A DNA stretch of 64,000 nucleotides, taken from positions 425,963 through 489,962 of the forward strand of contig NZ_CP059203.1 in the NCBI RefSeq assembly GCF_014251955.1, written 5' to 3'. Positions within the stretch are counted from its first letter, which is position 1; the number at the start of each line of letters is the position of its first letter. Of the stretch, positions 1 to 64,000 are shown in pieces. The stretch comes from Blattabacterium cuenoti (GTDB taxonomy: Bacteria; Bacteroidota; Bacteroidia; Flavobacteriales; Blattabacteriaceae). Made by a program: the position numbers and the translations under genes. A model generated the notes under the pieces. The model had not been told where the DNA came from, did no database searches, and saw nothing but the letters and a program-made list of their open reading frames with translations.

Positions 1-445
1 TTACATTTTTTTCCTTTTTTTGCGCAAAAAAAGGAAAAAAATGTAAAGATTCTGTATTAATCGGAGGAAGTCCATTTTTAAAATGGAGAACAATATTATA
101 TAAAAAACTAGAATTTTTAATTAAAAAAAGATTTTTATTATGTAAAAAATGAACAGGATCATAAGCTCTATACTTTTTTAAAAAAACTTCATCAATTATT
201 CCTCCTGAACTAGAAATTCTAAGTCTCAAAACTTCATTTTCTAAAAAAATTTTTTTAATTTTCTTTTTTTCTAAAGAGTTTTTATCCTTTGATCCAAATT
301 CTTGGAATTTATTATTAGATATAGTAGTGGTAAGATGAGGATTATTGTTGGTGGGATTATTAATTATATATGTAAAAATCGTTAATATTAACAATATTAA
401 AAATAAACCAATAATAGAATTAGAATCCAAACTTCTATCCTTCAT
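1..445 (-). CDS. yidC: Membrane protein insertase YidC, N-terminal part (runs off the left edge)
   Basis: YidC/Oxa1 inserts proteins into the inner membrane, with or without SecYEG. The frame stays open from the ATG at 445 to the window edge, about 148 codons. The protein starts MKDRSLDSNSIIGLFLI, the usual YidC opening, with one membrane segment at roughly residues 10-28. A short linker follows, then the start of the periplasmic beta domain (ENEVLRLRISSSGGIIDEVFLKKY). The conserved C-terminal insertase domain lies outside the window. The ATG overlaps the TGA of pyrG in an ATGA junction (442-445), so the two genes are probably translationally coupled, as in other Flavobacteriales. Confidence 0.9.
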   Translation of the reverse strand, partial: MKDRSLDSNSIIGLFLILLILTIFTYIINNPTNNNPHLTTTISNNKFQEFGSKDKNSLEKKKIKKIFLENEVLRLRISSSGGIIDEVFLKKYRAYDPVHFLHNKNLFLIKNSSFLYNIVLHFKNGLPPINTESLHFFPFFAQKKEKNV

Positions 446-2088
446 ACATAAGAAGATTTTTGATAATGATAATCAAAAGACTGATATCCCTTAGAAATTT
501 TCACAAAATAAGTAAATAAAGGATGAGGATTAGTTACTGTACTTTTATATTCAGGATGAAACTGAACTCCTAAGAAAAAAACGTGATTTTCTAATTCAAA
601 AGCTTCTACTAAACCAGTGTCAGGATTAATTCCAACAGCTTTCATTCCAGCATTAGAAAAATTTTCTAAATAATTATTATTAAATTCATATCTATGACGA
701 TGTCTTTCTAAAATTTCTTTTTTTCCACCATAAATAGAAAAAATTTTTGATCCTTCTATCAAAACACATTTCCAATTTCCTAAACGCATAGTTCCCCCTT
801 TTTGTATTATATTTTTTTGTTTTTCCATTAAACTAATAATTGGATAAGATGAATATGGGTTAGTTTCATGACTTTCTGCTTTTTTTATTCCTAATACATT
901 TCTAGCAAATTCTATTGCGGCTATTTGCATTCCTAAACAAATCCCAAAAAAAGGAATTTTATTTTCCCTTGCATATTTTGCAGCAAGTATTTTCCCTTCT
1001 ATTCCTCTATTTCCAAAACCAGGAGCAACTAAAATACCAGAAATTCCATTAAAATATTTTTTTATATTTTTTTCTTGAATCATATCTGAGTAGATCCATT
1101 TTACATTAACATCTGTTTCATTTTCTGCTCCTGCATGAATTAGTGCTTCTGTAATAGATTTATACGAATCATGCAAAGAAACATATTTTCCTACTAACGC
1201 TATTTTAATTTCCCATTTTGGATTTTTATATTTCTTAACAAAAGAATTCCATTTTTTCAAATTAGGGGGAATAATAGTGGATAAATTTAAATGTTTTAAA
1301 ACGACTTTATCAAATTTTTGAAAATGTAATAAACAAGGAATATCGTATATAATTTTAGTATTGATAGATTCAATGACATGCTCTGGTTTAACATTACAAA
1401 ATAAAGCTAACTTATTACGAATATTTTTTGATATGTGTTTTTCTGTTCTACAAACTAAAATATCAGCTTGAATTCCATTTTCCATTAAATTTCTAACAGA
1501 ATGTTGTGTAGGTTTTGTTTTCACTTCTCCAATAACAGATATATATGGCAATAAAGTTAAATGAATTACTAATCCATTAGATTCTCCTAATTCCCATTTT
1601 AATTGACGTACAGATTCAATATAAGGAAGACATTCTATATCTCCAACAGTTCCTCCAATTTCAGTAATAACAATATCATAATTTTCAGATTCTCCAAGAA
1701 TTTTAATACGTCTTTTAATTTCATTTGTAATATGAGGGATCACTTGGACTGTTTGTCCTAAATAATTTCCTTTTCTTTCATTATCAATAACTTTTTTATA
1801 GATCATTCCAGATGTTACATTATTTTTTTTTGTAGTTGATTGATTCAAAAAACGTTCATAATGTCCTAAATCTAAATCTGTTTCTGCTCCATCTTTGGTA
1901 ACAAAACATTCTCCATGTTCATAAGGATTTAAAGTTCCAGGATCTATATTAAAATAAGGATCTAATTTTTGAATTGTAACTTTATATCCTCTCGCTTTTA
2001 ACAACATACCTAATGAAGCGGAGACTATTCCTTTTCCTAAGGAAGAACTAACCCCACCTGTAACAAAAATATATTTTGTTCTTCTCAT
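442..2088 (-). CDS. pyrG: CTP synthase
   Basis: PyrG makes CTP from UTP, ATP and glutamine, the last step of de novo pyrimidine nucleotide synthesis. At 548 aa it is full length. The N-terminal synthetase domain opens with KYIFVTGGVSSSLGKG, which holds the P-loop near residues 11-20. The C-terminal class I glutamine amidotransferase domain shows the nucleophile motif GICLGMQ near residue 385 and the His-Glu pair in GVQFHPE (H511, E513). The start is the ATG at 2088. Its TGA overlaps the ATG of yidC. No lesion is visible. Confidence 0.97.
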   Translation of the reverse strand: MRRTKYIFVTGGVSSSLGKGIVSASLGMLLKARGYKVTIQKLDPYFNIDPGTLNPYEHGECFVTKDGAETDLDLGHYERFLNQSTTKKNNVTSGMIYKKVIDNERKGNYLGQTVQVIPHITNEIKRRIKILGESENYDIVITEIGGTVGDIECLPYIESVRQLKWELGESNGLVIHLTLLPYISVIGEVKTKPTQHSVRNLMENGIQADILVCRTEKHISKNIRNKLALFCNVKPEHVIESINTKIIYDIPCLLHFQKFDKVVLKHLNLSTIIPPNLKKWNSFVKKYKNPKWEIKIALVGKYVSLHDSYKSITEALIHAGAENETDVNVKWIYSDMIQEKNIKKYFNGISGILVAPGFGNRGIEGKILAAKYARENKIPFFGICLGMQIAAIEFARNVLGIKKAESHETNPYSSYPIISLMEKQKNIIQKGGTMRLGNWKCVLIEGSKIFSIYGGKKEILERHRHRYEFNNNYLENFSNAGMKAVGINPDTGLVEAFELENHVFFLGVQFHPEYKSTVTNPHPLFTYFVKISKGYQSFDYHYQKSSYV

Positions 2089-2228
2089 TTAATTTTTATT
2101 CAAAAAAAAATAACATTCAGAATAATTATAATTAATTAAATATGCAATAAAATTTTCTTGTACAGAAAGAAAATTTCTAAATCAGAAAAGAAGAATTTCT
2201 AATTTTTTATTTATATTTACCTGAATTA

Positions 2229-2331
2229 GGAGCAAGTCCTACGCAATCAGCTCCCTATAAAATCCTCCAGGGTGGGAACACAGCAAAGGTAATAGGTTTG
2301 TAGCGATGTGATGTAGATTAGCTTGCTCCTT
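2229..2331 (+). ncRNA. ffs: Signal recognition particle RNA (4.5S-like)
   Basis: The ends GGAGCAAG (2229-2236) and CTTGCTCC (2322-2329) pair to close a long hairpin. Near the apex are GGTGGGAACACAGCAAAGGTAA, which resembles the SRP Alu-less domain IV loops with the conserved GNAR-type tetraloop and internal loop seen in Bacteroidetes. The 3' strand carries GATGTGATGTAGATTAGC, like the E. coli 4.5S 3' arm. A T-rich tract (2331-2340) follows and may end transcription. It lies between the starts of pyrG (minus) and clpX (plus), so it has its own promoter; TATATTTA at about 2211-2218 is a weak -7 candidate. The exact ends are estimated. Confidence 0.85.
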
Positions 2332-2378
2332 ATTTTTTTATCATGTTTGTCATGCTTTTTTTTTATAAAACATGAAAA

Positions 2379-3608
2379 ATGGAAAATTTATTAATATGTA
2401 ATTTTTGTGGAAGAAAAAAAAATGAAATAACTTTTCTTATATCAGGAATCAACGGACATATTTGTAATTTTTGCATAGAAAAAACTTATTCTATAATTCA
2501 TAGAAAGTTTTCCATTATAGAACAAAAAAAAGAAAATAATCAATTTTTTTTAAAAAAACCAAAAGAAATAAAAACTTTTTTGGATCAATACGTTGTAGGA
2601 CAAAATGAAGCAAAAAAAGTTATTTCTGTTGCTGTATATAATCATTATAAACGAATTCAATTTATACAAAATCAAAAAAAAGAAAAAGAAATTGAAAAAA
2701 TAGAAATAGAAAAATCTAATATTTTGTTAATTGGAAATACAGGTACAGGAAAAACTTTACTTGCCAAAAGTATTTCTAAACTTTTAAAAATCCCTTTTAC
2801 TATAGCAGATGCAACAACTTTAACTGAAGCTGGATACGTTGGAGAAGATGTAGAATCAATTCTATCTAGATTATTGCAATCTGTCAATTATGATATCCAT
2901 TCTGCTGAAAAAGGAATTGTATTTATAGATGAAATTGATAAAATTTCCAAAAAAAGTAACAATAATCCATCTATTACTAGAGACGTATCTGGAGAAGGGG
3001 TTCAACAAGCTTTGCTTAAAATATTAGAAGGATCAATAATAAATGTTCCTCCACAAGGAGGACGGAAACATCCTGATCAAAAAATGATTCCATTAAATAC
3101 AGAAAATATTCTATTTATAGCTGGAGGGACATTTGATGGAATTGAAAAAATTATATCCGATAGAATCAATCAATTTTCCGATATTGGATATATTACCCAG
3201 GCTAAAGAAAAAATAAAAAAAGAAAAAAATGAAACCTATCTAAAAAATATTACAGCTAATGATCTAAAAAAATTTGGTTTAATTCCAGAACTTATCGGTA
3301 GATTTCCTGTAATTACTTATCTAAATCCATTGGATAAAATTATGTTGAAAAAAATTTTAATAGAACCAAAAAATGCTTTAATTAAACAATATCAAAAACT
3401 ATTTTATATGGATAAAATATCTATGAATATTACAGATGAAGCTTTAGATATTATTATAGATAAAACAATCCAATTAGGATTAGGGGCAAGAGGATTGCGT
3501 TCTTTTTGCGAAAAACTTTTTTTAGATTATATGTTTAACATAGAAAATATTAAAAATATATTAAATATAGATAAAAATATGGTTAAAGAAAAGTTATCTT
3601 GTTCGTAA
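2379..3608 (+). CDS. clpX: ATP-dependent Clp protease ATP-binding subunit ClpX
   Basis: ClpX is the AAA+ unfoldase that feeds substrates to ClpP. The 409-aa protein begins with a complete zinc finger (C7, C10, C29, C32). It then has Walker A GNTGTGKT, the pore loop AGYVGED, Walker B VFIDEIDKI, and the sensor/arginine region GLIPELIGRFP. The loop that normally reads IGF and docks on ClpP reads IGY here (SDIGYITQ), a conservative change. The 3' end overlaps the convergent obgE by 15 bp. clpP is not in the window. Confidence 0.96.
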   Translation: MENLLICNFCGRKKNEITFLISGINGHICNFCIEKTYSIIHRKFSIIEQKKENNQFFLKKPKEIKTFLDQYVVGQNEAKKVISVAVYNHYKRIQFIQNQKKEKEIEKIEIEKSNILLIGNTGTGKTLLAKSISKLLKIPFTIADATTLTEAGYVGEDVESILSRLLQSVNYDIHSAEKGIVFIDEIDKISKKSNNNPSITRDVSGEGVQQALLKILEGSIINVPPQGGRKHPDQKMIPLNTENILFIAGGTFDGIEKIISDRINQFSDIGYITQAKEKIKKEKNETYLKNITANDLKKFGLIPELIGRFPVITYLNPLDKIMLKKILIEPKNALIKQYQKLFYMDKISMNITDEALDIIIDKTIQLGLGARGLRSFCEKLFLDYMFNIENIKNILNIDKNMVKEKLSCS

Positions 3609-4604
3609 TTCTTTTTTTGAAATCAAATCCCATAATTTATTTTTTAACGTCATTAATCCTTCTCCTGTAAAAGAAGAAATAAATATTATGTTTTTTTCTC
3701 CTAATGAGAAGAAAACATTTTTTATTTCGTTTTTTTTTTTAAAACAAATCAAATCAGATTTAGAAATAGCTAATAAACGTTTTTTATTCAACAATTTTGT
3801 ATTAAATTTTTTTAATTCATTCAATAAAACAAGATATTCTGTTTTTTGATTTTTTGTTTCTGAAGAAATAAGAAATAATAAAACAGAATTTCTTTCTACA
3901 TGTCTTAGAAAATGATGTCCTAATCCTTTTCCTTGTGAAGCTTTTTCTATAATACCAGGTATATCTGCTAAGATAAAAGAATGATAATTATTCATAAATA
4001 CTATTCCTAAATGAGGTCTTATAGTAGTAAAAGAATAATTTCCTATTTTTGGTTTTGCTTTTGTAAGTGTAGAAAGCAAAGTAGATTTTCCAGAATTAGG
4101 AAATCCAATTAATCCAACATCCGCTAAAATTTTTAATTCTAAAGTGATCCACTTTCCTAAAGTTTTTATTCCAGATTGTGCATAATAAGGAGATTGAGAC
4201 TTTGAATTTTTGAAAAAAGCATTTCCTTTTCCTCCTTTTCCTCCTTCAAATAAAATTTTATCCTGAAAATTTTTAGTAATTTCTACAATAATTTTTTCAT
4301 TAACATCTTTAATTATAGTTCCTATAGGAACTTCTATCAACAAATTTTTTCCATTGGCTCCAGTAATATTATTTTTTCCCCCCGGAAGTCCAGATTTTGC
4401 TATCCAATGTCTATGATATTTTAAATGAATAAATGTATGAAGATGAGAATTTCCTCTAATAATAATATCTCCTCCTTTTCCTCCTGAACCTCCATCAGGA
4501 CCTCCTTTTTTTATTTTTTTATTTCTGAGAAAATGAATACATCCTGATCCTCCATCTCCACTTTTGCAATAAATTTTTACAAAATCTATAAAATTATCTT
4601 TCAT
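3594..4604 (-). CDS. obgE: Obg-family GTPase (CgtA)
   Basis: ObgE is an essential GTPase tied to 50S ribosome maturation. The 336-aa protein has the glycine-rich Obg fold at residues 1-158 (GGPDGGSGGKGGDI, GGKGGKGNA) and then a G domain with G1 GFPNSGKST, G3 DIPGI and G4 SKSD. There is no long C-terminal extension, as in other short Obg proteins. It lies 30 nt downstream of adk on the same strand and is probably co-transcribed with it. Its stop lies inside the end of clpX, so the two convergent genes share 15 bp. Confidence 0.95.
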   Translation of the reverse strand: MKDNFIDFVKIYCKSGDGGSGCIHFLRNKKIKKGGPDGGSGGKGGDIIIRGNSHLHTFIHLKYHRHWIAKSGLPGGKNNITGANGKNLLIEVPIGTIIKDVNEKIIVEITKNFQDKILFEGGKGGKGNAFFKNSKSQSPYYAQSGIKTLGKWITLELKILADVGLIGFPNSGKSTLLSTLTKAKPKIGNYSFTTIRPHLGIVFMNNYHSFILADIPGIIEKASQGKGLGHHFLRHVERNSVLLFLISSETKNQKTEYLVLLNELKKFNTKLLNKKRLLAISKSDLICFKKKNEIKNVFFSLGEKNIIFISSFTGEGLMTLKNKLWDLISKKELRTR

Positions 4605-4634
4605 AAAAAAGATGAATATTATTTTTTATTGTTG

Positions 4635-5213
4635 TTATAATAAATTCATTATTTTTTTTTCAATAAAATGAGAAATTTTTTTTCTAGAATAAGAAGCATT
4701 TAATTTTACTATATTTTTTTTCCATTTACAATCATTCCAAATAAATGCAGTTTTTTTATTATATTCTTCAATTCTTTTTTTAACTATGATCATATCCGTA
4801 TCATCATTACGTTTGCTTATTTTTCCTCTTTTTATAAGTCTATTAATTAATAAATTCTTTTTTATATGAAAAGAAAAAATTATATTTATGCTCCCTAAAG
4901 AAAATTGATCTATCATTTTTTCTAGAGAAAAAATTTGATTTTTGGTTCTAGGATATCCATCATAAATAATTCCTTTAGATTGAACATGTTTTTTTATTTC
5001 CATATTTAACATATTCGTAGTTATTTTATCGGGGACTAATGTGCCTTGATTAAGAAATTCACGAGCAAGTGTTCCTAAACTAGTTTTGTTTTTTATATGA
5101 TTTCTAAATATCATTCCAGTAGATAAATGAATAAATCCAAATTTATTTGCTATAATTCTTGCTTGAGTTCCTTTTCCACATCCTGGTGGTCCAAATAAAA
5201 TAATATGTGTCAT
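4635..5213 (-). CDS. adk: Adenylate kinase
   Basis: Adk interconverts ATP, ADP and AMP. The 192-aa protein starts MTHIILFGPPGCGKGTQAR with the P-loop at residues 8-15. The AMP-binding motif (STGMIFRNHI) and DGYPRTKNQ follow. The lid is short and lacks zinc cysteines, matching the short-lid form common in Bacteroidetes. obgE follows after 30 nt. The 211-nt gap upstream to lpdA holds two AT-rich hairpins and must contain the promoter if adk is not transcribed from lpdA. Confidence 0.95.
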   Translation of the reverse strand: MTHIILFGPPGCGKGTQARIIANKFGFIHLSTGMIFRNHIKNKTSLGTLAREFLNQGTLVPDKITTNMLNMEIKKHVQSKGIIYDGYPRTKNQIFSLEKMIDQFSLGSINIIFSFHIKKNLLINRLIKRGKISKRNDDTDMIIVKKRIEEYNKKTAFIWNDCKWKKNIVKLNASYSRKKISHFIEKKIMNLL

Positions 5214-5233
5214 AAAAACATAAAAAATTATGA

Positions 5234-5297
5234 ATTCTATATAAATAAATTTTTATTATATAGAATAATGGTTATTGTTTACATACAAAAACAATAA
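5234..5297. repeat. Two AT-rich hairpins between lpdA and adk
   Basis: Two inverted repeats sit side by side. ATTCTATATAA (5234-5244) pairs with TTATATAGAAT (5256-5266), and TTATTGTTT (5272-5280) pairs with AAACAATAA (5289-5297). Read on the minus strand, the first is followed after a few bases by a T-rich stretch (TCATAATTTTTTA), so it could be a weak terminator for lpdA. In DNA this AT-rich such repeats also arise by chance. The rest of the 5214-5424 gap shows no gene. Confidence 0.3.
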
Positions 5298-5424
5298 AAA
5301 TCAATAAATAATTGTAGTTATAATTATAATAATATTTTTTTCAGAAGAATAAAATCAGAATTTTAAATTATTTTTTTATACTTTATTACTCTTTTTTTCT
5401 ACTCTACTACTTACTTTACTTAAC

Positions 5425-6819
5425 TTATAAATGAATAGCTTTTCCGTAAGCATGTGCTACAGCTTCTAAAATGGATTCGCTTAATGAAGGATGAGGATGA
5501 ATGCTTTCTATTATTTCACAATGAGTAGCTTCCAATTTTCTAGAGACTACTGCTTCCGATATAATATCGGTAACGTTGTTTCCGATCATATGACATCCAA
5601 GCCATTCATCATATTTAGAGTCAAAAATAACTTTAACAAATCCTTCTGGACTGTCATCAGAAATAGATTTTCCAAGAGCAGAAAAAGGAAATTTTCCTAT
5701 TTTAATTTGATATCCTTTTTTTTTTGCTTCTTTTTCCGTATAACCTACTGAAGCAATTTCAGGAAGACAATAAACACATTTTGGGATGTTATTATAATCT
5801 ATTTTAGTAGGATTTAATCCTTTTATGTTTTCAACACAGAAAATAGCTTCATGTGAAGCTACATGAGCGAGAGAAGGACCTTCTATGACATCTCCAATAG
5901 CATAATATTCATCTATATTAGTCCTATAGCTCTCATCAACAATTATAAATTCTTTATCAGTAGTGTGAATTCCAACTTCTTCTAATCCAATAGATTTACT
6001 ATTGGGAGTAGTTCCAGTAGCAGAAAGAACCACATCTGCTTCTAAAACAATTTCTTGATTATTATTCAAAGTTTGAATATAAACTCTAACTCCTTTAGAA
6101 GAAGAATCTATTTTCTTTATAGTAGATGATACATAACTTTTGATTCCTATTCTTTCAAAAGAACATTTTAATTGAGAAGATATTTCTTCATCTGTATTTG
6201 GAAAAAGTTGTGAACAAAGTTCTACAATAGTAACATCAGTTCCCATAGAATGATAAAAATAAGCAAATTCCAAACCTATAGGGCCAGATCCAATTATAAT
6301 CATTTTTTTTGGTAATGAAGAAAGAGAAAGAGCTTTTTTATATCCTATAATTGTTTTTTCATTTTGTTGAAATTTTTTTTCTATTTTAGGTTTTGCTCCT
6401 GTAGCTATAATAATATGTGAAGCATTATGTTCCTCTATTTTTTTTCCATTCTTAAAAATTTCAACTTTTTTTCCACTTTTTAATTTTGCATTTCCATAAA
6501 TAACATGAATTCCATTTTTTTTCATCAAAAATGAAATTCCTTTTTTCATTTTATCCACTACATTTCTACTTTTTTTAATGATTTTTGAGAAATCAATTTT
6601 TATTTTATTGATTCCAAATAAATCTTCATTTTTTTTTATCTTTTGCAAGATTTTAGCACTATTTAAAATAGATTTTGTTGGAATGCACCCCCAATTTAAA
6701 CAAACTCCTCCAAGAGATTCTTTTTCAATAAGAGCCGTTTTCATACCAAGTTGTGAAGCACGTATAGATGCAACATAACCCCCTGGACCACTTCCTAAAA
6801 TAATAACATCAAAATACAT
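5425..6819 (-). CDS. lpdA: Dihydrolipoyl dehydrogenase (E3)
   Basis: LpdA reoxidises lipoamide with NAD+ as the E3 subunit of 2-oxo-acid dehydrogenases and of the glycine cleavage system; gcvT is in this window. The 464-aa protein has FAD motif GSGPGGY (9-15), redox pair C40/C45 in GGVCLNWGCIPTK, NAD motif IIGSGPIGLEFA near 175, the second FAD motif YAIGDVIEGP, and the C-terminal active-site pair H443/E448 in HPHPSLSE. All catalytic residues are intact. It stands alone, with noncoding gaps on both sides. Confidence 0.96.
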   Translation of the reverse strand: MYFDVIILGSGPGGYVASIRASQLGMKTALIEKESLGGVCLNWGCIPTKSILNSAKILQKIKKNEDLFGINKIKIDFSKIIKKSRNVVDKMKKGISFLMKKNGIHVIYGNAKLKSGKKVEIFKNGKKIEEHNASHIIIATGAKPKIEKKFQQNEKTIIGYKKALSLSSLPKKMIIIGSGPIGLEFAYFYHSMGTDVTIVELCSQLFPNTDEEISSQLKCSFERIGIKSYVSSTIKKIDSSSKGVRVYIQTLNNNQEIVLEADVVLSATGTTPNSKSIGLEEVGIHTTDKEFIIVDESYRTNIDEYYAIGDVIEGPSLAHVASHEAIFCVENIKGLNPTKIDYNNIPKCVYCLPEIASVGYTEKEAKKKGYQIKIGKFPFSALGKSISDDSPEGFVKVIFDSKYDEWLGCHMIGNNVTDIISEAVVSRKLEATHCEIIESIHPHPSLSESILEAVAHAYGKAIHL

Positions 6820-6947
6820 AACAAATATGATGATATTTTATCAATAATTATAAATTTACAAATTTTTATTTTCTTAATATACAAGAAGAAAATTAATAAA
6901 AATAAGAAAACATAGAATTATGGGAGTATGCTAAAAAAAAATTTTCA

Positions 6948-6955
6948 TAAATTTG
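6948..6955 (+). promoter_or_regulatory. Candidate Bacteroidetes -7 box upstream of the transaldolase
   Basis: TAAATTTG matches the Bacteroidetes primary sigma -7 consensus TAnnTTTG and ends 16 nt before the ATG at 6972. No clear TTTG -33 element is seen upstream. The same box with similar spacing occurs before ndh. Confidence 0.45.
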
Positions 6956-6971
6956 TTTTTAAAACATTATA

Positions 6972-7640
6972 ATGAAGTTTTTTATAGACACAGCTAATTT
7001 AAATGAGTTAAAAAAAGCCAAAATGTTGGGGGTATTAGATGGAGTAACAACAAATCCTTCTTTAATAGCTAAAGAATCTATTTGTAGTAATAAAAATGAT
7101 GTTTACAAACATTATATATCTATTTGCAATTTTTTAGAAAAAAATAACGGAGATGTAAGTGCAGAAGTCATTAGTACTAATTATGTAGATATGATTCAAG
7201 AAGGAGAAACTATTTCCCTTTTACATCCAAAAATAGTAGTCAAAATTCCTGCAACAGAAAATGGAATAAAAACTATTCAATATTTATCGAAAAAAAAAAT
7301 AAAAACTAATTGTACACTTATTTTTTCCATTGGACAAGCACTACTTGCGGCTAAAGCTGGATCTCATTATGTGTCTCCCTTTGTAGGAAGATTGGATGAT
7401 ATATCTTATAATGGATTGAATTTAATAAAAGAAATTAAAACTATTTATAATTATTATCATTTTGATACAAAAATTTTAGCAGCATCAATACGACATCCTT
7501 TACATATTATAGAATGCGCTAAAATAGGAGTAGATGCTGTAACTTCTCCATTAAATATCATATCATGTCTTATCAATCATCCTTTAACTAAAATAGGATT
7601 GGAAAAATTTTTAAAAGATTATAAAAATAAAATTTGTTAA
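6972..7640 (+). CDS. tal: Transaldolase (MipB/TalC-type, FSA family)
   Basis: This enzyme transfers a dihydroxyacetone unit in the non-oxidative pentose phosphate pathway. The 222-aa protein is the short transaldolase type: MKFFIDTANLNELKK, then DGVTTNPSLIAKE, the Schiff-base lysine K91 in VVKIPATENG, and FVGRLDDISYNG. Members of this subfamily are either transaldolases or fructose-6-phosphate aldolases, and sequence by eye does not fully separate them. Transaldolase is more likely in a reduced genome. It converges on rpoZ with only 2 nt between the stops and no terminator. Confidence 0.88.
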   Translation: MKFFIDTANLNELKKAKMLGVLDGVTTNPSLIAKESICSNKNDVYKHYISICNFLEKNNGDVSAEVISTNYVDMIQEGETISLLHPKIVVKIPATENGIKTIQYLSKKKIKTNCTLIFSIGQALLAAKAGSHYVSPFVGRLDDISYNGLNLIKEIKTIYNYYHFDTKILAASIRHPLHIIECAKIGVDAVTSPLNIISCLINHPLTKIGLEKFLKDYKNKIC

Positions 7641-7642
7641 TG

Positions 7643-7972
7643 TTAATTTTCATTCTTTGTCTCTGTTATTTTTATTTTTCCGTTTAACAAATATTGAATA
7701 GCAATAGATGTAGGTTTTGGTAATCTTTCATAAAATTTGGATAATTCTATTTGTTCTTTATTTTCAAATATTTCTTCCAAATTATTTTTATTCATTATGT
7801 TGAATTCTTCTAATTTCTTATCCAAATCATTTTTTAAATGAAAACTAATTTTTTGACTTACTTTTTCTAAAATACAAATGATTTCATAAATATTACTTCC
7901 TGATAATTTTTCCAATACTATACGATCTATAGTTTCAGTATTTATTGGTGCCTTAATCTTTTCAAGATTCAT
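7643..7972 (-). CDS. rpoZ: DNA-directed RNA polymerase subunit omega
   Basis: Omega is the small RNA polymerase subunit that helps assemble beta'. The 109-aa protein has the Bacteroidetes omega pattern: an N-terminal PINTETIDRIVLEKLSGSNIYEIICILEK region, then a conserved ENKEQIELSKFYERLPKP tail block. In flavobacteria it follows bamD, as here, and the two overlap by 4 nt (7969-7972). coaBC, often next in this order, is absent. Confidence 0.85.
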   Translation of the reverse strand: MNLEKIKAPINTETIDRIVLEKLSGSNIYEIICILEKVSQKISFHLKNDLDKKLEEFNIMNKNNLEEIFENKEQIELSKFYERLPKPTSIAIQYLLNGKIKITETKNEN

Positions 7973-8502
7973 ATTTTTTTATAATACTTCATCAAAGAAT
8001 GATAAAAAAATTTCAATTCTTTTATACAAGGAGAATTTGGATACAATTGAATATATTCAGAATATGAATCCAAAAAATCGAAAATATTTTTTTTATTTTT
8101 ATTATTAATAGCTATTCTGTATTTTATAACACAAATTTTATATAAAGCTTTTTCTTTTAAACTACTTTTTGGAAAATCATTTATAAAATTTTGAAAAGAA
8201 ATTAAAGCTGCAGAATATTTATGAATAAAAAAATATGTATTAGCTATAGAATAATCTCTCCTTTCAAGTTTCTTAAACAATTTATTCAATAAAATATCTA
8301 CTTCTATTTTTTTAGAATTTGGAAATTGTTTAACAAACTTATTTAACCTATCAATAGCCATATTTGTGCTTCTATTTATATTTATTGGTGGATGATCAAA
8401 AACACATTTTTTATATTCTTGCATACTTCTACTATATCCTGTTAATGTTAATGAAAATAATGTAAAAAACAATAACAAAGAAATAATTTTATTTTTATTC
8501 AT
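7969..8502 (-). CDS. bamD: Outer membrane assembly factor BamD, N-terminally shortened and without lipobox cysteine
   Basis: BamD is the TPR lipoprotein of the BAM complex, which folds outer-membrane proteins. Residues 27-177 follow the C-terminal half of flavobacterial BamD: AIDRLNKFVKQFPNSK, then KLERRDYSIANTYF and SAALISFQNFINDFPKS. The family is usually about 260-280 aa; this protein is 177. It goes from a signal peptide (MNKNKIISLLLFFTLFSLTLTG) almost straight into the third TPR, so about 100 residues are missing. The residue after LTG should be the lipid-bearing Cys but is Tyr (TAT, one base from TGT). Call based on homology by eye and on the rpoZ neighbour. Confidence 0.8.
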   Translation of the reverse strand: MNKNKIISLLLFFTLFSLTLTGYSRSMQEYKKCVFDHPPININRSTNMAIDRLNKFVKQFPNSKKIEVDILLNKLFKKLERRDYSIANTYFFIHKYSAALISFQNFINDFPKSSLKEKALYKICVIKYRIAINNKNKKNIFDFLDSYSEYIQLYPNSPCIKELKFFYHSLMKYYKKI

Positions 8503-8634
8503 ACATTATAAAAATTATAATAACACATATAACAATTATATGCAAAAATAATTTTATTTTCAATATTTAAAAAATAATTATTGATCACCAACCAATCATT
8601 CATAAAATTCAATAAATATAATAGTAATAACTAC

Positions 8635-9171
8635 TTACCTAGTTTTTTTTTTTTTGGTAACATAACAATAATTTTCTTTAATATCGCGATCAAATAAATA
8701 AAATCCTATTTTTTCCTCTCCTATTAATTCAATTTTATTAAGTATCATTTTACTCAATGTTTCTTCTTCTATTTGTTCTTCTATATACCATTGTAAAAAA
8801 TTATGTGTAAAATAGTCTTTTTCTTGTAAAGATAATTCAACTAATTTATTAATTTCTGAAGAAATTTTTTTTTCCTGTTCAAATGATTTTTGAAATAATT
8901 CCTTCAAAGTACTATGCAAAGAAAATTCTTTAAAAAGAATAGAAGATTGATTGGGAAGAGAAACAACAGCAGATCCTCCTCTTTTGTTAATGTACCTAAT
9001 TAATTTTAACATATGGTTTCTTTCTTCATTTGAATGATCATATAAAAATTCACATATTCCATCAAATCCTTTTTCTTCAGTCCAAGATGCCATAGATAAA
9101 TATAGTTGAGAAGATTCTAACTCTCTAATCAATTGTTTTTTTAATCCTGTTTGTATTTTTTCACTAAACAT
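8635..9171 (-). CDS. ftnA: Ferritin (non-haem, FtnA-like)
   Basis: Ferritin stores iron as a 24-mer after oxidising Fe2+. The 178-aa protein has the four-helix ferritin core with ferroxidase ligands visible: E17 region (IRELESSQLYLSMASW), E49/E50 and H53 in SNEERNHMLK, and a later EEQIEEE block. The short C-terminal tail is lysine-rich. It lies 6 nt after dapA on the same strand, so it is probably expressed with it. No lesion is seen. Confidence 0.93.
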   Translation of the reverse strand: MFSEKIQTGLKKQLIRELESSQLYLSMASWTEEKGFDGICEFLYDHSNEERNHMLKLIRYINKRGGSAVVSLPNQSSILFKEFSLHSTLKELFQKSFEQEKKISSEINKLVELSLQEKDYFTHNFLQWYIEEQIEEETLSKMILNKIELIGEEKIGFYLFDRDIKENYCYVTKKKKTR

Positions 9172-9177
9172 AAATAA

Positions 9178-10071
9178 TCATTTAGTTAGTTTATTTAATT
9201 CATTTTTTTTCAAAAAATATGTCATTTTCTTTTTTAAAAGATTAGATCCATTTAATAATGGTAATCTTACATAGGAATTACATATTCCTATGATATTCAA
9301 AAGTGTTTTAATTCCTGTTGGATTCCCCTCTTCATATATTAAATCAATCATATTAAAAACTTTGTAAAAAATAGTGAAAGCTTTACAAATATCCTTTTTT
9401 TTCGCTAAGGAGACCATTTTTGAAATTTCTTCTGGAAATCCTTGTGCTATTACAGAAATGACTCCATCTCCACCACCTGATATTATAGGTAAAGTAAGAA
9501 AGTCGTCTCCTGAGATTACACTAAAATTTTTTGGTTTTTTTTCAATGATTTTATAAGATTGCAAAATATTTCCAGATGCTTCTTTTATTCCTATTATATT
9601 TTTAAAATCATCAGCTAATCTAATTACGGTTTCTGGAGATATATTAGATCCAGTTCTTTTAGGAACATTATAAATAATTACATCAGATTCCGTATTATCT
9701 GCAATAGATTTAAAATGTTGATAAATTCCTTCCTGAGAAGGTCTATTATAATAAGGAGAAACAGAGAGAATTGCCGTAAAATCTGACAAATTCGAATTTT
9801 TTATTTTTTTTACAATAGATTTAGTATCATTTCCACCAATTCCTAATATCAAAGGGAGATTTTTAGAATTTATTTTTTTAATGCATTCAATTACATCCTT
9901 TTTTTCTTCCTTTTTTAAAGTAGAAACTTCAGATGTAGTTCCCAATAATACTAAATAATCTACTTTATTTTCTACATATTTTACAAGTTTTTCAAGTCCA
10001 TTAAAATCTATCTTTTCATTTTTTTTAAAAGGAGTAACTAACGCTACACCTGTTCCAGATAATTTTTTCAT
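9178..10071 (-). CDS. dapA: 4-Hydroxy-tetrahydrodipicolinate synthase
   Basis: DapA condenses pyruvate with aspartate semialdehyde, the first committed step to lysine and meso-diaminopimelate for peptidoglycan. The 297-aa protein shows GTGVALVTPF at the start, T45/T46 in GTTSE, Y134 in DVIIYNVPKRTG, and the Schiff-base lysine K163 in GIKEASGN. Length and motifs are normal. In a nutritional symbiont this supplies lysine as well as cell wall. Ferritin follows after 6 nt. Confidence 0.96.
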   Translation of the reverse strand: MKKLSGTGVALVTPFKKNEKIDFNGLEKLVKYVENKVDYLVLLGTTSEVSTLKKEEKKDVIECIKKINSKNLPLILGIGGNDTKSIVKKIKNSNLSDFTAILSVSPYYNRPSQEGIYQHFKSIADNTESDVIIYNVPKRTGSNISPETVIRLADDFKNIIGIKEASGNILQSYKIIEKKPKNFSVISGDDFLTLPIISGGGDGVISVIAQGFPEEISKMVSLAKKKDICKAFTIFYKVFNMIDLIYEEGNPTGIKTLLNIIGICNSYVRLPLLNGSNLLKKKMTYFLKKNELNKLTK

Positions 10072-10294
10072 TACATTTTGGTATAATAATAAATTAAATT
10101 AATTCTATATTATATTTTCATAATCTTTACATTTTAATTAATATATCCGTTATAAATTTCACATTTACACACATATATTTTTTATTCATTATTCAAAATA
10201 TCATTTATAAACAGATGTAGACGTAAAAAAAAAAATAAGGGATAATTTTTTTATTTATATATCAGTGATATAGTGATATTTTTAATTTCTTATT

Positions 10295-10567
10295 TTAATA
10301 ATCTTTTCTTGTTCTTGGTCTAGCAGCAGATACAATAATATTTCTTCCCATAAATTCTGTACCATTCAATTTTTCTATAGCTTGTCTTGCATTTTCTTCA
10401 TTAGACATTTCTATAAAACCAAACCCTTTACTTCTTTTGTTTGATGCAGATTCATCAAAAATTATTTTTGCATGAGTGACTTCTCCTATAGATTCAAAAT
10501 ATTCTTTTAATTCTTTTTCTGTCATATCATAGGATAAATTACCAACGTATAATTTCGTATTGTCCAT
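10295..10567 (-). CDS. RNA-binding protein with a single RRM
   Basis: The 90-aa protein is almost entirely one RNA recognition motif. RNP2 is KLYVGNLSY (residues 5-13) and RNP1 is KGFGFIEM (about 47-54). A short basic tail (ARPRTRKDY) follows. Such proteins in Bacteroidetes and cyanobacteria bind RNA and are often cold-induced; the target here is unknown. A TAAATTTG promoter box lies 26 nt upstream of the start, and a long AT hairpin lies just beyond it. Confidence 0.88.
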   Translation of the reverse strand: MDNTKLYVGNLSYDMTEKELKEYFESIGEVTHAKIIFDESASNKRSKGFGFIEMSNEENARQAIEKLNGTEFMGRNIIVSAARPRTRKDY

Positions 10568-10593
10568 ATTAATTAAATAAATTGTTTTAAAAG

Positions 10594-10601
10594 CAAATTT
10601 A
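10594..10601 (-). promoter_or_regulatory. Candidate Bacteroidetes -7 box for the RRM gene
   Basis: On the minus strand 10601-10594 reads TAAATTTG, matching TAnnTTTG, 26 nt before the start codon. No good -33 TTTG is visible. Confidence 0.45.
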
Positions 10602-10603
10602 GA

Positions 10604-10748
10604 GAAATATTTTTTCTAAATAAAGAAAAATATTTCACTTAAATAAGTTTTTTAACTAAAAAAAAAAAATCATGATTATTTTCATAAATAGAACTTTACA
10701 AAAAAAAAGTTGAATTTATAAAAATTTTTCTCTTAAATAAAGAGAAAA
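10604..10748. repeat. Two hairpins in the divergent RRM-pncB intergenic region
   Basis: GAAATATTTTTTC (10604-10616) pairs with GAAAAATATTTC (10625-10636), one base bulged. TTTTCTCTT (10726-10734) pairs with AAGAGAAAA (10740-10748) around a 5-nt loop. The first touches the RRM promoter box; the second would form in the pncB leader. They may regulate, or be chance structure in AT-rich DNA. The gap between the two genes otherwise shows no coding sequence. Confidence 0.3.
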
Positions 10749-10803
10749 CTCATCATTAAAAATGAATAAATTTTTAATAATTACAAAAAAAAGTATTTTT
10801 TTG

Positions 10804-12027
10804 ATGAATGAATTTATGATCGTATCGTCTTTGTTAGACAATGATTTTTATAAATTTACTATGCAAAATGCTATAATAAAACTATTTCCTTCAGTAAAAG
10901 CTAAATATGAACTTATAAATAGAGGAAAACATTCTTTTCCAAAAAATTTTGCTAATCTTTTGAAAGAAAATCTTCAAAAAATGGCAAGTTTAAAACTTTC
11001 AAATGAAGAAAGAATATATTTAGAAAAATATTGTCCTTATTTAGATTCAGCATATTTAGATTTTTTGAAAAAATATCAGTATAATCCTAAAGAAGTTTGT
11101 ATTTTTCAAAATGGAAAAAACATAAAAATACATATTAAAGGATTATGGAGTAGAACCATATTATGGGAAGTTCCTTTGATGGCTATTATATCTGAATTAT
11201 ATTATCAGTTAACAGGAACAAAACGCATTTCAGATAAAAAAATACTTTCTTTAACAAAAGAAAAATTGAATCAATATAAAAAACTAAATGTAAAAATTGG
11301 AGAATATGGGACTAGAAGAAGATATTCTTATCAAGTACATAAATTGGTTTTTAATCTTTTAAGAAAAGAAGGATCTCCTTTTTTTATAGGAAGTAGTAAT
11401 GTTCATTTATCTCATATTTTTTCAAAAAAACCTATTGGAACCCATGGTCATGAATGGATAATGTTTCATGCGGCTAAATATGGATTCAACATAGCAGATA
11501 AAATGGCAATGGAAAATTGGTTGAACATTTATGGAAATCATTTAAAAATTGCTTTATCTGATACATATACTAGTCCAATTTTTTTTAAAAATTTCGACAA
11601 AAAATTGGCAAATATTTTTGAAGGAGTTAGACATGACAGTGGAGATCCCATTTCATTTACTAACGAAATGATAAAACATTATCAAAAATTAAAAATTAAT
11701 CCTATCAATAAAAAAATTATATTTTCAGATAATCTGAACCCACATAAAGTAGCTATAATTTCTTCTTTTTGTAATAAAAAAAAAATCAATCCATTTTTTG
11801 GAATAGGAACTAATTTTACCAATGATGTAGGACTTCCTTCCATGAATATAGTTATTAAAATGGTTCAAACACTCACAGAAAAATCAAAAAAATGGATATC
11901 AGTTGTTAAACTTTCCAATGTAAAAGAAAAATCTACAGGAAATAAAAATATGATTTTTTTAGCTAAAAGAATTCTTCGTATTCAAAATCAAAATAATAAA
12001 AATAAACATTCAAAAAATATTATTTAA
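10804..12027 (+). CDS. pncB: Nicotinate phosphoribosyltransferase
   Basis: PncB makes nicotinate mononucleotide from nicotinate and PRPP, a salvage route to NAD. From the ATG at 10804 the protein is 407 aa and begins MNEFMIVSSLLDNDFYKFTMQ. The last part is the conserved family start, so the ATG at 10762, which would add 14 unrelated residues, is less likely. Other motifs are EYGTRRRYSYQVH, the catalytic-histidine region GTHGHEW, and RHDSGDP. A weak terminator hairpin follows. Salvage of host nicotinate fits an intracellular life. Confidence 0.93.
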   Translation: MNEFMIVSSLLDNDFYKFTMQNAIIKLFPSVKAKYELINRGKHSFPKNFANLLKENLQKMASLKLSNEERIYLEKYCPYLDSAYLDFLKKYQYNPKEVCIFQNGKNIKIHIKGLWSRTILWEVPLMAIISELYYQLTGTKRISDKKILSLTKEKLNQYKKLNVKIGEYGTRRRYSYQVHKLVFNLLRKEGSPFFIGSSNVHLSHIFSKKPIGTHGHEWIMFHAAKYGFNIADKMAMENWLNIYGNHLKIALSDTYTSPIFFKNFDKKLANIFEGVRHDSGDPISFTNEMIKHYQKLKINPINKKIIFSDNLNPHKVAIISSFCNKKKINPFFGIGTNFTNDVGLPSMNIVIKMVQTLTEKSKKWISVVKLSNVKEKSTGNKNMIFLAKRILRIQNQNNKNKHSKNII

Positions 12028-12047
12028 AAATTGAAAAAAAATCATAC

Positions 12048-12075
12048 ATTTCTAACTTAGAAATTTTAGTTTTGG
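12048..12075 (+). terminator. Possible terminator after pncB
   Basis: ATTTCTA (12048-12054) pairs with TAGAAAT (12058-12064) across a 3-nt loop, followed by TTTAGTTTTGG. The stem is AT-rich and the T run is broken. The rest of 12028-12230 holds no gene, only another dyad, TTTAATTG/CAATTAAA (12113-12130), upstream of miaB. Confidence 0.35.
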
Positions 12076-12230
12076 TTTTGTAATATTTTAATAAAGTTAA
12101 GTTTGTTTTTTGTTTAATTGCACAATTAAAGTGTTATTTTAGTTTTTAGTTAATAGTATATAATAGTAAATGAAGTAGTGAAGGGATGAATAATCTCGTA
12201 AATTATTAAAATTATTTTTTTGTATTAGTG

Positions 12231-12755
12231 ATGGAAAAGAACATAAACATAATAGGTAATAAAGAAAAAGAAAAAAAATCATTACGAACTTATATAGAAA
12301 GTTATGGATGTCAAATGAATGTTTCTGATAGTGAAATAATAGCTTCTTTTTTATTGAAAAAAGGATTTTCTATTACAAATAATTTAGAAGAAGCCAATAT
12401 TATATTAATTAATACTTGTTCTATTCGAGAAAAAGCAGAATTAACTTTAAAATTAAGATTACAGAAACTAAAATATTTGAAATCCATAAAAAGAAAAGAA
12501 CCTCTATTATTTGGAATTTTGGGATGTATGTCTGAGACAATAAAAAAGTTAGATAAAGAAGATCTTGTAGATTTTGTTATTTCTCCAGATTCTTATAGAA
12601 AAATTTCTGATGTTATTTTTTTAGTTAGAAAAAAAAAAAAATATTCACAAATTTTATCTAAAAAAATAAATGAAACTTATGATGATGTAACTCCATATCA
12701 ACTTGATCATAGTAAAAAAAAAAAAAATATTCACAAATTTTATCTAAAAAAATAA
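12231..12755 (+). CDS. miaB: MiaB N-terminal part, cut off by a frameshifting duplication
   Basis: MiaB is the radical-SAM methylthiotransferase that turns i6A37 of tRNA into ms2i6A37. This first piece carries the UPF0004 domain with all three auxiliary-cluster cysteines (SYGCQMN, NTCSIREKAE, GCMSE). After HSKKKK it runs into an altered frame and stops at TAA 12753-12755. The cause is an exact 86-bp tandem duplication (period from 12642 to 12728). Deleting one unit gives an open 476-codon MiaB. One extra A in the A14 tract (12714-12727), or loss of two, would also restore the frame with the repeat kept in. Start chosen at ATG 12231; a GTG precedes it directly. Confidence 0.85.
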   Translation: MEKNINIIGNKEKEKKSLRTYIESYGCQMNVSDSEIIASFLLKKGFSITNNLEEANIILINTCSIREKAELTLKLRLQKLKYLKSIKRKEPLLFGILGCMSETIKKLDKEDLVDFVISPDSYRKISDVIFLVRKKKKYSQILSKKINETYDDVTPYQLDHSKKKKNIHKFYLKK

Positions 12756-12799
12756 ATGAAACTTATGATGATGTAACTCCATATCAACTTGATCATAGT
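12642..12799 (+). repeat. Exact tandem duplication inside miaB (86-bp period)
   Basis: A 72-bp segment at 12642-12713 recurs without a mismatch at 12728-12799. The A tracts around it are A13 (12629-12641), A14 (12714-12727) and A10 (12800-12809). The period of 86 is not a multiple of three, so the second copy is read in another frame. Perfect identity points to a recent event, or to an assembly or sequencing error. The long A tracts suggest misalignment during replication as the origin. Confidence 0.95.
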
Positions 12800-12811
12800 A
12801 AAAAAAAAAGA

Positions 12812-13744
12812 GTGACATCATTTATAAGTATTACAAGAGGATGTGATAATATGTGTACATTTTGTGTAGTTCCTTTTACAAGAGGAAGAGAGAGAAGTAG
12901 TGATCCTAATTCAATACTCAGAGAATGCAAAAATTTATATGAAAAAGGATATAAAGAAGTAACTCTTTTAGGACAAAATGTAGATTCTTATCTTTGGGTT
13001 GGAAGTAATATTTTAAAAAAACAAATTTTTAAAATAAATAGGAATAAAAAAGATTTCTTCGATTTTTCCATGCTTTTGGATTTTTTAGCAAGAAAAATAC
13101 CTTTTATGAGAATACGTTTTTCCACATCTAATCCTCACGATATGTCTGAAAGTGTCATAAAAGTAATATCAAAATATTCAAATATATGTAAACATATTCA
13201 TTTACCAGTTCAATCAGGAAGTAATAAAATATTAAAATTAATGAATAGAAAATATACTCGTGAAAGTTATATTTCTTTAATAAAAAAAATCAGATCTATA
13301 ATTCCTGAATGTTCTATTTCACATGATATTATAACTGGATTTTGCAATGAAAATGAAGAAGACCATAAAAAAACTATTAGCTTAATGAAGAATGTAAAGT
13401 ATAATTATGGATATATGTTTTCTTATTCTCCTAGACCTGGAACTTTTGCATACAAAAAATATCAAGATAATGTTCCAGAAAATGTAAAAAAAAGACGTTT
13501 AAAAGAAATCATTGACGTGCAAAGACTTCATTCCATTTTTTATATGAAAAAATATATGGAGAAAACACAAGAAGTTTTAATAGAAGGAGAATCTAAAAGG
13601 AAAAATCAGGATTGGTATGGAAGAAATACTCAAAATACTGTAGTAGTATTTCCTAAAGTTATAGGAAAAAAAATAGGAGATATAGTTTATGTAAAAATAA
13701 AAAATTACACTTCTGCAACATTGATAGGAGTAATAGAAAAATAG
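12812..13744 (+). CDS. miaB: MiaB C-terminal part (radical SAM and TRAM domains)
   Basis: This is the second piece of miaB. The frame is open from 12716, through the second repeat copy, to the TAG at 13744; the GTG at 12812 is only the first formal start codon and lies inside the gene. It has the radical-SAM cluster motif CDNMCTFC, the QNVDSY and HLPVQSGSNKIL blocks, and a C-terminal TRAM domain (TQEVLIEGESKRKN, GDIVYVKIKNYTSATLIGVI). It shows no decay beyond the duplication, which suggests the lesion is new or is suppressed. Alone it would lack the auxiliary cluster. Confidence 0.85.
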   Translation: MTSFISITRGCDNMCTFCVVPFTRGRERSSDPNSILRECKNLYEKGYKEVTLLGQNVDSYLWVGSNILKKQIFKINRNKKDFFDFSMLLDFLARKIPFMRIRFSTSNPHDMSESVIKVISKYSNICKHIHLPVQSGSNKILKLMNRKYTRESYISLIKKIRSIIPECSISHDIITGFCNENEEDHKKTISLMKNVKYNYGYMFSYSPRPGTFAYKKYQDNVPENVKKRRLKEIIDVQRLHSIFYMKKYMEKTQEVLIEGESKRKNQDWYGRNTQNTVVVFPKVIGKKIGDIVYVKIKNYTSATLIGVIEK

Positions 13745-13788
13745 AATCTAATTAACGATGATAAATTTTTATAAAATATAAAAATTAT

Positions 13789-15054
13789 TTGGACATGGAA
13801 TCGATTCACAATATAAAACAAAAATTCAACATTATTGGGAATAATTACGCTTTAAATAGAGCTTTAGAAAAAGCCATTCAAGTTGCTCCAACTGATATTT
13901 CCGTATTAGTTCTTGGAGAAAGTGGAGTTGGAAAAGAATTTATTCCAAAAATTATTCATCAATTTTCTTGTAGAAAACATTGTTCTTATATTACTGTAAA
14001 TTGTGGAGCTATTCCAGAAGGAACAATTGATAGTGAATTATTTGGACATGAGAAAGGTTCTTTCACAGGAGCTACAAACATGAGAAAAGGATATTTTGAG
14101 GGAGCAAATGGAGGGACAGTTTTTTTGGATGAAGTAGGAGAACTTCCTTTAACAACACAAGTACGTCTTCTTCGTATTTTAGAATCAGGAGAATTTATAA
14201 AAGTAGGATCTTCCAAAATCCAAAAAACGAATATACGAATAATCTCTGCTACTAATTTAAATATGGGAAAGTCCATTCAAAAAGGAAAATTCAGAGAAGA
14301 TTTATATTATCGTCTGAATACAGTACAAATAACTGTCCCACCTTTGCGGTGTCGTAAAAATGACATTCAACTATTATTTAAAAAATTTTCCATTGATTTT
14401 TCTGAAAAATATCATATGCCTCCAATAAAATTAACTGAGGAAGCTATGAATTTTTTGGAAAATTATTCTTGGCCAGGAAACATAAGACAATTAAAAAATC
14501 TAATAGAACAAATATCTGTAGTAGAAACAAAACGTGAAATTTCCGTGGAAAAATTAAAAGAATATATTCCAGATAACATCCCTTCGTTATCTTTTCATCA
14601 TTCAAATGATGAACGTTTTTTTCAAAATTTTTCTAGTGAAAGAGATTTTATTTATAAAATTTTATTTGATATACAAAAAAATTTAAATGATTTAAAAATT
14701 TTAACGTTACAACTAATAAAAAATAATAATAATGCTAATTTTATTGAAAAAAATCAAAAAATTATGGAAAAAGTATTTGGAAAAATGATTAATCATTCTA
14801 ATATAGATGATTCTCTTTTTCAATTAGAAGATTCTTCAAAATTATCCTCTAATAATGATTTAGATTATGAAGAAGTAGAAGAAGATAATAATCTATCTAA
14901 AAATGATTCTAGTAGTTTTTCTTTACAAAAGAAAGAAATAGAATTTATTCAAAAAGCTTTAAGAAAAAATAGTGGAAAAAGAAAAATGACTGCAAAAGAA
15001 TTAGGAATTTCAGAAAGAACATTATATAGAAAAATAAAACAATATGGATTGTAA
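13789..15054 (+). CDS. Sigma-54-type AAA+ transcriptional regulator (NtrC family, no receiver domain)
   Basis: Such proteins use ATP to open sigma-54 promoters. The 421-aa protein has no N-terminal receiver or sensor domain. The AAA+ domain begins near residue 12: Walker A GESGVGKE, ELFGHEKGSFTGAT (the sigma-54 contact loop, usually GAFTGA, is GSFTGA), Walker B GGTVFLDEVGEL, and the R-finger region FREDLYYRL. An acidic linker leads to a C-terminal Fis-type helix-turn-helix (TAKELGISERTLYRKIKQYGL). miaB-regulator-lptE is a standard flavobacterial order. The end overlaps lptE by 11 nt. rpoN is not in the window, so it is unknown whether its partner survives. Confidence 0.9.
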   Translation: MDMESIHNIKQKFNIIGNNYALNRALEKAIQVAPTDISVLVLGESGVGKEFIPKIIHQFSCRKHCSYITVNCGAIPEGTIDSELFGHEKGSFTGATNMRKGYFEGANGGTVFLDEVGELPLTTQVRLLRILESGEFIKVGSSKIQKTNIRIISATNLNMGKSIQKGKFREDLYYRLNTVQITVPPLRCRKNDIQLLFKKFSIDFSEKYHMPPIKLTEEAMNFLENYSWPGNIRQLKNLIEQISVVETKREISVEKLKEYIPDNIPSLSFHHSNDERFFQNFSSERDFIYKILFDIQKNLNDLKILTLQLIKNNNNANFIEKNQKIMEKVFGKMINHSNIDDSLFQLEDSSKLSSNNDLDYEEVEEDNNLSKNDSSSFSLQKKEIEFIQKALRKNSGKRKMTAKELGISERTLYRKIKQYGL

Positions 15055-15616
15055 AAAAATTATTTTAATTCTTATTTCATTTCTATTATTAAATGGTTGT
15101 TATAAACCGATCTATTCTAAAATAAATGAATATGATAAAAAAATACAAATAAAAGAATTTCTAGAAAGAGTTAAATTTCCTTTTCATGGAGCTGCGGTTT
15201 TTATTTCTTATGATTTGAAAAGGAAACTTGAAGATTATATAATAGAACATGCCCCATTAAGTTTAGTTTTAGAAGGTGGAGATATTATTATAGGAGGAAA
15301 ATTTGTAGATTGCTCTTTCATAGAAAGAGAAGGAAAAAATGCAAAAATTAAGATAATAGTGAATGCTTATTGCAAAGATAAGCATAATTCTCAAAATAAT
15401 TGGGTACAAGATTTTGAAGTAATAGAAGATTATTATGGAGAAAAAGATGCTTTAAATGAAGGCCCTATGAAAAACAAAATTATAAACAATTTAGTTAGTC
15501 AATTATATAATAAAACAATCGAAAAAATAAATTTCAATAAAGAATATAATCAAGAAAAAGAAAAAGAGATCAATATCAATATTAATAACACAAAAACAAA
15601 AAATACAACGAATTAA
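15044..15616 (+). CDS. lptE: LPS assembly lipoprotein LptE (LptE family)
   Basis: LptE plugs and stabilises LptD, the outer-membrane LPS translocon. The 190-aa protein starts MDCKKIILILISFLLLNGC with a lipobox cysteine at residue 19, so it is a likely lipoprotein. The body is mainly beta and fits Bacteroidetes LptE by position and pattern, though the family is weakly conserved. The last 25 residues are low complexity (Glu/Lys then Asn/Ile). It overlaps the regulator by 11 nt and precedes secG. Confidence 0.75.
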   Translation: MDCKKIILILISFLLLNGCYKPIYSKINEYDKKIQIKEFLERVKFPFHGAAVFISYDLKRKLEDYIIEHAPLSLVLEGGDIIIGGKFVDCSFIEREGKNAKIKIIVNAYCKDKHNSQNNWVQDFEVIEDYYGEKDALNEGPMKNKIINNLVSQLYNKTIEKINFNKEYNQEKEKEINININNTKTKNTTN

Positions 15617-15713
15617 GACTACTGAAAATACTACTTACTAAGAAATACTAATAAAAATGAAAATTAATGAATAACTAAAACTGGTTTATTATGTTATTTT
15701 ATTCTTTGATCTT

Positions 15714-15956
15714 ATGAAAGATATATATTCAACAATATTTGGATTTTTAATCATTTTAACATGTGTCCTACTGATTATAGTGATTTTAATTCAAAATCCT
15801 AAAAAAGAAAGCATTTCTCAATCTTTTATGGAAAAAAATTTTAGATTTTTTGGAATAAAACAAACAAATACTTTTTTAGAAAGAATAACTTGGATATTAT
15901 CTATTTTCATAGTTTTTTTAACTTTATTTTTTAATTTTTTGTTAAAATCAAAGTAA
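15714..15956 (+). CDS. secG: Preprotein translocase subunit SecG
   Basis: SecG is the small accessory subunit of SecYEG. The 80-aa protein has two membrane segments, about residues 7-26 and 60-77. The conserved SecG cytoplasmic loop lies between them (ILIQNPKKESISQSF, then FFGIKQTNTFLERITWIL). Its place between lptE and groES is the usual flavobacterial order. Confidence 0.88.
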   Translation: MKDIYSTIFGFLIILTCVLLIIVILIQNPKKESISQSFMEKNFRFFGIKQTNTFLERITWILSIFIVFLTLFFNFLLKSK

Positions 15957-15962
15957 TAAATT

Positions 15963-15977
15963 ATGACATAATGTCAT
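15963..15977. promoter_or_regulatory. 15-bp dyad between secG and groES, possible operator
   Basis: ATGACAT-A-ATGTCAT is a perfect dyad with a 1-nt centre, too tight to be a hairpin and so more like a protein-binding site. It lies 105 nt before the groES ATG. A related perfect palindrome, ATGACATGTCAT, occurs at 35736-35747 between folC and glnS. The element does not resemble CIRCE (TTAGCACTC) and no regulator is known for it here. Confidence 0.35.
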
Positions 15978-16082
15978 TTAATCATATTTGTACAATTGTG
16001 TAAAATCTAAATATTTTTTATTTGGCATGTTTTTGGCTATGAATGATTCAATATATAGTTAACCTTAAAAATTATTTTAAAT

Positions 16083-16361
16083 ATGGTGGAAGTTAAGATT
16101 AAACCTTTAGCAGATCGTGTTTTAGTACAACCAGATCCTGCTGAAACAAAAACCGCTTCAGGAATTATCATTCCTGATACAGCAAAAGAGAAACCACAAA
16201 AAGGAACTATAATAGCTGTTGGTAATGGAAAAAAAGATGAACCTATGGTTCTGAAAAAAGGAGATAGAATTTTATATGGAAAATATTCAGGAACTGAATT
16301 AAAATGGGAAGAAGAAGAATATCTTATTATGAGAGAATCTGATGTAATTGCAATCATATAA
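16083..16361 (+). CDS. groES: Co-chaperonin GroES
   Basis: GroES caps the GroEL chamber. The 92-aa protein has the family start ([22 protein letters not shown]), the mobile loop ([16 protein letters not shown]), and the end DVIAII. It is followed after 92 nt by groEL and shares its transcript. The promoter region upstream holds the ATGACAT dyad and a TTGGCA-like element near 16022. Confidence 0.97.
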
Positions 16362-16447
16362 TAATAGAATCAATCATTTTGTTCATTAAAAATATGATAA
16401 GAGTAAGAGATAAGATTGTAATTAAGATAACTTTATAAAAAATCTAA

Positions 16448-18097
<1,650 letters not shown>

Positions 18098-18119
18098 TAG
18101 TGAGTTCCAATAATCCTCA

Positions 18120-18157
18120 AAAAAAAATAGTGTCTTACATAGACACTATTTTTTTAT
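18120..18157 (+). terminator. Strong bidirectional terminator between groEL and kdsC
   Basis: AATAGTGTC pairs with GACACTATT around the 7-nt loop TTACATA (18135-18141), flanked by A7 upstream and T7 downstream. The A and T runs make it work on both strands, for groEL (plus) and kdsC (minus, stop at 18177). Confidence 0.9.
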
Positions 18158-18176
18158 GATGGATATTTTTTTTATA

Positions 18177-18701
18177 TTATATCCAATTTTTTTGAATCTT
18201 CAGAGTTTGTTCTATTACATCTCTTACACAACCTTTTCCACCTTCTTTTGGAGAAATATATTTAGATATTTCTTTTACTTCTTGAACTGCATCTATTGGA
18301 GAACATGGTAAGGCAACAGATTTCATGATTTCAATATCTGGAATATCATCTCCCATATAAAGAATTTTTTTCTTAGTAATATTTAATATTCTGCAATACT
18401 CATCTAAATATTCTTTTTTATTATCAACCCCTTGATAAATATAACGAATATTAAGTCTTCTTAAACGTCTAAATACCATTAAATCAGATCCTCTAGTTAT
18501 AATACATAAATTATATCCTTTTTTTTTTGCTAATTGCATTGCATATCCATCTTTAGCAAACATTTGACGAACCATGTTCCCATCAGGAAATAAATTTAAA
18601 GTACAATTAGTTAACACCCCATCGACATCAAATATAAAAGTATTAATATCATTCATAATATTTCTATAGCTACGACTACTACTACTCATAAGCAAATCCA
18701 T
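18177..18701 (-). CDS. kdsC: 3-Deoxy-D-manno-octulosonate 8-phosphate phosphatase (KdsC-type HAD)
   Basis: KdsC removes phosphate from KDO-8-P for LPS inner core. The 174-aa protein is a C0-type HAD phosphatase: nucleophile motif FDVDGVLT (D25, D27), IITRG, a lysine in the DNKKEYLDEY region, and MGDDIPDIEIM. The end GGKGCVRDVIEQTLK is typical of KdsC. The first residues MDLLMSSSSRS come from a short AGT-type codon run; the true start may be the second Met (18689) or MNDINTF (18656). Confidence 0.88.
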   Translation of the reverse strand: MDLLMSSSSRSYRNIMNDINTFIFDVDGVLTNCTLNLFPDGNMVRQMFAKDGYAMQLAKKKGYNLCIITRGSDLMVFRRLRRLNIRYIYQGVDNKKEYLDEYCRILNITKKKILYMGDDIPDIEIMKSVALPCSPIDAVQEVKEISKYISPKEGGKGCVRDVIEQTLKIQKNWI

Positions 18702-18712
18702 TCATTGATCAA

Positions 18713-18792
18713 TCATTTCTTTCTTTATTTTTTTTGTTTTCTTTATCTTTCTTTTAATTGCATAACATAAATAACAAGAAAGAAAGAAATGA
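18713..18792. repeat. 14-bp inverted repeat with 52-nt spacer
   Basis: TCATTTCTTTCTTT (18713-18726) is the exact reverse complement of AAAGAAAGAAATGA (18779-18792). It fills most of the 149-nt gap between the kdsC start and the end of the PUR-like gene. Function unknown; the purine/pyrimidine bias makes a chance match easier. Nothing else is visible in the gap. Confidence 0.4.
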
Positions 18793-18850
18793 ATACGATA
18801 TGTATGCAATAATTTTTTACATTACATTACAATTAATCAATAATTAAAAA

Positions 18851-19240
18851 TTAAATATCTTCAAAATTAATATTTGTAAAATTCTTTATTTCTGATGTTT
18901 TTTTTTGAACATCTTTCATTTCTTGATTAAATGTATGATTTTTAAAATCTTTTTGATGACGTTCTGAAATGACTTCTCTTCCTTTTTCATTGATAATAAA
19001 TCGAATCATATCATCAAGAATACTTTGAAATTTAGAAAAATCTTCTTTGTACAAATAAATTTTATGTTTTTTATAAGTTATTTCTCCTGTTTCAGAAAAA
19101 TTTTTCTTACTTTCAGTAATAGTTAAATAATAATCTCCTGCTCTCGTCTCTCTTGCGTCAAAAAAATATGTACGACTACCAGTTTTTAGAGTACGTGAAC
19201 AGATTTCATTTCTTTCTTTAATCTTTTCTTTTTCGTCCAT
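18851..19240 (-). CDS. PUR-alpha-like DNA/RNA-binding protein (DUF3276)
   Basis: The 129-aa protein matches the Bacteroidetes DUF3276/PUR family: SRTLKTGSRTYFFDARETRAGDYYLTITESKK, then KHKIYLYKEDFSKFQSILDDMIRFI. The PUR fold is a single-stranded nucleic-acid binder; its role in bacteria is not established. The C-terminal tail is charged and variable. A TAGATTTG promoter box lies 36 nt upstream. It is a single-gene unit. Confidence 0.85.
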   Translation of the reverse strand: MDEKEKIKERNEICSRTLKTGSRTYFFDARETRAGDYYLTITESKKNFSETGEITYKKHKIYLYKEDFSKFQSILDDMIRFIINEKGREVISERHQKDFKNHTFNQEMKDVQKKTSEIKNFTNINFEDI

Positions 19241-19276
19241 TTCAAACAGTGTTATAATTAATTAATACTAATTCAG

Positions 19277-19284
19277 CAAATCTA
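19277..19284 (-). promoter_or_regulatory. Candidate Bacteroidetes -7 box for the PUR-like gene
   Basis: The minus strand reads TAGATTTG (19284-19277), matching TAnnTTTG, 36 nt before the start codon. No -33 TTTG is evident. Confidence 0.4.
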
Positions 19285-19337
19285 AATAAAAAAAATGGTC
19301 CATCCTACTTTTCTTAAAATTATTCAAAGTAAATTTC

Positions 19338-21119
19338 CTAAAAAAGAATCCTACGGTCTCCTATTTTATATATCTTTCCATTTTTTAAAATAATAATAAG
19401 ATCGAAATCAGATATATAAGATAAGTCATGAGTTATAATTATAATAGTTGTATTTCTCATATATTTTTTTAAAGAACACATTATTAATTTTCTAGTATTT
19501 TGATCTATAGATGAAAAGCTATCGTCAAATATAAGAATTCTAGGATTTCTTATAATAGCTCTTGCTATACATATTCTTTGTTTTTGACCTCCTGATAAAG
19601 TAATCCCTCTTTCTCCTATAATAGTTTCATATCCATTTTTAAAATGAAGAATATCATCTTCTATTATTGCTTTTCTAGCAGCATCATGGACCTTCCATGA
19701 TTCTACTACTCTTTCAATACTTCCAAAAGCTATATTATTATAAATTGAATCTGAAAAAAGAAAATTGTCTTGAGGGACATAACCTATGGAACTTCTAAAG
19801 TTATATAGATTATGAGACTTTAAAGAAATATTATCAATAAAAATTTCACCTTGATTTGTATCGTATAAACGAGTTATTAATCTTCCTATAGTCGTTTTTC
19901 CTGATCCTGTTTCTCCAGTTAAAATTAAAGTTTTTCCTTTATGAAGAGTAAAAGAAATTTCACTTATAGTTTTAATTCTATCTTTATTTTTCACTATCAA
20001 ATTCGAATCATAGATAAATCCAACATTTTTAAATTGGATTTTTCCAAAAATTTTAGTAGTTTCTTTCATGAAACTATTATTGAGTATTTCAGGAATTTCT
20101 TTCAAAAATTTATTTATTCGTATTTGTGATACTTTTGCTCTTTCAACAATAGATACAACCCATCCTAAAATAATCAACGGAAAAATTAACACATTTATAT
20201 ATGTAAAAAATTCAGCAAGAGTTCCTATATTTCTTATCTCTCCTTTAAAATACTTTTTTCCTCCAAAAAAAAGAATTAATAAATGACTAATTCCAATAAA
20301 AAATATTATTACAGAAGATAAAATAGTATCAATTTTTGCTAATTCTACATTTTTTTTTTTATACTTCAATATAATATTTTTGTGTTTTTCTTGAAAAAAA
20401 ATTTCAGAAACAAATGCTTTAATAACGTGAATTCCAGAAAAAGTCTCTTGTACAAAAGAACAAATCATAGATTGATAATTTTGAACTTCTTCACTTTTCC
20501 TAGTAATAAAAATACTAATATAATAAATGAAAATAAAAAGAATCGGAATGGGGGATATGACATAAAAAGTCAATGTTCTATCTAAACGTAACATTTGCAC
20601 AAAAACCATTAAAAACAAAACTATAAGATTTACAAAATACATTACTCCTGGACCAATATACTGTCTAATAAAAGAAACATCTTCAGTTATACGATTCATT
20701 AAATCTCCCGTTGAATTTTTCTTATAAAAAGATAAACTTAATCTTTGATAATGCGAAAAAATTTCATTTTTTATATCAAATTCTATCATTCTTGATGTTG
20801 TGATAATACACTGTCGCATATGATATTTAACAATCCCTCCTATAATTGGAATTATTAATATAATACTTGTATAAATGAAAATGTCTGTTTTTAAATTATT
20901 AAAAAATATAGATGATATGGATATTGTTGTATTTTTTTTGTATTTAGAAAAAAAAATAAAAAGGTTCTTAATTATATTAATAGACCTTCCTATATAAGGA
21001 ATAGGAATTAAGGTTAAAATATTTGATATTAAAATCAATATAAATCCTCTCCACAAACGAAATTTATATTTCAGAAAATATTTTTTGCTAAAAGAAAATA
21101 AATCCCACATACAGAACAC
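19338..21119 (-). CDS. ABC transporter, fused permease/ATPase (MsbA-like exporter)
   Basis: The 593-aa half-transporter has an N-terminal six-helix exporter domain, about residues 1-330, and a C-terminal ATPase. Motifs are Walker A GETGSGKTT, Q-loop GYVPQDNFLF, signature LSGGQKQR, Walker B ILIFDDSFSSID and H-loop IITHDLSY. The residue after the Walker B Asp is Asp, not the catalytic Glu; this DDS form is common in the MdlA/B-like group and may mean low ATPase activity or a heterodimer. The substrate cannot be read from sequence; lipid A export is one possibility. The start is ATG 21119 or the in-frame ATG 9 nt on. Confidence 0.88.
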   Translation of the reverse strand: MFCMWDLFSFSKKYFLKYKFRLWRGFILILISNILTLIPIPYIGRSINIIKNLFIFFSKYKKNTTISISSIFFNNLKTDIFIYTSIILIIPIIGGIVKYHMRQCIITTSRMIEFDIKNEIFSHYQRLSLSFYKKNSTGDLMNRITEDVSFIRQYIGPGVMYFVNLIVLFLMVFVQMLRLDRTLTFYVISPIPILFIFIYYISIFITRKSEEVQNYQSMICSFVQETFSGIHVIKAFVSEIFFQEKHKNIILKYKKKNVELAKIDTILSSVIIFFIGISHLLILFFGGKKYFKGEIRNIGTLAEFFTYINVLIFPLIILGWVVSIVERAKVSQIRINKFLKEIPEILNNSFMKETTKIFGKIQFKNVGFIYDSNLIVKNKDRIKTISEISFTLHKGKTLILTGETGSGKTTIGRLITRLYDTNQGEIFIDNISLKSHNLYNFRSSIGYVPQDNFLFSDSIYNNIAFGSIERVVESWKVHDAARKAIIEDDILHFKNGYETIIGERGITLSGGQKQRICIARAIIRNPRILIFDDSFSSIDQNTRKLIMCSLKKYMRNTTIIIITHDLSYISDFDLIIILKNGKIYKIGDRRILF

Positions 21120-21124
21120 AAAGG

Positions 21125-21147
21125 TACCAAACTTTCTAAGTTTGGTA
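21125..21147. repeat. 10-bp hairpin between the divergent ABC exporter and nusB
   Basis: TACCAAACTT (21125-21134) pairs perfectly with AAGTTTGGTA (21138-21147) over a 3-nt loop, followed on the plus strand by TTTTCTTTA. The divergent gap is only 67 nt, so the hairpin lies between two start codons. It could be a leader terminator-like element for nusB or a symmetric operator. Confidence 0.5.
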
Positions 21148-21186
21148 TTTTCTTTACATTGTAAAAAGAAAAAATTAATAAAAACA

Positions 21187-22122
21187 ATGTTAATCAGACG
21201 ACATTTCAGAATAAAAAGTCTGCAATTTTTGTACGCTCAATACTTATCTAAAATGAATCCTAAAAAAGTAGAAGAGAACATGTTAAAAAGTATTGAAGAA
21301 TTACATGATCTATATATATCTCTACTTTATTTAATATTGAAAATTAGAGATAAAGCTATTGTAAAAATAAAAGAAAATAAAAAAAAAATATCATCTAAAA
21401 ATATTATAATACAAAAACTAGCTTACAATTCCGTAATTAAAATATTATCTAATAACAAATATTTATTAGAATATAATTCCGAAAAAATATTATGGAAAAA
21501 AAAAGATGAATATATTTTTTTTATACTGAAAGAAATGCAGAAATCAAAATTTTTTGAAAATTATATTCAAGAATCCAATTCTTCATTTGAAGATGATAAA
21601 TATTTTATCATAAAATATTATAAAAATTTTGTTATACCTAACAAAAAATTAATAGAATACATTGAAGATCAATGTATCAATATCAGTGGAATTGATGATT
21701 TATATATAGCACATACAATGGTTTTCAAAACTTTGCAATACATAAAATTATCTACTCCAAAAAATTTTCAATTATATAATATTTTTTATAAAAATAATGA
21801 AAATAAAAAATTTATTATCGATTTGTATCGAAATACTCTTTTTCACAAAAAAGAATTTAATTATTTAATAAGTAATATATCCAAAAATTGGGACATAAAT
21901 AGAATATCTATAATAGATTTAATCATATTACAAATGGCTATTTGCGAATTTTTATATTTTCCCAATATTCCACCAAAAGCAACTATGAATGAATATATAG
22001 AAATATCAAAAATTTTTTGTATGGAAAAAAGTAAAATTTTTATTAATGGAATATTAGATCAAGTATTTAAATTTTTATACAAACAAAATAAAATTTTTAA
22101 AGAAGGAAAAGGATTAATATAA
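21187..22122 (+). CDS. nusB: Transcription antitermination factor NusB
   Basis: NusB works with NusE/S10 in antitermination on rRNA operons. From ATG 21187 the protein is 311 aa and begins MLIRRHFRIKSLQFLYAQY, the standard flavobacterial NusB start; an earlier ATG at 21085 lies inside the divergent exporter gene and is rejected. Bacteroidetes NusB proteins have a long N-terminal extension, so the length is normal. The NusB core is C-terminal (NWDINRISIIDLIILQMAICEF, then ATMNEYIEISKIF). yajC follows after 67 nt. Confidence 0.9.
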   Translation: MLIRRHFRIKSLQFLYAQYLSKMNPKKVEENMLKSIEELHDLYISLLYLILKIRDKAIVKIKENKKKISSKNIIIQKLAYNSVIKILSNNKYLLEYNSEKILWKKKDEYIFFILKEMQKSKFFENYIQESNSSFEDDKYFIIKYYKNFVIPNKKLIEYIEDQCINISGIDDLYIAHTMVFKTLQYIKLSTPKNFQLYNIFYKNNENKKFIIDLYRNTLFHKKEFNYLISNISKNWDINRISIIDLIILQMAICEFLYFPNIPPKATMNEYIEISKIFCMEKSKIFINGILDQVFKFLYKQNKIFKEGKGLI

Positions 22123-22189
22123 TAATTATATTAATATTCATTTTTACTGAATTTTATTTTTATTATATTCAAATGAAAAAATTTATTTT

Positions 22190-22549
22190 ATGTTTTTCAT
22201 ATTACAACAACAAAATCCTATAATAAGTACTCTTTGGATGTTTTCCTTAATTTTTATTGTTTTTTATTTTTTTATGATACGTCCTCAAATACGAAAACAA
22301 AAAACAGAAAAAAAATTTCAAGAGAATATAAAAAAAGGAAATTATATAGTAACAATCTCAGGAATTCATGGAAAAATTATAGAAATAACAAATAATTTTT
22401 TCGTATTAGAAACTATTGTAGGTAAAATTAAATTAGAAAGAAATACTGTTTCTAAAGAATTAACTCAATTGCGTTATGGAGATTTTGTAAATAAGAAAAA
22501 TAAAGAAAATACTACTACGACAATAACAACAAATATAGAAAAAAAATGA
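22190..22549 (+). CDS. yajC: Preprotein translocase accessory protein YajC
   Basis: YajC is the small membrane subunit linked with SecDF. The 119-aa protein has one membrane segment (about residues 14-32), then the YajC motif FFMIRPQIRKQKTEKKF, and the soluble part GNYIVTISGIHGKIIEI. The stop overlaps the coaE start by 4 nt (ATGA). The tail is Asn/Thr-rich and variable. Confidence 0.92.
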   Translation: MFFILQQQNPIISTLWMFSLIFIVFYFFMIRPQIRKQKTEKKFQENIKKGNYIVTISGIHGKIIEITNNFFVLETIVGKIKLERNTVSKELTQLRYGDFVNKKNKENTTTTITTNIEKK

Positions 22550-23175
22550 AGTCTTTGTTAATAGGAATTACTGGAGAAATGGGATCCGGAAAGAGTTTAT
22601 TATCCTCTTTTTTCGAAAAAAAAGGAATCCCTGTCTATTCTTCAGATAAAAGAAGTAAATTTTTGATGAATCAAACAAAAAACATAAAAGAAAATATTAT
22701 AAAATTTTTTGGAAATAAATCTTATAAAAACAATAAAATAAACAAAACATTTTTATCCAAAAAAGTTTTTCAAGATAAAGATTCTCATGCATTAAAATTA
22801 TTATGTACTATAGTTTATCCATGGATTTTATTAGATTTTAAAAATTGGTTTTTTTCTCAAAAAACTCTCTTTTCCATAAAAGAATCTGCCCTATTATTTG
22901 AAAGTGGATCATATAAAGAATGTGATTTAATTATTACCATTAATACTCCTCTTAAAAAAAGGATTGAACGAATAATAAAAAGAGATAAATTAAGTGAAAA
23001 ACAAATTATGAATCGTATTAAAATTCAAATACCGGATAAAGAAAAAGAAAAACATTCTGATATCATTATAAAAAATGATCAAAATATTTCTTTTTTACAA
23101 AAAGAAGCAGAAACAATTTCTAATAAAATTATTCAAAATATTTTCAAATATGGGAAAAGGGGACAAAAAAACTAG
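22546..23175 (+). CDS. coaE: Dephospho-CoA kinase
   Basis: CoaE adds the 3' phosphate that completes coenzyme A. The 209-aa protein starts with the P-loop (LIGITGEMGSGKS, residues 5-17), then IPVYSSDKRSKFL, and has ESALLFESG and the lid region ERIIKRDKLSEKQIMNRI. It is coupled to yajC by an ATGA overlap. Its last 26 nt encode the first codons of the bTHX gene in another frame. Confidence 0.92.
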   Translation: MKSLLIGITGEMGSGKSLLSSFFEKKGIPVYSSDKRSKFLMNQTKNIKENIIKFFGNKSYKNNKINKTFLSKKVFQDKDSHALKLLCTIVYPWILLDFKNWFFSQKTLFSIKESALLFESGSYKECDLIITINTPLKKRIERIIKRDKLSEKQIMNRIKIQIPDKEKEKHSDIIIKNDQNISFLQKEAETISNKIIQNIFKYGKRGQKN

Positions 23176-23257
23176 AAGAGGAAAAATAAAAAATAAAACT
23201 TATGGGAATCTTCGTCCAAATTCAAAAAATTTGAAAAAAAAGAAGAAAAAAAACTAA
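23150..23257 (+). CDS. Small ribosomal protein bTHX
   Basis: This 35-aa, highly basic protein begins MGKGDKKTRRGKIKNKTYGN, an almost exact match to Bacteroidetes bTHX (30S protein Thx), a tiny peptide that binds the head of the 30S subunit. The start ATG at 23150 lies 26 nt inside coaE, out of frame, and the last 4 nt overlap the convergent peptidase gene. It is easy to miss because of its length. A longer in-frame reading from 23075 has no homology in its first 25 residues and is rejected. Confidence 0.88.
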   Translation: MGKGDKKTRRGKIKNKTYGNLRPNSKNLKKKKKKN

Positions 23258-23955
23258 AATTGTTCATCTCTTTTATTCTTAAGAAAAGACATAAAATATA
23301 TTAATTGTGATAAACTCCCTAAAGCAGAAACAACATATGTCATAGCAGCCCATTTTAGAGAATCTTTTGCTTGATTGTATTCTTGATAATTTACCAAATT
23401 TTTATTTTTTAACCAAATCAAAGCTCTTCTACTTGCATCAAATTCTATTGGAAGAGTAATAAAAGAAAAAATAACGGCCAAAGAAAACAATCCTATTCCT
23501 AACTTAAGAAAAAAAGAATTTTCTCCTTCTGAACTATAAAAAATAGCAAGTCCAAACATCATTGTAAAATTAGTAAATTTTGAACTAAAATTTAAAATGG
23601 GGACCATTTGATTTCGTAATTTTAACATTTTATAACCTAATTTATGTTGTAAAGCATGTCCACACTCATGTGCTGCAACTGCAATTGCTCCTATAGTTTT
23701 CTCTGAATATACTATTTCACTTAAATTAACAGTTTTATTTAAAGGATCATAATAATCTGTTAACTCTCCTTTTACAGAAAGAACATTTACATCATAAATT
23801 CCATTATCAGATAACATTTTTTCTGCTATTTCTTTTCCACTCATATGAATATTCATTTCTAATTCAGAATAGAATCTGAATTTATTTCTTAAAATTCTAC
23901 TCACAATAGCACTAATAAAAAAAATAATTGCAACAATCCAATAATAATAATTCAT
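23254..23955 (-). CDS. Membrane zinc metallopeptidase (YugP/Zn_peptidase_2 family)
   Basis: The 233-aa protein has an N-terminal membrane anchor (residues 4-20), the zinc site AAHECGHALQHKLGY with the HExxH-type motif HECGH, and three more hydrophobic segments. Family members are membrane-bound neutral zinc peptidases of unknown substrate. It stands alone on the minus strand and overlaps bTHX by 4 nt at its 3' end. Confidence 0.87.
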   Translation of the reverse strand: MNYYYWIVAIIFFISAIVSRILRNKFRFYSELEMNIHMSGKEIAEKMLSDNGIYDVNVLSVKGELTDYYDPLNKTVNLSEIVYSEKTIGAIAVAAHECGHALQHKLGYKMLKLRNQMVPILNFSSKFTNFTMMFGLAIFYSSEGENSFFLKLGIGLFSLAVIFSFITLPIEFDASRRALIWLKNKNLVNYQEYNQAKDSLKWAAMTYVVSALGSLSQLIYFMSFLKNKRDEQF

Positions 23956-24068
23956 AACAAAATATAATTTTTCTTTTCAACAAAATTATTAATTAATTTT
24001 TATTTTCAATAATGAAAATATTATTATAATATCACTAATTAACTAATTCATTTAATCAAATAAGATCA

Positions 24069-24076
24069 TAAATTTG
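24069..24076 (+). promoter_or_regulatory. Candidate Bacteroidetes -7 box for ndh
   Basis: TAAATTTG ends 18 nt before the ATG at 24095. Its TTTG overlaps the TTG at 24074 that could be mistaken for the gene's start. Confidence 0.45.
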
Positions 24077-24094
24077 TACGTCAAATTTTTGATT

Positions 24095-25378
24095 ATGAAT
24101 ATTCCAACAGTAAATAATCTAAAAAGAGTTGTTATTATTGGTGCTGGTTTTGCTGGATTACAAGTAGCAAAAAAATTAAAAAGAGAAAAATTTCAAGTTG
24201 TACTTATAGATAAAAATAATTATCATACATTTCAACCTTTATTATATCAAGTAGCTACAGCAGGATTGGAGCCAGATTCTATTGCACATTCTATTAGAAC
24301 AATTATCAAAAAAAAAAAAAATTTCTTTTTTCGATTAGCTTACGTTCATTACATTAATACAAAAAAACAAAAAATATACACAAGTGTGGGGTCTTTATTT
24401 TATGATTATTTAATTATGGCTACAGGATCTGTAACTAATTATTTTGGAAATAAAAACATTGAATCTTTTGCTTTACCTATGAAATCTATTCCAGAAGCAT
24501 TGGATTTAAGGAGTCTTATTTTACAAGATTTTGAATCTGCTTTATTGATTAAAGATTCAAAAAAAAGAGAACGACTTATGACTTTTGTTATTGTTGGTGG
24601 AGGACCAACTGGAGTAGAATTAGCAGGAGCTTTAGCAGAAATGAAAAGATATGTTTTACCAAATGATTATCCTGATTTGGATATTCAACGGATGAATATC
24701 CATTTATTACAGGCTTCTACTAGATTATTAGATGGTATGTCTGAAGAATCAGCAAAAGAAGCTTTTAAAAATTTAAAAGAATTAGGAGTAACTATTTGGC
24801 TAGATTGTTTAGTAAAAGATTATGATGGAAAAATCGTTTTTATAGACAAAAATAAGAGTATAGAATCCTCTAATGTAATATGGGCTGCAGGAGTAAAAGG
24901 AGCTATCATAAAAGGGTTTCTAAAAGAGGATATGAAAGGACAAAGAATTTTAGTGGATAATTATTTCAAAGCTATTAGATATCAAAACATTTTTGCTATT
25001 GGAGATATTGCTTGTATGATAACAAATCCATATTATCCAAATGGTCATCCTATGACGGCACAACCAGCCATACAACAAGGAAACTGTCTTGCGGGAAATT
25101 TAAATCTTTTTTTAGAGAAAAAACCTATAAAACCTTTTAAATATAAAAATTTAGGATCCATGGCAACTATTGGAAGAAACAAAGCAGTATGTGATTTTCC
25201 ATATTTCAAATTAAAAGGTTTTCTAGCATGGATTATTTGGATGTTTGTTCACTTAGTTAGTTTAGTTGGATTTAGAAATAGAGTCATTGCTTTAATGAAT
25301 TGGATTATTCAATATTTTCATTATCACAAAAGTGTACGATTAATCATAAGACCATTTCATAGAAAAAAAATTAATTGA
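24095..25378 (+). CDS. ndh: Type II NADH dehydrogenase
   Basis: NDH-2 passes electrons from NADH to quinone without pumping protons. From ATG 24095 the protein is 427 aa. It has the FAD motif VVIIGAGFAGLQVAKKL near the N-terminus, the NADH motif VIVGGGPTGVELAGALAE, the flavin block FAIGDIA, and a C-terminal amphipathic/hydrophobic part (GFLAWIIWMFVHLVSLVGF) for membrane binding. It contains an in-frame A14 tract (24308-24321). Nearby menaquinone genes would supply its acceptor. The 3' end overlaps the convergent isochorismate synthase gene by 22 bp. Confidence 0.93.
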   Translation: MNIPTVNNLKRVVIIGAGFAGLQVAKKLKREKFQVVLIDKNNYHTFQPLLYQVATAGLEPDSIAHSIRTIIKKKKNFFFRLAYVHYINTKKQKIYTSVGSLFYDYLIMATGSVTNYFGNKNIESFALPMKSIPEALDLRSLILQDFESALLIKDSKKRERLMTFVIVGGGPTGVELAGALAEMKRYVLPNDYPDLDIQRMNIHLLQASTRLLDGMSEESAKEAFKNLKELGVTIWLDCLVKDYDGKIVFIDKNKSIESSNVIWAAGVKGAIIKGFLKEDMKGQRILVDNYFKAIRYQNIFAIGDIACMITNPYYPNGHPMTAQPAIQQGNCLAGNLNLFLEKKPIKPFKYKNLGSMATIGRNKAVCDFPYFKLKGFLAWIIWMFVHLVSLVGFRNRVIALMNWIIQYFHYHKSVRLIIRPFHRKKIN

Positions 25379-26424
25379 GACAAAATATTTTTTATTTTAT
25401 TTTCTGTTTCCAAATATTCTTGATCCGCATTACTATTTTCAGTAATTCCGCTTCCAGCATATAATGATATTTCTTTTTTATCCATACTGATTTTTGCACA
25501 TCTTAAATTAAGATACAACTCCATATTATTATGGTCAACAGGACCAATATATCCTGTATAAAAACTTCTTTTATATCCTTCGTTTTCTTGAATAAATTCT
25601 AAAGATTTTTTTTTAGGAAATCCACAAATAGAAGGAGTAGGATGCATGTGTTTTAAAATTTCAAAGTAATTCGGTCTATTCAAAAATGAAAAACTAATAG
25701 GAGTTTTAAGATGATATAAATGTCCCATAGTTGTTATTTTAGTTTTTCCTACAAAAACATTTCCAGAATATGTTTTTAATAAATTCACAATATATTCTGT
25801 CACTATTTTATGTTCTTCCAATTCTTTTTTTGTCCATTTTTTTTTATCAAAAATTGTTCCAGCTAGAGAAATAGTTTTAAATTTTTTATCATAAGATTTT
25901 ATCAGCAATTCTGGAGATGCTCCTATCCAAAAACCATGGGGAAAGTCATACCAAAGAGTAACAAAAGCATTAGGATAAGAAAAAATCAATTGTTGAAAAG
26001 TTTTTTTTAAATAAAAACGACGAAATGAAAACTTCATGAATCTAGACACGACTACTTTATTAAAAAATCCATTTATTATAGATTTAATAGCTTTTTTAAT
26101 CAAATTTTTATATTTATGTGAATAAGTTAAAACATAAAAATTTGTTTCATAATTAGAAGAATTAATAGAATTTTTTTGAAAAAAATTATCATCTATATTG
26201 ATAAAATATATTTTTTTTGGATGTATTTCTATAGTGTTATTGTGATTAAAACTTCCAATCAAAAAAAATCTTTTTTCTTTTTTATTATTTACGTTTTGAG
26301 AATAAAAAAAAATTCTATTTTCGTATGGTTTTTTAAAAAGAACAAAACTTTTTCTATCCAAATAATTTTGGATTATTTTTTTATATAAACTTAAAAAAGT
26401 TATTTTTTCTTGTTGTTGGATCAA
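25357..26424 (-). CDS. menF: Isochorismate synthase (MenF/EntC family)
   Basis: This chorismate-utilising enzyme makes isochorismate, the entry to menaquinone. The 355-aa protein has FWIGASPELLIK, the motif KTISLAGTI, then HLYHLKTPIS and HPTPSICGFPK. The C-terminal YTGYIGPVD and YAGSGITENSNADQEYLETENKIKNIL hold the magnesium-binding glutamates. The lysine/glutamate pattern fits isochorismate synthase rather than anthranilate synthase. It is coupled by a 4-nt overlap to a MenI-like thioesterase, which supports the menaquinone assignment. Confidence 0.88.
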   Translation of the reverse strand: MIQQQEKITFLSLYKKIIQNYLDRKSFVLFKKPYENRIFFYSQNVNNKKEKRFFLIGSFNHNNTIEIHPKKIYFINIDDNFFQKNSINSSNYETNFYVLTYSHKYKNLIKKAIKSIINGFFNKVVVSRFMKFSFRRFYLKKTFQQLIFSYPNAFVTLWYDFPHGFWIGASPELLIKSYDKKFKTISLAGTIFDKKKWTKKELEEHKIVTEYIVNLLKTYSGNVFVGKTKITTMGHLYHLKTPISFSFLNRPNYFEILKHMHPTPSICGFPKKKSLEFIQENEGYKRSFYTGYIGPVDHNNMELYLNLRCAKISMDKKEISLYAGSGITENSNADQEYLETENKIKNILSQLIFFL

Positions 26425-26855
26425 CAGGATGTATTTTTTTTTGGAATAATTATATTCGTCATCTTACATAAACTAATAATATCTTTATTTTCATTTAAAA
26501 TTTTAACTTGAATTAAATGAAGAGTTTTTCCTTTGTGAATAATTTTTGCAAAGGCAAAAATTATTCCTTTTTTCATAGATCGGATATGATTTGCAGATAT
26601 TTCAATATTAAAAATATTAAAGAAATCTTTGTTTATATTTAAAGTAGATAATGAACTTCCAACACTTTCAGCTAAGGCAATTGTTGCTCCTCCATGAAGA
26701 AATCCTACAGGTTGAAATACTTTTTTATTAACAGGCATTTTTGCTACTAAAAAATTTTTTTCTGCATAGACATACTTTATTTTAAGAGTATTCATTAATG
26801 TATGTTTTCTAAGTTTATTTAATTTTTTCAATAGTTTTCTAATTTCCTTTTCCAT
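26421..26855 (-). CDS. menI: Hotdog thioesterase, probable 1,4-dihydroxy-2-naphthoyl-CoA hydrolase
   Basis: The 144-aa single hotdog-domain protein carries FLHGGATIALAESVGS, with the HGG motif at 54-56 and the catalytic Glu at 63. This is the pattern of E. coli MenI (YdiI) and the PaaI group. In menaquinone synthesis it would release DHNA from CoA. The 4-nt overlap with menF argues for that role; a general acyl-CoA thioesterase is the alternative. Confidence 0.82.
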   Translation of the reverse strand: MEKEIRKLLKKLNKLRKHTLMNTLKIKYVYAEKNFLVAKMPVNKKVFQPVGFLHGGATIALAESVGSSLSTLNINKDFFNIFNIEISANHIRSMKKGIIFAFAKIIHKGKTLHLIQVKILNENKDIISLCKMTNIIIPKKNTSC

Positions 26856-27024
26856 GTTTCATATACTATTATAATATACTATGTTTGATAACAACAATAT
26901 CAATATTATTCTACTTTACTTTATTTTAGAAAATTAGAAAATAAAAACTATAATAGTAATTTTTTTTCAAAAATTAATTGAGTCAATTAAATTTAATTTA
27001 TTTTGTTTATCTTCTCACTAAATC

Positions 27025-27576
27025 ATGATGAAAAAAAAAGAAAATCGCATTCCTTTGATAGGAACCAAAAATCAAATTATTGGATTTGAAAATAAAGAAA
27101 AAATTCATGTTGAAGGATTATTTCATAGTGCGGTTTCTGTTTTTATCTTTAATACAAAGAATGATAATAATATGTTAATGTTACAAAAAAGATCGTCAGA
27201 AAAGTATCATTCTTCCCTACTTTGGACAAATACATCTTGTAGTCATCCTAGAAAAAATGAATCTGTTCTTACAGCTGCTCATCGTTGTTTAATAGAAGAA
27301 ATGGGCTTTGATTGTTTTTTAGAACACAAATTTTTTTTTACTTATCACGAATTGTTAAACAATGGATTAATAGAAAATGAATTAGATCATGTTTTTGTAG
27401 GATATTATTCTAAACCTCCTATAATTAATTCCAAAGAAGTAGATAATTGGAAATGGATGTTTTTGAATGAATTAATACAAGATATTCATCTTACTCCAGA
27501 TTCTTATACCATATGGTTAAAAATAATTATAAAAAATTATCTAAATAAATTGGATAAAAAAAATAAATTATACTGA
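27025..27576 (+). CDS. idi: Isopentenyl-diphosphate delta-isomerase, type I
   Basis: Idi interconverts IPP and DMAPP, the precursors of quinone side chains, undecaprenyl carrier and the i6A tRNA modification made by MiaA. The 183-aa Nudix-fold protein has FHSAVSVFIF, the active-site cysteine in TNTSCSHPRKNE, a Nudix-like EEMGFDC, and the metal/acid block ENELDHVFVG. queD-like gene follows after 4 nt. The start may be the first or second of two adjacent ATGs. Confidence 0.93.
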   Translation: MMKKKENRIPLIGTKNQIIGFENKEKIHVEGLFHSAVSVFIFNTKNDNNMLMLQKRSSEKYHSSLLWTNTSCSHPRKNESVLTAAHRCLIEEMGFDCFLEHKFFFTYHELLNNGLIENELDHVFVGYYSKPPIINSKEVDNWKWMFLNELIQDIHLTPDSYTIWLKIIIKNYLNKLDKKNKLY

Positions 27577-27580
27577 AATC

Positions 27581-27988
27581 ATGATAGCAACTATAAGTAG
27601 AAAAGGATATTTTAGTGCAGCACATAGACTTTATAATCCTAATTGGGATTATCATAAAAATATAGAAAAATTTGGAAAATGCGCTTATTTAAATTATCAT
27701 GGACATAACTATGAATATATTGTTAGTTTAACAGGAGAAGTAGATCCAGAAACAGGATTTGTTTTCAGTTTACAAAAACTAAAAAATATTCTTCGTGAAG
27801 AAATAGAAAATCTTTTTGATCATAAAAACATTAATTTAGATATTAAAGAATTTTCCTATAAAAATCCTACAGCAGAAAATATTGCAATTTTTATGTGGAA
27901 TAGAATACATAAAAAAATATCTTCTTCCTTAAATTTAAGGATAATCTTGTACGAAACTGAAAATAACTTTGTTAAATATGAGGGATAA
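27581..27988 (+). CDS. 6-Carboxytetrahydropterin/6-pyruvoyl-tetrahydropterin synthase family protein (QueD-like)
   Basis: The 135-aa protein shows the zinc histidines H15 (FSAAHRL), H40 and H42 (NYHGHNYEY), and a catalytic Cys34 in FGKCAYLNYHGHN. It also has the DHKNINLD and PTAENIAIFMW blocks. The family acts on dihydroneopterin triphosphate, either for queuosine (QueD) or, in some bacteria, as a FolB bypass for folate. With folC and gcvT in the window a folate role is possible, but sequence alone does not decide. It overlaps gcvT by 11 nt. Confidence 0.87.
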   Translation: MIATISRKGYFSAAHRLYNPNWDYHKNIEKFGKCAYLNYHGHNYEYIVSLTGEVDPETGFVFSLQKLKNILREEIENLFDHKNINLDIKEFSYKNPTAENIAIFMWNRIHKKISSSLNLRIILYETENNFVKYEG

Positions 27989-29087
27989 TTTTTTAAAAAA
28001 AACAGTTTTATACAAATCTCATATACAGTTAAAAGCTAAAATGATTCCTTATTCTGGATTCTGCATGCCGCTTCAATATACTTCTTCTTTAGTAGAACAT
28101 ATGTCTGTAAGAAATTCTGTTGGAATATTCGATGTGAGTCATATGGGAAAATTTCTTTTAAAAGGAAAACATTCTAAAAAACTACTTCAATATTTAACTA
28201 CAAATAATCTATCTAAAATAACATCTGGACAAGCTCAATACTCTTGCTTAGTCAATCATTTAGGAGGAATTATAGATGATTTAGTCATTTATAAAATTTC
28301 AGAAATGGAATTTTTACTCATAGTTAATGCGTCTAATATTGAGAAAAATAAAATATGGATTCATAAAAATATAAATGAAAAAGATGATAACAAATTTTTT
28401 GATTTATCTCAAAAATACTCTCTTTTATCTATACAAGGACCAAATTCTTTAGAAGCTATTCAAAAACTAACTAATATTTCATTATATAAAATCCCTTTCT
28501 ATCATTTTATAATAGGAAAATTTTCAGGGATCGATGAAGTTTTGATTTCTCGTACAGGATATACAGGATCAAAAGGATTTGAAATTTATATTCACAATAA
28601 ATATGCAGAAAATATTTGGAATGAGATTTTAAAAATAAAAACTAATTCTTTCCAAGTGACACCTTGCGGAATCTCTAGTAGAGATTCATTGAGGTTAGAA
28701 ATGGGATACCGGTTATATGGTCAAGATCTTTCTGAAAAAATTACACCTATAGAAGCTGGATTATCTTGGATCACAAAATTGGAAAAAAAATTTATTGCAA
28801 GAAAAATATTGAAACAACAGAAAAAAGAAGGAAAATATAAAAAATTCATTTCTTTTGTAATAGAAGAAAAAGGAAAAATTCCTAGACAAGGATATTTATT
28901 AAAAAATAAAGATAATTTTATTGTTGGAAATGTGACTTCTGGATCTTTTTCTCCAATTCTAAAAAAAGGAATAGGATTAGGATATATAAATAATAATTCA
29001 AAAATAGAAAAAAATTCTTATTTTATATCAATAAGGGGAAAAAATATCCCCATTAGAATTGTAAAATTACCTTTTGTTAAAATTTAA
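27978..29087 (+). CDS. gcvT: Aminomethyltransferase, glycine cleavage T protein
   Basis: GcvT moves the methylene group from aminomethyl-lipoyl-H protein to tetrahydrofolate. From ATG 27978 the protein is 369 aa; a TTG three codons earlier is less likely. Visible motifs are SVRNSVGIFDVSHMGKFLL, the folate-site GQAQYSCLVNHLGGIIDDLV, RTGYTGSKGFEIY, and the C-terminal GNVTSGSFSPILKKGIGLGYI. It overlaps the QueD-like gene by 11 nt. The E3 subunit, LpdA, is also in this window. Confidence 0.94.
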   Translation: MRDNFLKKTVLYKSHIQLKAKMIPYSGFCMPLQYTSSLVEHMSVRNSVGIFDVSHMGKFLLKGKHSKKLLQYLTTNNLSKITSGQAQYSCLVNHLGGIIDDLVIYKISEMEFLLIVNASNIEKNKIWIHKNINEKDDNKFFDLSQKYSLLSIQGPNSLEAIQKLTNISLYKIPFYHFIIGKFSGIDEVLISRTGYTGSKGFEIYIHNKYAENIWNEILKIKTNSFQVTPCGISSRDSLRLEMGYRLYGQDLSEKITPIEAGLSWITKLEKKFIARKILKQQKKEGKYKKFISFVIEEKGKIPRQGYLLKNKDNFIVGNVTSGSFSPILKKGIGLGYINNNSKIEKNSYFISIRGKNIPIRIVKLPFVKI

Positions 29088-29232
29088 TATTATTAATTTT
29101 TTTTTCTTTTTTTCGTTTATGATGGATAATCTATCATATTAGATTAGAATCAATTAGGCTACCCTAAAATCTCCTTAATAATTTTTTACAATCATCCTAA
29201 AATTTATATTTCTCTACTACTCTAATTGATCA

Positions 29233-30621
29233 ATGAGAGATTGTTTAAAAAAATCTGAAACATATTTACAACATTTTAAAAAAAATTTTTTATTAGCTAT
29301 CCCTGTATTATTCACTCAACTAGGTGTTATCTGTGTCGGTTTTTCTGATAACATGATGGTTGGATTTTTAGGAAAAAAAGCTTTAGCTTCAGTTTCATTA
29401 TCCAATGCTGTTTTTCTTATTATAATTATTTTTGGATTTGGAATAGCAACATCAATTTCTTCTTTAATAGCATCAGTAGATGCTAAACATGAATATAAAA
29501 AAGGAGCTATTATTTTATATCATGGGATAATTATTAATTTTTTTTTATCAATTTTTATGTATATCTCTATCCGTATTTTTTTATTATATATTCTTCCATA
29601 TTTAGGACAACCTAAAGAAATTTTGAATGATACTATATCTTTTTTAAAGGTTACAGCTATTTCTTTGATTCCATGGATGATTTTTGAAATATTTAGAAAA
29701 TTTTCAGAAGGATTATCTTTAGTTTTTCCTGGTCTTGTTATTACTTGGATTTCGGTATTTATTAATATTATATTGAATTATTTTTTTATTAATGGGTGTT
29801 ATGGATTTCCTAAATTGGGCGTTATAGGTGTTGCTTATGCTACTTTGATTTCTCGTATAATTATGTTAATAGGAATTAACTTCTTATTATATAAATATAA
29901 AAAAGTTCGTAATTATTATAGTCATTTAAAAATTATTTTTTTAAATAAAAAATATTTAAGAAAAATCCTAAAAATAGGGATTCCTTCTGGATTACATATG
30001 TTATTTGAAATGAGTACTTTTTCTATTTCTTCTTTTATATCAGGAAAATGTGGAATTAAAGAATTAGCGGCTCATCAAATAGTTATTAGTCTAATTTCAT
30101 CGACATTTCTATTATGTACAGGTTTTTCTGTGGCAGCAACAATTAGAATAGGAAATCAACATGCATTAAAAAACTATTTAGAATTAAGAAAAATAGGATG
30201 GTCTGTAATACTCATGGGAATGATGTTTATGTTTATTTGTAGTTTTTTATTCATAATTTTTAGAAATTATATTCCCTATATGTATATAAAAAATGATCAT
30301 GAAGTTGTTCACATAGCAGAAAAAATGATTTTAATAGTTAGTCTTTTTCAATTACCAGATGGAATACAAGGAATAATTATTGGAGCTTTAAGAGGGATGC
30401 AAGATGTAAATGTCCCTATGTGGATAAGTTTTTTTTCTTATTGGATCATAGCATTACCGATAGCATGTTTTCTTTCTTTATATTTGAATATGGGAATTCA
30501 AGGAGTTTGGATGGGATTAGGAAGTGGACTGACTATCTCCGCTATATTAATGATTTTCAGATATCATAATATAACCAAAAAACTTATAAAAAAACAAAGA
30601 TCAATAATAATAAACAATTAA
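29233..30621 (+). CDS. MATE family multidrug/cation exporter
   Basis: The 462-aa protein has about 12 hydrophobic segments and the MATE pattern: LAIPVLFTQLGVICVGFSDNMMVG near the start, and in the second half KIGIPSGLHMLFEMSTFSISSF and LAAHQIVISLISSTFL. MATE proteins export toxic or metabolic compounds using Na+ or H+ gradients; the substrate is unknown. The 145-nt gap upstream holds a small hairpin (TAATCTA/TAGATTA, 29127-29146). The helicase gene follows after 18 nt. Confidence 0.88.
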   Translation: MRDCLKKSETYLQHFKKNFLLAIPVLFTQLGVICVGFSDNMMVGFLGKKALASVSLSNAVFLIIIIFGFGIATSISSLIASVDAKHEYKKGAIILYHGIIINFFLSIFMYISIRIFLLYILPYLGQPKEILNDTISFLKVTAISLIPWMIFEIFRKFSEGLSLVFPGLVITWISVFINIILNYFFINGCYGFPKLGVIGVAYATLISRIIMLIGINFLLYKYKKVRNYYSHLKIIFLNKKYLRKILKIGIPSGLHMLFEMSTFSISSFISGKCGIKELAAHQIVISLISSTFLLCTGFSVAATIRIGNQHALKNYLELRKIGWSVILMGMMFMFICSFLFIIFRNYIPYMYIKNDHEVVHIAEKMILIVSLFQLPDGIQGIIIGALRGMQDVNVPMWISFFSYWIIALPIACFLSLYLNMGIQGVWMGLGSGLTISAILMIFRYHNITKKLIKKQRSIIINN

Positions 30622-30639
30622 GAGAATTCACTTATTTTT

Positions 30640-32289
30640 ATGAAAACATTTAAAGAATATAATTTTTTGAATAATCAAATTATTCAAGCTTTAGAAGACA
30701 TTGGATTAAAATTTCCAACTCCTATACAAAAAAAAGTTATTCCATACTTGTTATCAGAAAAAAAAGATTTAATCGCTTTGTCTCAAACAGGAACAGGAAA
30801 AACAGCCGCGTTTGGATTACCAATTATTCAAAAAATAAATTTGAATTTTTTTCTCCCTCAAGCTTTAATTTTATGTCCAACAAGAGAACTTTGTATACAA
30901 ATTACACGTGATCTTTGTCGTTTTTCCAAATATATATCCTTGATCAAAATTATTCCATTATATGGAGGAGTGAATATAGAAAACCAAATTCAATCACTTC
31001 AAAAAAAGGCTCATATTATTGTTGGAACTCCAGGGAGAATTATTGATTTAATTAGAAGAAAAAAGCTTCATTTATCTGATATTAAATATTTGATTCTTGA
31101 TGAAGCAGATGAAATGCTAAACATGGGATTTAAAGAAGAATTAGATTCTATTATAGTAAAATTACCAAAAAAAAGACAAAGTCTCCTATTTTCTGCAACA
31201 ATGTCAGAATATATGAGTGGAATAGCGTATACTTATTTAATAGACCCTATAGAAATTGTTACAGGAAAACGAAATGTAGGTTCTGATGATGTGAAGCATA
31301 TTTATTATATAGTAAATCAAGATAAGAAATATTCTGCTTTAAAAAGAATTGTAGACATTAATCCAGATATTTATGGAATTGTATTTTGCAAAACAAGGAA
31401 AGAAACAAAAAAAATAGCGAATTATTTAATCCAAGATGGATATAATGCAGATGCTCTTTATGGAGATCTTTCACAATCACAACGGGAGTTTGTTATGAGC
31501 AAATTTAGAAAAAAATATTTACAGTTTCTTGTAGCAACAGATGTTGCTTCTCGTGGAATAGATATCAATGATATAACTCATGTCATCAACTATAATATTC
31601 CAAATGAAAGTGAAATTTATGTTCATAGAAGTGGTCGTACAGGAAGAGCTGGAAATCCAGGAATTTCTGTTTGCATTATCCATTCGAAAGAAACTCATAA
31701 TTTAAAAGAATTTGAGAAAAAAATAGGAAAAAATTTTGAAAGAATTATGGTTCCTACTGGAAAAGAAATATGTGAAAAACAACTTATGCATTTTATAGAA
31801 AAAATTAAAAAAGTATCAGTGGATGATTCATCTATGATGGAGAATTTTCTTCCAGAAATACAAAAAAAATTAAAATATCTTAACAAAGAAGAATTAATAA
31901 AACGATTTTCTTGGATAGAATTTAATCGTTTTTTTACTTTTTATAAAAATTCTAAAGATATTAATGACCATAAAAAAACTTTCCTTAAAGGAAAGAATCA
32001 ATTCAATATTAAAAAAAATTTTTTTTTAAAATCAAAAAAACTTAAAAAATATTTTTCTTCTAAATTTTTTTTAATAAATATAGGATATAAAGATAATCTC
32101 ACAAAATTAGGATTGATTAATTTAATCAATCAAGCTGCTAATAATTCCCGTATTAATATTGGCCATATAGAAATTTTATCTAATTTTTCATTATTTGAAG
32201 TAGAAAAACGTTATCAAAATAAAATATTAATAGGGATGAGTAGAATCAATCATTATGGGAAACCTATTTCTATAGAAATAAAAAATTAA
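30640..32289 (+). CDS. deaD: DEAD-box ATP-dependent RNA helicase (DeaD/CsdA-like)
   Basis: The 549-aa helicase has the Q motif (GLKFPTPIQKK), Walker A SQTGTGKTAAF, PTRELCIQI, DEAD box LDEADEMLNMGF, SAT motif FSATM, and HRSGRTGRAG. Residues after about 420 include a degenerate spacer and a C-terminal DbpA-type RNA-binding domain (FFLINIGYKDNLTKLGLINLIN). DeaD-type helicases help 50S assembly and mRNA turnover. MATE lies 18 nt upstream, aroC 39 nt downstream. Confidence 0.92.
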   Translation: MKTFKEYNFLNNQIIQALEDIGLKFPTPIQKKVIPYLLSEKKDLIALSQTGTGKTAAFGLPIIQKINLNFFLPQALILCPTRELCIQITRDLCRFSKYISLIKIIPLYGGVNIENQIQSLQKKAHIIVGTPGRIIDLIRRKKLHLSDIKYLILDEADEMLNMGFKEELDSIIVKLPKKRQSLLFSATMSEYMSGIAYTYLIDPIEIVTGKRNVGSDDVKHIYYIVNQDKKYSALKRIVDINPDIYGIVFCKTRKETKKIANYLIQDGYNADALYGDLSQSQREFVMSKFRKKYLQFLVATDVASRGIDINDITHVINYNIPNESEIYVHRSGRTGRAGNPGISVCIIHSKETHNLKEFEKKIGKNFERIMVPTGKEICEKQLMHFIEKIKKVSVDDSSMMENFLPEIQKKLKYLNKEELIKRFSWIEFNRFFTFYKNSKDINDHKKTFLKGKNQFNIKKNFFLKSKKLKKYFSSKFFLINIGYKDNLTKLGLINLINQAANNSRINIGHIEILSNFSLFEVEKRYQNKILIGMSRINHYGKPISIEIKN

Positions 32290-32328
32290 AATTTTATTGT
32301 TAAATTATAACAACATGATTAGATTATT

Positions 32329-33420
32329 ATGGCTGGAAATATTTTTGGAAATTTATTTAGAGTAACTACTTTTGGAGAAAGTCATGGAAACGCTTTAGGA
32401 GGTGTTATAGATGGATGTCCAGCAGGAATAAAATTAAATTTAGAAAAAATTCAATATGAATTAAATCGTAGAAAGCCAGGACAATCATCAATTGTTACTC
32501 AACGAAATGAACCTGATCAAGTGAATTTTCTTTCTGGAATTATGGATGATAATATAACTACAGGAACTCCTATTGGATTTATTGTCTATAATAAAGATCA
32601 TAAATCTAACGATTATAATCATATTCAGAATATATATAGACCTTCTCATTCAGATTTTACATATGAAAAAAAATATGGAATTAGAGATTATAGAGGAGGT
32701 GGACGTTCTTCTGCTCGTGAAACGATATGCAGAGTTATTGCTGGATCTATCGCAAAACAATTAATAAAAGATATAAAAATCATATCTTATGTTTCATCTG
32801 TAGGAAATATATCGGTTAATAAATCTTATCAAAATCTCAATTTATCTAAAGAAATGATAGAACATTCCCCTATAAGATGTCCTGATCCAGATATTGCAAA
32901 AAAAATGATATCAATGATTCGTGAAATTAAAAAAAATGGGGATACTATAGGGGGAACTATTACTTGTATCATAAAAAATGTACCAGTAGGATTTGGAGAA
33001 CCTGTTTTTCAAAAATTACATGCTGAATTAGCAAAAGCTATGCTTTCAATCAATGCAGTAAAAGGATTTGAATATGGAAGTGGATTTCTTGGAACAAAGT
33101 TAATGGGATCACAACATAATGATTTATTTGAAAATACTAACGGAAAAACTAAAACTAATTTATCTGGAGGAATTCAAGGAGGAATATCAAATGGAATGGA
33201 TATTTATTTTAGAATAGCATTTAAACCGGTAGCTACAATAATGAAAAAACAAAAAACTATAGATAAATATGGAAATTTTATTTTTATGGAGGGAAAAGGA
33301 AGACATGACCCTTGCGTTCTTCCTCGTGCTATTCCTATTGTAGAATCTATGGCAGCTTTAGTTTTAGCAGATTATTGGATGTATAAAAAATTATCTCAAT
33401 ATTCTGAAATAAAAAATTGA
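32329..33420 (+). CDS. aroC: Chorismate synthase
   Basis: AroC makes chorismate from EPSP using reduced FMN and feeds aromatic amino acids, folate and menaquinone. The 363-aa protein has all signatures: [29 protein letters not shown]-type [14 protein letters not shown], and [20 protein letters not shown]. The product is used in this window by MenF and, via pABA, by FolC. Its TGA is followed directly by the A11 tract at the start of miaA. Confidence 0.96.
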
Positions 33421-34360
33421 AAAAAAAAAATTTCTCATTTTCATTGTAGGACCAACAAGTATTGGAAAAACATCTATTTCTCTGTTTTTAGCAAAAAAAT
33501 TTAAAACAGAGATTTTATCTTATGATTCTAGACAATTTTACAAAGAACTAAAAATAGGATCCTCTATGCCTACTGATGAAGAATTGAGTTCTGTTCCTCA
33601 TCATTTTATAGGACATCTAACAATTCATCAGAATTACAATGTCAAATGTTTTGAAAAAGAATCTTTAAAAAAAATTCAAGAATTATTCAATAAATATTCC
33701 ATTTTAATTATGGTTGGAGGATCTGGTTTATATGAAAAATCCATAACAGAAGGATTATCTGATATTCCTAATATTGATTTTAATATAAGAAAAAATTTAA
33801 TTTTTAATTTTGAAAAAAAAGGAATTCTTTTTTTACAAAAAGAATTTCAAAAATTTGAGAAAAAACCTTATTCTATAGATATAAATAATCCTCAACGTTT
33901 GATTAGATATTTAGAAATAGTGAAATCTACAGGAAATACTCCTTCTTTTTTCTTCAAAAAAAAGAAATCAAGGATAGAGAAAGATTTTACCGTTTTAAAA
34001 ATAGGATTAATTTTACCAAAACATGAAATTTATTTTCGAATAAATAATAGAGTAGATAAAATGATAAAAAATGGATTGATAGATGAAGCTAAGAAATATT
34101 ACCATTACAAATATTTGAATAGTTTACAAACTATAGGATACAAAGAAATTTTTGATTTTTTTGATCAAAAAAATTCTATTCATGAAACAATAGAAAAAAT
34201 AAAACAAAATACTAGAAAATACGCAAAAAGACAATTAACATGGTATAAAAAAGACACATCTATCATATGGTTCAATCCAAAAGAAAAAGAAAAAATATTA
34301 AATTTTATTTTAAATCAAGTGGGCAATACTGGATTTGAACCAGTGACCCCCTGCTTGTAA
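33416..34360 (+). CDS. miaA: tRNA dimethylallyltransferase MiaA, with no canonical start codon
   Basis: MiaA adds the dimethylallyl group to A37 of UNN-reading tRNAs. The P-loop ([15 protein letters not shown]) and [18 protein letters not shown] are encoded from 33440 on, upstream of the first in-frame ATG (33566). The frame is open from 33413. The only near-start codon is ATT 33416, giving [18 protein letters not shown] at 33417, overlapping the aroC stop, would fit the family start well, but is one frame off because the run after it has 11 A; 12 would be in frame. The 3' end enters the antisense of tRNA-Val and stops at its anticodon loop. Length from 33416 is about normal (314 aa). Start uncertain, identity firm. 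Confidence 0.85.
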
Positions 34361-34395
34361 AACAGATGCTCTAAACCAAGCTGAGCTAATTGCCC
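34320..34395 (-). tRNA. tRNA-Val (anticodon UAC)
   Basis: The minus strand folds as a cloverleaf: acceptor GGGCAAT/ATTGCCC, D arm GCTC...GAGC, anticodon loop TTTACAA (anticodon TAC), T arm CACTGG region with TTCAAAT, discriminator A. CCA is not encoded. Its 3' half is overlapped antisense by the end of miaA (to 34360). Confidence 0.95.
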
Positions 34396-34456
34396 GTTTT
34401 TTTTCATTTTTTTTGGATAGGAAAAAAACAAATCCAAACCAAATGTAAATAAAAAT

Positions 34457-35704
34457 TTATAATGTTAATAATAATACTTCAGATACAGTAAAAGAACTTC
34501 CACTTATTAAAATGAAATCTTTTTTTTTAGCTTTATTTTTAGATGATAAAAAAGCTTCTCTTACAGAAAAAAAAAAGGAAATTTTTCTATGATTTTTAAA
34601 AATTTTTTTTGCTAAAATTTTTAAATTATGAATAGAAAATTTTCTTTCTATATTGGGTTGACAAAAATAATAGAAAGCTTCAATAGGAAAGTATTTTAAT
34701 AACTGTTCCACTTTCTTTTCTTTCAAAAAACCTAATACTAAATGTAAATTATCATATGATTCTTTTTTCAATTGATTATTTATCATATGAATCCCTTCTT
34801 CATTATGAGCTATATCACAAACAATTTTTGGATGATATTGCAATATTTGCCAACGACCTTTAAAATTCGTATTTTTAATTACATTTTTGAATCCATTTTT
34901 TATTGAATTATTTGAAATTATTATATTTTTTCTTCTATGCAAAAGATTTATAGTTTTTAATACAATAATCTTATTCAGATTTTGATAATCTGCTTCAAAA
35001 GGAATTTTATATTTAGAATAATCTTTCATATTTTTAGAAAAATATATAGGAGCATTTTTTTTTAAAGCTTTTTTAAAAAAAAGAAATCGTATCTCCTTTG
35101 ACATTTCACTTCCAATTATTACTGATACATTTCTTTTTATAATACCTGATTTTTCTAAAGCAATTTGAAATTGATTCTCTCCAAGAGATTTTGTATGGTC
35201 TATACTAATGTTTGTAATGATAGAGACTTCTGGACATATAAGATTAGTAGAATCTAAACGACCTCCCATTCCTACTTCTATGATAGCTATAGAAACTTTT
35301 TTTTCTTTGAAATATTGAAATGCCAAGGCCGTATTCATTTCAAAAAAGGACATTTGTTCTTTTTCAATTAATTTTTTATTAAATTTTATGAAATCTATAA
35401 TAAAATCTTTTTCTATTAAAAAACCATTATAAGTAATTCTTTCTCTAAAATCTATTAAATGAGGAGAAGTGAACAATCCTATATTATATTTTTCTTCTTG
35501 CAAGATAGAAGATAACATATGAACTGTAGATCCTTTTCCGTTTGTTCCTCCTACATGAATACTTTTGAAAAAATTTTGAGGATTTCCTAAATGAGAGCAA
35601 AAAGTTTGGATTCTTTTTAATCCAGGTTTATATGATTTTAATCCAATATTTTGGTAAATTGGTAAACGATTAAAAATCCATTGTACAGTTTCAAAATAAT
35701 TCAT
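34457..35704 (-). CDS. folC: Folylpolyglutamate synthase / dihydrofolate synthase
   Basis: FolC adds glutamate to dihydropteroate and/or to folates. The 415-aa Mur-ligase-family protein has the P-loop HVGGTNGKGSTVHML, GLFTSPHLIDFRERI, IIEVGMGGRLDSTN, NISIDHTKSLG, and the C-terminal CDIAHNEEG. It stands alone; the divergent glnS lies 122 nt away. An ATGACATGTCAT palindrome sits 31 nt upstream of its start. Confidence 0.92.
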   Translation of the reverse strand: MNYFETVQWIFNRLPIYQNIGLKSYKPGLKRIQTFCSHLGNPQNFFKSIHVGGTNGKGSTVHMLSSILQEEKYNIGLFTSPHLIDFRERITYNGFLIEKDFIIDFIKFNKKLIEKEQMSFFEMNTALAFQYFKEKKVSIAIIEVGMGGRLDSTNLICPEVSIITNISIDHTKSLGENQFQIALEKSGIIKRNVSVIIGSEMSKEIRFLFFKKALKKNAPIYFSKNMKDYSKYKIPFEADYQNLNKIIVLKTINLLHRRKNIIISNNSIKNGFKNVIKNTNFKGRWQILQYHPKIVCDIAHNEEGIHMINNQLKKESYDNLHLVLGFLKEKKVEQLLKYFPIEAFYYFCQPNIERKFSIHNLKILAKKIFKNHRKISFFFSVREAFLSSKNKAKKKDFILISGSSFTVSEVLLLTL

Positions 35705-35735
35705 TATATATGTTATCTTTTAGTAAAAGCACAAC

Positions 35736-35747
35736 ATGACATGTCAT
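35736..35747. promoter_or_regulatory. 12-bp palindrome upstream of folC, possible operator
   Basis: ATGACATGTCAT is a perfect palindrome in the divergent folC-glnS gap. Its half sites match the ATGACAT/ATGTCAT dyad before groES (15963-15977), with the 3-nt centre shortened. It may bind a regulator or be chance. Confidence 0.3.
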
Positions 35748-35826
35748 TTCATGAGTAAGAGAAAAACAAAAATATACTTTATAAAAAAATTAATTAAATT
35801 TACAAATTAGCAAATAATTATTTCAT

Positions 35827-37506
35827 ATAAAAACACATTTACACTTTATTGAAAAAATTATAGAAGAAGATATAAAAAAAGGATTTCCTATCAATAAAAT
35901 TCGATTTCGATTCCCTCCAGAACCAAATGGATATCTTCATATTGGACATGTTAAAGCTATATATCTCAATTTCGAATTGGGAAAAAAATACAAAGCTCCT
36001 GTTTATTTAAGATTTGACGATACCAATCCGATAGGAGAAGAAAAAAAATTTTTAGAATCTATTAAAAAAGACATTCTATTTTTAGGATTTAAATGGGATT
36101 ATGAAAGTTATGCTTCAGATTATTTTCATAAACTTTATAAATGGGCTATAATACTTATTAAAAATAACAAAGCTTATGTAGACCATCATTCTAAAAAAGT
36201 TATTCAATTACAAAGAAAAACTCCAATTGAATATGGAATTCACAGCAATTATAGAAATAGATCGATAAATGAAAATTTATATCTTTTCGAAAAAATGAAA
36301 AATGGATTTTTTGAAGAAGGATCATGTGTTTTAAGAGCTAAAATAGATATGAAATCATCAAATATGAATTTGAGAGATCCAATTATGTATAGAATTTTAA
36401 AAAAAAAACATCATCGTACTGGAAATCAATGGTGTATTTATCCTACTTATGATTGGAGTCATGGACAATGTGATTATATTGAACAAATATCTCATTCTTT
36501 ATGTTCGTTAGAATTTGAAAATAGACGGCCCTTATACAACTGGTATTTAGATCAGATTTATGAAAAGAATCAAATACGTCCCAAACAAATAGAATTTTCA
36601 AGATTAAATTTAAGTCATACTATAACCAGTAAAAGAAAAATTCAATATTTAATTGAAAAAAAAATGATCCCATCTTGGGATGATCCCAGAATTTTAACTA
36701 TATCCGGATTACGTCGTAGAGGATATACCCCAACAGCTATTAAAAATTTTATTCAAGAAATAGGAATTACAAAAAGAAATAATATCATAGATACATCTCT
36801 TTTAGAATTTAGAATTCGAGAACATTTAAATAAAATAACTCCTAGAGTTATGGTTGTATTGCATCCAGTAAAATTAGTTATTGATAACTATTCAAATGAT
36901 TCTACTGAATGGATTGATGCAGAAAATAATCCAGAGAATCTAAAATTTGGATTTAGAAAAATTCCTTTTTCTAAATTTCTATATATTGAAAAAAATGATT
37001 TTCTAGAAAAAAAAAGAAAAAAATTTTTTCGTTTATCAATTGGAAATGAAGTAAGACTTAAAAATGCCTATATTATTAAAGCAAATTCTGTAGTAAAAAA
37101 TTCTAAAGGAGAAGTAATCGAAATACATTGCTCTTATGATCCTAAAAGTAAATCTGGAAAAAAAAAAATGAAAGAAAAAAAAAGAGTAAAAACTACTTTA
37201 CACTGGGTTTCTGTCAGACATTCTATTCCTATAGAAATCCATATATATCATCCTATTTTTCTGGATAGAGATCCAAATAGAGAAAATTTTCAAAAACATG
37301 TAAATCCAAAAACAATAGAAAAAATTGTTGCCTATGCAGAACCAACTTTAAATCAAGCAAAAAAAGGAGATCGTTTCCAATTTCAAAGAATAGGATATTT
37401 TTATGTAGATACGACTAATCAAAACTGTAAAGAAAAAAAACTTGTTTTCAATAAAACAGTTTCTATTAAAGATAAGTGGAAAAAAATACAAAATAAAAAT
37501 TCCTAA
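35827..37506 (+). CDS. glnS: Glutaminyl-tRNA synthetase, with no canonical start codon
   Basis: GlnRS charges tRNA-Gln. The catalytic block FRFPPEPNGYLHIGHVKAI lies at about 35905-35962, upstream of the first in-frame TTG (35977), so the gene must start earlier. The frame is open from 35818, and HLHFIEKIIEEDIKKG (from about 35839) matches the flavobacterial N-terminus. No ATG, GTG or TTG exists there. ATA 35827, one base from ATG, gives the expected length (559 aa); ATT 35848 is the alternative. Other motifs: LRFDDTNP, the KMSKS-type loop ITSKRK, and SGLRRRGYTPTAIKNF. The beta-barrel C-terminus is complete. One nt separates it from the convergent rpoC. Confidence 0.88.
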   Translation: MKTHLHFIEKIIEEDIKKGFPINKIRFRFPPEPNGYLHIGHVKAIYLNFELGKKYKAPVYLRFDDTNPIGEEKKFLESIKKDILFLGFKWDYESYASDYFHKLYKWAIILIKNNKAYVDHHSKKVIQLQRKTPIEYGIHSNYRNRSINENLYLFEKMKNGFFEEGSCVLRAKIDMKSSNMNLRDPIMYRILKKKHHRTGNQWCIYPTYDWSHGQCDYIEQISHSLCSLEFENRRPLYNWYLDQIYEKNQIRPKQIEFSRLNLSHTITSKRKIQYLIEKKMIPSWDDPRILTISGLRRRGYTPTAIKNFIQEIGITKRNNIIDTSLLEFRIREHLNKITPRVMVVLHPVKLVIDNYSNDSTEWIDAENNPENLKFGFRKIPFSKFLYIEKNDFLEKKRKKFFRLSIGNEVRLKNAYIIKANSVVKNSKGEVIEIHCSYDPKSKSGKKKMKEKKRVKTTLHWVSVRHSIPIEIHIYHPIFLDRDPNRENFQKHVNPKTIEKIVAYAEPTLNQAKKGDRFQFQRIGYFYVDTTNQNCKEKKLVFNKTVSIKDKWKKIQNKNS

Positions 37507-37507
37507 T

Positions 37508-40500
37508 CTAATTTACAATTTCTGAGGAAATATTTTCATATTCTTTTAATCCAGTCCCTGCAGGTATTTTGTGGCCTACAATAACATTTTCTTTCAATCC
37601 ATATAAATAATCTGTTTTGCTACTTATAGCAGCTTCACTTAATACTTTTGTAGTTTCTTGAAAAGAAGCTGCAGAAATAAAAGATTTTGTCTGCAAGGCC
37701 GCTCTAGTTATTCCCTGTAATATAGGTCTAGCAGTAGCTGGTATAGCATTTCTGGTTTTTATTAATTTTTTCTTTTTATACTTTAAAACTGCATTTTCAT
37801 TTCTAAAATCTCTAAAACTAATTAGATCTCCAGATTTAAATATTTCAGAATCTCCTGAATCTTCAATTACTATCATCTGAGAAATCCTATCATTTTCTTC
37901 TACAAAATCATCTTTATATTCAATATTTCCTTCTAAAAATCTAGTATCTCCTACATTTATTACTTCTACTTTACGCATCATTTGTAAAACAATAACTTCA
38001 AAATGTTTATCATTAATTTTTACCCCTTGCAAACGATATACTTCTTGTATTTCTTTCACTAAATATTCTTGAACCGCCCTAGCTCCCCTTATATTTAAAA
38101 TATCATTAGGAGTAACAGCTCCATCTGATAAAGGCATTCCTGCTTTGACATAATCATTTTCTTGAACTAAAATTTGATTAGAAAGCTTCACAAGATATTT
38201 TCTAATATCCCCAGTTTTTGACTCTACTATAATTTCTCTATTTCCTCTTTTTATTTTTCCATGACTAACTATTCCATCCATTTCGGAAACTACAGCAGGA
38301 TTAGAAGGATTTCTAGCTTCAAATAACTCAGATAACCTAGGTAATCCTCCTGTTATATCACCAGATTTAGCTGATTTTCTAGGAACTTTAACCAAAATTT
38401 TTCCCACTTCTATTTTTTCTTTATCTTCAACCATTAAATGTGCTCCTACCGGAAGATTATACACTTTTAATTCTTCATTATTTTCATTAATAATTTTTAA
38501 TGTTGGAATTAAATTTTTATTTCTTACTTCTGTAATTACTTTTTCTTGAAATCCAGTTTGATCATCTATTTCTACTTGAAAAGTCACTCCTTGTTCTAAA
38601 TGTTGATAAGAAATTATTCCAGAAAATTCTGCAACAATCACTGCATTATACAAATCCCATTTGCATATTTTATCTCCTTCTTTTAAGGTATCCCCATGTT
38701 TCACATACAAAGTAGCACCATAAGGAACATTATTTGTCATTAAAATAGATGATCTATTTTGATTAAAAAGTTTCATTTCTGTAGAACGAGAAATAACAAT
38801 AACAATTTCCTCACCTAAATCATTTTTCATTTGCACAGTTTTAAGATCTTCAAATTCTATAATTCCATCATACTTTGCTCGTATTTGTGAAGATTCTGCA
38901 ATATTTCCTGCAGTTCCTCCAACATGAAAAGTACGTAAAGTTAATTGAGTTCCAGGTTCTCCAATAGACTGTGCTGCAATAACTCCTACAGCTTCCCCTT
39001 TTTTAACAATTTTCCCTGTAGATAAATTCCTCCCATAACATTTAGAGCAAATTCCCATTTTTGATTCACAAGTCAGTGGAGAACGAACTTCAACAAATTC
39101 TATTCCAGACTTTTCAATCAAACCTGCTATTTTTTCATCAATCATATCTCCAGATGAAATTATTAATTTTTTGTTTTTTGGATGAAAAATATCGTTCAAA
39201 GATATACGTCCCAAAATTCTATCAAATAAAGTATCAACTATTTCTTCATTTTTTTTTAAAGATGATATTTTTAATCCCCTAAGAGTATTACAATCTTCTA
39301 TAGTGATAATGACATCTTGAGCTGCATCAACTAAACGTCTTGTAAGATATCCTGCATCAGCAGTCTTTAATGCAGTATCCGCTAATCCTTTACGAGCACC
39401 ATGAGTGGATATAAAATATTCTAAAATAGAAAGCCCTTCTCTAAAATTAGAAAGAATAGGATTTTCAATAATTTCTCCTCCAGAAGATCCGGCTTTTTGA
39501 GGTTTAGCCATCAATCCACGCATACCAGAAAGCTGACGAATTTGTTCCTTAGATCCTCTTGCTCCAGAATCTAACATCATATATACAGGATTAAACCCTT
39601 GTCTATCTTCACGCATATGTTTCATTACTTTATCTGTTAACATGGAATTTGTATTTGTCCATATATCAATAACTTGATTATAACGTTCATTATTTGTTAT
39701 CAATCCCATGTTATAATTCATTTTTACACTATCAACTTGTTTGATCGCATGAAAAACCATGTCTTTCTTATCATTTGGAATAATAATGTCTCCTAATCCA
39801 AATGATAACCCTCCCTTAAATGCATTATAAAAACCTAATTCTTTAATATCATCTAAAAATTTAGAAGTTGTAGGAACATCTGTGAGATACAAAATTTTCC
39901 CTATAATTTCTCTTAAAGATTTTTTTGTCAGAGATTCATTAATATATCCTACTTGTTTAGGAACAACTTGATTAAATAAAACTCTCCCTACAGTTGTTTC
40001 TATTAATTTTTTAAAAAATTTGTCCTCTTCACGAAGATCTACCTTTACACGAATTAAAGCATGTAATTCTACTTTATTTTGATTATAAGCTATTTCTACT
40101 TCTTCCGGAGAATAAAAAGTGAGACCTTCTCCTTTTACTTTTTTTCTATTTGAACTTGATAATAGAGGTTTAGTCATATAATATAATCCTAATACCATAT
40201 CTTGAGAAGGAACGGTAATAGGAGATCCATTAGCAGGATTCAAAATATTTTGAGAAGCTAACATAAGAAGTTGTGCTTCTAAAATTGCTCCATAAGATAA
40301 AGGTAAATGAACGGCCATTTGATCTCCATCAAAATCAGCGTTAAAAGCAGCACAAACTAAAGGATGCAATTGGATTGCCTTTCCTTCTATTAATTTAGGT
40401 TGAAATGCTTGAATTCCCAACCTATGCAAAGTAGGAGCTCTATTCAATAATATTGGATGTCCTTTTAATACATTTTCCAAAATATCCCAGATCATGGGAT

Positions 40501-41749
40501 CTCTCTTATCTATAATTTTTTTTGAAGATTTGACTGTTTTTACAACTCCTCTTTCAATCAATTTTCGTATTATAAAAGGTTTGTAAAGTTCTGCAGCCAT
40601 ATCTTTAGGAAGACCACATTCATGTAATTTTAAATGAGGACCAACTACAATAACCGAACGTGCAGAATAATCTACTCTTTTTCCAAGCAAATTTTGTCTA
40701 AAACGTCCTTGTTTTCCCTTTAAAGAATCAGATAAAGATTTTAAAGGACGATTCGCCTCTGATTTTACTGCGGATACTTTTCTTGAATTATCAAATAGAG
40801 AGTCTACTGCTTCTTGTAACATTCTCTTTTCATTTCTAAGAATAACTTCAGGCGCTTTAATTTCTATCAAACGTTTTAAACGATTATTTCTTATCAAAAC
40901 ACGACGATACAAATCCGTCATATCAGAAGCCGCATAACGACCTCCATCTAAGGGGACTAAAGGACGTAATTCAGGAGGAATAACAGATAAAACATGAATA
41001 ATCATATAAGAGACATTTCCTCCATTTTTTTTCCCTTCCCGAAAAGATTCTACAACTTGTAAACGTTTTAAAGCTTCAGTTCTTCTTTGTTTAGAAGTTT
41101 CATTATGAACTTGATTTCTTAATTCTATAGATAAACTATCTAAATCAATACGATTTAAAAGATCTTCTATACACTCAGCACCCATTTTTGCAATAAACTT
41201 TTTTGGATCAGTATCTTCCAAATATTGATTTCCTTTTGGTAATTGATTTAAAACAGATAAATATTCTTCTTCCGTAAGAAAATCTCCTTTTTGAAAGGAA
41301 GACCCATCTGAACGAAATGCTTCTCCTCCTTGGATAACTACATATCGTTCATAATAAATAATCATCTCAAGTTTTTTAGAAGATAAACCTAATAAATATC
41401 CTATTTTATTAGGAGAAGTACGAAAACACCAAATATGAACAACAGGAACTATAAGACTAATATGCCCCATACGTTCACGTCTCACTTTTTTCTCAGTTAC
41501 TTCCACTCCACATCTATCACAAACAATTCCTTTATAACGAATTCGTTTATATTTTCCGCAAGCACATTCATAATCTTTTACTGGTCCAAAAATACGTTCA
41601 CAAAATAAACCATCTCTTTCTGGTTTATGAGTTCTATAATTTATAGTTTCTGGTTTTAAAACTTCTCCATGAGATTCTTTTAAAACAGATTCTGGAGATG
41701 CTAATCGAATAGTTATTTTACTGAACTTATTATTTTTTTTTCTATTCAT
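37508..41749 (-). CDS. rpoC: RNA polymerase subunit beta'
   Basis: Beta' forms half of the RNA polymerase active cleft. The 1413-aa protein has the N-terminal zinc site ([19 protein letters not shown]), the catalytic motif [12 protein letters not shown], the bridge-helix and trigger-loop region ([37 protein letters not shown]), a second zinc site ([13 protein letters not shown]), and the omega-binding end ([12 protein letters not shown]). All are intact. rpoB lies 24 nt upstream; the gene ends the block and converges on glnS with 1 nt between stops. Confidence 0.98.
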
Positions 41750-41773
41750 TTCTTCATATTAAAATAAAAAAAA

Positions 41774-44700
41774 TTACTCTTCTAAATTAATGTCTAATCC
41801 TAATCCTTTTAATTCATAACATAAAACATTAAAAGACTCTGGATTATTAGGTTCCGGCATTGATTCTCCTTTTACTATTGACTCATAAGTTTTCGACCTT
41901 CCTGTCACATCATCTGATTTAACAGTTAAAATTTCACGTAAAATGTTGGAAGCTCCAAAAGCTTCTAAAGCCCAAACTTCCATTTCTCCAAAACGTTGTC
42001 CTCCAAATTGCGATTTACCACCAAGAGGTTGTTGAGTAATAAGAGAATAAGGGCCTATAGAACGAGCATGCATTTTATCATCTACCATATGACCTAGTTT
42101 TAACATATATATAACCCCTACGGTTGCAGGCTGATCAAATCTTTCCCCTGTTCCCCCATCAAATAAATAAGTTGTTCCAAAACGAGGAATACCAGCTTTA
42201 TTCGTGTATTCATATATTTTATCTATAGAGGCTCCGTCAAATATAGGAGTAGAAAATTTAATATTGAGTTTATATCCTGCCCAACCTAATACTGTTTCAT
42301 ATATTTGCCCAATATTCATTCTAGATGGGACCCCTAATGGATTTAAAACAATATCTACAGGACTTCCATCTTCTAAAAATGGCATATCTTCTTCACGAAG
42401 AATTCGTGCAACTACACCTTTATTTCCATGTCTCCCAGCCATTTTATCTCCTACTTTTAATTTTCTTTTTTTTGCAATATATACTTTAGCCATTTTAATG
42501 ATCCCGGAAGGTAATTCATCCCCAATTGTAATAGAAAACTTTTTATGTTTTAAACTGCTAGTTAAATCATTGAATGCTATTTTATAATTATGTAGAATTT
42601 CATATACAAGATTACTTGTTTCCCTATCATCATAGGTCCACCCAGATGAAGTGATATTTATATAATCAGATATCTTATTTAACAATGGAAAAGTAAATTT
42701 AGATCCTTTTTTTATTACTATCTTTTGTTTTTTTTCATCTAAAATTTCCTGAGAAATCTTATCCTGTAAAATAAGATGTAATTTTTGCAATAAAAGATTT
42801 CTTAAATCAGAAAATTTTTTATCATATTCTTTTTCTATACGTTCTATTTGTATTTTATCCTTAGCTCTAGATGTTTTATCTTTTATACTACGAGTAAATA
42901 ATTTTGTATCAATAACAACACCAAATAAAGAAGGTTCAGCTCTTAAAGATGCATCCTTTACATTTCCTGCTTTATCTCCAAAAATAGCTCTTAACAACTT
43001 TTCTTCTGGAGTAGGATCAGATTCTCCTTTAGGAGTTATTTTTCCAATAAGAATATCCCCAGGTTTTACTTCAGCACCAACACGAATAATTCCATTTTCA
43101 TCCAGATCTTTAGTTGCTTCTTCACTGACATTAGGAATATCATTCGTTAATTCTTCCATTCCTAGTTTTGTATCACGGACATCCAAAGAATATTCATCTA
43201 TATGGATAGAAGTAAACCAATCTTCACTCACTACTTTTTCTGAAATCAAAACAGCATCTTCAAAATTATACCCATTACATGGAATGAAAGCCGCTCTTAA
43301 ATTTCTTCCTAAAGCCAGTTCTCCACCTTCAGTTGCGTATCCTTCACATAAAATTTGTCCTTTTACAACTCTCATTCCTTTTTTAACAATAGGTTTCAAA
43401 GTAATGCATGTATTTTGATTTGTTTTTCTAAATTTAATAAGGTCATATACTTTGATTTCAGAATCAAAAAGAACCAAAGATTCTTTCTCTGTTCTATCGT
43501 AACGAATAATAATTTTTTTTGCATCAATATATTCCACTATTCCATTTTTTTCTGCATTAATTAAAATACGAGAATCTTTTGCTACTTGTTTTTCCAATCC
43601 TGTTCCTACAATAGGAGATTCAGGTTTTAATAATGGAACTGCTTGACGCATCATATTAGACCCCATTAAAGCTCTATTGGCATCATCATGTTCTAAAAAA
43701 GGAATTAAAGAAGCAGATATAGAAGCAATTTGATTAGGGGCAACGTCTACATAATCCACTTGTTCTGGTTTTACGATTGGAAAATCTCCATCTTCTCTAG
43801 AAATGATTCTATCAGAAACAAAAACACCATCTTTATCTATAGCATTAGCTTGTGCTATAATTTTTCCTTCTTCTTCTTCTGCGCTTAAATATTTTTCTTC
43901 ATTTTTTAAATTTACTTTTCCATTGTGAACTAATCTATAAGGAGTTTCTACAAATCCCATTTGATTAATTTTTGCAAAAACAGAAAGAGAAGATATTAAC
44001 CCAATATTTGGACCTTCTGGAGTTTCAATTGGACACAATCTTCCATAATGAGAATAGTTCACATCCCTAACTTCAAATCCTGCTCTTTCTCTAGATAATC
44101 CTCCAGGACCCAAAGCCGATAATCTCCTTTTATGTGTAATTTCAGATAATGGATTGGTCTGATCCATAAATTGAGATAATTGGTTTGTCCCAAAAAAAGT
44201 ATTAATTACAGACGATAAAATTTTAGAATTTATCAAATCTACTGGCATAAAAACTTCATTATCACGAACATTCATTCGTTCTCTAATGGTTCTAGCCATT
44301 CTAGATAAACCAATACTAAATTGTGTATAAAGCTGTTCTCCAACAGTTCTTACACGTCTGTTTGATAGATGATCTATATCATCTACTTCTCTTTTAGAAT
44401 TAAATAAAGCATTTAAATGTTCAATAATAGCAATAATGTCTTCTTTTGTCAAAACTAAATGATTGGGATCAATATCTAATCCAAGACGTTTATTTAAACG
44501 ATATCTTCCTACAGGACCTAAGCTATATCTAGTATCAGAAAAAAAAAGCTTATCTATAACGCTTCTTGCTGTTTCTTCATCTGGAGGTTCTGTATTTCTA
44601 AGTTGTTTATATATATATTCTACTGCTTCTTTTTCAGAATTAGTAGGATCTTTCTGCAAAGTGTTATAAATAATAGAATAATCTTTTTTTCTTCCTCCTT

Positions 44701-45595
44701 CTTTGTGTAATAAAACTGTTTTTATTTCATGCTGAATAATTAAATCAATATGTTCTTGTGTAAGGGTTACATCTCTATCTATAAGAATTTCATTTCTCTC
44801 TATGGAGACCACTTCTCCTGTATCTTCATCCACAAAATCTTCATGCCAAATATTTAATACTCTAGCTGCTAAAGTTCTAGATAAAATTTGATTAGAATTT
44901 TCTACTATCACTTTGACTTCTTCTGCTAAATTAAATATTTCTAATATATCTTTGTCCCTTTCATATCCAATAGCACGTAATAAAGTGGTCATGGGTAATT
45001 TCTTTTTTCTATCAATATAAGCATACATCACATTATTTATATCTGTCGCAAATTCTATCCAAGATCCTTTGAAAGGAATAATTCTAGCAGAATATAATTT
45101 AGTTCCATTTGCATGATGAGATTGTCCAAAAAAAACTCCGGGAGAACGATGTAATTGAGAAACAATTACACGTTCTGATCCATTGAAAATAAAAGATCCA
45201 GAAGGAGTCATATATGGATATGTTCCTAAATATACATCCTGATACACTGTTTCAAAATCTTCATGTTCAGGATCTGTACAATATAATTTTAGCTTAGCTT
45301 TTAAAGGAACACTATAAGTCAAACCCCTTTCAATACATTCTTCTATAGAATATCTAGGAGTATCCATAGAATAGCCTTTAAATTCTAAAACAAAGGAGTT
45401 TCTCGCATCAGAAATTGGAAAATTTTCTGTAAAAGTTTTAAATAATCCTTCATTTTTTCTATCTTCTGGTTTTGTATCAAGTTGAAAAAATTCTTTAAAT
45501 GATTTGATTTGAATATCCAAAAAATCAGGATATTCTTCTTGTTTTGCTACTGAAGCAAAAGTAATTCTTTCTAAAACTTTTTCTATATTCACCAA
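41774..45595 (-). CDS. rpoB: RNA polymerase subunit beta
   Basis: The 1273-aa beta subunit is full length, with the rifampicin region ([25 protein letters not shown]), [14 protein letters not shown], the acidic [25 protein letters not shown], and [21 protein letters not shown] near the end. There is no ATG at the start; the frame begins with TTG 45595 directly followed by GTG 45592 (protein [13 protein letters not shown]), either of which may be used. rplL lies 148 nt upstream, a gap with terminator-like hairpins. rpoC follows after 24 nt. Confidence 0.97.
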
Positions 45596-45635
45596 ATTAA
45601 ACGGTAATTAAAATTTTTTTATATAAAAAAATAAA

Positions 45636-45686
45636 CATAGTTCCACTGTTTATTATAGTTTTTTTTATAAAAAAAATAAAACTATG
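45636..45686 (-). promoter_or_regulatory. Alternative hairpins (possible attenuator) in the rplL-rpoB gap
   Basis: On the minus strand, ATAGTTTT (45685-45678) can pair with nearby AAAACTAT (45662-45655). The longer-range CATAGTT (45686-45680) can instead pair with AACTATG (45642-45636), which is followed by TTTATTTTTTT. Both use the same 5' arm, so they exclude each other. The outer one resembles a terminator. This gap is a classic site of partial termination between ribosomal and polymerase genes. No protein-coding sequence is seen here. Confidence 0.4.
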
Positions 45687-45743
45687 AATGTGAAAATATG
45701 TGAAAATAATAAGAATAAACAAAATCATCAAAAAACATTAATA

Positions 45744-46130
45744 TTATTTTAATTCTACTTCGGCACCAATTTCTTCAAATTTATTTTTTAAATTTTCTGC
45801 TTCTTTTTTATCAACAGATTCTTTAATAAGAACATTTGGAAGATTATCCACTAATTCTTTAGATTCTTTAAGTCCTTTTCCAGTAATTTCTTTTACCAAT
45901 TTTACTACAGATAATTTAGAATTACCAGAAGATTTTAGAATTAAATTAAAAATATTTTTTTCTTCCTTACTAGAAGAACTTTCTTTTTTTGAAGAATCTA
46001 CTAATGGTTCTAAACCCCTAGTATTAGAGTTAGAAGGTTCTATCCCATATTCTTTTTTTAAAAAAATAGCTAATTCATTAACTTGTTTTACAGTTAGATT
46101 TACCAATTGTTCTGCTAACTTTTCTATCAT
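45744..46130 (-). CDS. rplL: Large ribosomal subunit protein bL12 (L7/L12)
   Basis: L7/L12 forms the ribosomal stalk that recruits GTPase factors such as EF-Tu. The 128-aa protein has the N-terminal dimer helix (KLAEQLVNLTVKQVNELAIFLKKEYGI), a Ser/Glu/Lys-rich hinge about residues 37-58, and the C-terminal globular domain (KLSVVKLVKEITGKGLKESKELVDNLP). Length is normal. It starts 1 nt after rplJ; 148 nt of leader separates it from rpoB. Confidence 0.95.
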   Translation of the reverse strand: MIEKLAEQLVNLTVKQVNELAIFLKKEYGIEPSNSNTRGLEPLVDSSKKESSSSKEEKNIFNLILKSSGNSKLSVVKLVKEITGKGLKESKELVDNLPNVLIKESVDKKEAENLKNKFEEIGAEVELK

Positions 46131-46131
46131 C

Positions 46132-46689
46132 TTATTTTTTTATTTTATTGTTTTTATTAATAATAGGATCTGATAATTTTTCTAGAATTCTAAATACTTT
46201 ATATTCTCCTAATTCCTTTAAATATAAAAAAACATGTTTAATTGGATCTTGAAGCATATTTAAAATATCAATTATAAGATCTTTTTTAGATTTTATATTA
46301 ATTAATAAATCCAAATCTTTATTTCCAAAAAAGAAAGATTCTTCAACATAAGCTCCTTTTAAATAAGGTTTTTCCATTTTTTCTTTAAGATGAAAATTTT
46401 TTATAATTTTTGATGGAATACTACTTTCTGAATTAGAAAATAAAATAGAAGTATTTCCATTTAAAATAGAAAAAAAAGAATCTAATTTTTTATTTTCAAT
46501 CTTTTTTAAAGCTTTTTTCAATAAGGTATTCTTTATAACTTTCATTTGAATATTAAATTCATAAAAATTTTTTCTAAGAATAGAAATATGATTAGAATTC
46601 AAATCCGAAATATCAATTAAATATATTGTATTATAATTAGAGAATATAGAAATTAATTCTAATATTTTTTTTTCTTTATTTTCCCTCAT
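46132..46689 (-). CDS. rplJ: Large ribosomal subunit protein uL10
   Basis: L10 anchors the L7/L12 dimers to the 50S stalk base. The 185-aa protein has the rRNA-binding domain (ILRKNFYEFNIQMKVIKNTLLKKALKK) and a C-terminal helix for L12 (MLQDPIKHVFLYLKELGEYKVFRIL). The start overlaps the end of rplA by 4 nt (46686-46689). There is therefore no room for the usual L10(L12) autoregulatory leader between rplA and rplJ. Confidence 0.92.
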   Translation of the reverse strand: MRENKEKKILELISIFSNYNTIYLIDISDLNSNHISILRKNFYEFNIQMKVIKNTLLKKALKKIENKKLDSFFSILNGNTSILFSNSESSIPSKIIKNFHLKEKMEKPYLKGAYVEESFFFGNKDLDLLINIKSKKDLIIDILNMLQDPIKHVFLYLKELGEYKVFRILEKLSDPIINKNNKIKK

Positions 46690-47384
46690 TGATTCATAAA
46701 ACTTTTTGAGTCCACCAAAATACTATGACTCATAGTAGTGGATAAATAAATACTCTTTATATAAGAAGAACCTTTGCAAGAGGAAGGTTTATTTCTAATA
46801 ATTTTGCTCATAAATTCCTTTGCATTATTCAATAAATATTGATGAGAAAAAGAAACTCTTCCAATAGAAGAATGAATAATTCCATAACGATCTGCTTTAA
46901 AAAATATTTTCCCAGATTTTATTTCTTTGATAGATTTCCCTGGATGTATAGAAACTGTCTCTAATTTTAAACTTGGCATTAATCCCTTAGACCCCAATAT
47001 TTTACCTAAAGAACTTAATTGAGGCATCACTGATGGAATGGTAATTATAACATCAATATTTGTCCATCCATGTTTAATTTTTTCTATGTAACCCAATCCC
47101 ACATAATCAGCTCCAGCCTCTTTAGATTCTAATTCTTTATCTTTAGGAACTAAAGCTAAAATACAAATTTTTTTACCTGTACCATGTGGTAATTTTACAG
47201 ATCCTCGTATCATCTGATTTGATAATCTTGTGTCTATTCCTAGACAAACAGAAATATCTACAGAGGCATCAAATTTAACAAAAGAAATCTCTTTAACAAG
47301 AAGAGATGCTTCTTCTAAAGAATATTTTTTTTTCTTAATTTTTTCTAAAATTTTTTTTCTATTTTTAGTTAATTTTTTTGACAT
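46686..47384 (-). CDS. rplA: Large ribosomal subunit protein uL1
   Basis: L1 forms the mobile stalk at the E site and represses its own operon in many bacteria. The 232-aa protein has FDASVDISVCLGIDTRLSNQMIRGSVKLPHGTGK, the L1 signature near IPSVMPQLSSLGKILGSKGLMP, and the closing FMSKIIRNKPSSCKGSSYIKSIYLSTTM split over two domains. Length is normal. rplK lies 35 nt upstream; rplJ overlaps by 4 nt. Confidence 0.94.
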   Translation of the reverse strand: MSKKLTKNRKKILEKIKKKKYSLEEASLLVKEISFVKFDASVDISVCLGIDTRLSNQMIRGSVKLPHGTGKKICILALVPKDKELESKEAGADYVGLGYIEKIKHGWTNIDVIITIPSVMPQLSSLGKILGSKGLMPSLKLETVSIHPGKSIKEIKSGKIFFKADRYGIIHSSIGRVSFSHQYLLNNAKEFMSKIIRNKPSSCKGSSYIKSIYLSTTMSHSILVDSKSFMNQ

Positions 47385-47419
47385 AAAAAAGAAGTGATAA
47401 TCTATTTTTTTTATTCTTA

Positions 47420-47851
47420 CTACGTATCGTAAACTTCTACACCCATTGAACGTGCAGTTCCAGAAATCATAGATATAGCAGATTCAATTGAAAAACAATT
47501 CAAATCTTCCATTTTATCCTTAGCTATTTTTTTTATTTGATCTAAACTGATTCTTCCTATTTTAGAACGGTTTGGTTCATTAGATCCTTTATCTAATTGA
47601 ATTAGATTTAATATCTGAATAGAAACTGGAGATTTCTTAATAAGAAAAGAAAAAGATTTATCTTCATAAACAGTAAGAATTACTGGACATATTTGTCCTT
47701 TTTTATCCTGAGTTCTAGAATTATATTGATTACAAAATTCCATTATATTTACTCCTGCACTTCCTAAAATAGGTCCTATAGGAGGAGAAGGATTTGCCTT
47801 TCCTCCATTTATTTTTTGTATTTTGATTCTCTTGACTATTTTTTTAATCAT
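47420..47851 (-). CDS. rplK: Large ribosomal subunit protein uL11
   Basis: L11 binds 23S rRNA at the GTPase centre. The 143-aa protein shows the proline-rich N-domain (GGKANPSPPIGPILGSAGVNIMEFCNQYN), the hinge, and the C-terminal rRNA-binding domain with the L11 signature around KEDLNCFSIESAISMISGTARSMGVEV-type residues. Length is normal. It starts 1 nt after nusG ends. Confidence 0.95.
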   Translation of the reverse strand: MIKKIVKRIKIQKINGGKANPSPPIGPILGSAGVNIMEFCNQYNSRTQDKKGQICPVILTVYEDKSFSFLIKKSPVSIQILNLIQLDKGSNEPNRSKIGRISLDQIKKIAKDKMEDLNCFSIESAISMISGTARSMGVEVYDT

Positions 47852-47852
47852 A

Positions 47853-48404
47853 TTAAATTTTTTCTATTTGTGTAAAATTTAATTCAAGCGGAGTTTTTCT
47901 TCCAAAAATTAAAACAGCTAATTCCAATTTTCTTTTTTCTTCATTAATTTTTTCAATTGTTCCGTTAAATCCACTAAAAGGACCATCTATTACTTTTATA
48001 GTTTCTCCTACCACAAAAGGAATCCTTATATTTTCATAACTTTCTGACAATTGATCTATTTTTCCTAACATTTTATTCACCTCTTCCGTTCTCATAGGAA
48101 TAGCAGAACCACCCTTTCCTTCACTTAAAAAATTAATAACTCCAGGTACATTTTTAATTGCATGGACCGCTTCTCCTTCAAGATTCGCTTCTACCATAAC
48201 GTATCCAGGATAGTGAACTTTTTCCCTATGAATTTTTTTGCCTTTTCTCATTTGTATAACTTTTTCTATTGGAACTAAAACTTTTCCTATATATTCTTGA
48301 AACCCATTATCTCTAACTTCATTCTCAATATATGATTTAACTTTATTTTCTTGCCCACTAATGGTTTTAATAACATACCATTTTCTTTCCAAATCACTCA
48401 TCAA
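47853..48404 (-). CDS. nusG: Transcription termination/antitermination factor NusG
   Basis: NusG binds RNA polymerase and couples it to Rho or the ribosome. The 183-aa protein has the NGN domain (KWYVIKTISGQENKVKSYIE, VHYPGYVMVEANL, IKNVPGVINFL) and a C-terminal KOW domain (FVVGETIKVIDGPFSGFNGTIEKIN). Its second Met may be the start (MMSDLERKWYV). secE is 15 nt upstream and rplK 1 nt downstream, the standard order. Confidence 0.96.
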   Translation of the reverse strand: MMSDLERKWYVIKTISGQENKVKSYIENEVRDNGFQEYIGKVLVPIEKVIQMRKGKKIHREKVHYPGYVMVEANLEGEAVHAIKNVPGVINFLSEGKGGSAIPMRTEEVNKMLGKIDQLSESYENIRIPFVVGETIKVIDGPFSGFNGTIEKINEEKRKLELAVLIFGRKTPLELNFTQIEKI

Positions 48405-48419
48405 TGTTTTAGTTTTATA

Positions 48420-48605
48420 TTATAAAGAAAATAACTTTTTCATAAAAAAAATAAACAAACCATCCACACCATATAAAAATATAGATAAAAACATAGAAAA
48501 AAACGACACAATAAGTGTAGTTTCTTGCAAATCTATCCACTTAGGCCATGTCATGCAATAAAAAAATTCATCGTAAATTTCCAAAAAAAAATTTTTTCTT
48601 TTCAT
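48420..48605 (-). CDS. secE: Preprotein translocase subunit SecE
   Basis: SecE clamps SecY in the translocon. The 61-aa protein from ATG 48605 (MKRKNFFLEIYDEFFYCMTW) has the conserved amphipathic helix with TWPKW, then one membrane segment (TLIVSFFSMFLSIFLYGVDGLF). This is the single-helix form. A longer in-frame reading from 48683 would start inside tRNA-Trp and is rejected. It sits between tRNA-Trp and nusG, as in most bacteria. Confidence 0.9.
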   Translation of the reverse strand: MKRKNFFLEIYDEFFYCMTWPKWIDLQETTLIVSFFSMFLSIFLYGVDGLFIFFMKKLFSL

Positions 48606-48625
48606 ATAATCTACGATTTTTTTTG

Positions 48626-48698
48626 CACGGACGGTAAGAATCGAACTTACGACCTTCGGTTTTGGAGACCGATGCTCTACCAACTGAGCTACATCCGT
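48626..48698 (-). tRNA. tRNA-Trp (anticodon CCA)
   Basis: Acceptor ACGGATG/CGTCCGT, D arm GCTC...GAGC, anticodon stem TCGGT/ACCGA around CTCCAAA, T arm GTAAG/CTTAC, discriminator G as required for Trp. CCA not encoded. It lies between tuf and secE. Confidence 0.96.
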
Positions 48699-48732
48699 TT
48701 CAATTTATTTCAAACAGAATTAATTTTATTAA

Positions 48733-49920
48733 TTAATCCATAATTTGAACAACTTGTCCTGCTCCAACCGTTTTTCCTCCTTCACGAATAGCAAAACGTA
48801 AATTTTCACTTAATGCGATAGGTTGATGCAATTCTACTTCCATAGAAATATTATCTCCTGGCATTACCATTTCTACTCCACCTAATAAATGAATTTCTCC
48901 GGTAACATCTGTAGTTCTTAAATAAAATTGTGGTCTATATTTATTATGAAAAGGAGTATGTCTTCCTCCCTCTTCTTTTGTGAGAATATAGACTTCTGCT
49001 TTAAATTTTTTATGAGATTTCATAGATCCTGGTTTCCCTATTACCATTCCACGCCTAATATCCTTTTTTTCTATTCCACGTAATAATAATCCAACGTTAT
49101 CCCCTGCTTGTCCTCTATCTAAAATTTTTCGGAACATTTCCACACCTGTTACTGTAGACGATAATATATTTTCTCCCATTCCGATAATCTCTACCAAATC
49201 TCCTGTATTAATAATTCCACATTCTATACGTCCTGTTGCTACGGTCCCTCTACCAGTTATAGTAAACACATCTTCAACAGGCATTAAAAATGGTTTATCC
49301 ATATCACGAATAGGTTCAGGAATATATTCATCTAAAATATTCATCAAATCCTGAATCTTTTCAATCCACTTTTTTTCTCCATTTAAAGCACCCAATGCAG
49401 ATCCTTGAACAATAGGAATATTATCTCCATCATATTCATATTTAGAAAGCAATTCTCGTATTTCCATTTCTACTAATTCCAATAATTCTGGATCATCTAC
49501 TTGATCCACTTTATTCATAAAAACAACAATTTTAGGAACACCCACTTGACGTGCTAATAAAATATGTTCTCTTGTTTGAGGCATAGGACCATCTGTCGCG
49601 GCAACTACCAAAATAGCTCCATCCATTTGAGCCGCTCCAGTGATCATATTTTTTACATAATCGGCATGACCAGGACAATCCACATGAGCATAATGTCTTT
49701 TAATTGTTTCATATTCTACATGAGAAGTGTTAATCGTAATTCCTCTAGCTTTTTCTTCTGGTGCATTATCAATGGCATCAAAACTTTTCTCCTCTGCTAA
49801 TCCTAACTCTGATAAAACTTTGGTAATAGCAGCCGTCAAAGTTGTTTTCCCATGATCTACATGACCTGTTGTTCCTATATTTAAATGTGGTTTTTCCCGT
49901 TTAAATTTTTCTTTTGCCAT
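48733..49920 (-). CDS. tuf: Elongation factor Tu
   Basis: EF-Tu brings aminoacyl-tRNA to the ribosome. The 395-aa protein has G1 [10 protein letters not shown] (19-28), switch regions [18 protein letters not shown]3 [10 protein letters not shown]4 NKVDQ, G5 SALGA, and domains 2 and 3 with [12 protein letters not shown] and [16 protein letters not shown]. It lies between tRNA-Thr(GGU) and tRNA-Trp in a tRNA-tuf-tRNA-secE unit. Confidence 0.98.
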
Positions 49921-49960
49921 GATAAATAAAAATTTCTAAAATTTTAAAATAAAATTCAAA

Positions 49961-50032
49961 AGCCAACGGCGGGAATTGAACCCGTACCCTCTTCCTTACC
50001 AAGGAAGTGCTCTTCCACTGAGCTACATTGGC
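49961..50032 (-). tRNA. tRNA-Thr (anticodon GGU)
   Basis: Acceptor GCCAATG/CGTTGGC (one T-G wobble), D arm GCTC...GAGC, anticodon stem CTTCC/GGAAG around TTGGTAA (anticodon GGT), T arm ACGGG/CCCGC with an A49-C65 mismatch, discriminator T. CCA not encoded. It is 40 nt upstream of tuf. Confidence 0.95.
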
Positions 50033-50109
50033 CATTTTTTTTTACTACTAACTTTTTATAAAAAAAAATTATACCTAATAAGAAAAGAGTAGTAGTAGTA
50101 TTCTTTTAG

Positions 50110-50183
50110 AGCGGAAGACGGGATTCGAACCCGCGACATTCAACTTGGAAGGCTGATGCTCTTACCAACTGAGCTACTTCCGC
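50110..50183 (-). tRNA. tRNA-Gly (anticodon UCC)
   Basis: Acceptor GCGGAAG/CTTCCGC, D arm GCTC...GAGC, anticodon stem TCAGC/GTTGA around CTTCCAA (anticodon TCC), T arm GCGGG/CCCGT, discriminator T. CCA not encoded. Part of the tRNA cluster upstream of tuf. Confidence 0.96.
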
Positions 50184-50240
50184 TTTTTCTTTGTTCTCAG
50201 ATTCTTTTTTTTAGAATACATACATAAATACAAAAAAAAA

Positions 50241-50324
50241 TGGGGAGAGCAGGATTCGAACCTGCGAAGGCAAAGCCAACAGATTTACAGTCTGTCCTCG
50301 TTAACCAAACTTGAGTATCTCCCC
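50241..50324 (-). tRNA. tRNA-Tyr (anticodon GUA)
   Basis: A class II tRNA with acceptor GGGGAGA/TCTCCCC, anticodon loop TGTAAAT (anticodon GTA), a long variable arm (TTGGCTTTGCCTTC), and T loop TTCGAAT. Discriminator A. CCA not encoded. Confidence 0.96.
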
Positions 50325-50343
50325 AAATAAATAATAAAAAAAA

Positions 50344-50417
50344 AGCCGGTAGAGGGATTCGAACCCACGACCCCGAGATTACAAATCACGTGCTCTTACC
50401 ATCTGAGCTACACCGGC
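50344..50417 (-). tRNA. tRNA-Thr (anticodon UGU), with two U-U stem mismatches
   Basis: Acceptor GCCGGTG/TACCGGC, D arm GCTC...GAGC, anticodon loop TTTGTAA (anticodon TGT). The anticodon stem CGTGA/TCTCG has a T-T mismatch at 29:41 and the T stem GTGGG/CCCTC one at 50:64. Discriminator T. Probably functional but weakened. First tRNA of the tuf cluster. Confidence 0.93.
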
Positions 50418-50537
50418 AAATAAATTTATCAGAACGAACTAACTATTATTATTCACTAATAATGAAAATCAGATTGGTACGTCTTACGTACAACAAATCT
50501 ATAGAGATTTTTATAAATCTCAAAAAAATAATGAATA

Positions 50538-51185
50538 TCAAAAAATTTTTACACTTTTAATTTTATTCTTGAATACTAACAATAAAATAACACCAAGGAA
50601 GATCACAAAATCTGAAAAATTAAAAACTGGTTTAAAAAATTGAAAATGATATCCACCAAAAAATGGAATCCAATGAGGAATATTAGTATCTATTATAGGA
50701 AAATAAAACATATCGACAACACATCCTTCCATAAAAGAGGAATAACCTCCAGAGAACAAAGAACTACTACTCATTTTAGATATTCCAGGATAAGAAATCC
50801 ATTTATGATATTCTTTATGATAAATTGTTCCTGTATCAAATAACATCCCATATAAAGCACTATCTAAAAAATTTCCTATAGCTCCTGACAAAATAAAACT
50901 AGTAGGAAAAATAAAAAAATTTGAAGATTTTTTTTTTACATTTTTATAAAGAAAAATAGAAATAAAAAATATTAATAAAAAACGAGAAATACTTAAAAAA
51001 ATTTTTCCATAATATCCAGGAGCAAGAAAAAAACCATAAGCCATCCCAGGATTTTCTACAAGGATAATCCAAAAGAAAGAAAAAATAGGAAATCCACCAC
51101 CCAATTCAAAATGGGTTTTTATATAAATTTTTAAAAACTGATCTATTAATAAAATAGAAAAAATAATTAAAAAAATTTTTTTCAA
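50538..51185 (-). CDS. lspA: Lipoprotein signal peptidase (signal peptidase II)
   Basis: LspA cuts signal peptides from lipoproteins such as LptE. The 215-aa membrane protein has D15 in LLIDQFLK, VENPGMAYGF (45-51), and the two catalytic aspartates D108 (GAIGNFLDSALYG) and D158 (GCVVDMFYFP). The long stretch between them is typical of Bacteroidetes LspA. ileS lies 195 nt upstream. That gap shows no gene; dksA, often found between these two in related bacteria, is not recognisable. Confidence 0.92.
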   Translation of the reverse strand: MKKIFLIIFSILLIDQFLKIYIKTHFELGGGFPIFSFFWIILVENPGMAYGFFLAPGYYGKIFLSISRFLLIFFISIFLYKNVKKKSSNFFIFPTSFILSGAIGNFLDSALYGMLFDTGTIYHKEYHKWISYPGISKMSSSSLFSGGYSSFMEGCVVDMFYFPIIDTNIPHWIPFFGGYHFQFFKPVFNFSDFVIFLGVILLLVFKNKIKSVKIF

Positions 51186-51380
51186 ATAAAATATATAATT
51201 AATAAGGGTTCATTTGAATCAATGCTTCTTATTCTGATGCAATAATAATCTTTCTTATTTAATTTTTTTTTCATAAAAAGGATCATTGTAGTAAATAGAC
51301 TCTTTCAGCATTCAAAAATAGATCATTTTTTATTTTCATTTTATTCTCACTAGACTCATAGAAATATTATTTTTCCATTA

Positions 51381-54300
51381 TCATATAATATTTTCTGATT
51401 TTTGTTTTTGAGTCATTATAGATATATATATTGAATGATTTTCAAAATCTATTTTTATTCCTTTTTTCTCTATTATGTTTTTTTCTACTAAAAAAAGATC
51501 TGACGCAAGAATTTCTTGACAGATATAATTTTTGTTTTTTTGTATGATCAATTGTATTTCTTTAATCGCATTTATATATACCAATATTTTTTCTATCACG
51601 TTATAGTTACACTTTTTTCTCAATTTCTGTATATTTCTAATCAATTCCCTGACAAAACCTTCTTCACGAAGGGATTTCGTTATGTTCAAATCCAAAGCAA
51701 TTGTCAATTCATTATCAAAAATAACAGACCAATTTTTTACAAATTCAGTTGTAATAATCACATCTTTTAAAAAAATCACAATTTCTTCACCTTTAAGAGA
51801 AAAAATATATTTTTTGTTGACCTCTATTTCTTCAATGTCTTTTTGAGTAAATTTTTTTATGAAATTAGAAATGATTTGAGTTTTATTTCCAAATTTAGGT
51901 CCCAAATATTTATAATTTGGTTTAATATGTTTGACAACTTCTAAAGATTTACGAGACGTAAGAAACTCAATTTTTTTTACATTTATTTCTTGTTTAAGAA
52001 TATCAGATATTTTTTTCAATTCATCAGTTGTTTTTTTATTAGAAATGAAAACAAGTAATTTTTGCAGAGGTTGACGAATTTTTATTCCCGTTTTTTTTCT
52101 AATGGAAAAAACCATGGTTGTAATTTTTTGAACTAAAAACATCTTCTTTTCTAATTCCTTATTTATAAAAAATGAATTATACTCTGGAAAAAATGTTAAA
52201 TGAACACTTTCAAAATTTTCTTTCTTTGTAATAGAATTAAGATCTATATATAATTTTTCTGAAAAAAATGGAACAATAGGTGAAATTAATTTAGATATTG
52301 TTATCAAACATTTATAAAGCATTTGATATGCAGATATTTTATTTTGAGTATATTTTTCTTTCCAAAATCTTCTACGACATAATCTAACATACCAATTACT
52401 TAATTGATCTAAAACAAAAGATGAAATAAAACGAGCCGCCTTAGTTGGATTATAATCCGCATAATATTGATCTACGATTTTAATCATTGTATTTAATTCA
52501 GAAAGAATCCAAAAGTCTAATTCTGTATAATGTTCTAAAGAACAATCTTTTTCTTTATAAGAAAAACCATCAATATTAGCATATAAAACAAAAAAAGAAT
52601 AAATATGATAAAGTGTTCCAAAAAATTTGTTAATTACAGTCCGTATTTCTTTCACATTGAATTTTAAATTATCCCAAGGTTCAGAATTAAATATAATATA
52701 CCAACGAATGGCATCAGATCCATAATCATCTATCAAATCAAAAGGATTTATAGTATTTCCTTTGCTTTTAGACATTTTATGACCTTTTTCATCTAAAACT
52801 AAACCAGTGGAGATAACATTTTTATATACTGTAGAATTGAATAACATACATCCAATAGTATGCAAAGTAAAAAACCATCCTCTCGTTTGATCTATTCCTT
52901 CTACAATAATATCTGCAGGAAAAAACAAATTTTTTTCAATATATTCTTTATTTTCAAATGGATAATGAAATTGAGCATATGGCATGGATCCAGAATCGAA
53001 CCATACATCTATTAAATCTGGTTCTCTTTTCATTGGAGTTCCTTTACTAGAGACTAATACAACCTCATCTAAAATATGTTTGTGCAAATCTATTTTTTCA
53101 TAATTTTCATCACTCATATCATCCAATATAAAATTTTCAAACACGTTGTGTGACATTAATCCATGTTGAATAGATTTTTGAATTTCAAAATATAATTCTT
53201 TGATTGACCCTATCACAATTTCTTCCTCTCCATCTTTTGTTCTCCAAATAGGTAAAGGAGTACCCCAATATCTAGAACGTGATAAATTCCAATCTTTTAT
53301 ATTCTTTAACCAAGAATCAAAACGTTTTTTTGTAGATTTAGGATACCAATTGATTCCTTTATTTAAAAAGATCATTTCATCTTTTATTTTTGTGGTTTTA
53401 ATAAACCATGAATTTAAAGGATAATAAAGAATAGGTTTTTCTGTTCTCCAACAATGCGGATAAAAATGAGTATGCATTTCTACTTTAAAAACTTTTTTTT
53501 CTTTCTCAAGAAAAGAAACTATTTCTTGATCTACGGATGAGGAGAAAAAACTTGAATTTTTTTGATTTTTTTGAAAATCATTTTTTACATATTTTCCACC
53601 AAATCCATAGGGATAACTTTTTAAAAATTTTCCTTGCAAATCCACTAAAGGGACAGGAACATTTTCTTGATTTAAAATCAACATAGATGGAATATTGTAT
53701 TTTTTAGCGGCTATAAAATCATCTATTCCAAATGTAGGAGCAATATGGACAATCCCAGTCCCTTCAATTGTATTTACAAAATCTGCTTCTATCACTTGAA
53801 AAGCATTTTCTTCTTTTTGATAAGGTTTAAACCAAGGTAATAATTGTTCATACTTGCTTTTAATAAGTTCTTTTCCTTTAAATTTGCTCGCTATAAAATA
53901 AGGAATCCTATTATTATTTTTTTCATAAATTTTGAATTTATCTAATTCAAAGATGTTAGAAACAAAATAAAATCTATCTGGTAATAATATTTTATGAATT
54001 AATTTTTCAGAAAAAATGATATTTTCTTTAGAAAAAGTATATGGATTATAAGTTATAATTAAAACATAATTTATGTTTAATCCAACAGCTAGTGCTGTAT
54101 TAGATGGAAGAGTCCAAGGTGTAGTTGTCCAAGAGATTAAATATGTATCTCCTAAAAATTTTTGAATTTTTTTTGGTAAAGTCTCTTTCTTAGTTTTGAA
54201 TTTTAAAATAGGGGCTATCTGTTTTACTTTTTTATAGGTTCCTGGCATATTTAACTCATGATAACTTAATCCTGTACCTGCTGCAGGAGAATATGGTTGA

Positions 54301-54836
54301 ATAGTATACCCTTTATAAAGAATTTTTTTTCGATATAATTTTTTGATTAACCACCATACGCTTTCTATATATTTTGCATTACATGTTATAAATGAATTTT
54401 CCATATCTAACCAATATCCTATTTGGTTCGTAAACTTTATCCATTTTTCTAAAGATTTTTTCACAAAACATTTACAAATACTATTATATTCTTCTATACT
54501 TATTTTTTTTCCTATATCTTTTTTAGTAATTCCTATTCTTTTTTCTACATTCAGTTCTACAGGAAGGCCATGTGCATCCCAACCAGCCTTTCTTATCACT
54601 TTTTTTCCTTTAAGAGTATGATATCTGCAAAAAATATCTTTTATTGTTCTAGCTACTATGTGATGTATTCCAGGGCTTCCATTTAAAGAAGGAGGACCTT
54701 CATATAATACATAATAGAAGCCTTTAGAAGGATTAAAACTTTTTTTAAAAATTTTGTGTGTTTTCCAATATTGATTTATTTCTATAGTAATTTTTTTTAG
54801 ATCTAGTTTTTTATATTCTCTAAATATTTTTGACAT
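51381..54836 (-). CDS. ileS: Isoleucyl-tRNA synthetase (eukaryote-like type)
   Basis: IleRS charges tRNA-Ile. The 1151-aa enzyme has the HIGH-type site NGSPGIHHIVARTIKD, the GWDAHGLPVE block, the editing domain (SWTTTPWTLPSNTAL), and KMSKS in KGHKMSKSKGNTINP. The GIHH form of the first motif and the length fit the eukaryote-like IleRS group usual in Bacteroidetes. The tail lacks the zinc finger of the E. coli type. No lesion seen. Confidence 0.95.
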   Translation of the reverse strand: MSKIFREYKKLDLKKITIEINQYWKTHKIFKKSFNPSKGFYYVLYEGPPSLNGSPGIHHIVARTIKDIFCRYHTLKGKKVIRKAGWDAHGLPVELNVEKRIGITKKDIGKKISIEEYNSICKCFVKKSLEKWIKFTNQIGYWLDMENSFITCNAKYIESVWWLIKKLYRKKILYKGYTIQPYSPAAGTGLSYHELNMPGTYKKVKQIAPILKFKTKKETLPKKIQKFLGDTYLISWTTTPWTLPSNTALAVGLNINYVLIITYNPYTFSKENIIFSEKLIHKILLPDRFYFVSNIFELDKFKIYEKNNNRIPYFIASKFKGKELIKSKYEQLLPWFKPYQKEENAFQVIEADFVNTIEGTGIVHIAPTFGIDDFIAAKKYNIPSMLILNQENVPVPLVDLQGKFLKSYPYGFGGKYVKNDFQKNQKNSSFFSSSVDQEIVSFLEKEKKVFKVEMHTHFYPHCWRTEKPILYYPLNSWFIKTTKIKDEMIFLNKGINWYPKSTKKRFDSWLKNIKDWNLSRSRYWGTPLPIWRTKDGEEEIVIGSIKELYFEIQKSIQHGLMSHNVFENFILDDMSDENYEKIDLHKHILDEVVLVSSKGTPMKREPDLIDVWFDSGSMPYAQFHYPFENKEYIEKNLFFPADIIVEGIDQTRGWFFTLHTIGCMLFNSTVYKNVISTGLVLDEKGHKMSKSKGNTINPFDLIDDYGSDAIRWYIIFNSEPWDNLKFNVKEIRTVINKFFGTLYHIYSFFVLYANIDGFSYKEKDCSLEHYTELDFWILSELNTMIKIVDQYYADYNPTKAARFISSFVLDQLSNWYVRLCRRRFWKEKYTQNKISAYQMLYKCLITISKLISPIVPFFSEKLYIDLNSITKKENFESVHLTFFPEYNSFFINKELEKKMFLVQKITTMVFSIRKKTGIKIRQPLQKLLVFISNKKTTDELKKISDILKQEINVKKIEFLTSRKSLEVVKHIKPNYKYLGPKFGNKTQIISNFIKKFTQKDIEEIEVNKKYIFSLKGEEIVIFLKDVIITTEFVKNWSVIFDNELTIALDLNITKSLREEGFVRELIRNIQKLRKKCNYNVIEKILVYINAIKEIQLIIQKNKNYICQEILASDLFLVEKNIIEKKGIKIDFENHSIYISIMTQKQKSENII

Positions 54837-54949
54837 GATAAATAATAATTCAAAAAAAATAAGGATTTTATCATCATTATAATTTAAATTTTTACAAACT
54901 AAATAATCCCCTATTTTTATTTATTAATTACTACTATTTTATTATTATA

Positions 54950-57517
54950 ATGAATAAAAACAAAAATTCTTTTTCCGAAGAAACTCCATTAATCAAACAA
55001 TATAATAATATAAAAGATAAATATACAGAAGACACTATTCTATTATTTCAAGTTGGAGATTTCTATGAAACTTTTGGACAAGACGCTGTCAGATGTTCTA
55101 AAATTTTAAATATTGTTTTAACCAAACGATCAAATATTCCCTTAGCAGGGTTCCCTTATCATTCTTTAAATAATTATTTGCCAAAACTAATCCAATCAGG
55201 ACATCGTGTTGCTATTTGTGATCAATTGGAAGAACCTCAAAAAGGAAAAAATATTGTAAAAAGAGGAGTAATAGAATTAGTGACCCCAGGAATAGCGATC
55301 AATGAAAAAATTTTACAAAAAAAATCTAATAATTTTTTAGCTTCTATTTATGTGTATAAACAAAAATTAGGATTCAGTCTTTTAGATATTTCTACAGGAG
55401 AATTTTTTCTGTCAGAAGATAATCAATTCAATATTTTGCAGTATCTCAAACATTTTAATCCAAGTGAAATACTTTTTCAGAGAAAAGAGAAAAATTTTTT
55501 TAATCAATTTTTAAAAGACAAATATTATACCTTCTTAATGGAAGATTGGATATTCAATTATTCATTTGCATATGAAAAATTGATAACTCATTTTCAAACA
55601 AATTCTTTAAAAGGATTTGGAATAGATGATTTAAAATTAGGAATTATTGCTTCTGGAGTGATATTAAGTTATTTACATGAGACTCAACATTACAAAATCA
55701 AACATATTTCCACCATACGAAGAATAAAAAAAGAAGAACATATGTGGATTGATGATTTTACCTTTCGTAATTTAGAAATATTTCGTTCTTTAAATAAAGA
55801 AGGAGTTTCTCTAATAGATATTCTAGATAAAACGATCACCCCTATGGGGAGCAGATTATTAAAACATTGGATTCTTTTTCCATTAAGAAATATACTTCAT
55901 ATACAAAAACGTCATGACATAGTACAAGAACTATTTTCTAATTCCTTCATTCATAAATGTATAATAAAAAGACTAAAAGAAATTTCTGATATAGAACGAA
56001 TGATTTCCAAAATAGCTATTGGAAAAATATCTCCCCGTGAACTAATAGCATTGCACAAATCTTTAACAGCTATTGTTAAAATACAAAAAAAAATTTTAGG
56101 ACAAGGATCAAAAAAACTTGTAGAAGTTGTAAATACTTTTCAAAACTGTAACGATATTTCTAAACATATTATTCAAACAATACACACTGATTCTCCTCAT
56201 TCTATTGAAAAAGGAAATGTCATTATGAAAGGAGTTTCTAAGGAATTGGATGAAATACGTCATCTTTATTTTTCTAAAAAAGAATATTTAGAAAAACTTT
56301 GTTCAGTTGAACAATTGAATACAGGAATACAAAATTTAAAAATTGGATATAACAATGTAATTGGATACTATTTTGAAATAAGAACTTCAAAAAAATATAA
56401 AATACCATCTTATTGGATCCGTAAACAAACATTGACCAACTCAGAACGATATATTACCGAAGAATTAAAAAATTATGAATTTCAAATTTTAAATGCTGAA
56501 CAAAAAATTTTGTCTCTTGAAAAAGAAATATTTTACAATTTGATTAACCAACTTTTAAAACATATAAACCCTTTACAAAAAAACGCAAAAATAATTGCCG
56601 AATTAGATGTTCTATGTTCTTTCTCTACCATTGCATTAGAAAATAATTATGTGAAACCAGAAATAAATCACTCTTTTCAATTATACATAAAAGAAGGAAG
56701 ACATCCGGTTATTGAAAGACAATTTCAATCCAAAACATCATATATTCCTAATGATATTATTCTGAATAAAACAGATCAACAAATTATGATTATAACGGGA
56801 CCAAATATGTCAGGAAAATCAGCTATTTTGCGTCAAACTGCAATTATTATATTAATGACGCATATTGGGAGCTTTGTCCCTGCAACATATGTAAAAATGG
56901 GATTAGTGGATAAAATATTTAGTAGAGTTGGAGCTTCAGATAATATTTCTTTAGGAGAATCTACTTTTATGGTAGAAATGAATGAAACTGCAAATATATT
57001 AAATAATATTTCTAAAAGAAGTTTTCTTATTTTAGATGAAATAGGAAGAGGAACAAGTACTTATGATGGAATCTCCATAGCTTGGTCTATTATTGAATTC
57101 TTACATGGAAATTCTTTTAGACCCATAACTTTATTTGCTACTCATTATCATGAGTTAAACAAAATGAGTTCTTTTTTTGAAAGAATTAAAAATTATCATT
57201 TTTATGTCAAAAAAATTAATGAAAATATTATTTTTATGCGTAAACTAATTGATGGAGGAAGTGAACATAGTTTTGGAATTCATGTTGCTAAAATATCAGG
57301 AATGCCTATAAAAATTATTCATAGAGCAAAAGAAGTATTAAAAACAATAAATAAAAAAAACATATGGAATGATCATATCTCTCAACAACAACATAAAGCT
57401 TTTTTTTTATCCAAAAAAATAATAAATTATTTTAATCAATTAGAGATTAATCATCTAACTCCTGTAGATGCCCTTGTAAAAATCAGAGAAATTAAAAATT
57501 TATTAGATGAATCATAA
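54950..57517 (+). CDS. mutS: DNA mismatch repair protein MutS
   Basis: MutS recognises mismatches and small loops, including slipped homopolymers. The 855-aa protein has the mismatch-wedge motif GDFYETFGQDA, Walker A TGPNMSGKSAILRQ, Walker B LILDEIGRGTSTYDG, and the ATHYHEL block. All are intact. mutL is not in the window. The gene is relevant to the many A tracts seen here: if mutL is missing, tract length would be less stable. A terminator follows. Confidence 0.96.
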   Translation: MNKNKNSFSEETPLIKQYNNIKDKYTEDTILLFQVGDFYETFGQDAVRCSKILNIVLTKRSNIPLAGFPYHSLNNYLPKLIQSGHRVAICDQLEEPQKGKNIVKRGVIELVTPGIAINEKILQKKSNNFLASIYVYKQKLGFSLLDISTGEFFLSEDNQFNILQYLKHFNPSEILFQRKEKNFFNQFLKDKYYTFLMEDWIFNYSFAYEKLITHFQTNSLKGFGIDDLKLGIIASGVILSYLHETQHYKIKHISTIRRIKKEEHMWIDDFTFRNLEIFRSLNKEGVSLIDILDKTITPMGSRLLKHWILFPLRNILHIQKRHDIVQELFSNSFIHKCIIKRLKEISDIERMISKIAIGKISPRELIALHKSLTAIVKIQKKILGQGSKKLVEVVNTFQNCNDISKHIIQTIHTDSPHSIEKGNVIMKGVSKELDEIRHLYFSKKEYLEKLCSVEQLNTGIQNLKIGYNNVIGYYFEIRTSKKYKIPSYWIRKQTLTNSERYITEELKNYEFQILNAEQKILSLEKEIFYNLINQLLKHINPLQKNAKIIAELDVLCSFSTIALENNYVKPEINHSFQLYIKEGRHPVIERQFQSKTSYIPNDIILNKTDQQIMIITGPNMSGKSAILRQTAIIILMTHIGSFVPATYVKMGLVDKIFSRVGASDNISLGESTFMVEMNETANILNNISKRSFLILDEIGRGTSTYDGISIAWSIIEFLHGNSFRPITLFATHYHELNKMSSFFERIKNYHFYVKKINENIIFMRKLIDGGSEHSFGIHVAKISGMPIKIIHRAKEVLKTINKKNIWNDHISQQQHKAFFLSKKIINYFNQLEINHLTPVDALVKIREIKNLLDES

Positions 57518-57550
57518 AATTTGCGATATATATAAAAGTGTTTTTACCTT

Positions 57551-57606
57551 TGTCTAAAAAAAGTCTCATAAAACGACTATTAGACATGACAATTTTTTCA
57601 TTTTTT
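57551..57606 (+). terminator. Terminator after mutS
   Basis: TGTCTAA (57551-57557) pairs with TTAGACA (57580-57586), with an inner AGTC/GACT stem (57562-57565 and 57575-57578). Runs of T follow (AATTTTTTCATTTTTTTC). Confidence 0.7.
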
Positions 57607-57620
57607 TCATAAAAAAAAAC

Positions 57621-57693
57621 GCGAGAATAGCTCAATTGGAAGAGCACGATCTTGCCAAGATCGGGGTCGCGGGTTCAAATCCCGTTTCTCGCT
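57621..57693 (+). tRNA. tRNA-Gly (anticodon GCC)
   Basis: Acceptor GCGAGAA/TTCTCGC, D arm GCTC...GAGC, anticodon stem CGATC/GATCG around TTGCCAA, T loop TTCAAAT, discriminator T. CCA not encoded. Confidence 0.96.
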
Positions 57694-57717
57694 TTTATTT
57701 CTTTTTTTTACAACACA

Positions 57718-57802
57718 ATCCGGGTGGTGGAATTGGTAGACACACAGGACTTAAAATCCTGTGATCATTGTGATCGTACGGGTTCAAATCCCGTCCCGGG
57801 TA
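57718..57802 (+). tRNA. tRNA-Leu (anticodon UAA)
   Basis: Acceptor ATCCGGG/CCCGGGT (one T-G wobble), anticodon stem CAGGA/TCCTG around CTTAAAA (anticodon TAA), long variable arm (TGATCATTGTGATCGT), T loop TTCAAAT, discriminator A. As a UNN reader it is an expected substrate of MiaA/MiaB (A36-A37). Confidence 0.95.
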
Positions 57803-57878
57803 CTCCATTTAATAATAACTTGACTTCCTTTTCCTTATTCTTTATTCTTTATTTTACTACTTAACCTTAACTACTTAT

Positions 57879-59351
57879 TCATTCATTCCTATAATTGAAA
57901 TAATTTGGAGATTCTTTTGTAATACTTACACTATGTGGGTGATTTTCTTTTAATCCAGAATTAGTAATTCTAACAAATTTTCCAGTATTCATTAATTCTG
58001 TAATGGTGGATACTCCACAATATCCCATTCCAGAACGTAATCCTCCACAAATTTGATAAAGAACATCTTTTATTTTTCCTTTGTAAGGAACTCTAGCTTC
58101 TATTCCTTCTGGAACAAATTTTCTATTAAATTGAAAATAACGATCCTTACTTCCTCTATTCATAGCGACTAAAGATCCCATTCCTACATATGTTTTAAAT
58201 TTTCTTCCCTGAAAAATAATTTCTTCTCCTGGAGCTTCATCTGTTCCAGCAAACAAACTTCCAATCATAACAGAACTGGATCCAGCTGCGATCGCTTTAA
58301 CTACATCTCCTGAATATCTGATTCCTCCATCAGAAATTACATTGACATTCCTTGTTTTTGCATATTCATATACATCATTTATGGCAGTAATTTGAGGCAT
58401 TCCAACCCCAGCTATAACTCTCGTTGTACAAATAGAACCTGATCCAATTCCTACTTTTAAAATAGTGGATCCAGCGTCAATCAAATCTTTTGCGGCTTCC
58501 ATAGTCACTATATTTCCAGCTAATAATGCTATCTTTGGAAAATATTTTCGAATTGACTTTATCATTTTCAATATACTAGCAGAATGACCATGAGCTGAAT
58601 CTATGGCTATAATATCTACACCTACTTTCACTAAAGAATCTACTCTCTCTAAAGTATCTTTATCTATCCCTACAGACGCTCCCACTCGTAAACGACCTTT
58701 AGAATCTTTACATGCGTTAGGGTATTCTATTAAATTATCTATATCCCTAATTGTAATTAGACCTACCAGTTTTTTATTATCGTCTACAATAGGTAATTTT
58801 TCTATTCTTTCTTTCAAAAGAATTTTTTTTGCTTTTTCTAAAGTTATATTCCTTTTAGGAGAAGTAATTAATTTTTCTTTTGTCATCACATCTTCTACCA
58901 AAGAATCTAAATCCATACGGTATTTAATATCTCTACGAGTAATAATTCCAACTAAAGAATGATCTTTTTCAATTACAGGAAGTCCAGAAATGTGGTATTT
59001 TTTCATAAGAGACTGTGCATCTCTAAGTGTTGAATTTCTAGAAAGAGTAATAGGATCATCTATCATTCCGCTTTCACTTCTTTTGACTCTATAAACTTCT
59101 TCTGATTGATTTTTTATATTCATATTTTTGTGGATAATTCCTATTCCACCTTCTCTTGCTATAGAAATAGCAAGAGAAGATTCGGTCACTGTATCCATTG
59201 CCGCACTTAATATAGGAATATTAAGAGTAATATCAAATGTTAAAGAAGTTTTAAGAGATACTTCTGATGGATGAATAGAAGAATAAGATGGAACGAGTAA
59301 AACATCATCAAAAGTTAAAGCCTCTTTTAAAATTTTTTTATTTAAAGACAT
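57879..59351 (-). CDS. guaB: Inosine-5'-monophosphate dehydrogenase
   Basis: GuaB oxidises IMP to XMP, the committed step to GMP. The 490-aa protein has the TIM barrel interrupted by two CBS domains (about residues 90-205), the catalytic cysteine loop [16 protein letters not shown], the phosphate-binding [14 protein letters not shown], and the flap [10 protein letters not shown]. All are intact. The upstream gap to the divergent lipoprotein gene is 251 nt. Confidence 0.96.
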
Positions 59352-59557
59352 AATTTTTTAGTTTTTTTTCAAAATATATATAAATTGGGTTAGTCAAATT
59401 CTTCTATATCTAAAAAAATATGAATTGTAATATTCTTATTTCCAAAAGAAAAGAAAAGAAAGAATACAAAAATTTTTTTTAGAATTAATAGATAATTTTT
59501 CATTTTTGATGAAAAAAAAACAAAAAATGATATATTTTATCATTCCAAATTTTTATA

Positions 59558-59565
59558 TAAATTTG
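59558..59565 (+). promoter_or_regulatory. Candidate Bacteroidetes -7 box for the small lipoprotein
   Basis: TAAATTTG matches TAnnTTTG and ends 37 nt before the ATG at 59603. No clear -33 TTTG. The rest of 59352-59602 has no gene on either strand that can be supported. Confidence 0.4.
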
Positions 59566-59602
59566 CCCAGAATATGTTATAACTGAAATAATATTATTGA
59601 TT

Positions 59603-59884
59603 ATGATGAAAAAATTAAGAATTACTATTACCACGATATTGTTAGCTATATTTTTATTTACAAGTAGTTGTAATAACAAATCTAAAAATGATAATACTTC
59701 TACTCCAACAGAAGAGGAAAAAACAGCTAATAATAACAACAATAATGAGAATCAAACAAATTCTACAACAACAACTCCACCTTCTACTTCAGAGGAATCC
59801 TCAAAAAATAATGGTGAAGATGCAACATCCAATAACAATGATAAAGAAAAAATAACTCCTGAAGAAAACGAAAAAAATAAATAA
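59603..59884 (+). CDS. Small predicted lipoprotein, Asn/Thr/Glu-rich, function unknown
   Basis: I do not recognise this gene. The 93-aa product (MMKKLRITITTILLAIFLF) has a signal peptide with a good lipobox (FTSSC, Cys near residue 22-23). The remaining 70 residues are hydrophilic and low complexity: Asn runs, Thr-Pro and Ser stretches and acidic Lys/Glu at the end, with no fold motif. It is flanked by a TAnnTTTG box and a strong terminator, so it looks like a real transcription unit. It could be surface-exposed or a periplasmic tether. The start may be either of two adjacent ATGs (59603, 59606); a TTG at 59597 is less likely. Confidence 0.7.
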   Translation: MMKKLRITITTILLAIFLFTSSCNNKSKNDNTSTPTEEEKTANNNNNNENQTNSTTTTPPSTSEESSKNNGEDATSNNNDKEKITPEENEKNK

Positions 59885-59901
59885 TCAAAACAAAAAAAAA
59901 T

Positions 59902-59948
59902 AATCTCAAAAAAGAGGGAAATAGAATGTTTCTTTCTTTTTTGAGATT
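59902..59948. terminator. Strong bidirectional terminator between the lipoprotein and rplS
   Basis: AATCTCAAAAAAGA (59902-59915) pairs perfectly with TCTTTTTTGAGATT (59935-59948). The stem continues through two G-T pairs and GAAA/TTTC to a 7-nt loop (59922-59928), about 20 pairs in all. The A and T runs are inside the stem. It lies 17 nt after the lipoprotein stop and 6 nt past the rplS stop on the other strand. Confidence 0.85.
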
Positions 59949-59953
59949 CATTT

Positions 59954-60307
59954 TCATTCTATATTCTTAACTCTTGCTTTCTTTCCTCTAAGAAATCTAA
60001 AATAATAAATTTTTGCCCTTCGTACTTTTCCTTTTTTATTCACCTCTATTTTTTGTATGTTGGGTTGATTCAAAATGAATATTCGTTCTATTCCTATTTC
60101 TCCACTCATTTTTCTAACCGTAAAAGTTTTTGTTAATCCTTTTCCTTGTTTTTTGATAACAACTCCCTTAAAAGATTGTATTCTTTTTTTTTCTCCTTCT
60201 TGAATTTCAAAAAAAATAGTTACAGTATCTCCAGAACTAAATAAAGGAAAATCATTTTTTTTAATGAATTTGTTTTCTATATATTTAACTAAATTATTTT
60301 TTGACAT
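59954..60307 (-). CDS. rplS: Large ribosomal subunit protein bL19
   Basis: L19 sits at the subunit interface of the ribosome. The 117-aa protein has FSSGDTVTIFFEIQEGEKKRIQSFKGVVIKKQG and the signature TFTVRKMSGEIGIERIFILNQPNIQKIEV, and ends with a basic tail (FLRGKKARVKNIE). Length is normal. It follows the glmM-type gene after 11 nt and ends at the shared terminator. Confidence 0.96.
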   Translation of the reverse strand: MSKNNLVKYIENKFIKKNDFPLFSSGDTVTIFFEIQEGEKKRIQSFKGVVIKKQGKGLTKTFTVRKMSGEIGIERIFILNQPNIQKIEVNKKGKVRRAKIYYFRFLRGKKARVKNIE

Positions 60308-60318
60308 ATATTTTGAAG

Positions 60319-61728
60319 TTAGTCGAAATTTTTTATTTCGGAGATAATTTGATTTGCTAAAAAATCCGCTCTTCTTTTTGATCGGCTTTCTGTATAAATT
60401 CGAATAATATTTTCAGTTTTAGATTTTCTTACATGAATCCATTCATCACTTATGAAATGAATTTTCATTCCATCATTTATATCTATCTCTTCCTTTTTAT
60501 ATTTTTTTTTTATTTTTTCTAATAATCTTTTGATTTTTTTATCAGAAGATAATTGAATCTTTTTTTTTGACATAAAATAATTAGGATATTTCTTTTTTAA
60601 TTTAGTTAATGGTATTTTGGAAAGCGTGGCTACATGAGTTAGAAATAAGGCGATTCCTACTAATGCATCTCTACCGTAACGCAAATCTGGATAAATAACC
60701 CCTCCATTTCCTTCTCCTCCAATCACTGCATGAACTTCTTTCATTTTTTTTACAACATGAACTTCTCCCACAGAAGTGGGATAATAAGGAACTCCTTTAT
60801 CAAAGGATAAATCTTTTAATGCATGAGAAGAAGATAAAGTAGAAACAATGGGCCCTAATTTTTTTTTTAATATATAATCTGAAATAGACACTAAAGTATA
60901 TTCTTCTCCAAAAAAATTTCCATTTTCACAAATAAATACAACACGATCTACATCTGGATCTACGGATATTCCTAAATCAGCTTTTACTTCTGGTACTTTT
61001 TTACAGATTTCTTTCAAATTTTTTTCAACAGGTTCAGGGTTATGAATAAAATTTCCATGAGGATCACAATACATTTTTACTATTTCAACTCCTAAAGATT
61101 TTAAAAGAGTAGGAACAGCTATTCCTCCTGTAGAATTAATTCCATCTACTACAATTTTAAATTGAGCTTTTTTAATCATTTCTACATCTACCAATGGTAA
61201 TGAAAGAATAGTATTTATATGTTTTTGAACATAATTTTCTATGTGAAAATGTTCTCCTAATCTATTTTTTTTTGTAGGAGTAACAAAATGGAAATGTTCT
61301 TCTTTATCTACTATATGTAATAATTTTTTGAAATCTTTTTCAGATAAAAATTCTCCTTGAGAATTGAATATCTTTAATCCATTCCAATTTTTTGGATTAT
61401 GACTTGCAGTTAACATAACCCCACCATCTGCTTTTTCATTCATAACGGCAATTCCAACAGTTGGAGTTGTAGATAAACCAATATCAACGACATCCACTCC
61501 AAGACTTTGAAAAGTGATAATTAAAAATTGTTGAAAAATGAAAGAAGTAGTGCGACCATCCCTCCCTAATATTATTAAATACTTCTCTCTCCTTTTTTTT
61601 TTATATTTTCTTTTCATCCAGGAAACATACCCTGAAGAAATTTTTATTATTTCTATAGGAGAAAAACTTTCTCTCACTTTTCCTCCCAACGTTCCTCTTA
61701 TTCCAGATGAAGATTTTACAAGTATCAA
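60319..61728 (-). CDS. glmM: Phosphoglucosamine mutase/phosphomannomutase-type enzyme (GlmM-like)
   Basis: The 469-aa alpha-D-phosphohexomutase has the active-site phosphoserine S109 in TASHNPKNWNGLK, the metal loop DPDVDRV, the sugar-binding GGEGNGGVI, and the phosphate-binding loop near the end (RIYTESRS). Bacteroidetes enzymes of this type are generally annotated as phosphoglucosamine mutase, which feeds UDP-GlcNAc for peptidoglycan and lipid A. Substrate cannot be settled by eye. Gaps of 11 nt to rplS and 50 nt to the permease. Confidence 0.87.
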   Translation of the reverse strand: MILVKSSSGIRGTLGGKVRESFSPIEIIKISSGYVSWMKRKYKKKRREKYLIILGRDGRTTSFIFQQFLIITFQSLGVDVVDIGLSTTPTVGIAVMNEKADGGVMLTASHNPKNWNGLKIFNSQGEFLSEKDFKKLLHIVDKEEHFHFVTPTKKNRLGEHFHIENYVQKHINTILSLPLVDVEMIKKAQFKIVVDGINSTGGIAVPTLLKSLGVEIVKMYCDPHGNFIHNPEPVEKNLKEICKKVPEVKADLGISVDPDVDRVVFICENGNFFGEEYTLVSISDYILKKKLGPIVSTLSSSHALKDLSFDKGVPYYPTSVGEVHVVKKMKEVHAVIGGEGNGGVIYPDLRYGRDALVGIALFLTHVATLSKIPLTKLKKKYPNYFMSKKKIQLSSDKKIKRLLEKIKKKYKKEEIDINDGMKIHFISDEWIHVRKSKTENIIRIYTESRSKRRADFLANQIISEIKNFD

Positions 61729-61778
61729 AAAAAATTCATTTTTTTATGATGCAAAAATACAAAATTAAACTTTGAGAT

Positions 61779-63020
61779 TTACTCAAATTTTATAACTTTA
61801 ATGAGGGTTATTTTATTCATAATAAAAAAAATAGTAAAAAACATAGTAGAAAGACATATGAAAATAATGGATAGATTAATAAGAACAATGTTATTTATAT
61901 TAAAATAAATAGGAACAAAATCAATATAATATTGTATTTTATTTAATGATAAAAATCTAAATTTTTTTTGTAAAATGACAAAAGAAATTCCAATACTATT
62001 TCCTATTATCAATGAAGGAATTAAAATGTGCATTACGTAATATAAAAATATTTTATAAATAACTTTGTTTTCAGATCCTATAATTTTTAAAATTCCTATA
62101 GTTTTCGTTCTTTCTAAAATGAGAATTAAAAGAAATACGATCATATTAATAATAAGAGCTATCAAAACTACGAAAATAATAACAAGAATATTGACATTAA
62201 AAATATGAATCCATTCTAAAATATTAGAATAAAATTTATCATAAATAGTTTGAACCAGAAAATTTCTGGTAATTTTTTTGGAAATTTTATTTTTAATAAA
62301 TTCCGTTTTTTTATGATCAATAGAAGATAAAAAAAATTCAACTCCTTCTACAAAATTTTCATTCCAATTGTTTATATTCTGTATATGTTTCATATCTCCA
62401 ATAATATAAACATCATCAAATTCTGGAATTCCCGTATCATATAATCCACACACATAAAATTTTTTAGAAATAAAAAAAGGGATTCCTTTTTTGAAAAAAA
62501 GGAAATTGATTTGAATCAATGAACCAATGTTCAAGCCTAATGAAATGGAAACTTTTTGAGATAAAATAACTTCTTGACTAGAAAAAAGACTTTTTTTTAT
62601 CCTTGAAAAAGATCCTTTAACTAAAAAATCTTGAAAAAAAACAGGATTATAATCTTTTTTAGATAATCCTTTGAATACAAATCTTTCTACATTTTTATTT
62701 TTTGCAATAATCATTACATTTTTTTCAGAAAAAGTATGAATATGACGAATAGAATTTTTATGAATAAAAAATTCAACAGGAACTTCTTTTCTAGAAAATG
62801 GAACCTCTTTTTTTGACGTGATAATAATTTGACCTTTAATATTCAATAACTTTTTTATTATAACTTCTTTAAATCCAAATCCTATAGAAAAAGTTAGAAT
62901 AGTTATAATCACACTAATTACTATTGTAATTTGTGTGATTATAACTATTGTATAAAATATTTTACTTTGACTATAATTTTTCCAAATCGTTTTCTTTGAA
63001 AAAAACCATTCAAAATTCAA
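61779..63020 (-). CDS. ABC transporter permease of the LolC/LolE (FtsX-like) family
   Basis: The 413-aa protein has one N-terminal membrane helix (about residues 22-46), a large periplasmic domain, and three C-terminal helices (about 272-300, 320-345, 378-405). This is the MacB/LolE layout. LolCDE extracts outer-membrane lipoproteins from the inner membrane; LptE would be a client. The ATPase LolD is not in the window. It follows dnaB after 15 nt. Confidence 0.82.
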   Translation of the reverse strand: MNFEWFFSKKTIWKNYSQSKIFYTIVIITQITIVISVIITILTFSIGFGFKEVIIKKLLNIKGQIIITSKKEVPFSRKEVPVEFFIHKNSIRHIHTFSEKNVMIIAKNKNVERFVFKGLSKKDYNPVFFQDFLVKGSFSRIKKSLFSSQEVILSQKVSISLGLNIGSLIQINFLFFKKGIPFFISKKFYVCGLYDTGIPEFDDVYIIGDMKHIQNINNWNENFVEGVEFFLSSIDHKKTEFIKNKISKKITRNFLVQTIYDKFYSNILEWIHIFNVNILVIIFVVLIALIINMIVFLLILILERTKTIGILKIIGSENKVIYKIFLYYVMHILIPSLIIGNSIGISFVILQKKFRFLSLNKIQYYIDFVPIYFNINNIVLINLSIIFICLSTMFFTIFFIMNKITLIKVIKFE

Positions 63021-63035
63021 AAGATATTTTTTTTC

Positions 63036-64000
63036 TTAAAAAGAAAAATTATTCTCATCTGTTGTTGTTATGAGAGGATCCTTAAAATCAATATCTTCGT
63101 ATGAAGATAGAGGAGAAGTAGGAGAAGAAGATTTTTTTTCTATAACATTTTTTTTGTAATCTTCTTCCCAATCTAAAGAAGATATTTTTTTTTCTTCAAA
63201 ATCCATAAATTTAGATTGATGACTTATAAATTTTAAACGAAATTTATCCAATACTCCATTTCTATGTTTCGCTATTATGATTTCTGCTTGACCAATACAA
63301 GAATCATTTTCATCAGTATCCCAAGTATTGAATCCATAATATTCAGGTCTATAAATAAATAAAACAATATCTGCATCCTGCTCTATAGCTCCAGATTCAC
63401 GTAAATCAGATAACAAAGGACGTTTACTCCCACCTCTTGTTTCTACTGCTCTAGATAATTGTGATAAAGCAATAATAGGAATATCCAGTTCCTTTGCTAT
63501 AGATTTTAAATTTCTAGAAATGATTGATATTTCTTGTTCCCTATTTATCAATCTACTAGAATAATAACCATGATTGTTACTAATTCCCATTAATTGCATA
63601 TAGTCTATCAAAATTAATTTGATTCCATGTTGAGAGATCAAACGACGACATTTTGCACGTAAACTAAATATAGATAAAGAGGGAGTATCATCTATAAAAA
63701 GAGGTGCTTCTTTTAATTTTTTAGTTTTAAAAAAAAGACATTTCCAATCTAAATCAGATAAATAAGATTTTTTCAGTTTTTCTGAAGAGATACCAGACTC
63801 CGATGAAATCAATCTTGTGATTAATTGAATAGATGACATTTCTAATGAAAAAATAACAACAGGAATATTTTGTTCTATTACAATATTTCTAACCATAGAC
63901 AACATAAAAGTTGTTTTTCCCATACCAGGTCTAGAAGCAAGTATAATTAAATCTGAATTCTGCCATCCAGAAGTAATTTGATCCATTTTATAAAAACCAG
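63036..64000 (-). CDS. dnaB: Replicative DNA helicase DnaB, C-terminal part (runs off the right edge)
   Basis: DnaB unwinds DNA at the replication fork. The visible 321 codons hold the RecA-like ATPase: Walker A ASRPGMGKTTF, the Walker B region KLILIDYMQLM, LSRAVETRGGSKRPLLSDLRESGAIEQDADIV, and EIIIAKHRNG. The frame continues past the edge as GFYKMDQITSGWQ, so the ATG at 63986 is internal and the N-terminal domain lies outside. A Ser/Glu-rich tail ends the protein. Confidence 0.96.
   Translation of the reverse strand, partial: GFYKMDQITSGWQNSDLIILASRPGMGKTTFMLSMVRNIVIEQNIPVVIFSLEMSSIQLITRLISSESGISSEKLKKSYLSDLDWKCLFFKTKKLKEAPLFIDDTPSLSIFSLRAKCRRLISQHGIKLILIDYMQLMGISNNHGYYSSRLINREQEISIISRNLKSIAKELDIPIIALSQLSRAVETRGGSKRPLLSDLRESGAIEQDADIVLFIYRPEYYGFNTWDTDENDSCIGQAEIIIAKHRNGVLDKFRLKFISHQSKFMDFEEKKISSLDWEEDYKKNVIEKKSSSPTSPLSSYEDIDFKDPLITTTDENNFSF

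What the first reader, a model, noticed from the sequence alone, without database searches (positions are those of the whole stretch)
12231..13744. miaB split by an exact 86-bp out-of-frame tandem duplication; a 14-A tract could restore the frame
Seen: a 72-bp segment repeats without mismatch (12642-12713 and 12728-12799), separated by A14. The period of 86 shifts the frame and stops translation at 12755. Removing one unit leaves an intact 476-codon MiaB, so the duplication is the only lesion. With 15 or 12 A in the middle tract the whole 505- or 504-codon frame would be open with a duplicated spacer between the two domains. Known: transcriptional slippage at poly(A) tracts restores frames in AT-rich insect endosymbionts. 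Inference: either slippage makes some full-length MiaB, or this is a newborn pseudogene, or an assembly error.
Basis: partly seen in the sequence, partly recalled or inferred. Interest (0 to 1): 0.85.

Follow-up and report, generated by a model that had tools for sequence, protein, structure and literature searches.

The report
Young duplication breaks a symbiont gene
In a cockroach symbiont (Blattabacterium), a recent exact copy-paste of 86 bases between two runs of A has knocked the tRNA-modification gene miaB out of frame; this looks like ordinary gene decay that copying slips at the A-run might partly correct, but only reads or RNA data could show that.

Summary
A 72-bp segment of miaB is repeated exactly (12642-12713, 12728-12799) around A14, period 86; translation stops at 12753-12755. 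One unit alone gives an intact 475-aa MiaB; of short tract-length changes, only +1 or -2 A in the middle tract opens the duplicated frame. The genome is a 639-kb Blattabacterium. All 48 other genomes held for the genus have full-length miaB, so the lesion is private and young. Both duplication ends lie inside A-runs that are interrupted by G in the nearest relative, so slippage or unequal exchange between A-runs explains it. Best reading: a real, recent tandem duplication that largely inactivates miaB in an eroding genome, with possible residual full-length product from slippage at A14. In half the genome sampled, two other genes are broken (ung; an FtsX-type permease at A11), while about 25 other A/T runs of 11 or more sit in open frames, arguing against general homopolymer miscalling. 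The closest relative has long in-frame tandem arrays in genes. Not excluded: a local assembly error (another genus assembly fails at a miaA A-run), true A15, or a mixed population. Rescue is untested; the kind is known from Buchnera and Blochmannia.

The parts
12231..12755 (+). 5' part of miaB: UPF0004 (methylthiotransferase N-terminal) domain, linker, then out-of-frame residues and TAA at 12753-12755
   Evidence: Pfam UPF0004 E=4.9e-23 at residues 19-116
12629..12641 (+). A13 tract, left border of first unit; the nearest relative G025 has AAAAAGAAAAAAGAA here
12642..12713 (+). first copy of 72-bp linker segment
12714..12727 (+). A14 junction tract; only tract where +1 or -2 A restores the full frame
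12728..12799 (+). second, identical copy of the 72-bp segment, read out of frame
12800..12809 (+). A10 tract, right border of second unit; the nearest relative has AAAGAAAAGAAAG here
12812..13744 (+). 3' part of miaB in its original frame: radical SAM (GCDNMCTFC motif) and TRAM domains; possible GTG start at 12812
   Evidence: Pfam Radical_SAM E=3.1e-27, TRAM E=1.3e-11

Best explanation
miaB of this Blattabacterium suffered a recent tandem duplication by replication slippage or unequal exchange between two poly(A) runs flanking a 72-bp piece of the interdomain linker. G-to-A changes had merged A-rich lysine codons into uninterrupted runs, making about 10 bp or more of perfect homology on both sides. 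Because 72+14=86 is not a multiple of three, the main product is a 174-residue UPF0004 fragment and the radical SAM/TRAM half is not made in frame. Shown: the exact repeat, A-run borders, the frame, absence in 48 relatives, young age. Inferred: the mutational mechanism; loss or strong reduction of ms2i6A37 tRNA modification; a minority of full-length 504-aa product by +1 A transcriptional slippage (or -1 ribosomal slippage) at A14. I take the locus to be at the start of gene erosion, leaky rather than stably rescued.
For: Exact 86-bp period with both borders inside A-runs and no other bases at the junction. G025 has G-interrupted A-runs at these places. miaB is full length in all 48 other genus genomes. 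No difference between copies: with 10.7 differences expected at the G025 split (27.9 at the synonymous rate), the duplication is younger than about 28% (11%) of that divergence at 95%. The rest of the gene is intact with dN/dS 0.26 against G025. Erosion context: in about 304 kb of this genome, an FtsX-type permease frameshifted at A11 and ung with at least two frameshifts; ung is also split or not found in many relatives. G000 miaB has 31 private amino-acid changes against 21 in G025, other genes 476:594 (Fisher p=0.045). Tandem duplication is real in this clade: G025 has 51x14.5, 60x38, 39x4.6 and 21x4.4 bp arrays in open genes and a 27x28 array beside an rpsA-like gene.
Against: No reads or RNA were available. 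Only one assembly shows the lesion. The rate acceleration is weak (p=0.045). The C-terminal half is well conserved, as expected for a young lesion but equally for a functional gene. An assembly misjoin at homopolymers would look the same.
Confidence: 0.48

Rival explanations
1. Slippage-rescued gene: RNA polymerase adds one A at A14 in a sizeable share of transcripts (or ribosomes slip -1), giving a functional 504-aa MiaB with a 29-residue linker duplication, as for frameshifted genes of Buchnera and Blochmannia.
For: Needed shift is +1 A, the commonest transcriptional indel in Buchnera A/T runs, rising exponentially with run length (PMC5574713). 12-50% corrected transcripts are reviewed for endosymbiont poly(A) frameshifts (PMC5009743), about 30% in PMC3017870. 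The insertion falls in the length-variable interdomain linker. In the same genus miaA is frameshifted at a poly(A) tract in G034, G060 and G063, each needing +1 A and otherwise intact.
Against: Spacing of the two domains would be 178 residues against 137-155 in 103 other MiaB proteins. No conservation of the frameshift in any relative, so no sign that selection keeps it. [quoted passage not shown]
Confidence: 0.2
2. Assembly error: the true locus has one unit, and two contigs ending in A-runs were joined without merging their 95-bp overlap.
For: Both borders are homopolymers, where assemblies break; G018 of the same genus has T12+A117+164 N at the miaA poly(A) tract. A 95-bp repeat is about the read length used for some Blattabacterium genomes (k=60 was about two thirds of a read, PMC4567559). 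The single-unit gene is intact.
Against: Short-read assembly usually collapses rather than adds exact repeats (general knowledge). No other such duplication in 304 kb of this genome. The genome carries other real-looking lesions.
Confidence: 0.2
3. Miscounted tract: the duplication is real but the middle tract is A15 (or A12), so the gene is intact with an in-frame 87-bp (84-bp) duplication, like the in-frame arrays of G025.
For: All G025 arrays seen have periods divisible by three; Blochmannia tolA has 87-bp arrays (PMC4389277). The gene is one base away from open.
Against: About 25 A/T runs of 11-15 in this assembly lie in open frames, only two at breaks, so single-base miscalls are not common here.
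Confidence: 0.09
4. Mixed population: perfect adjacent repeats recombine back, so intact single-unit and broken two-unit chromosomes coexist in the polyploid symbiont and enough MiaB is made from the former.
For: 95-bp perfect tandem repeat; recA is present and intact. High reversion rates of such repeats are general bacterial knowledge.
Against: No read data; the assembly shows one allele.
Confidence: 0.03

Closest known systems
Poly(A)-tract frameshifts of insect endosymbionts with transcriptional slippage (Buchnera, Blochmannia)
   Same: AT-rich reduced genome, frame off by one base at a long A-run, +1 A would restore it, rest of gene conserved
   Different: Frame is lost through an 86-bp duplication, not a one-base indel; the slippage run is the duplication junction; no RNA evidence and no conservation across species
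Recent pseudogenes of Blattabacterium (1-9 per genome in PMC6039017)
   Same: Private, young lesion in a gene intact in relatives; same genome has other broken genes
   Different: Lesion is a tandem duplication; whole coding information still present
In-frame tandem arrays in endosymbiont genes (Blochmannia tolA, 81-102 bp units; arrays in G025)
   Same: Tandem duplication inside a coding gene, often A-rich units
   Different: Those periods keep the frame and many copies; here two copies and period 86 breaks the frame
MiaB (tRNA N6-isopentenyladenosine-37 methylthiotransferase), solved as 7MJV
   Same: All three domains and the radical SAM cysteine motif, E=7e-123 to 7MJV over residues 18-471 of the single-unit protein
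   Different: Interrupted between the UPF0004 and radical SAM domains

Membership tests
MiaB methylthiotransferase | UPF0004 + radical SAM (CxxxCxxC) + TRAM domains | tested here: met
   Pfam hits on the two halves; TIGR01574 is the best NCBIfam model for both halves, each half below the full-length cut-off
MiaB methylthiotransferase | one uninterrupted reading frame | tested here: not met
   TAA at 12753-12755; frame shifts by 86
Endosymbiont poly(A) frameshift rescued by transcriptional slippage | frame restorable by small indel inside a run of about 9 or more A | tested here: met
   +1 or -2 in A14
Endosymbiont poly(A) frameshift rescued by transcriptional slippage | frameshift kept across related strains or species with purifying selection downstream | tested here: not met
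   absent from 48 relatives; young private lesion, so selection after the event cannot be measured
Endosymbiont poly(A) frameshift rescued by transcriptional slippage | mixed transcripts including corrected frame | not testable with these tools
   no RNA data
Nascent pseudogene | disabled frame private to one lineage, otherwise intact gene | tested here: met
Nascent pseudogene | relaxed selection on the lineage | tested here: inconclusive
   31 vs 21 private amino-acid changes, others 476:594, p=0.045
Assembly artefact | reads contradict the assembled sequence | not testable with these tools
   no reads held

The most novel reading that the evidence does not exclude
The linker duplication with its A14 junction is a metastable, self-correcting lesion: RNA polymerase slippage at the junction gives a 504-aa MiaB with a doubled linker, while repeat contraction in some chromosomes restores the ancestral gene, so miaB is kept partly active by two routes that the duplication itself created.
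Probability: 0.1. Interest if true: 0.55.

Novelty: new member of a known kind. Interest (0 to 1): 0.3.

Why it matters
If real, it catches a gene at the moment of breakage in a reductive genome, shows how AT-biased mutation (G-to-A merging of lysine-codon runs) creates the substrate for out-of-frame tandem duplication, and gives a clean test of whether slippage at the new junction buys time for the gene. If an artefact, it flags that homopolymer-bounded duplications in endosymbiont assemblies need read checks before a gene is called lost.

Tried and rejected
General homopolymer miscalling was tested and rejected: about 25 runs of at least 11 A/T in half the genome lie in open frames. A second intact miaB elsewhere was rejected: the region occurs once and the other match (G000:C1:302966-304279, 32% identity) is a paralogue of the MiaB/RimO family. 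Slippage in the first or third tract alone does not open the frame. A two-protein split MiaB (N fragment plus a 310-aa ORF from GTG 12812) fits the domain boundary but has no start-context evidence and no relative has it; left as unlikely. The primary papers on endosymbiont slippage (PMC2567471, PMC2877537) are not held; they are cited through PMC3017870 and PMC5009743.

Full report
WHAT IS THERE. In miaB (12231-13744, + strand) a 72-bp segment occurs twice without a mismatch, at 12642-12713 and 12728-12799, bordered by A13 (12629-12641), separated by A14 (12714-12727) and followed by A10 (12800-12809). The array has TRF score 362; nothing else in the 64-kb window passes 76. Translation from ATG 12231 ends at TAA 12753-12755; removal of one 86-bp unit gives 475 intact codons; of all length changes of the three A-tracts within three bases, only the middle tract at +1 (504 aa) or -2 (503 aa) opens the frame with at most two bases changed. 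The two halves carry UPF0004, and radical SAM plus TRAM; the single-unit protein aligns to the solved MiaB 7MJV over residues 18-471, E=7e-123. No second copy of the region exists in the genome.

WHICH ORGANISM. The window lies in a single 639,415-bp contig. Genomes of the same genus have chromosome lengths of 636,850 (G062), 622,952 (G027), 629,165 (G070) and 632,490 bp (G034), identical to Blattabacterium strains BBge, BNCIN, BGIGA and BPAA in Table 1 of PMC6039017. So this is a Blattabacterium; the strain is not named by the tools.

IS IT PRIVATE AND YOUNG. All 48 other genomes held for the genus have miaB as one full-length match. Three of these matches (G064, G031, G020) were flagged with one or two stops; a second alignment shows none for G031 and one for G020, and these were not traced further, but none is split into two frames. 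The linker between the two domains varies in length and sequence among 36 relatives but is never duplicated. Sister genome G025 (a supported pair with G000 in the MiaB tree) reads AAAAAGAAAAAAGAATATTCA and AATAAAGAAAAGAAAGTA at the two borders, where G000 has uninterrupted A-runs. The two copies show no difference; from gene-average and synonymous divergence to G025, 10.7 and 27.9 differences would be expected if the duplication were as old as the split, so it is younger than about 28% or 11% of that time at 95%. The rest of the gene shows purifying selection (dN/dS 0.26 to G025, dN rank 48 of 55 genes in the window), with a mild excess of private amino-acid changes on the G000 branch (31:21 against 476:594 elsewhere, p=0.045).

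HOW IT AROSE. Both ends of the repeat lie within A-runs and nothing but A separates the units. A slipped or unequal exchange between a left A-run and a right A-run produces precisely left run - unit - hybrid run - unit - right run. This is inference from anatomy. The process is plausible here: G025 carries a 51-bp x14.5 array in a lipoprotein gene homologous to window 7969-8502, 60-bp x38 in an OmpA-like gene, 39-bp x4.6 and 21-bp x4.4 in open genes, with a further 27-bp x28 array just upstream of an rpsA-like gene (these gene names are from reading the translations, not from a family search). All these periods are multiples of three; 86 is not.

WHAT IT DOES. Read literally, the cell makes a 174-residue N-terminal fragment and no in-frame radical SAM half. 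MiaA, the enzyme before MiaB, is intact here, so tRNAs would keep i6A37 without the methylthio group (pathway knowledge; the miaB function is dispensable in E. coli, from general knowledge). Context favours erosion: in about 304 kb of this genome (48%), two further broken genes were found, ung with at least two frameshifts and an FtsX-type permease with one frameshift at A11; ung is split or not found in many relatives and the permease was not found in 13 of 49.

COULD SLIPPAGE RESCUE IT. The needed change, +1 A, is the commonest transcription indel in A/T runs of Buchnera (PMC5574713), and 12-50% corrected transcripts are reviewed for an aphid and an ant endosymbiont (PMC5009743). In the same genus, miaA is off by one at a poly(A) run in G034 (A10, where near-identical G066 has A11), G060 and G063 (A12), each needing +1 and otherwise conserved. 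Against: the 504-aa form would space the domains by 178 residues, outside 137-155 seen in 103 other MiaB proteins, and there is no relative in which the frameshift is kept. Nothing here tests rescue directly.

COULD IT BE AN ARTEFACT. Yes. Assemblies of this genus do fail at such runs: G018 has T12, A117 and 164 N at the same miaA tract. But general miscalling is unlikely: about 25 A/T runs of 11 to 15 bases in the sample lie inside open frames, including A14 at window 24308, and no other comparable duplication occurs in the sample.

VERDICT. Observation confirmed; reading partly supported. Most likely a recent, real, poly(A)-bounded tandem duplication that mostly inactivates miaB in an eroding genome, with leaky correction possible. 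The kind is known; the particular route (duplication junction serving as the slippage run) is a modest twist.

Noticed in passing
L136 (G034:C1:456600-457900), L137 (G063), L138 (G060): miaA, the enzyme before MiaB, is frameshifted at a poly(A) run in three genus genomes (A10, A12, A12), each needing +1 A, with both halves conserved; G066 (A11) and G016 (A13) are intact at the same run. Candidates for slippage rescue or recurrent one-base loss.
   Followed up: partly
L139 (G018:C1:462600-464100), 630-922: Assembly breaks at the same miaA run: T12, A117, then 164 N, a clear homopolymer assembly artefact.
   Followed up: partly
L182 (G000:C1:about 500781-501540, minus strand): ung (uracil-DNA glycosylase) has at least two frameshifts in this genome; UDG is split or not found in many genus members, which fits AT-biased mutation.
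   Followed up: partly
L183 (G000:C1:624351-625340, minus strand): FtsX-type ABC permease frameshifted exactly at an A11 run, again needing +1 A; the gene was not found in 13 of 49 genus genomes.
   Followed up: partly
L044:9450-10190, L184:11325-11502 and 16852-19141, L186:13770-14524, L125:3980-4070 (all G025): Closest relative carries long near-perfect tandem arrays (51x14.5, 39x4.6, 60x38, 27x28, 21x4.4 bp), mostly inside open genes and all with periods divisible by three; the 51-bp array is absent from the homologous gene in the window.
   Followed up: partly
window 24308-24321: A14 run inside an intact 434-codon NADH-dehydrogenase-like ORF (24074-25378), in frame.
   Followed up: no

Follow-up and report, generated by a model that had tools for sequence, protein, structure and literature searches.

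A 93-aa lipoprotein gene lies between guaB and rplS in the window, the whole 64-kb stretch of DNA analysed here, which comes from a Blattabacterium genome of 639,415 bp assembled in one contig. The gene has a homologue in every genome of the genus that we compared, and its promoter contains the most conserved noncoding DNA of the surrounding 12 kb. The ORF is almost certainly a real, translated gene. Its sequence and conservation point to a lineage-restricted lipoprotein with a flexible tail that is probably expressed. As one more small lipoprotein it is ordinary, but its conservation, and that of its promoter especially, is unusual. Reduced endosymbionts retain few genes of unknown function. 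Because this gene belongs to no known family, is kept throughout the genus (49/49 genomes) and has the neighbourhood's most conserved noncoding DNA, it is a specific candidate for an envelope component on which an ancient symbiosis depends. The explanation we favour, at slightly less than an even chance, is a strongly transcribed small envelope lipoprotein that would face the periplasm and act there as a polyanionic brush or spacer.

The locus and its distribution

Both neighbours of the gene are encoded on the opposite strand (Table 1). The ORF opens with two consecutive ATGs. Translation probably begins at the first, because two relatives (G006 and G038) have Ile in place of the second Met. 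The product consists of MMKKLRITITTILLAIFLFTSS, then C, then a tail rich in Asn, Thr, Glu, Ser and Lys. The initial annotation had proposed searching sister genomes for a syntenic ORF. A near full-length homologue with no stop inside the match was found in all 49 genomes of the genus (the one that contains the window and 48 others). Everywhere its coordinates adjoin those of rplS, which is encoded on the other strand. The absence of the ORF from sister strains, which the annotation had named as grounds for giving up the idea, was thus not observed. The gene rplS itself was detected in 49/49 genomes (45/49 with one strict motif), and the N-terminal motif of guaB lies upstream of the lipoprotein gene, on the opposite strand, in 45/49 according to one strict pattern. 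Homologue lengths range from 87 to 110 aa.

Table 1. Features of the lipoprotein locus and related elements in the window.
Feature	Coordinates	Strand	Basis or remark
Gene of the 93-aa lipoprotein, including stop codon	59603..59884	+	ORF; homologues in 49/49 genus genomes; dN/dS <1 in signal peptide and tail
Signal peptide, residues 1-22 (MMKKLRITITTILLAIFLFTSS)	59603..59668	+	Most conserved part; AlphaFold2 helix 3-22
Cys23 codon, predicted lipidation site	59669..59671	+	Invariant, 49/49
Acidic disordered tail rich in Asn/Thr/Glu/Ser/Lys, Lys at the end	59672..59881	+	Composition, charge-hydropathy, low pLDDT
Conserved promoter block TATATTTTATCATTCCAAATTTTTATATAAATTTG	59531..59565	+	Alignment; G026 and G048 have a partial deletion of the upstream half
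Invariant 16-mer TTTTTATATAAATTTG ending in the -7 box	59550..59565	+	Identical in 49/49
-7 box TAAATTTG, fits Bacteroidota TAnnTTTG	59558-59565	+	49/49
Predicted start of the transcript with 5' leader (37 bases in the window)	59566..59602	+	Distance from the -7 box
Hairpin, probably a shared terminator	59902..59948	.	Shuffle tests; recurs in the genus
guaB, IMP dehydrogenase, divergent neighbour	57879..59351	-	TIGR01302
rplS, ribosomal protein L19, convergent neighbour	59954..60307	-	TIGR01024; position kept across the genus and in G053
lspA, signal peptidase II, would cut the lipoprotein signal peptide	50538..51185	-	PF01252
LolC/E-like lipoprotein-release permease	61779..63020	-	TIGR02212 below cut-off; FtsX PF02687 above cut-off
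Promoter of the DUF3276 gene, 19-base stretch TTTTTTTTATTTAGATTTG	19277..19295	-	Kept by five deep relatives

Outside the genus, we searched 19 further members of the family, 8 of which combine a completeness of 90% or more with no more than 5% contamination. Only one, G053, matches the lipoprotein (E 3e-8), and its genome of ~1.3 Mb is much less reduced. The 18 others, all of 0.2-0.3 Mb and 7 of them at least 90% complete, gave no match. The homologue in G053 has 91 aa (L213 5781-6056, minus strand) and is convergent with rplS, while its other neighbour differs. Since the arrangement with rplS is found in a less reduced member of the family, the gene probably predates the genus Blattabacterium. 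It had been described as lineage-specific; restriction to a lineage is borne out, but the gene is not confined to a single genus.

In an order-wide sample of 296 genomes, 52 matched the family: 46 of the genus and 6 of the 250 outside it. We rejected these 6 as homologues. They begin in the signal peptide, cover the profile in part (from position 2 or 10 up to positions 32-68), sit in open frames of 197-1852 aa, and were treated as chance likeness to a signal peptide. Around 80 rplS loci of named genomes, ORFs with a lipobox occur in 5 loci in a strict scan and in 41 in a relaxed one. The lipoprotein itself was found in just one of the 80, L094 (Blattabacterium cuenoti ECTONUhan), whose rplS also has the highest identity to that of the window among the loci listed (77%, the next at most 68%).

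The description of the protein as an orphan with no known domain agrees with our searches: none of the 12 Pfam matches of the window protein in all, and none of the best 25 of its 35 NCBIfam matches, is above the curated cut-off. Assignment to a known family was rejected, the sub-cut-off matches being judged to reflect low complexity or likeness to signal peptides. Across the 49 members, at E up to 0.001, Pfam gave New_glue in 20, SARAF in 6 and CD34 in 3. The gene is not described in the literature on Blattabacterium lipoproteins, transcriptome and envelope, as represented by titles, the beginnings of abstracts and some text, with few subscription journals among them.

Promoter and terminator

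A TAnnTTTG box had been reported at 59558, and it is indeed there (TAAATTTG), within a 16-mer that is invariant in 49/49 genomes. TAnnTTTG is given as the -7 consensus of the primary sigma factor (sigma-A) of Bacteroidota in PMC9723704. Conservation of the upstream half of the promoter block (TATATTTTTTCATT) is high without being complete, part of the block being absent from two genomes (G026 and G048). The distance from the -7 box to the ATG is 34 in 31/49 genomes, and the mean identity of the leader among the genus genomes is about 0.92. The corresponding match in G053 is modest: it ranks third, tied with the fourth, among ungapped scores on both strands of 12 kb.

We measured this conservation with two k-mer tests, in which relatives were chosen for diversity from the 48 available and coding DNA was masked with the ORF list, not an annotation. 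In the 12 kb around the locus, the promoter 16-mer is present in 20/20 diverse relatives, and the 16-mers that overlap it grade down on both sides (on the left 19, 19, 17 and 12 of 20). No non-overlapping noncoding 16-mer, in any intergenic region of these 12 kb, is common to more than 4/20 relatives, and none of the 11,035 coding 16-mers is shared by at least 18/20. Only tRNA genes compare with the promoter, as 12 of their 189 16-mers reach 20/20. The contrast is smaller with 12-mers, of which 5 noncoding ones (all at this promoter) and 4 coding ones reach 20/20. The second, coarser test set the 64-kb window against five deep relatives, each represented by 80 kb. A 19-base run of the promoter is kept by all five, and the other noncoding, non-RNA 16-mers found in all five belong to the promoter of a DUF3276 gene and to A/T runs near 45659. 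In coding DNA, 41 16-mers are also present in all five, many of them within the gene at 16454-18097, which we take to encode GroEL. At this resolution the promoter is not the sole invariant DNA.

The DUF3276 gene (18851-19240, minus strand) has, in its promoter, the only other 19-base noncoding, non-RNA run present in all five deep relatives. Both promoters are built alike, with a T-tract directly before TAnnTTTG, and one search pattern for this arrangement has three occurrences in the window, counted without a shuffle control: at the lipoprotein gene, at the DUF3276 gene and upstream of tRNA-Val. The third of these promoter-like sites lies at 34440-34455 on the minus strand. The build may be a mark of the strongest constitutive promoters, and the lipoprotein gene is likely to be among the most strongly transcribed genes. 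Conservation serves here as a proxy for strength, and regulation could explain it instead. The 35-base block is single-copy in its own genome at up to 3 mismatches, which rules out a wider regulon of this exact block. Promoter-like sites of the sigma-70 type are no more frequent than in shuffled sequence (11 in 1.6 kb, against a mean of 9.9), as expected because the phylum has another promoter type.

The initial annotation also gave the gene its own strong 20-pair terminator at 59902. The 20 counted pairs are there, just 4 of them G-C, and the hairpin beats shuffled sequence, with 3 terminator-like sites in 1.6 kb (nested versions of this one hairpin) against a mean of 0.3 (sd 0.7). The exclusive assignment fares less well: the hairpin, which stops 5 bases before the stop end of the rplS gene at 59954, appears to be shared with that gene. 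Its longest T-run is on the minus strand, the A-run of the plus strand being a T-run for the rplS transcript, and the hairpin should therefore serve rplS at least as well. It is probably a bidirectional terminator of both genes. Relatives in the genus carry a hairpin of different sequence. When a fixed 130-base stretch was compared with single-base shuffles, the hairpin exceeded all 10 of its own shuffles in 41/49 genomes and the pooled 99th percentile in 33/49. The locus contains no Rfam family at its gathering score. Relaxing the search to E up to 5 adds five weak matches, which all fall on the hairpin and stay far below their respective gathering scores. Elsewhere in the window, at 2223-2332 (plus strand), this flavobacterial endosymbiont genome encodes a small SRP RNA (Bacteroidales_small_SRP, Rfam RF04183).

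Signal peptide, tail and selection

The N-terminus has the elements of a lipoprotein signal, with a basic n-region, a hydrophobic core and a lipobox (FTSS) that ends in Cys23. The 93-aa ORF with a Cys-bearing lipobox, as first annotated, is thus well supported: Cys23 is invariant in 49/49 genomes, together with M1, K3, K4, L18, N25, K26, K28 and E37. The residue before the Cys is Ser in 44 genomes, Gly in 3 and Thr in 2 (n=49, taking the earlier of two Cys in G001 and G041). An AlphaFold2 monomer model built from a 49-row alignment shows the signal helix (residues 3-22) alone, with a mean pLDDT of 55.8.

A check for purifying selection had been suggested for the signal peptide and the length of the tail; we made it as dN/dS on the signal peptide and the tail. 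In a simple Nei-Gojobori estimate on related pairs (G001 and G041 being split at the earlier of two Cys), dN/dS came to 0.125 for the signal peptide and 0.378 for the tail when 318 pairs, which are not independent, were used, and to 0.197 and 0.348 with 21 disjoint pairs. These values indicate purifying selection on the signal peptide and on the tail average.

The composition of the tail is specific to its reading frame. The residues ILMFVWYC make up 1.9% of it. Shuffling its bases raises this share to 22.8%, and the two other forward frames have 43.1% and 20.1%. The second codon positions of the tail contain 2% T. Its net charge, counted from residue 27 and not from the Cys, ranges from -5 to -14 and is -7 or -8 in 42/49 genomes. 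The tail retains stretches resembling TEEEK, EESSK and TEENEK, and the mature acidic chain has 64-87 residues among the genomes compared. Given this frame-specific composition, the steady charge and the dN/dS, the tail is selected as a hydrophilic acidic chain whose sequence and length drift. The homologue in G053 points the same way, since its tail is rich in alanine and glutamate, not in asparagine, at a similar net charge (-9), which argues for conservation of composition (charge and few hydrophobic residues) more than of sequence. The flexibility initially ascribed to the tail is consistent with the low pLDDT and with a position on the disordered side of the charge-hydropathy boundary in 50/50 proteins (the 49 members of the genus and G053). 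The tail is thus a neat natural example of how a disordered region can be conserved in composition more than in sequence.

Location, function and known systems

In the mechanism that we propose, a primary-sigma-type promoter, with its T-tract directly before TAnnTTTG, would drive the gene at high strength. The signal peptide would direct the product to Sec, Lgt would lipidate Cys23 and LspA would cut before it. Lgt was found in the window's own genome, where alone it was searched, and LspA is matched in 49/49 genomes of the genus, in one piece in 48 of them. In G032 it is split by a stop (G032:C1:459117-459700, minus strand), which may be a sequencing error or a loss of lipoprotein processing; the lipoprotein gene of this genome is intact. 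The mature product would then have three parts: a lipid anchor, a fixed basic collar (two Lys within positions +2 to +6) and, beyond it, a disordered acidic chain.

The best NCBIfam match of the LolC/E-like permease, TIGR02212, has 93.9 bits (E 9.7e-27) against a curated cut-off of 362.45. The carrier LolA was not found in the window's own genome with two Pfam models (PF03548 and PF16584), so the lipoprotein may stay in the inner membrane. According to PMC6039017, lolD is a pseudogene in two Blattabacterium genomes, and PMC11885536 treats LolA and LolB in Bacteroidota.

The first residues after the Cys bear on which way the protein faces. Surface export signals of Bacteroidota are rich in acidic residues at +2 to +6, as in the examples QKDDE, SDDDD and SDDFE available from PMC5080379. 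The same positions of our protein hold exactly two Lys and no acidic residue in 49/49 genomes (taking the later Cys in G001 and G041); in G053 they read KGPEK, with an acid at +5. Because the genus proteins differ in this way from export signals, we regard the lipoprotein as periplasm-facing on balance. There, a membrane-tethered polyanionic brush or spacer could keep membranes, wall and periplasm apart and hydrated, which is the weakest step of the proposal, and this brush or spacer role taken by itself is doubtful. If it holds, amount, charge and length would weigh more than exact sequence. A structural protein made in quantity would fit the lipid anchor, the basic collar, the disordered chain of nearly fixed charge and the very stable promoter. 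The retention of the gene in all relatives examined and the conservation of its promoter suggest that much of the lipoprotein is made and needed by the cell. A broader version is more speculative still, and in our estimate rather unlikely: a family-specific, very abundant disordered lipoprotein would be the main charge-bearing spacer of the envelope in place of Lpp- or OmpA-type proteins, its dose fixed by a promoter core that selection keeps unchanged throughout the genus and its chain selected mainly for charge, length and the basic collar.

The initial annotation had instead suggested that an exposed, flexible lipoprotein could contact the host, which would presumably be through its tail. 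The tail is hydrophilic, evolves faster than the signal peptide and is restricted to the lineage, and many Bacteroidota lipoproteins are surface-exposed according to PMC11885536. The basic collar speaks against export when set beside the signals known from PMC5080379. Moreover, a second lipoprotein of the genus, described below, does have Asp at +3, and the dN/dS of the tail gives no sign of host-driven diversification at the resolution of these estimates. We therefore consider surface exposure with host contact improbable. Still less probable is that the signal peptide and the basic collar are the working part, binding a partner or the membrane, with the tail as passive filler. This would account for the lowest dN/dS being found in the signal peptide and for the constant two Lys, but a passive filler is hard to reconcile with a tail that keeps its charge, its scarcity of hydrophobic residues and its conserved short stretches.

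A tether like the Braun lipoprotein, with the C-terminal Lys joined to peptidoglycan, would suit a small, predictedly lipidated and probably abundant protein. The last residue is Lys in 46/49 genomes, although the end varies in length, and in G053 too, against 4 of the 43 ORFs of at least 150 aa in the window. A C-terminal Lys can also reflect a preference in translation termination. The L,D-transpeptidase domain YkuD was matched in 0/49 genomes of the genus; in a control search it was found in 6/14 named genomes, the sole Bacteroides among them not being one of the six. With no coiled coil and a tail predicted to be disordered, we judge a peptidoglycan tether very unlikely. A locus working mainly as RNA (a leader or small RNA, the ORF being secondary) would agree with a promoter that is the most conserved DNA and a leader that is fairly conserved too, but is scarcely credible given the lack of any Rfam family at gathering score, the frame-specific composition of the ORF and its dN/dS below 1. 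Finally, a decaying remnant or spurious ORF, as its shortness and low complexity in a reduced, AT-rich genome might suggest, is refuted by the 49/49 homologues free of stops, the purifying selection and the invariant promoter.

The second Blattabacterium lipoprotein, at ~210 kb (L197:544-1131, plus strand; L258-L287; G000:C1:212363-212764), surfaced as a weak secondary match in searches with the 93-aa family. It adjoins a gene on the opposite strand. The protein has 195 aa in L197, and lengths parsed from 15 genomes span 189-241 aa. It was matched in 39/49 genomes of the genus, and its missing match in the other 10 suggests fast evolution or loss. After the Cys it reads N or S, then D, with Asp at +3 in 23/23 readable loci of the 30 examined (7 were unreadable, and a pattern that itself requires an acid at +3 was needed to find 2 of the 23). 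This acidic start resembles an export signal. Both are hydrophilic lipoproteins at the level of the genus, but the second is longer, has the Asp at +3 and goes unmatched in some genomes; homology between them does not appear demonstrable beyond signal peptide and composition. With one lipoprotein acidic at +3 and the other basic, Blattabacterium would have both kinds.

Three known systems resemble the 93-aa lipoprotein. Pfam New_glue (PF21827) is a low-complexity secreted protein that 20/49 members match at E up to 0.001, but with 23.6 bits the window protein falls short of the curated cut-off (31 bits), and the likeness is probably one of composition. The LES surface lipoproteins of Bacteroidota have in common with it the lipobox, the phylum and a flexible region after the Cys; they differ in what follows the Cys, where our protein has its two Lys and zero acidic residues in 49/49 genomes. 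The third is Lpp of Escherichia coli, whose promoter is AT-rich and strong-looking. The 93-aa lipoprotein is likewise very small, ends in Lys in most genomes and has an AT-rich, strong-looking promoter, whereas it has no family match and is predicted to be disordered, unlike the coiled-coil trimer of Lpp. With YkuD matched in none of the 49 genomes and no coiled coil predicted, it is somewhat Lpp-like but not an Lpp; it would also share with Lpp a probably high abundance.
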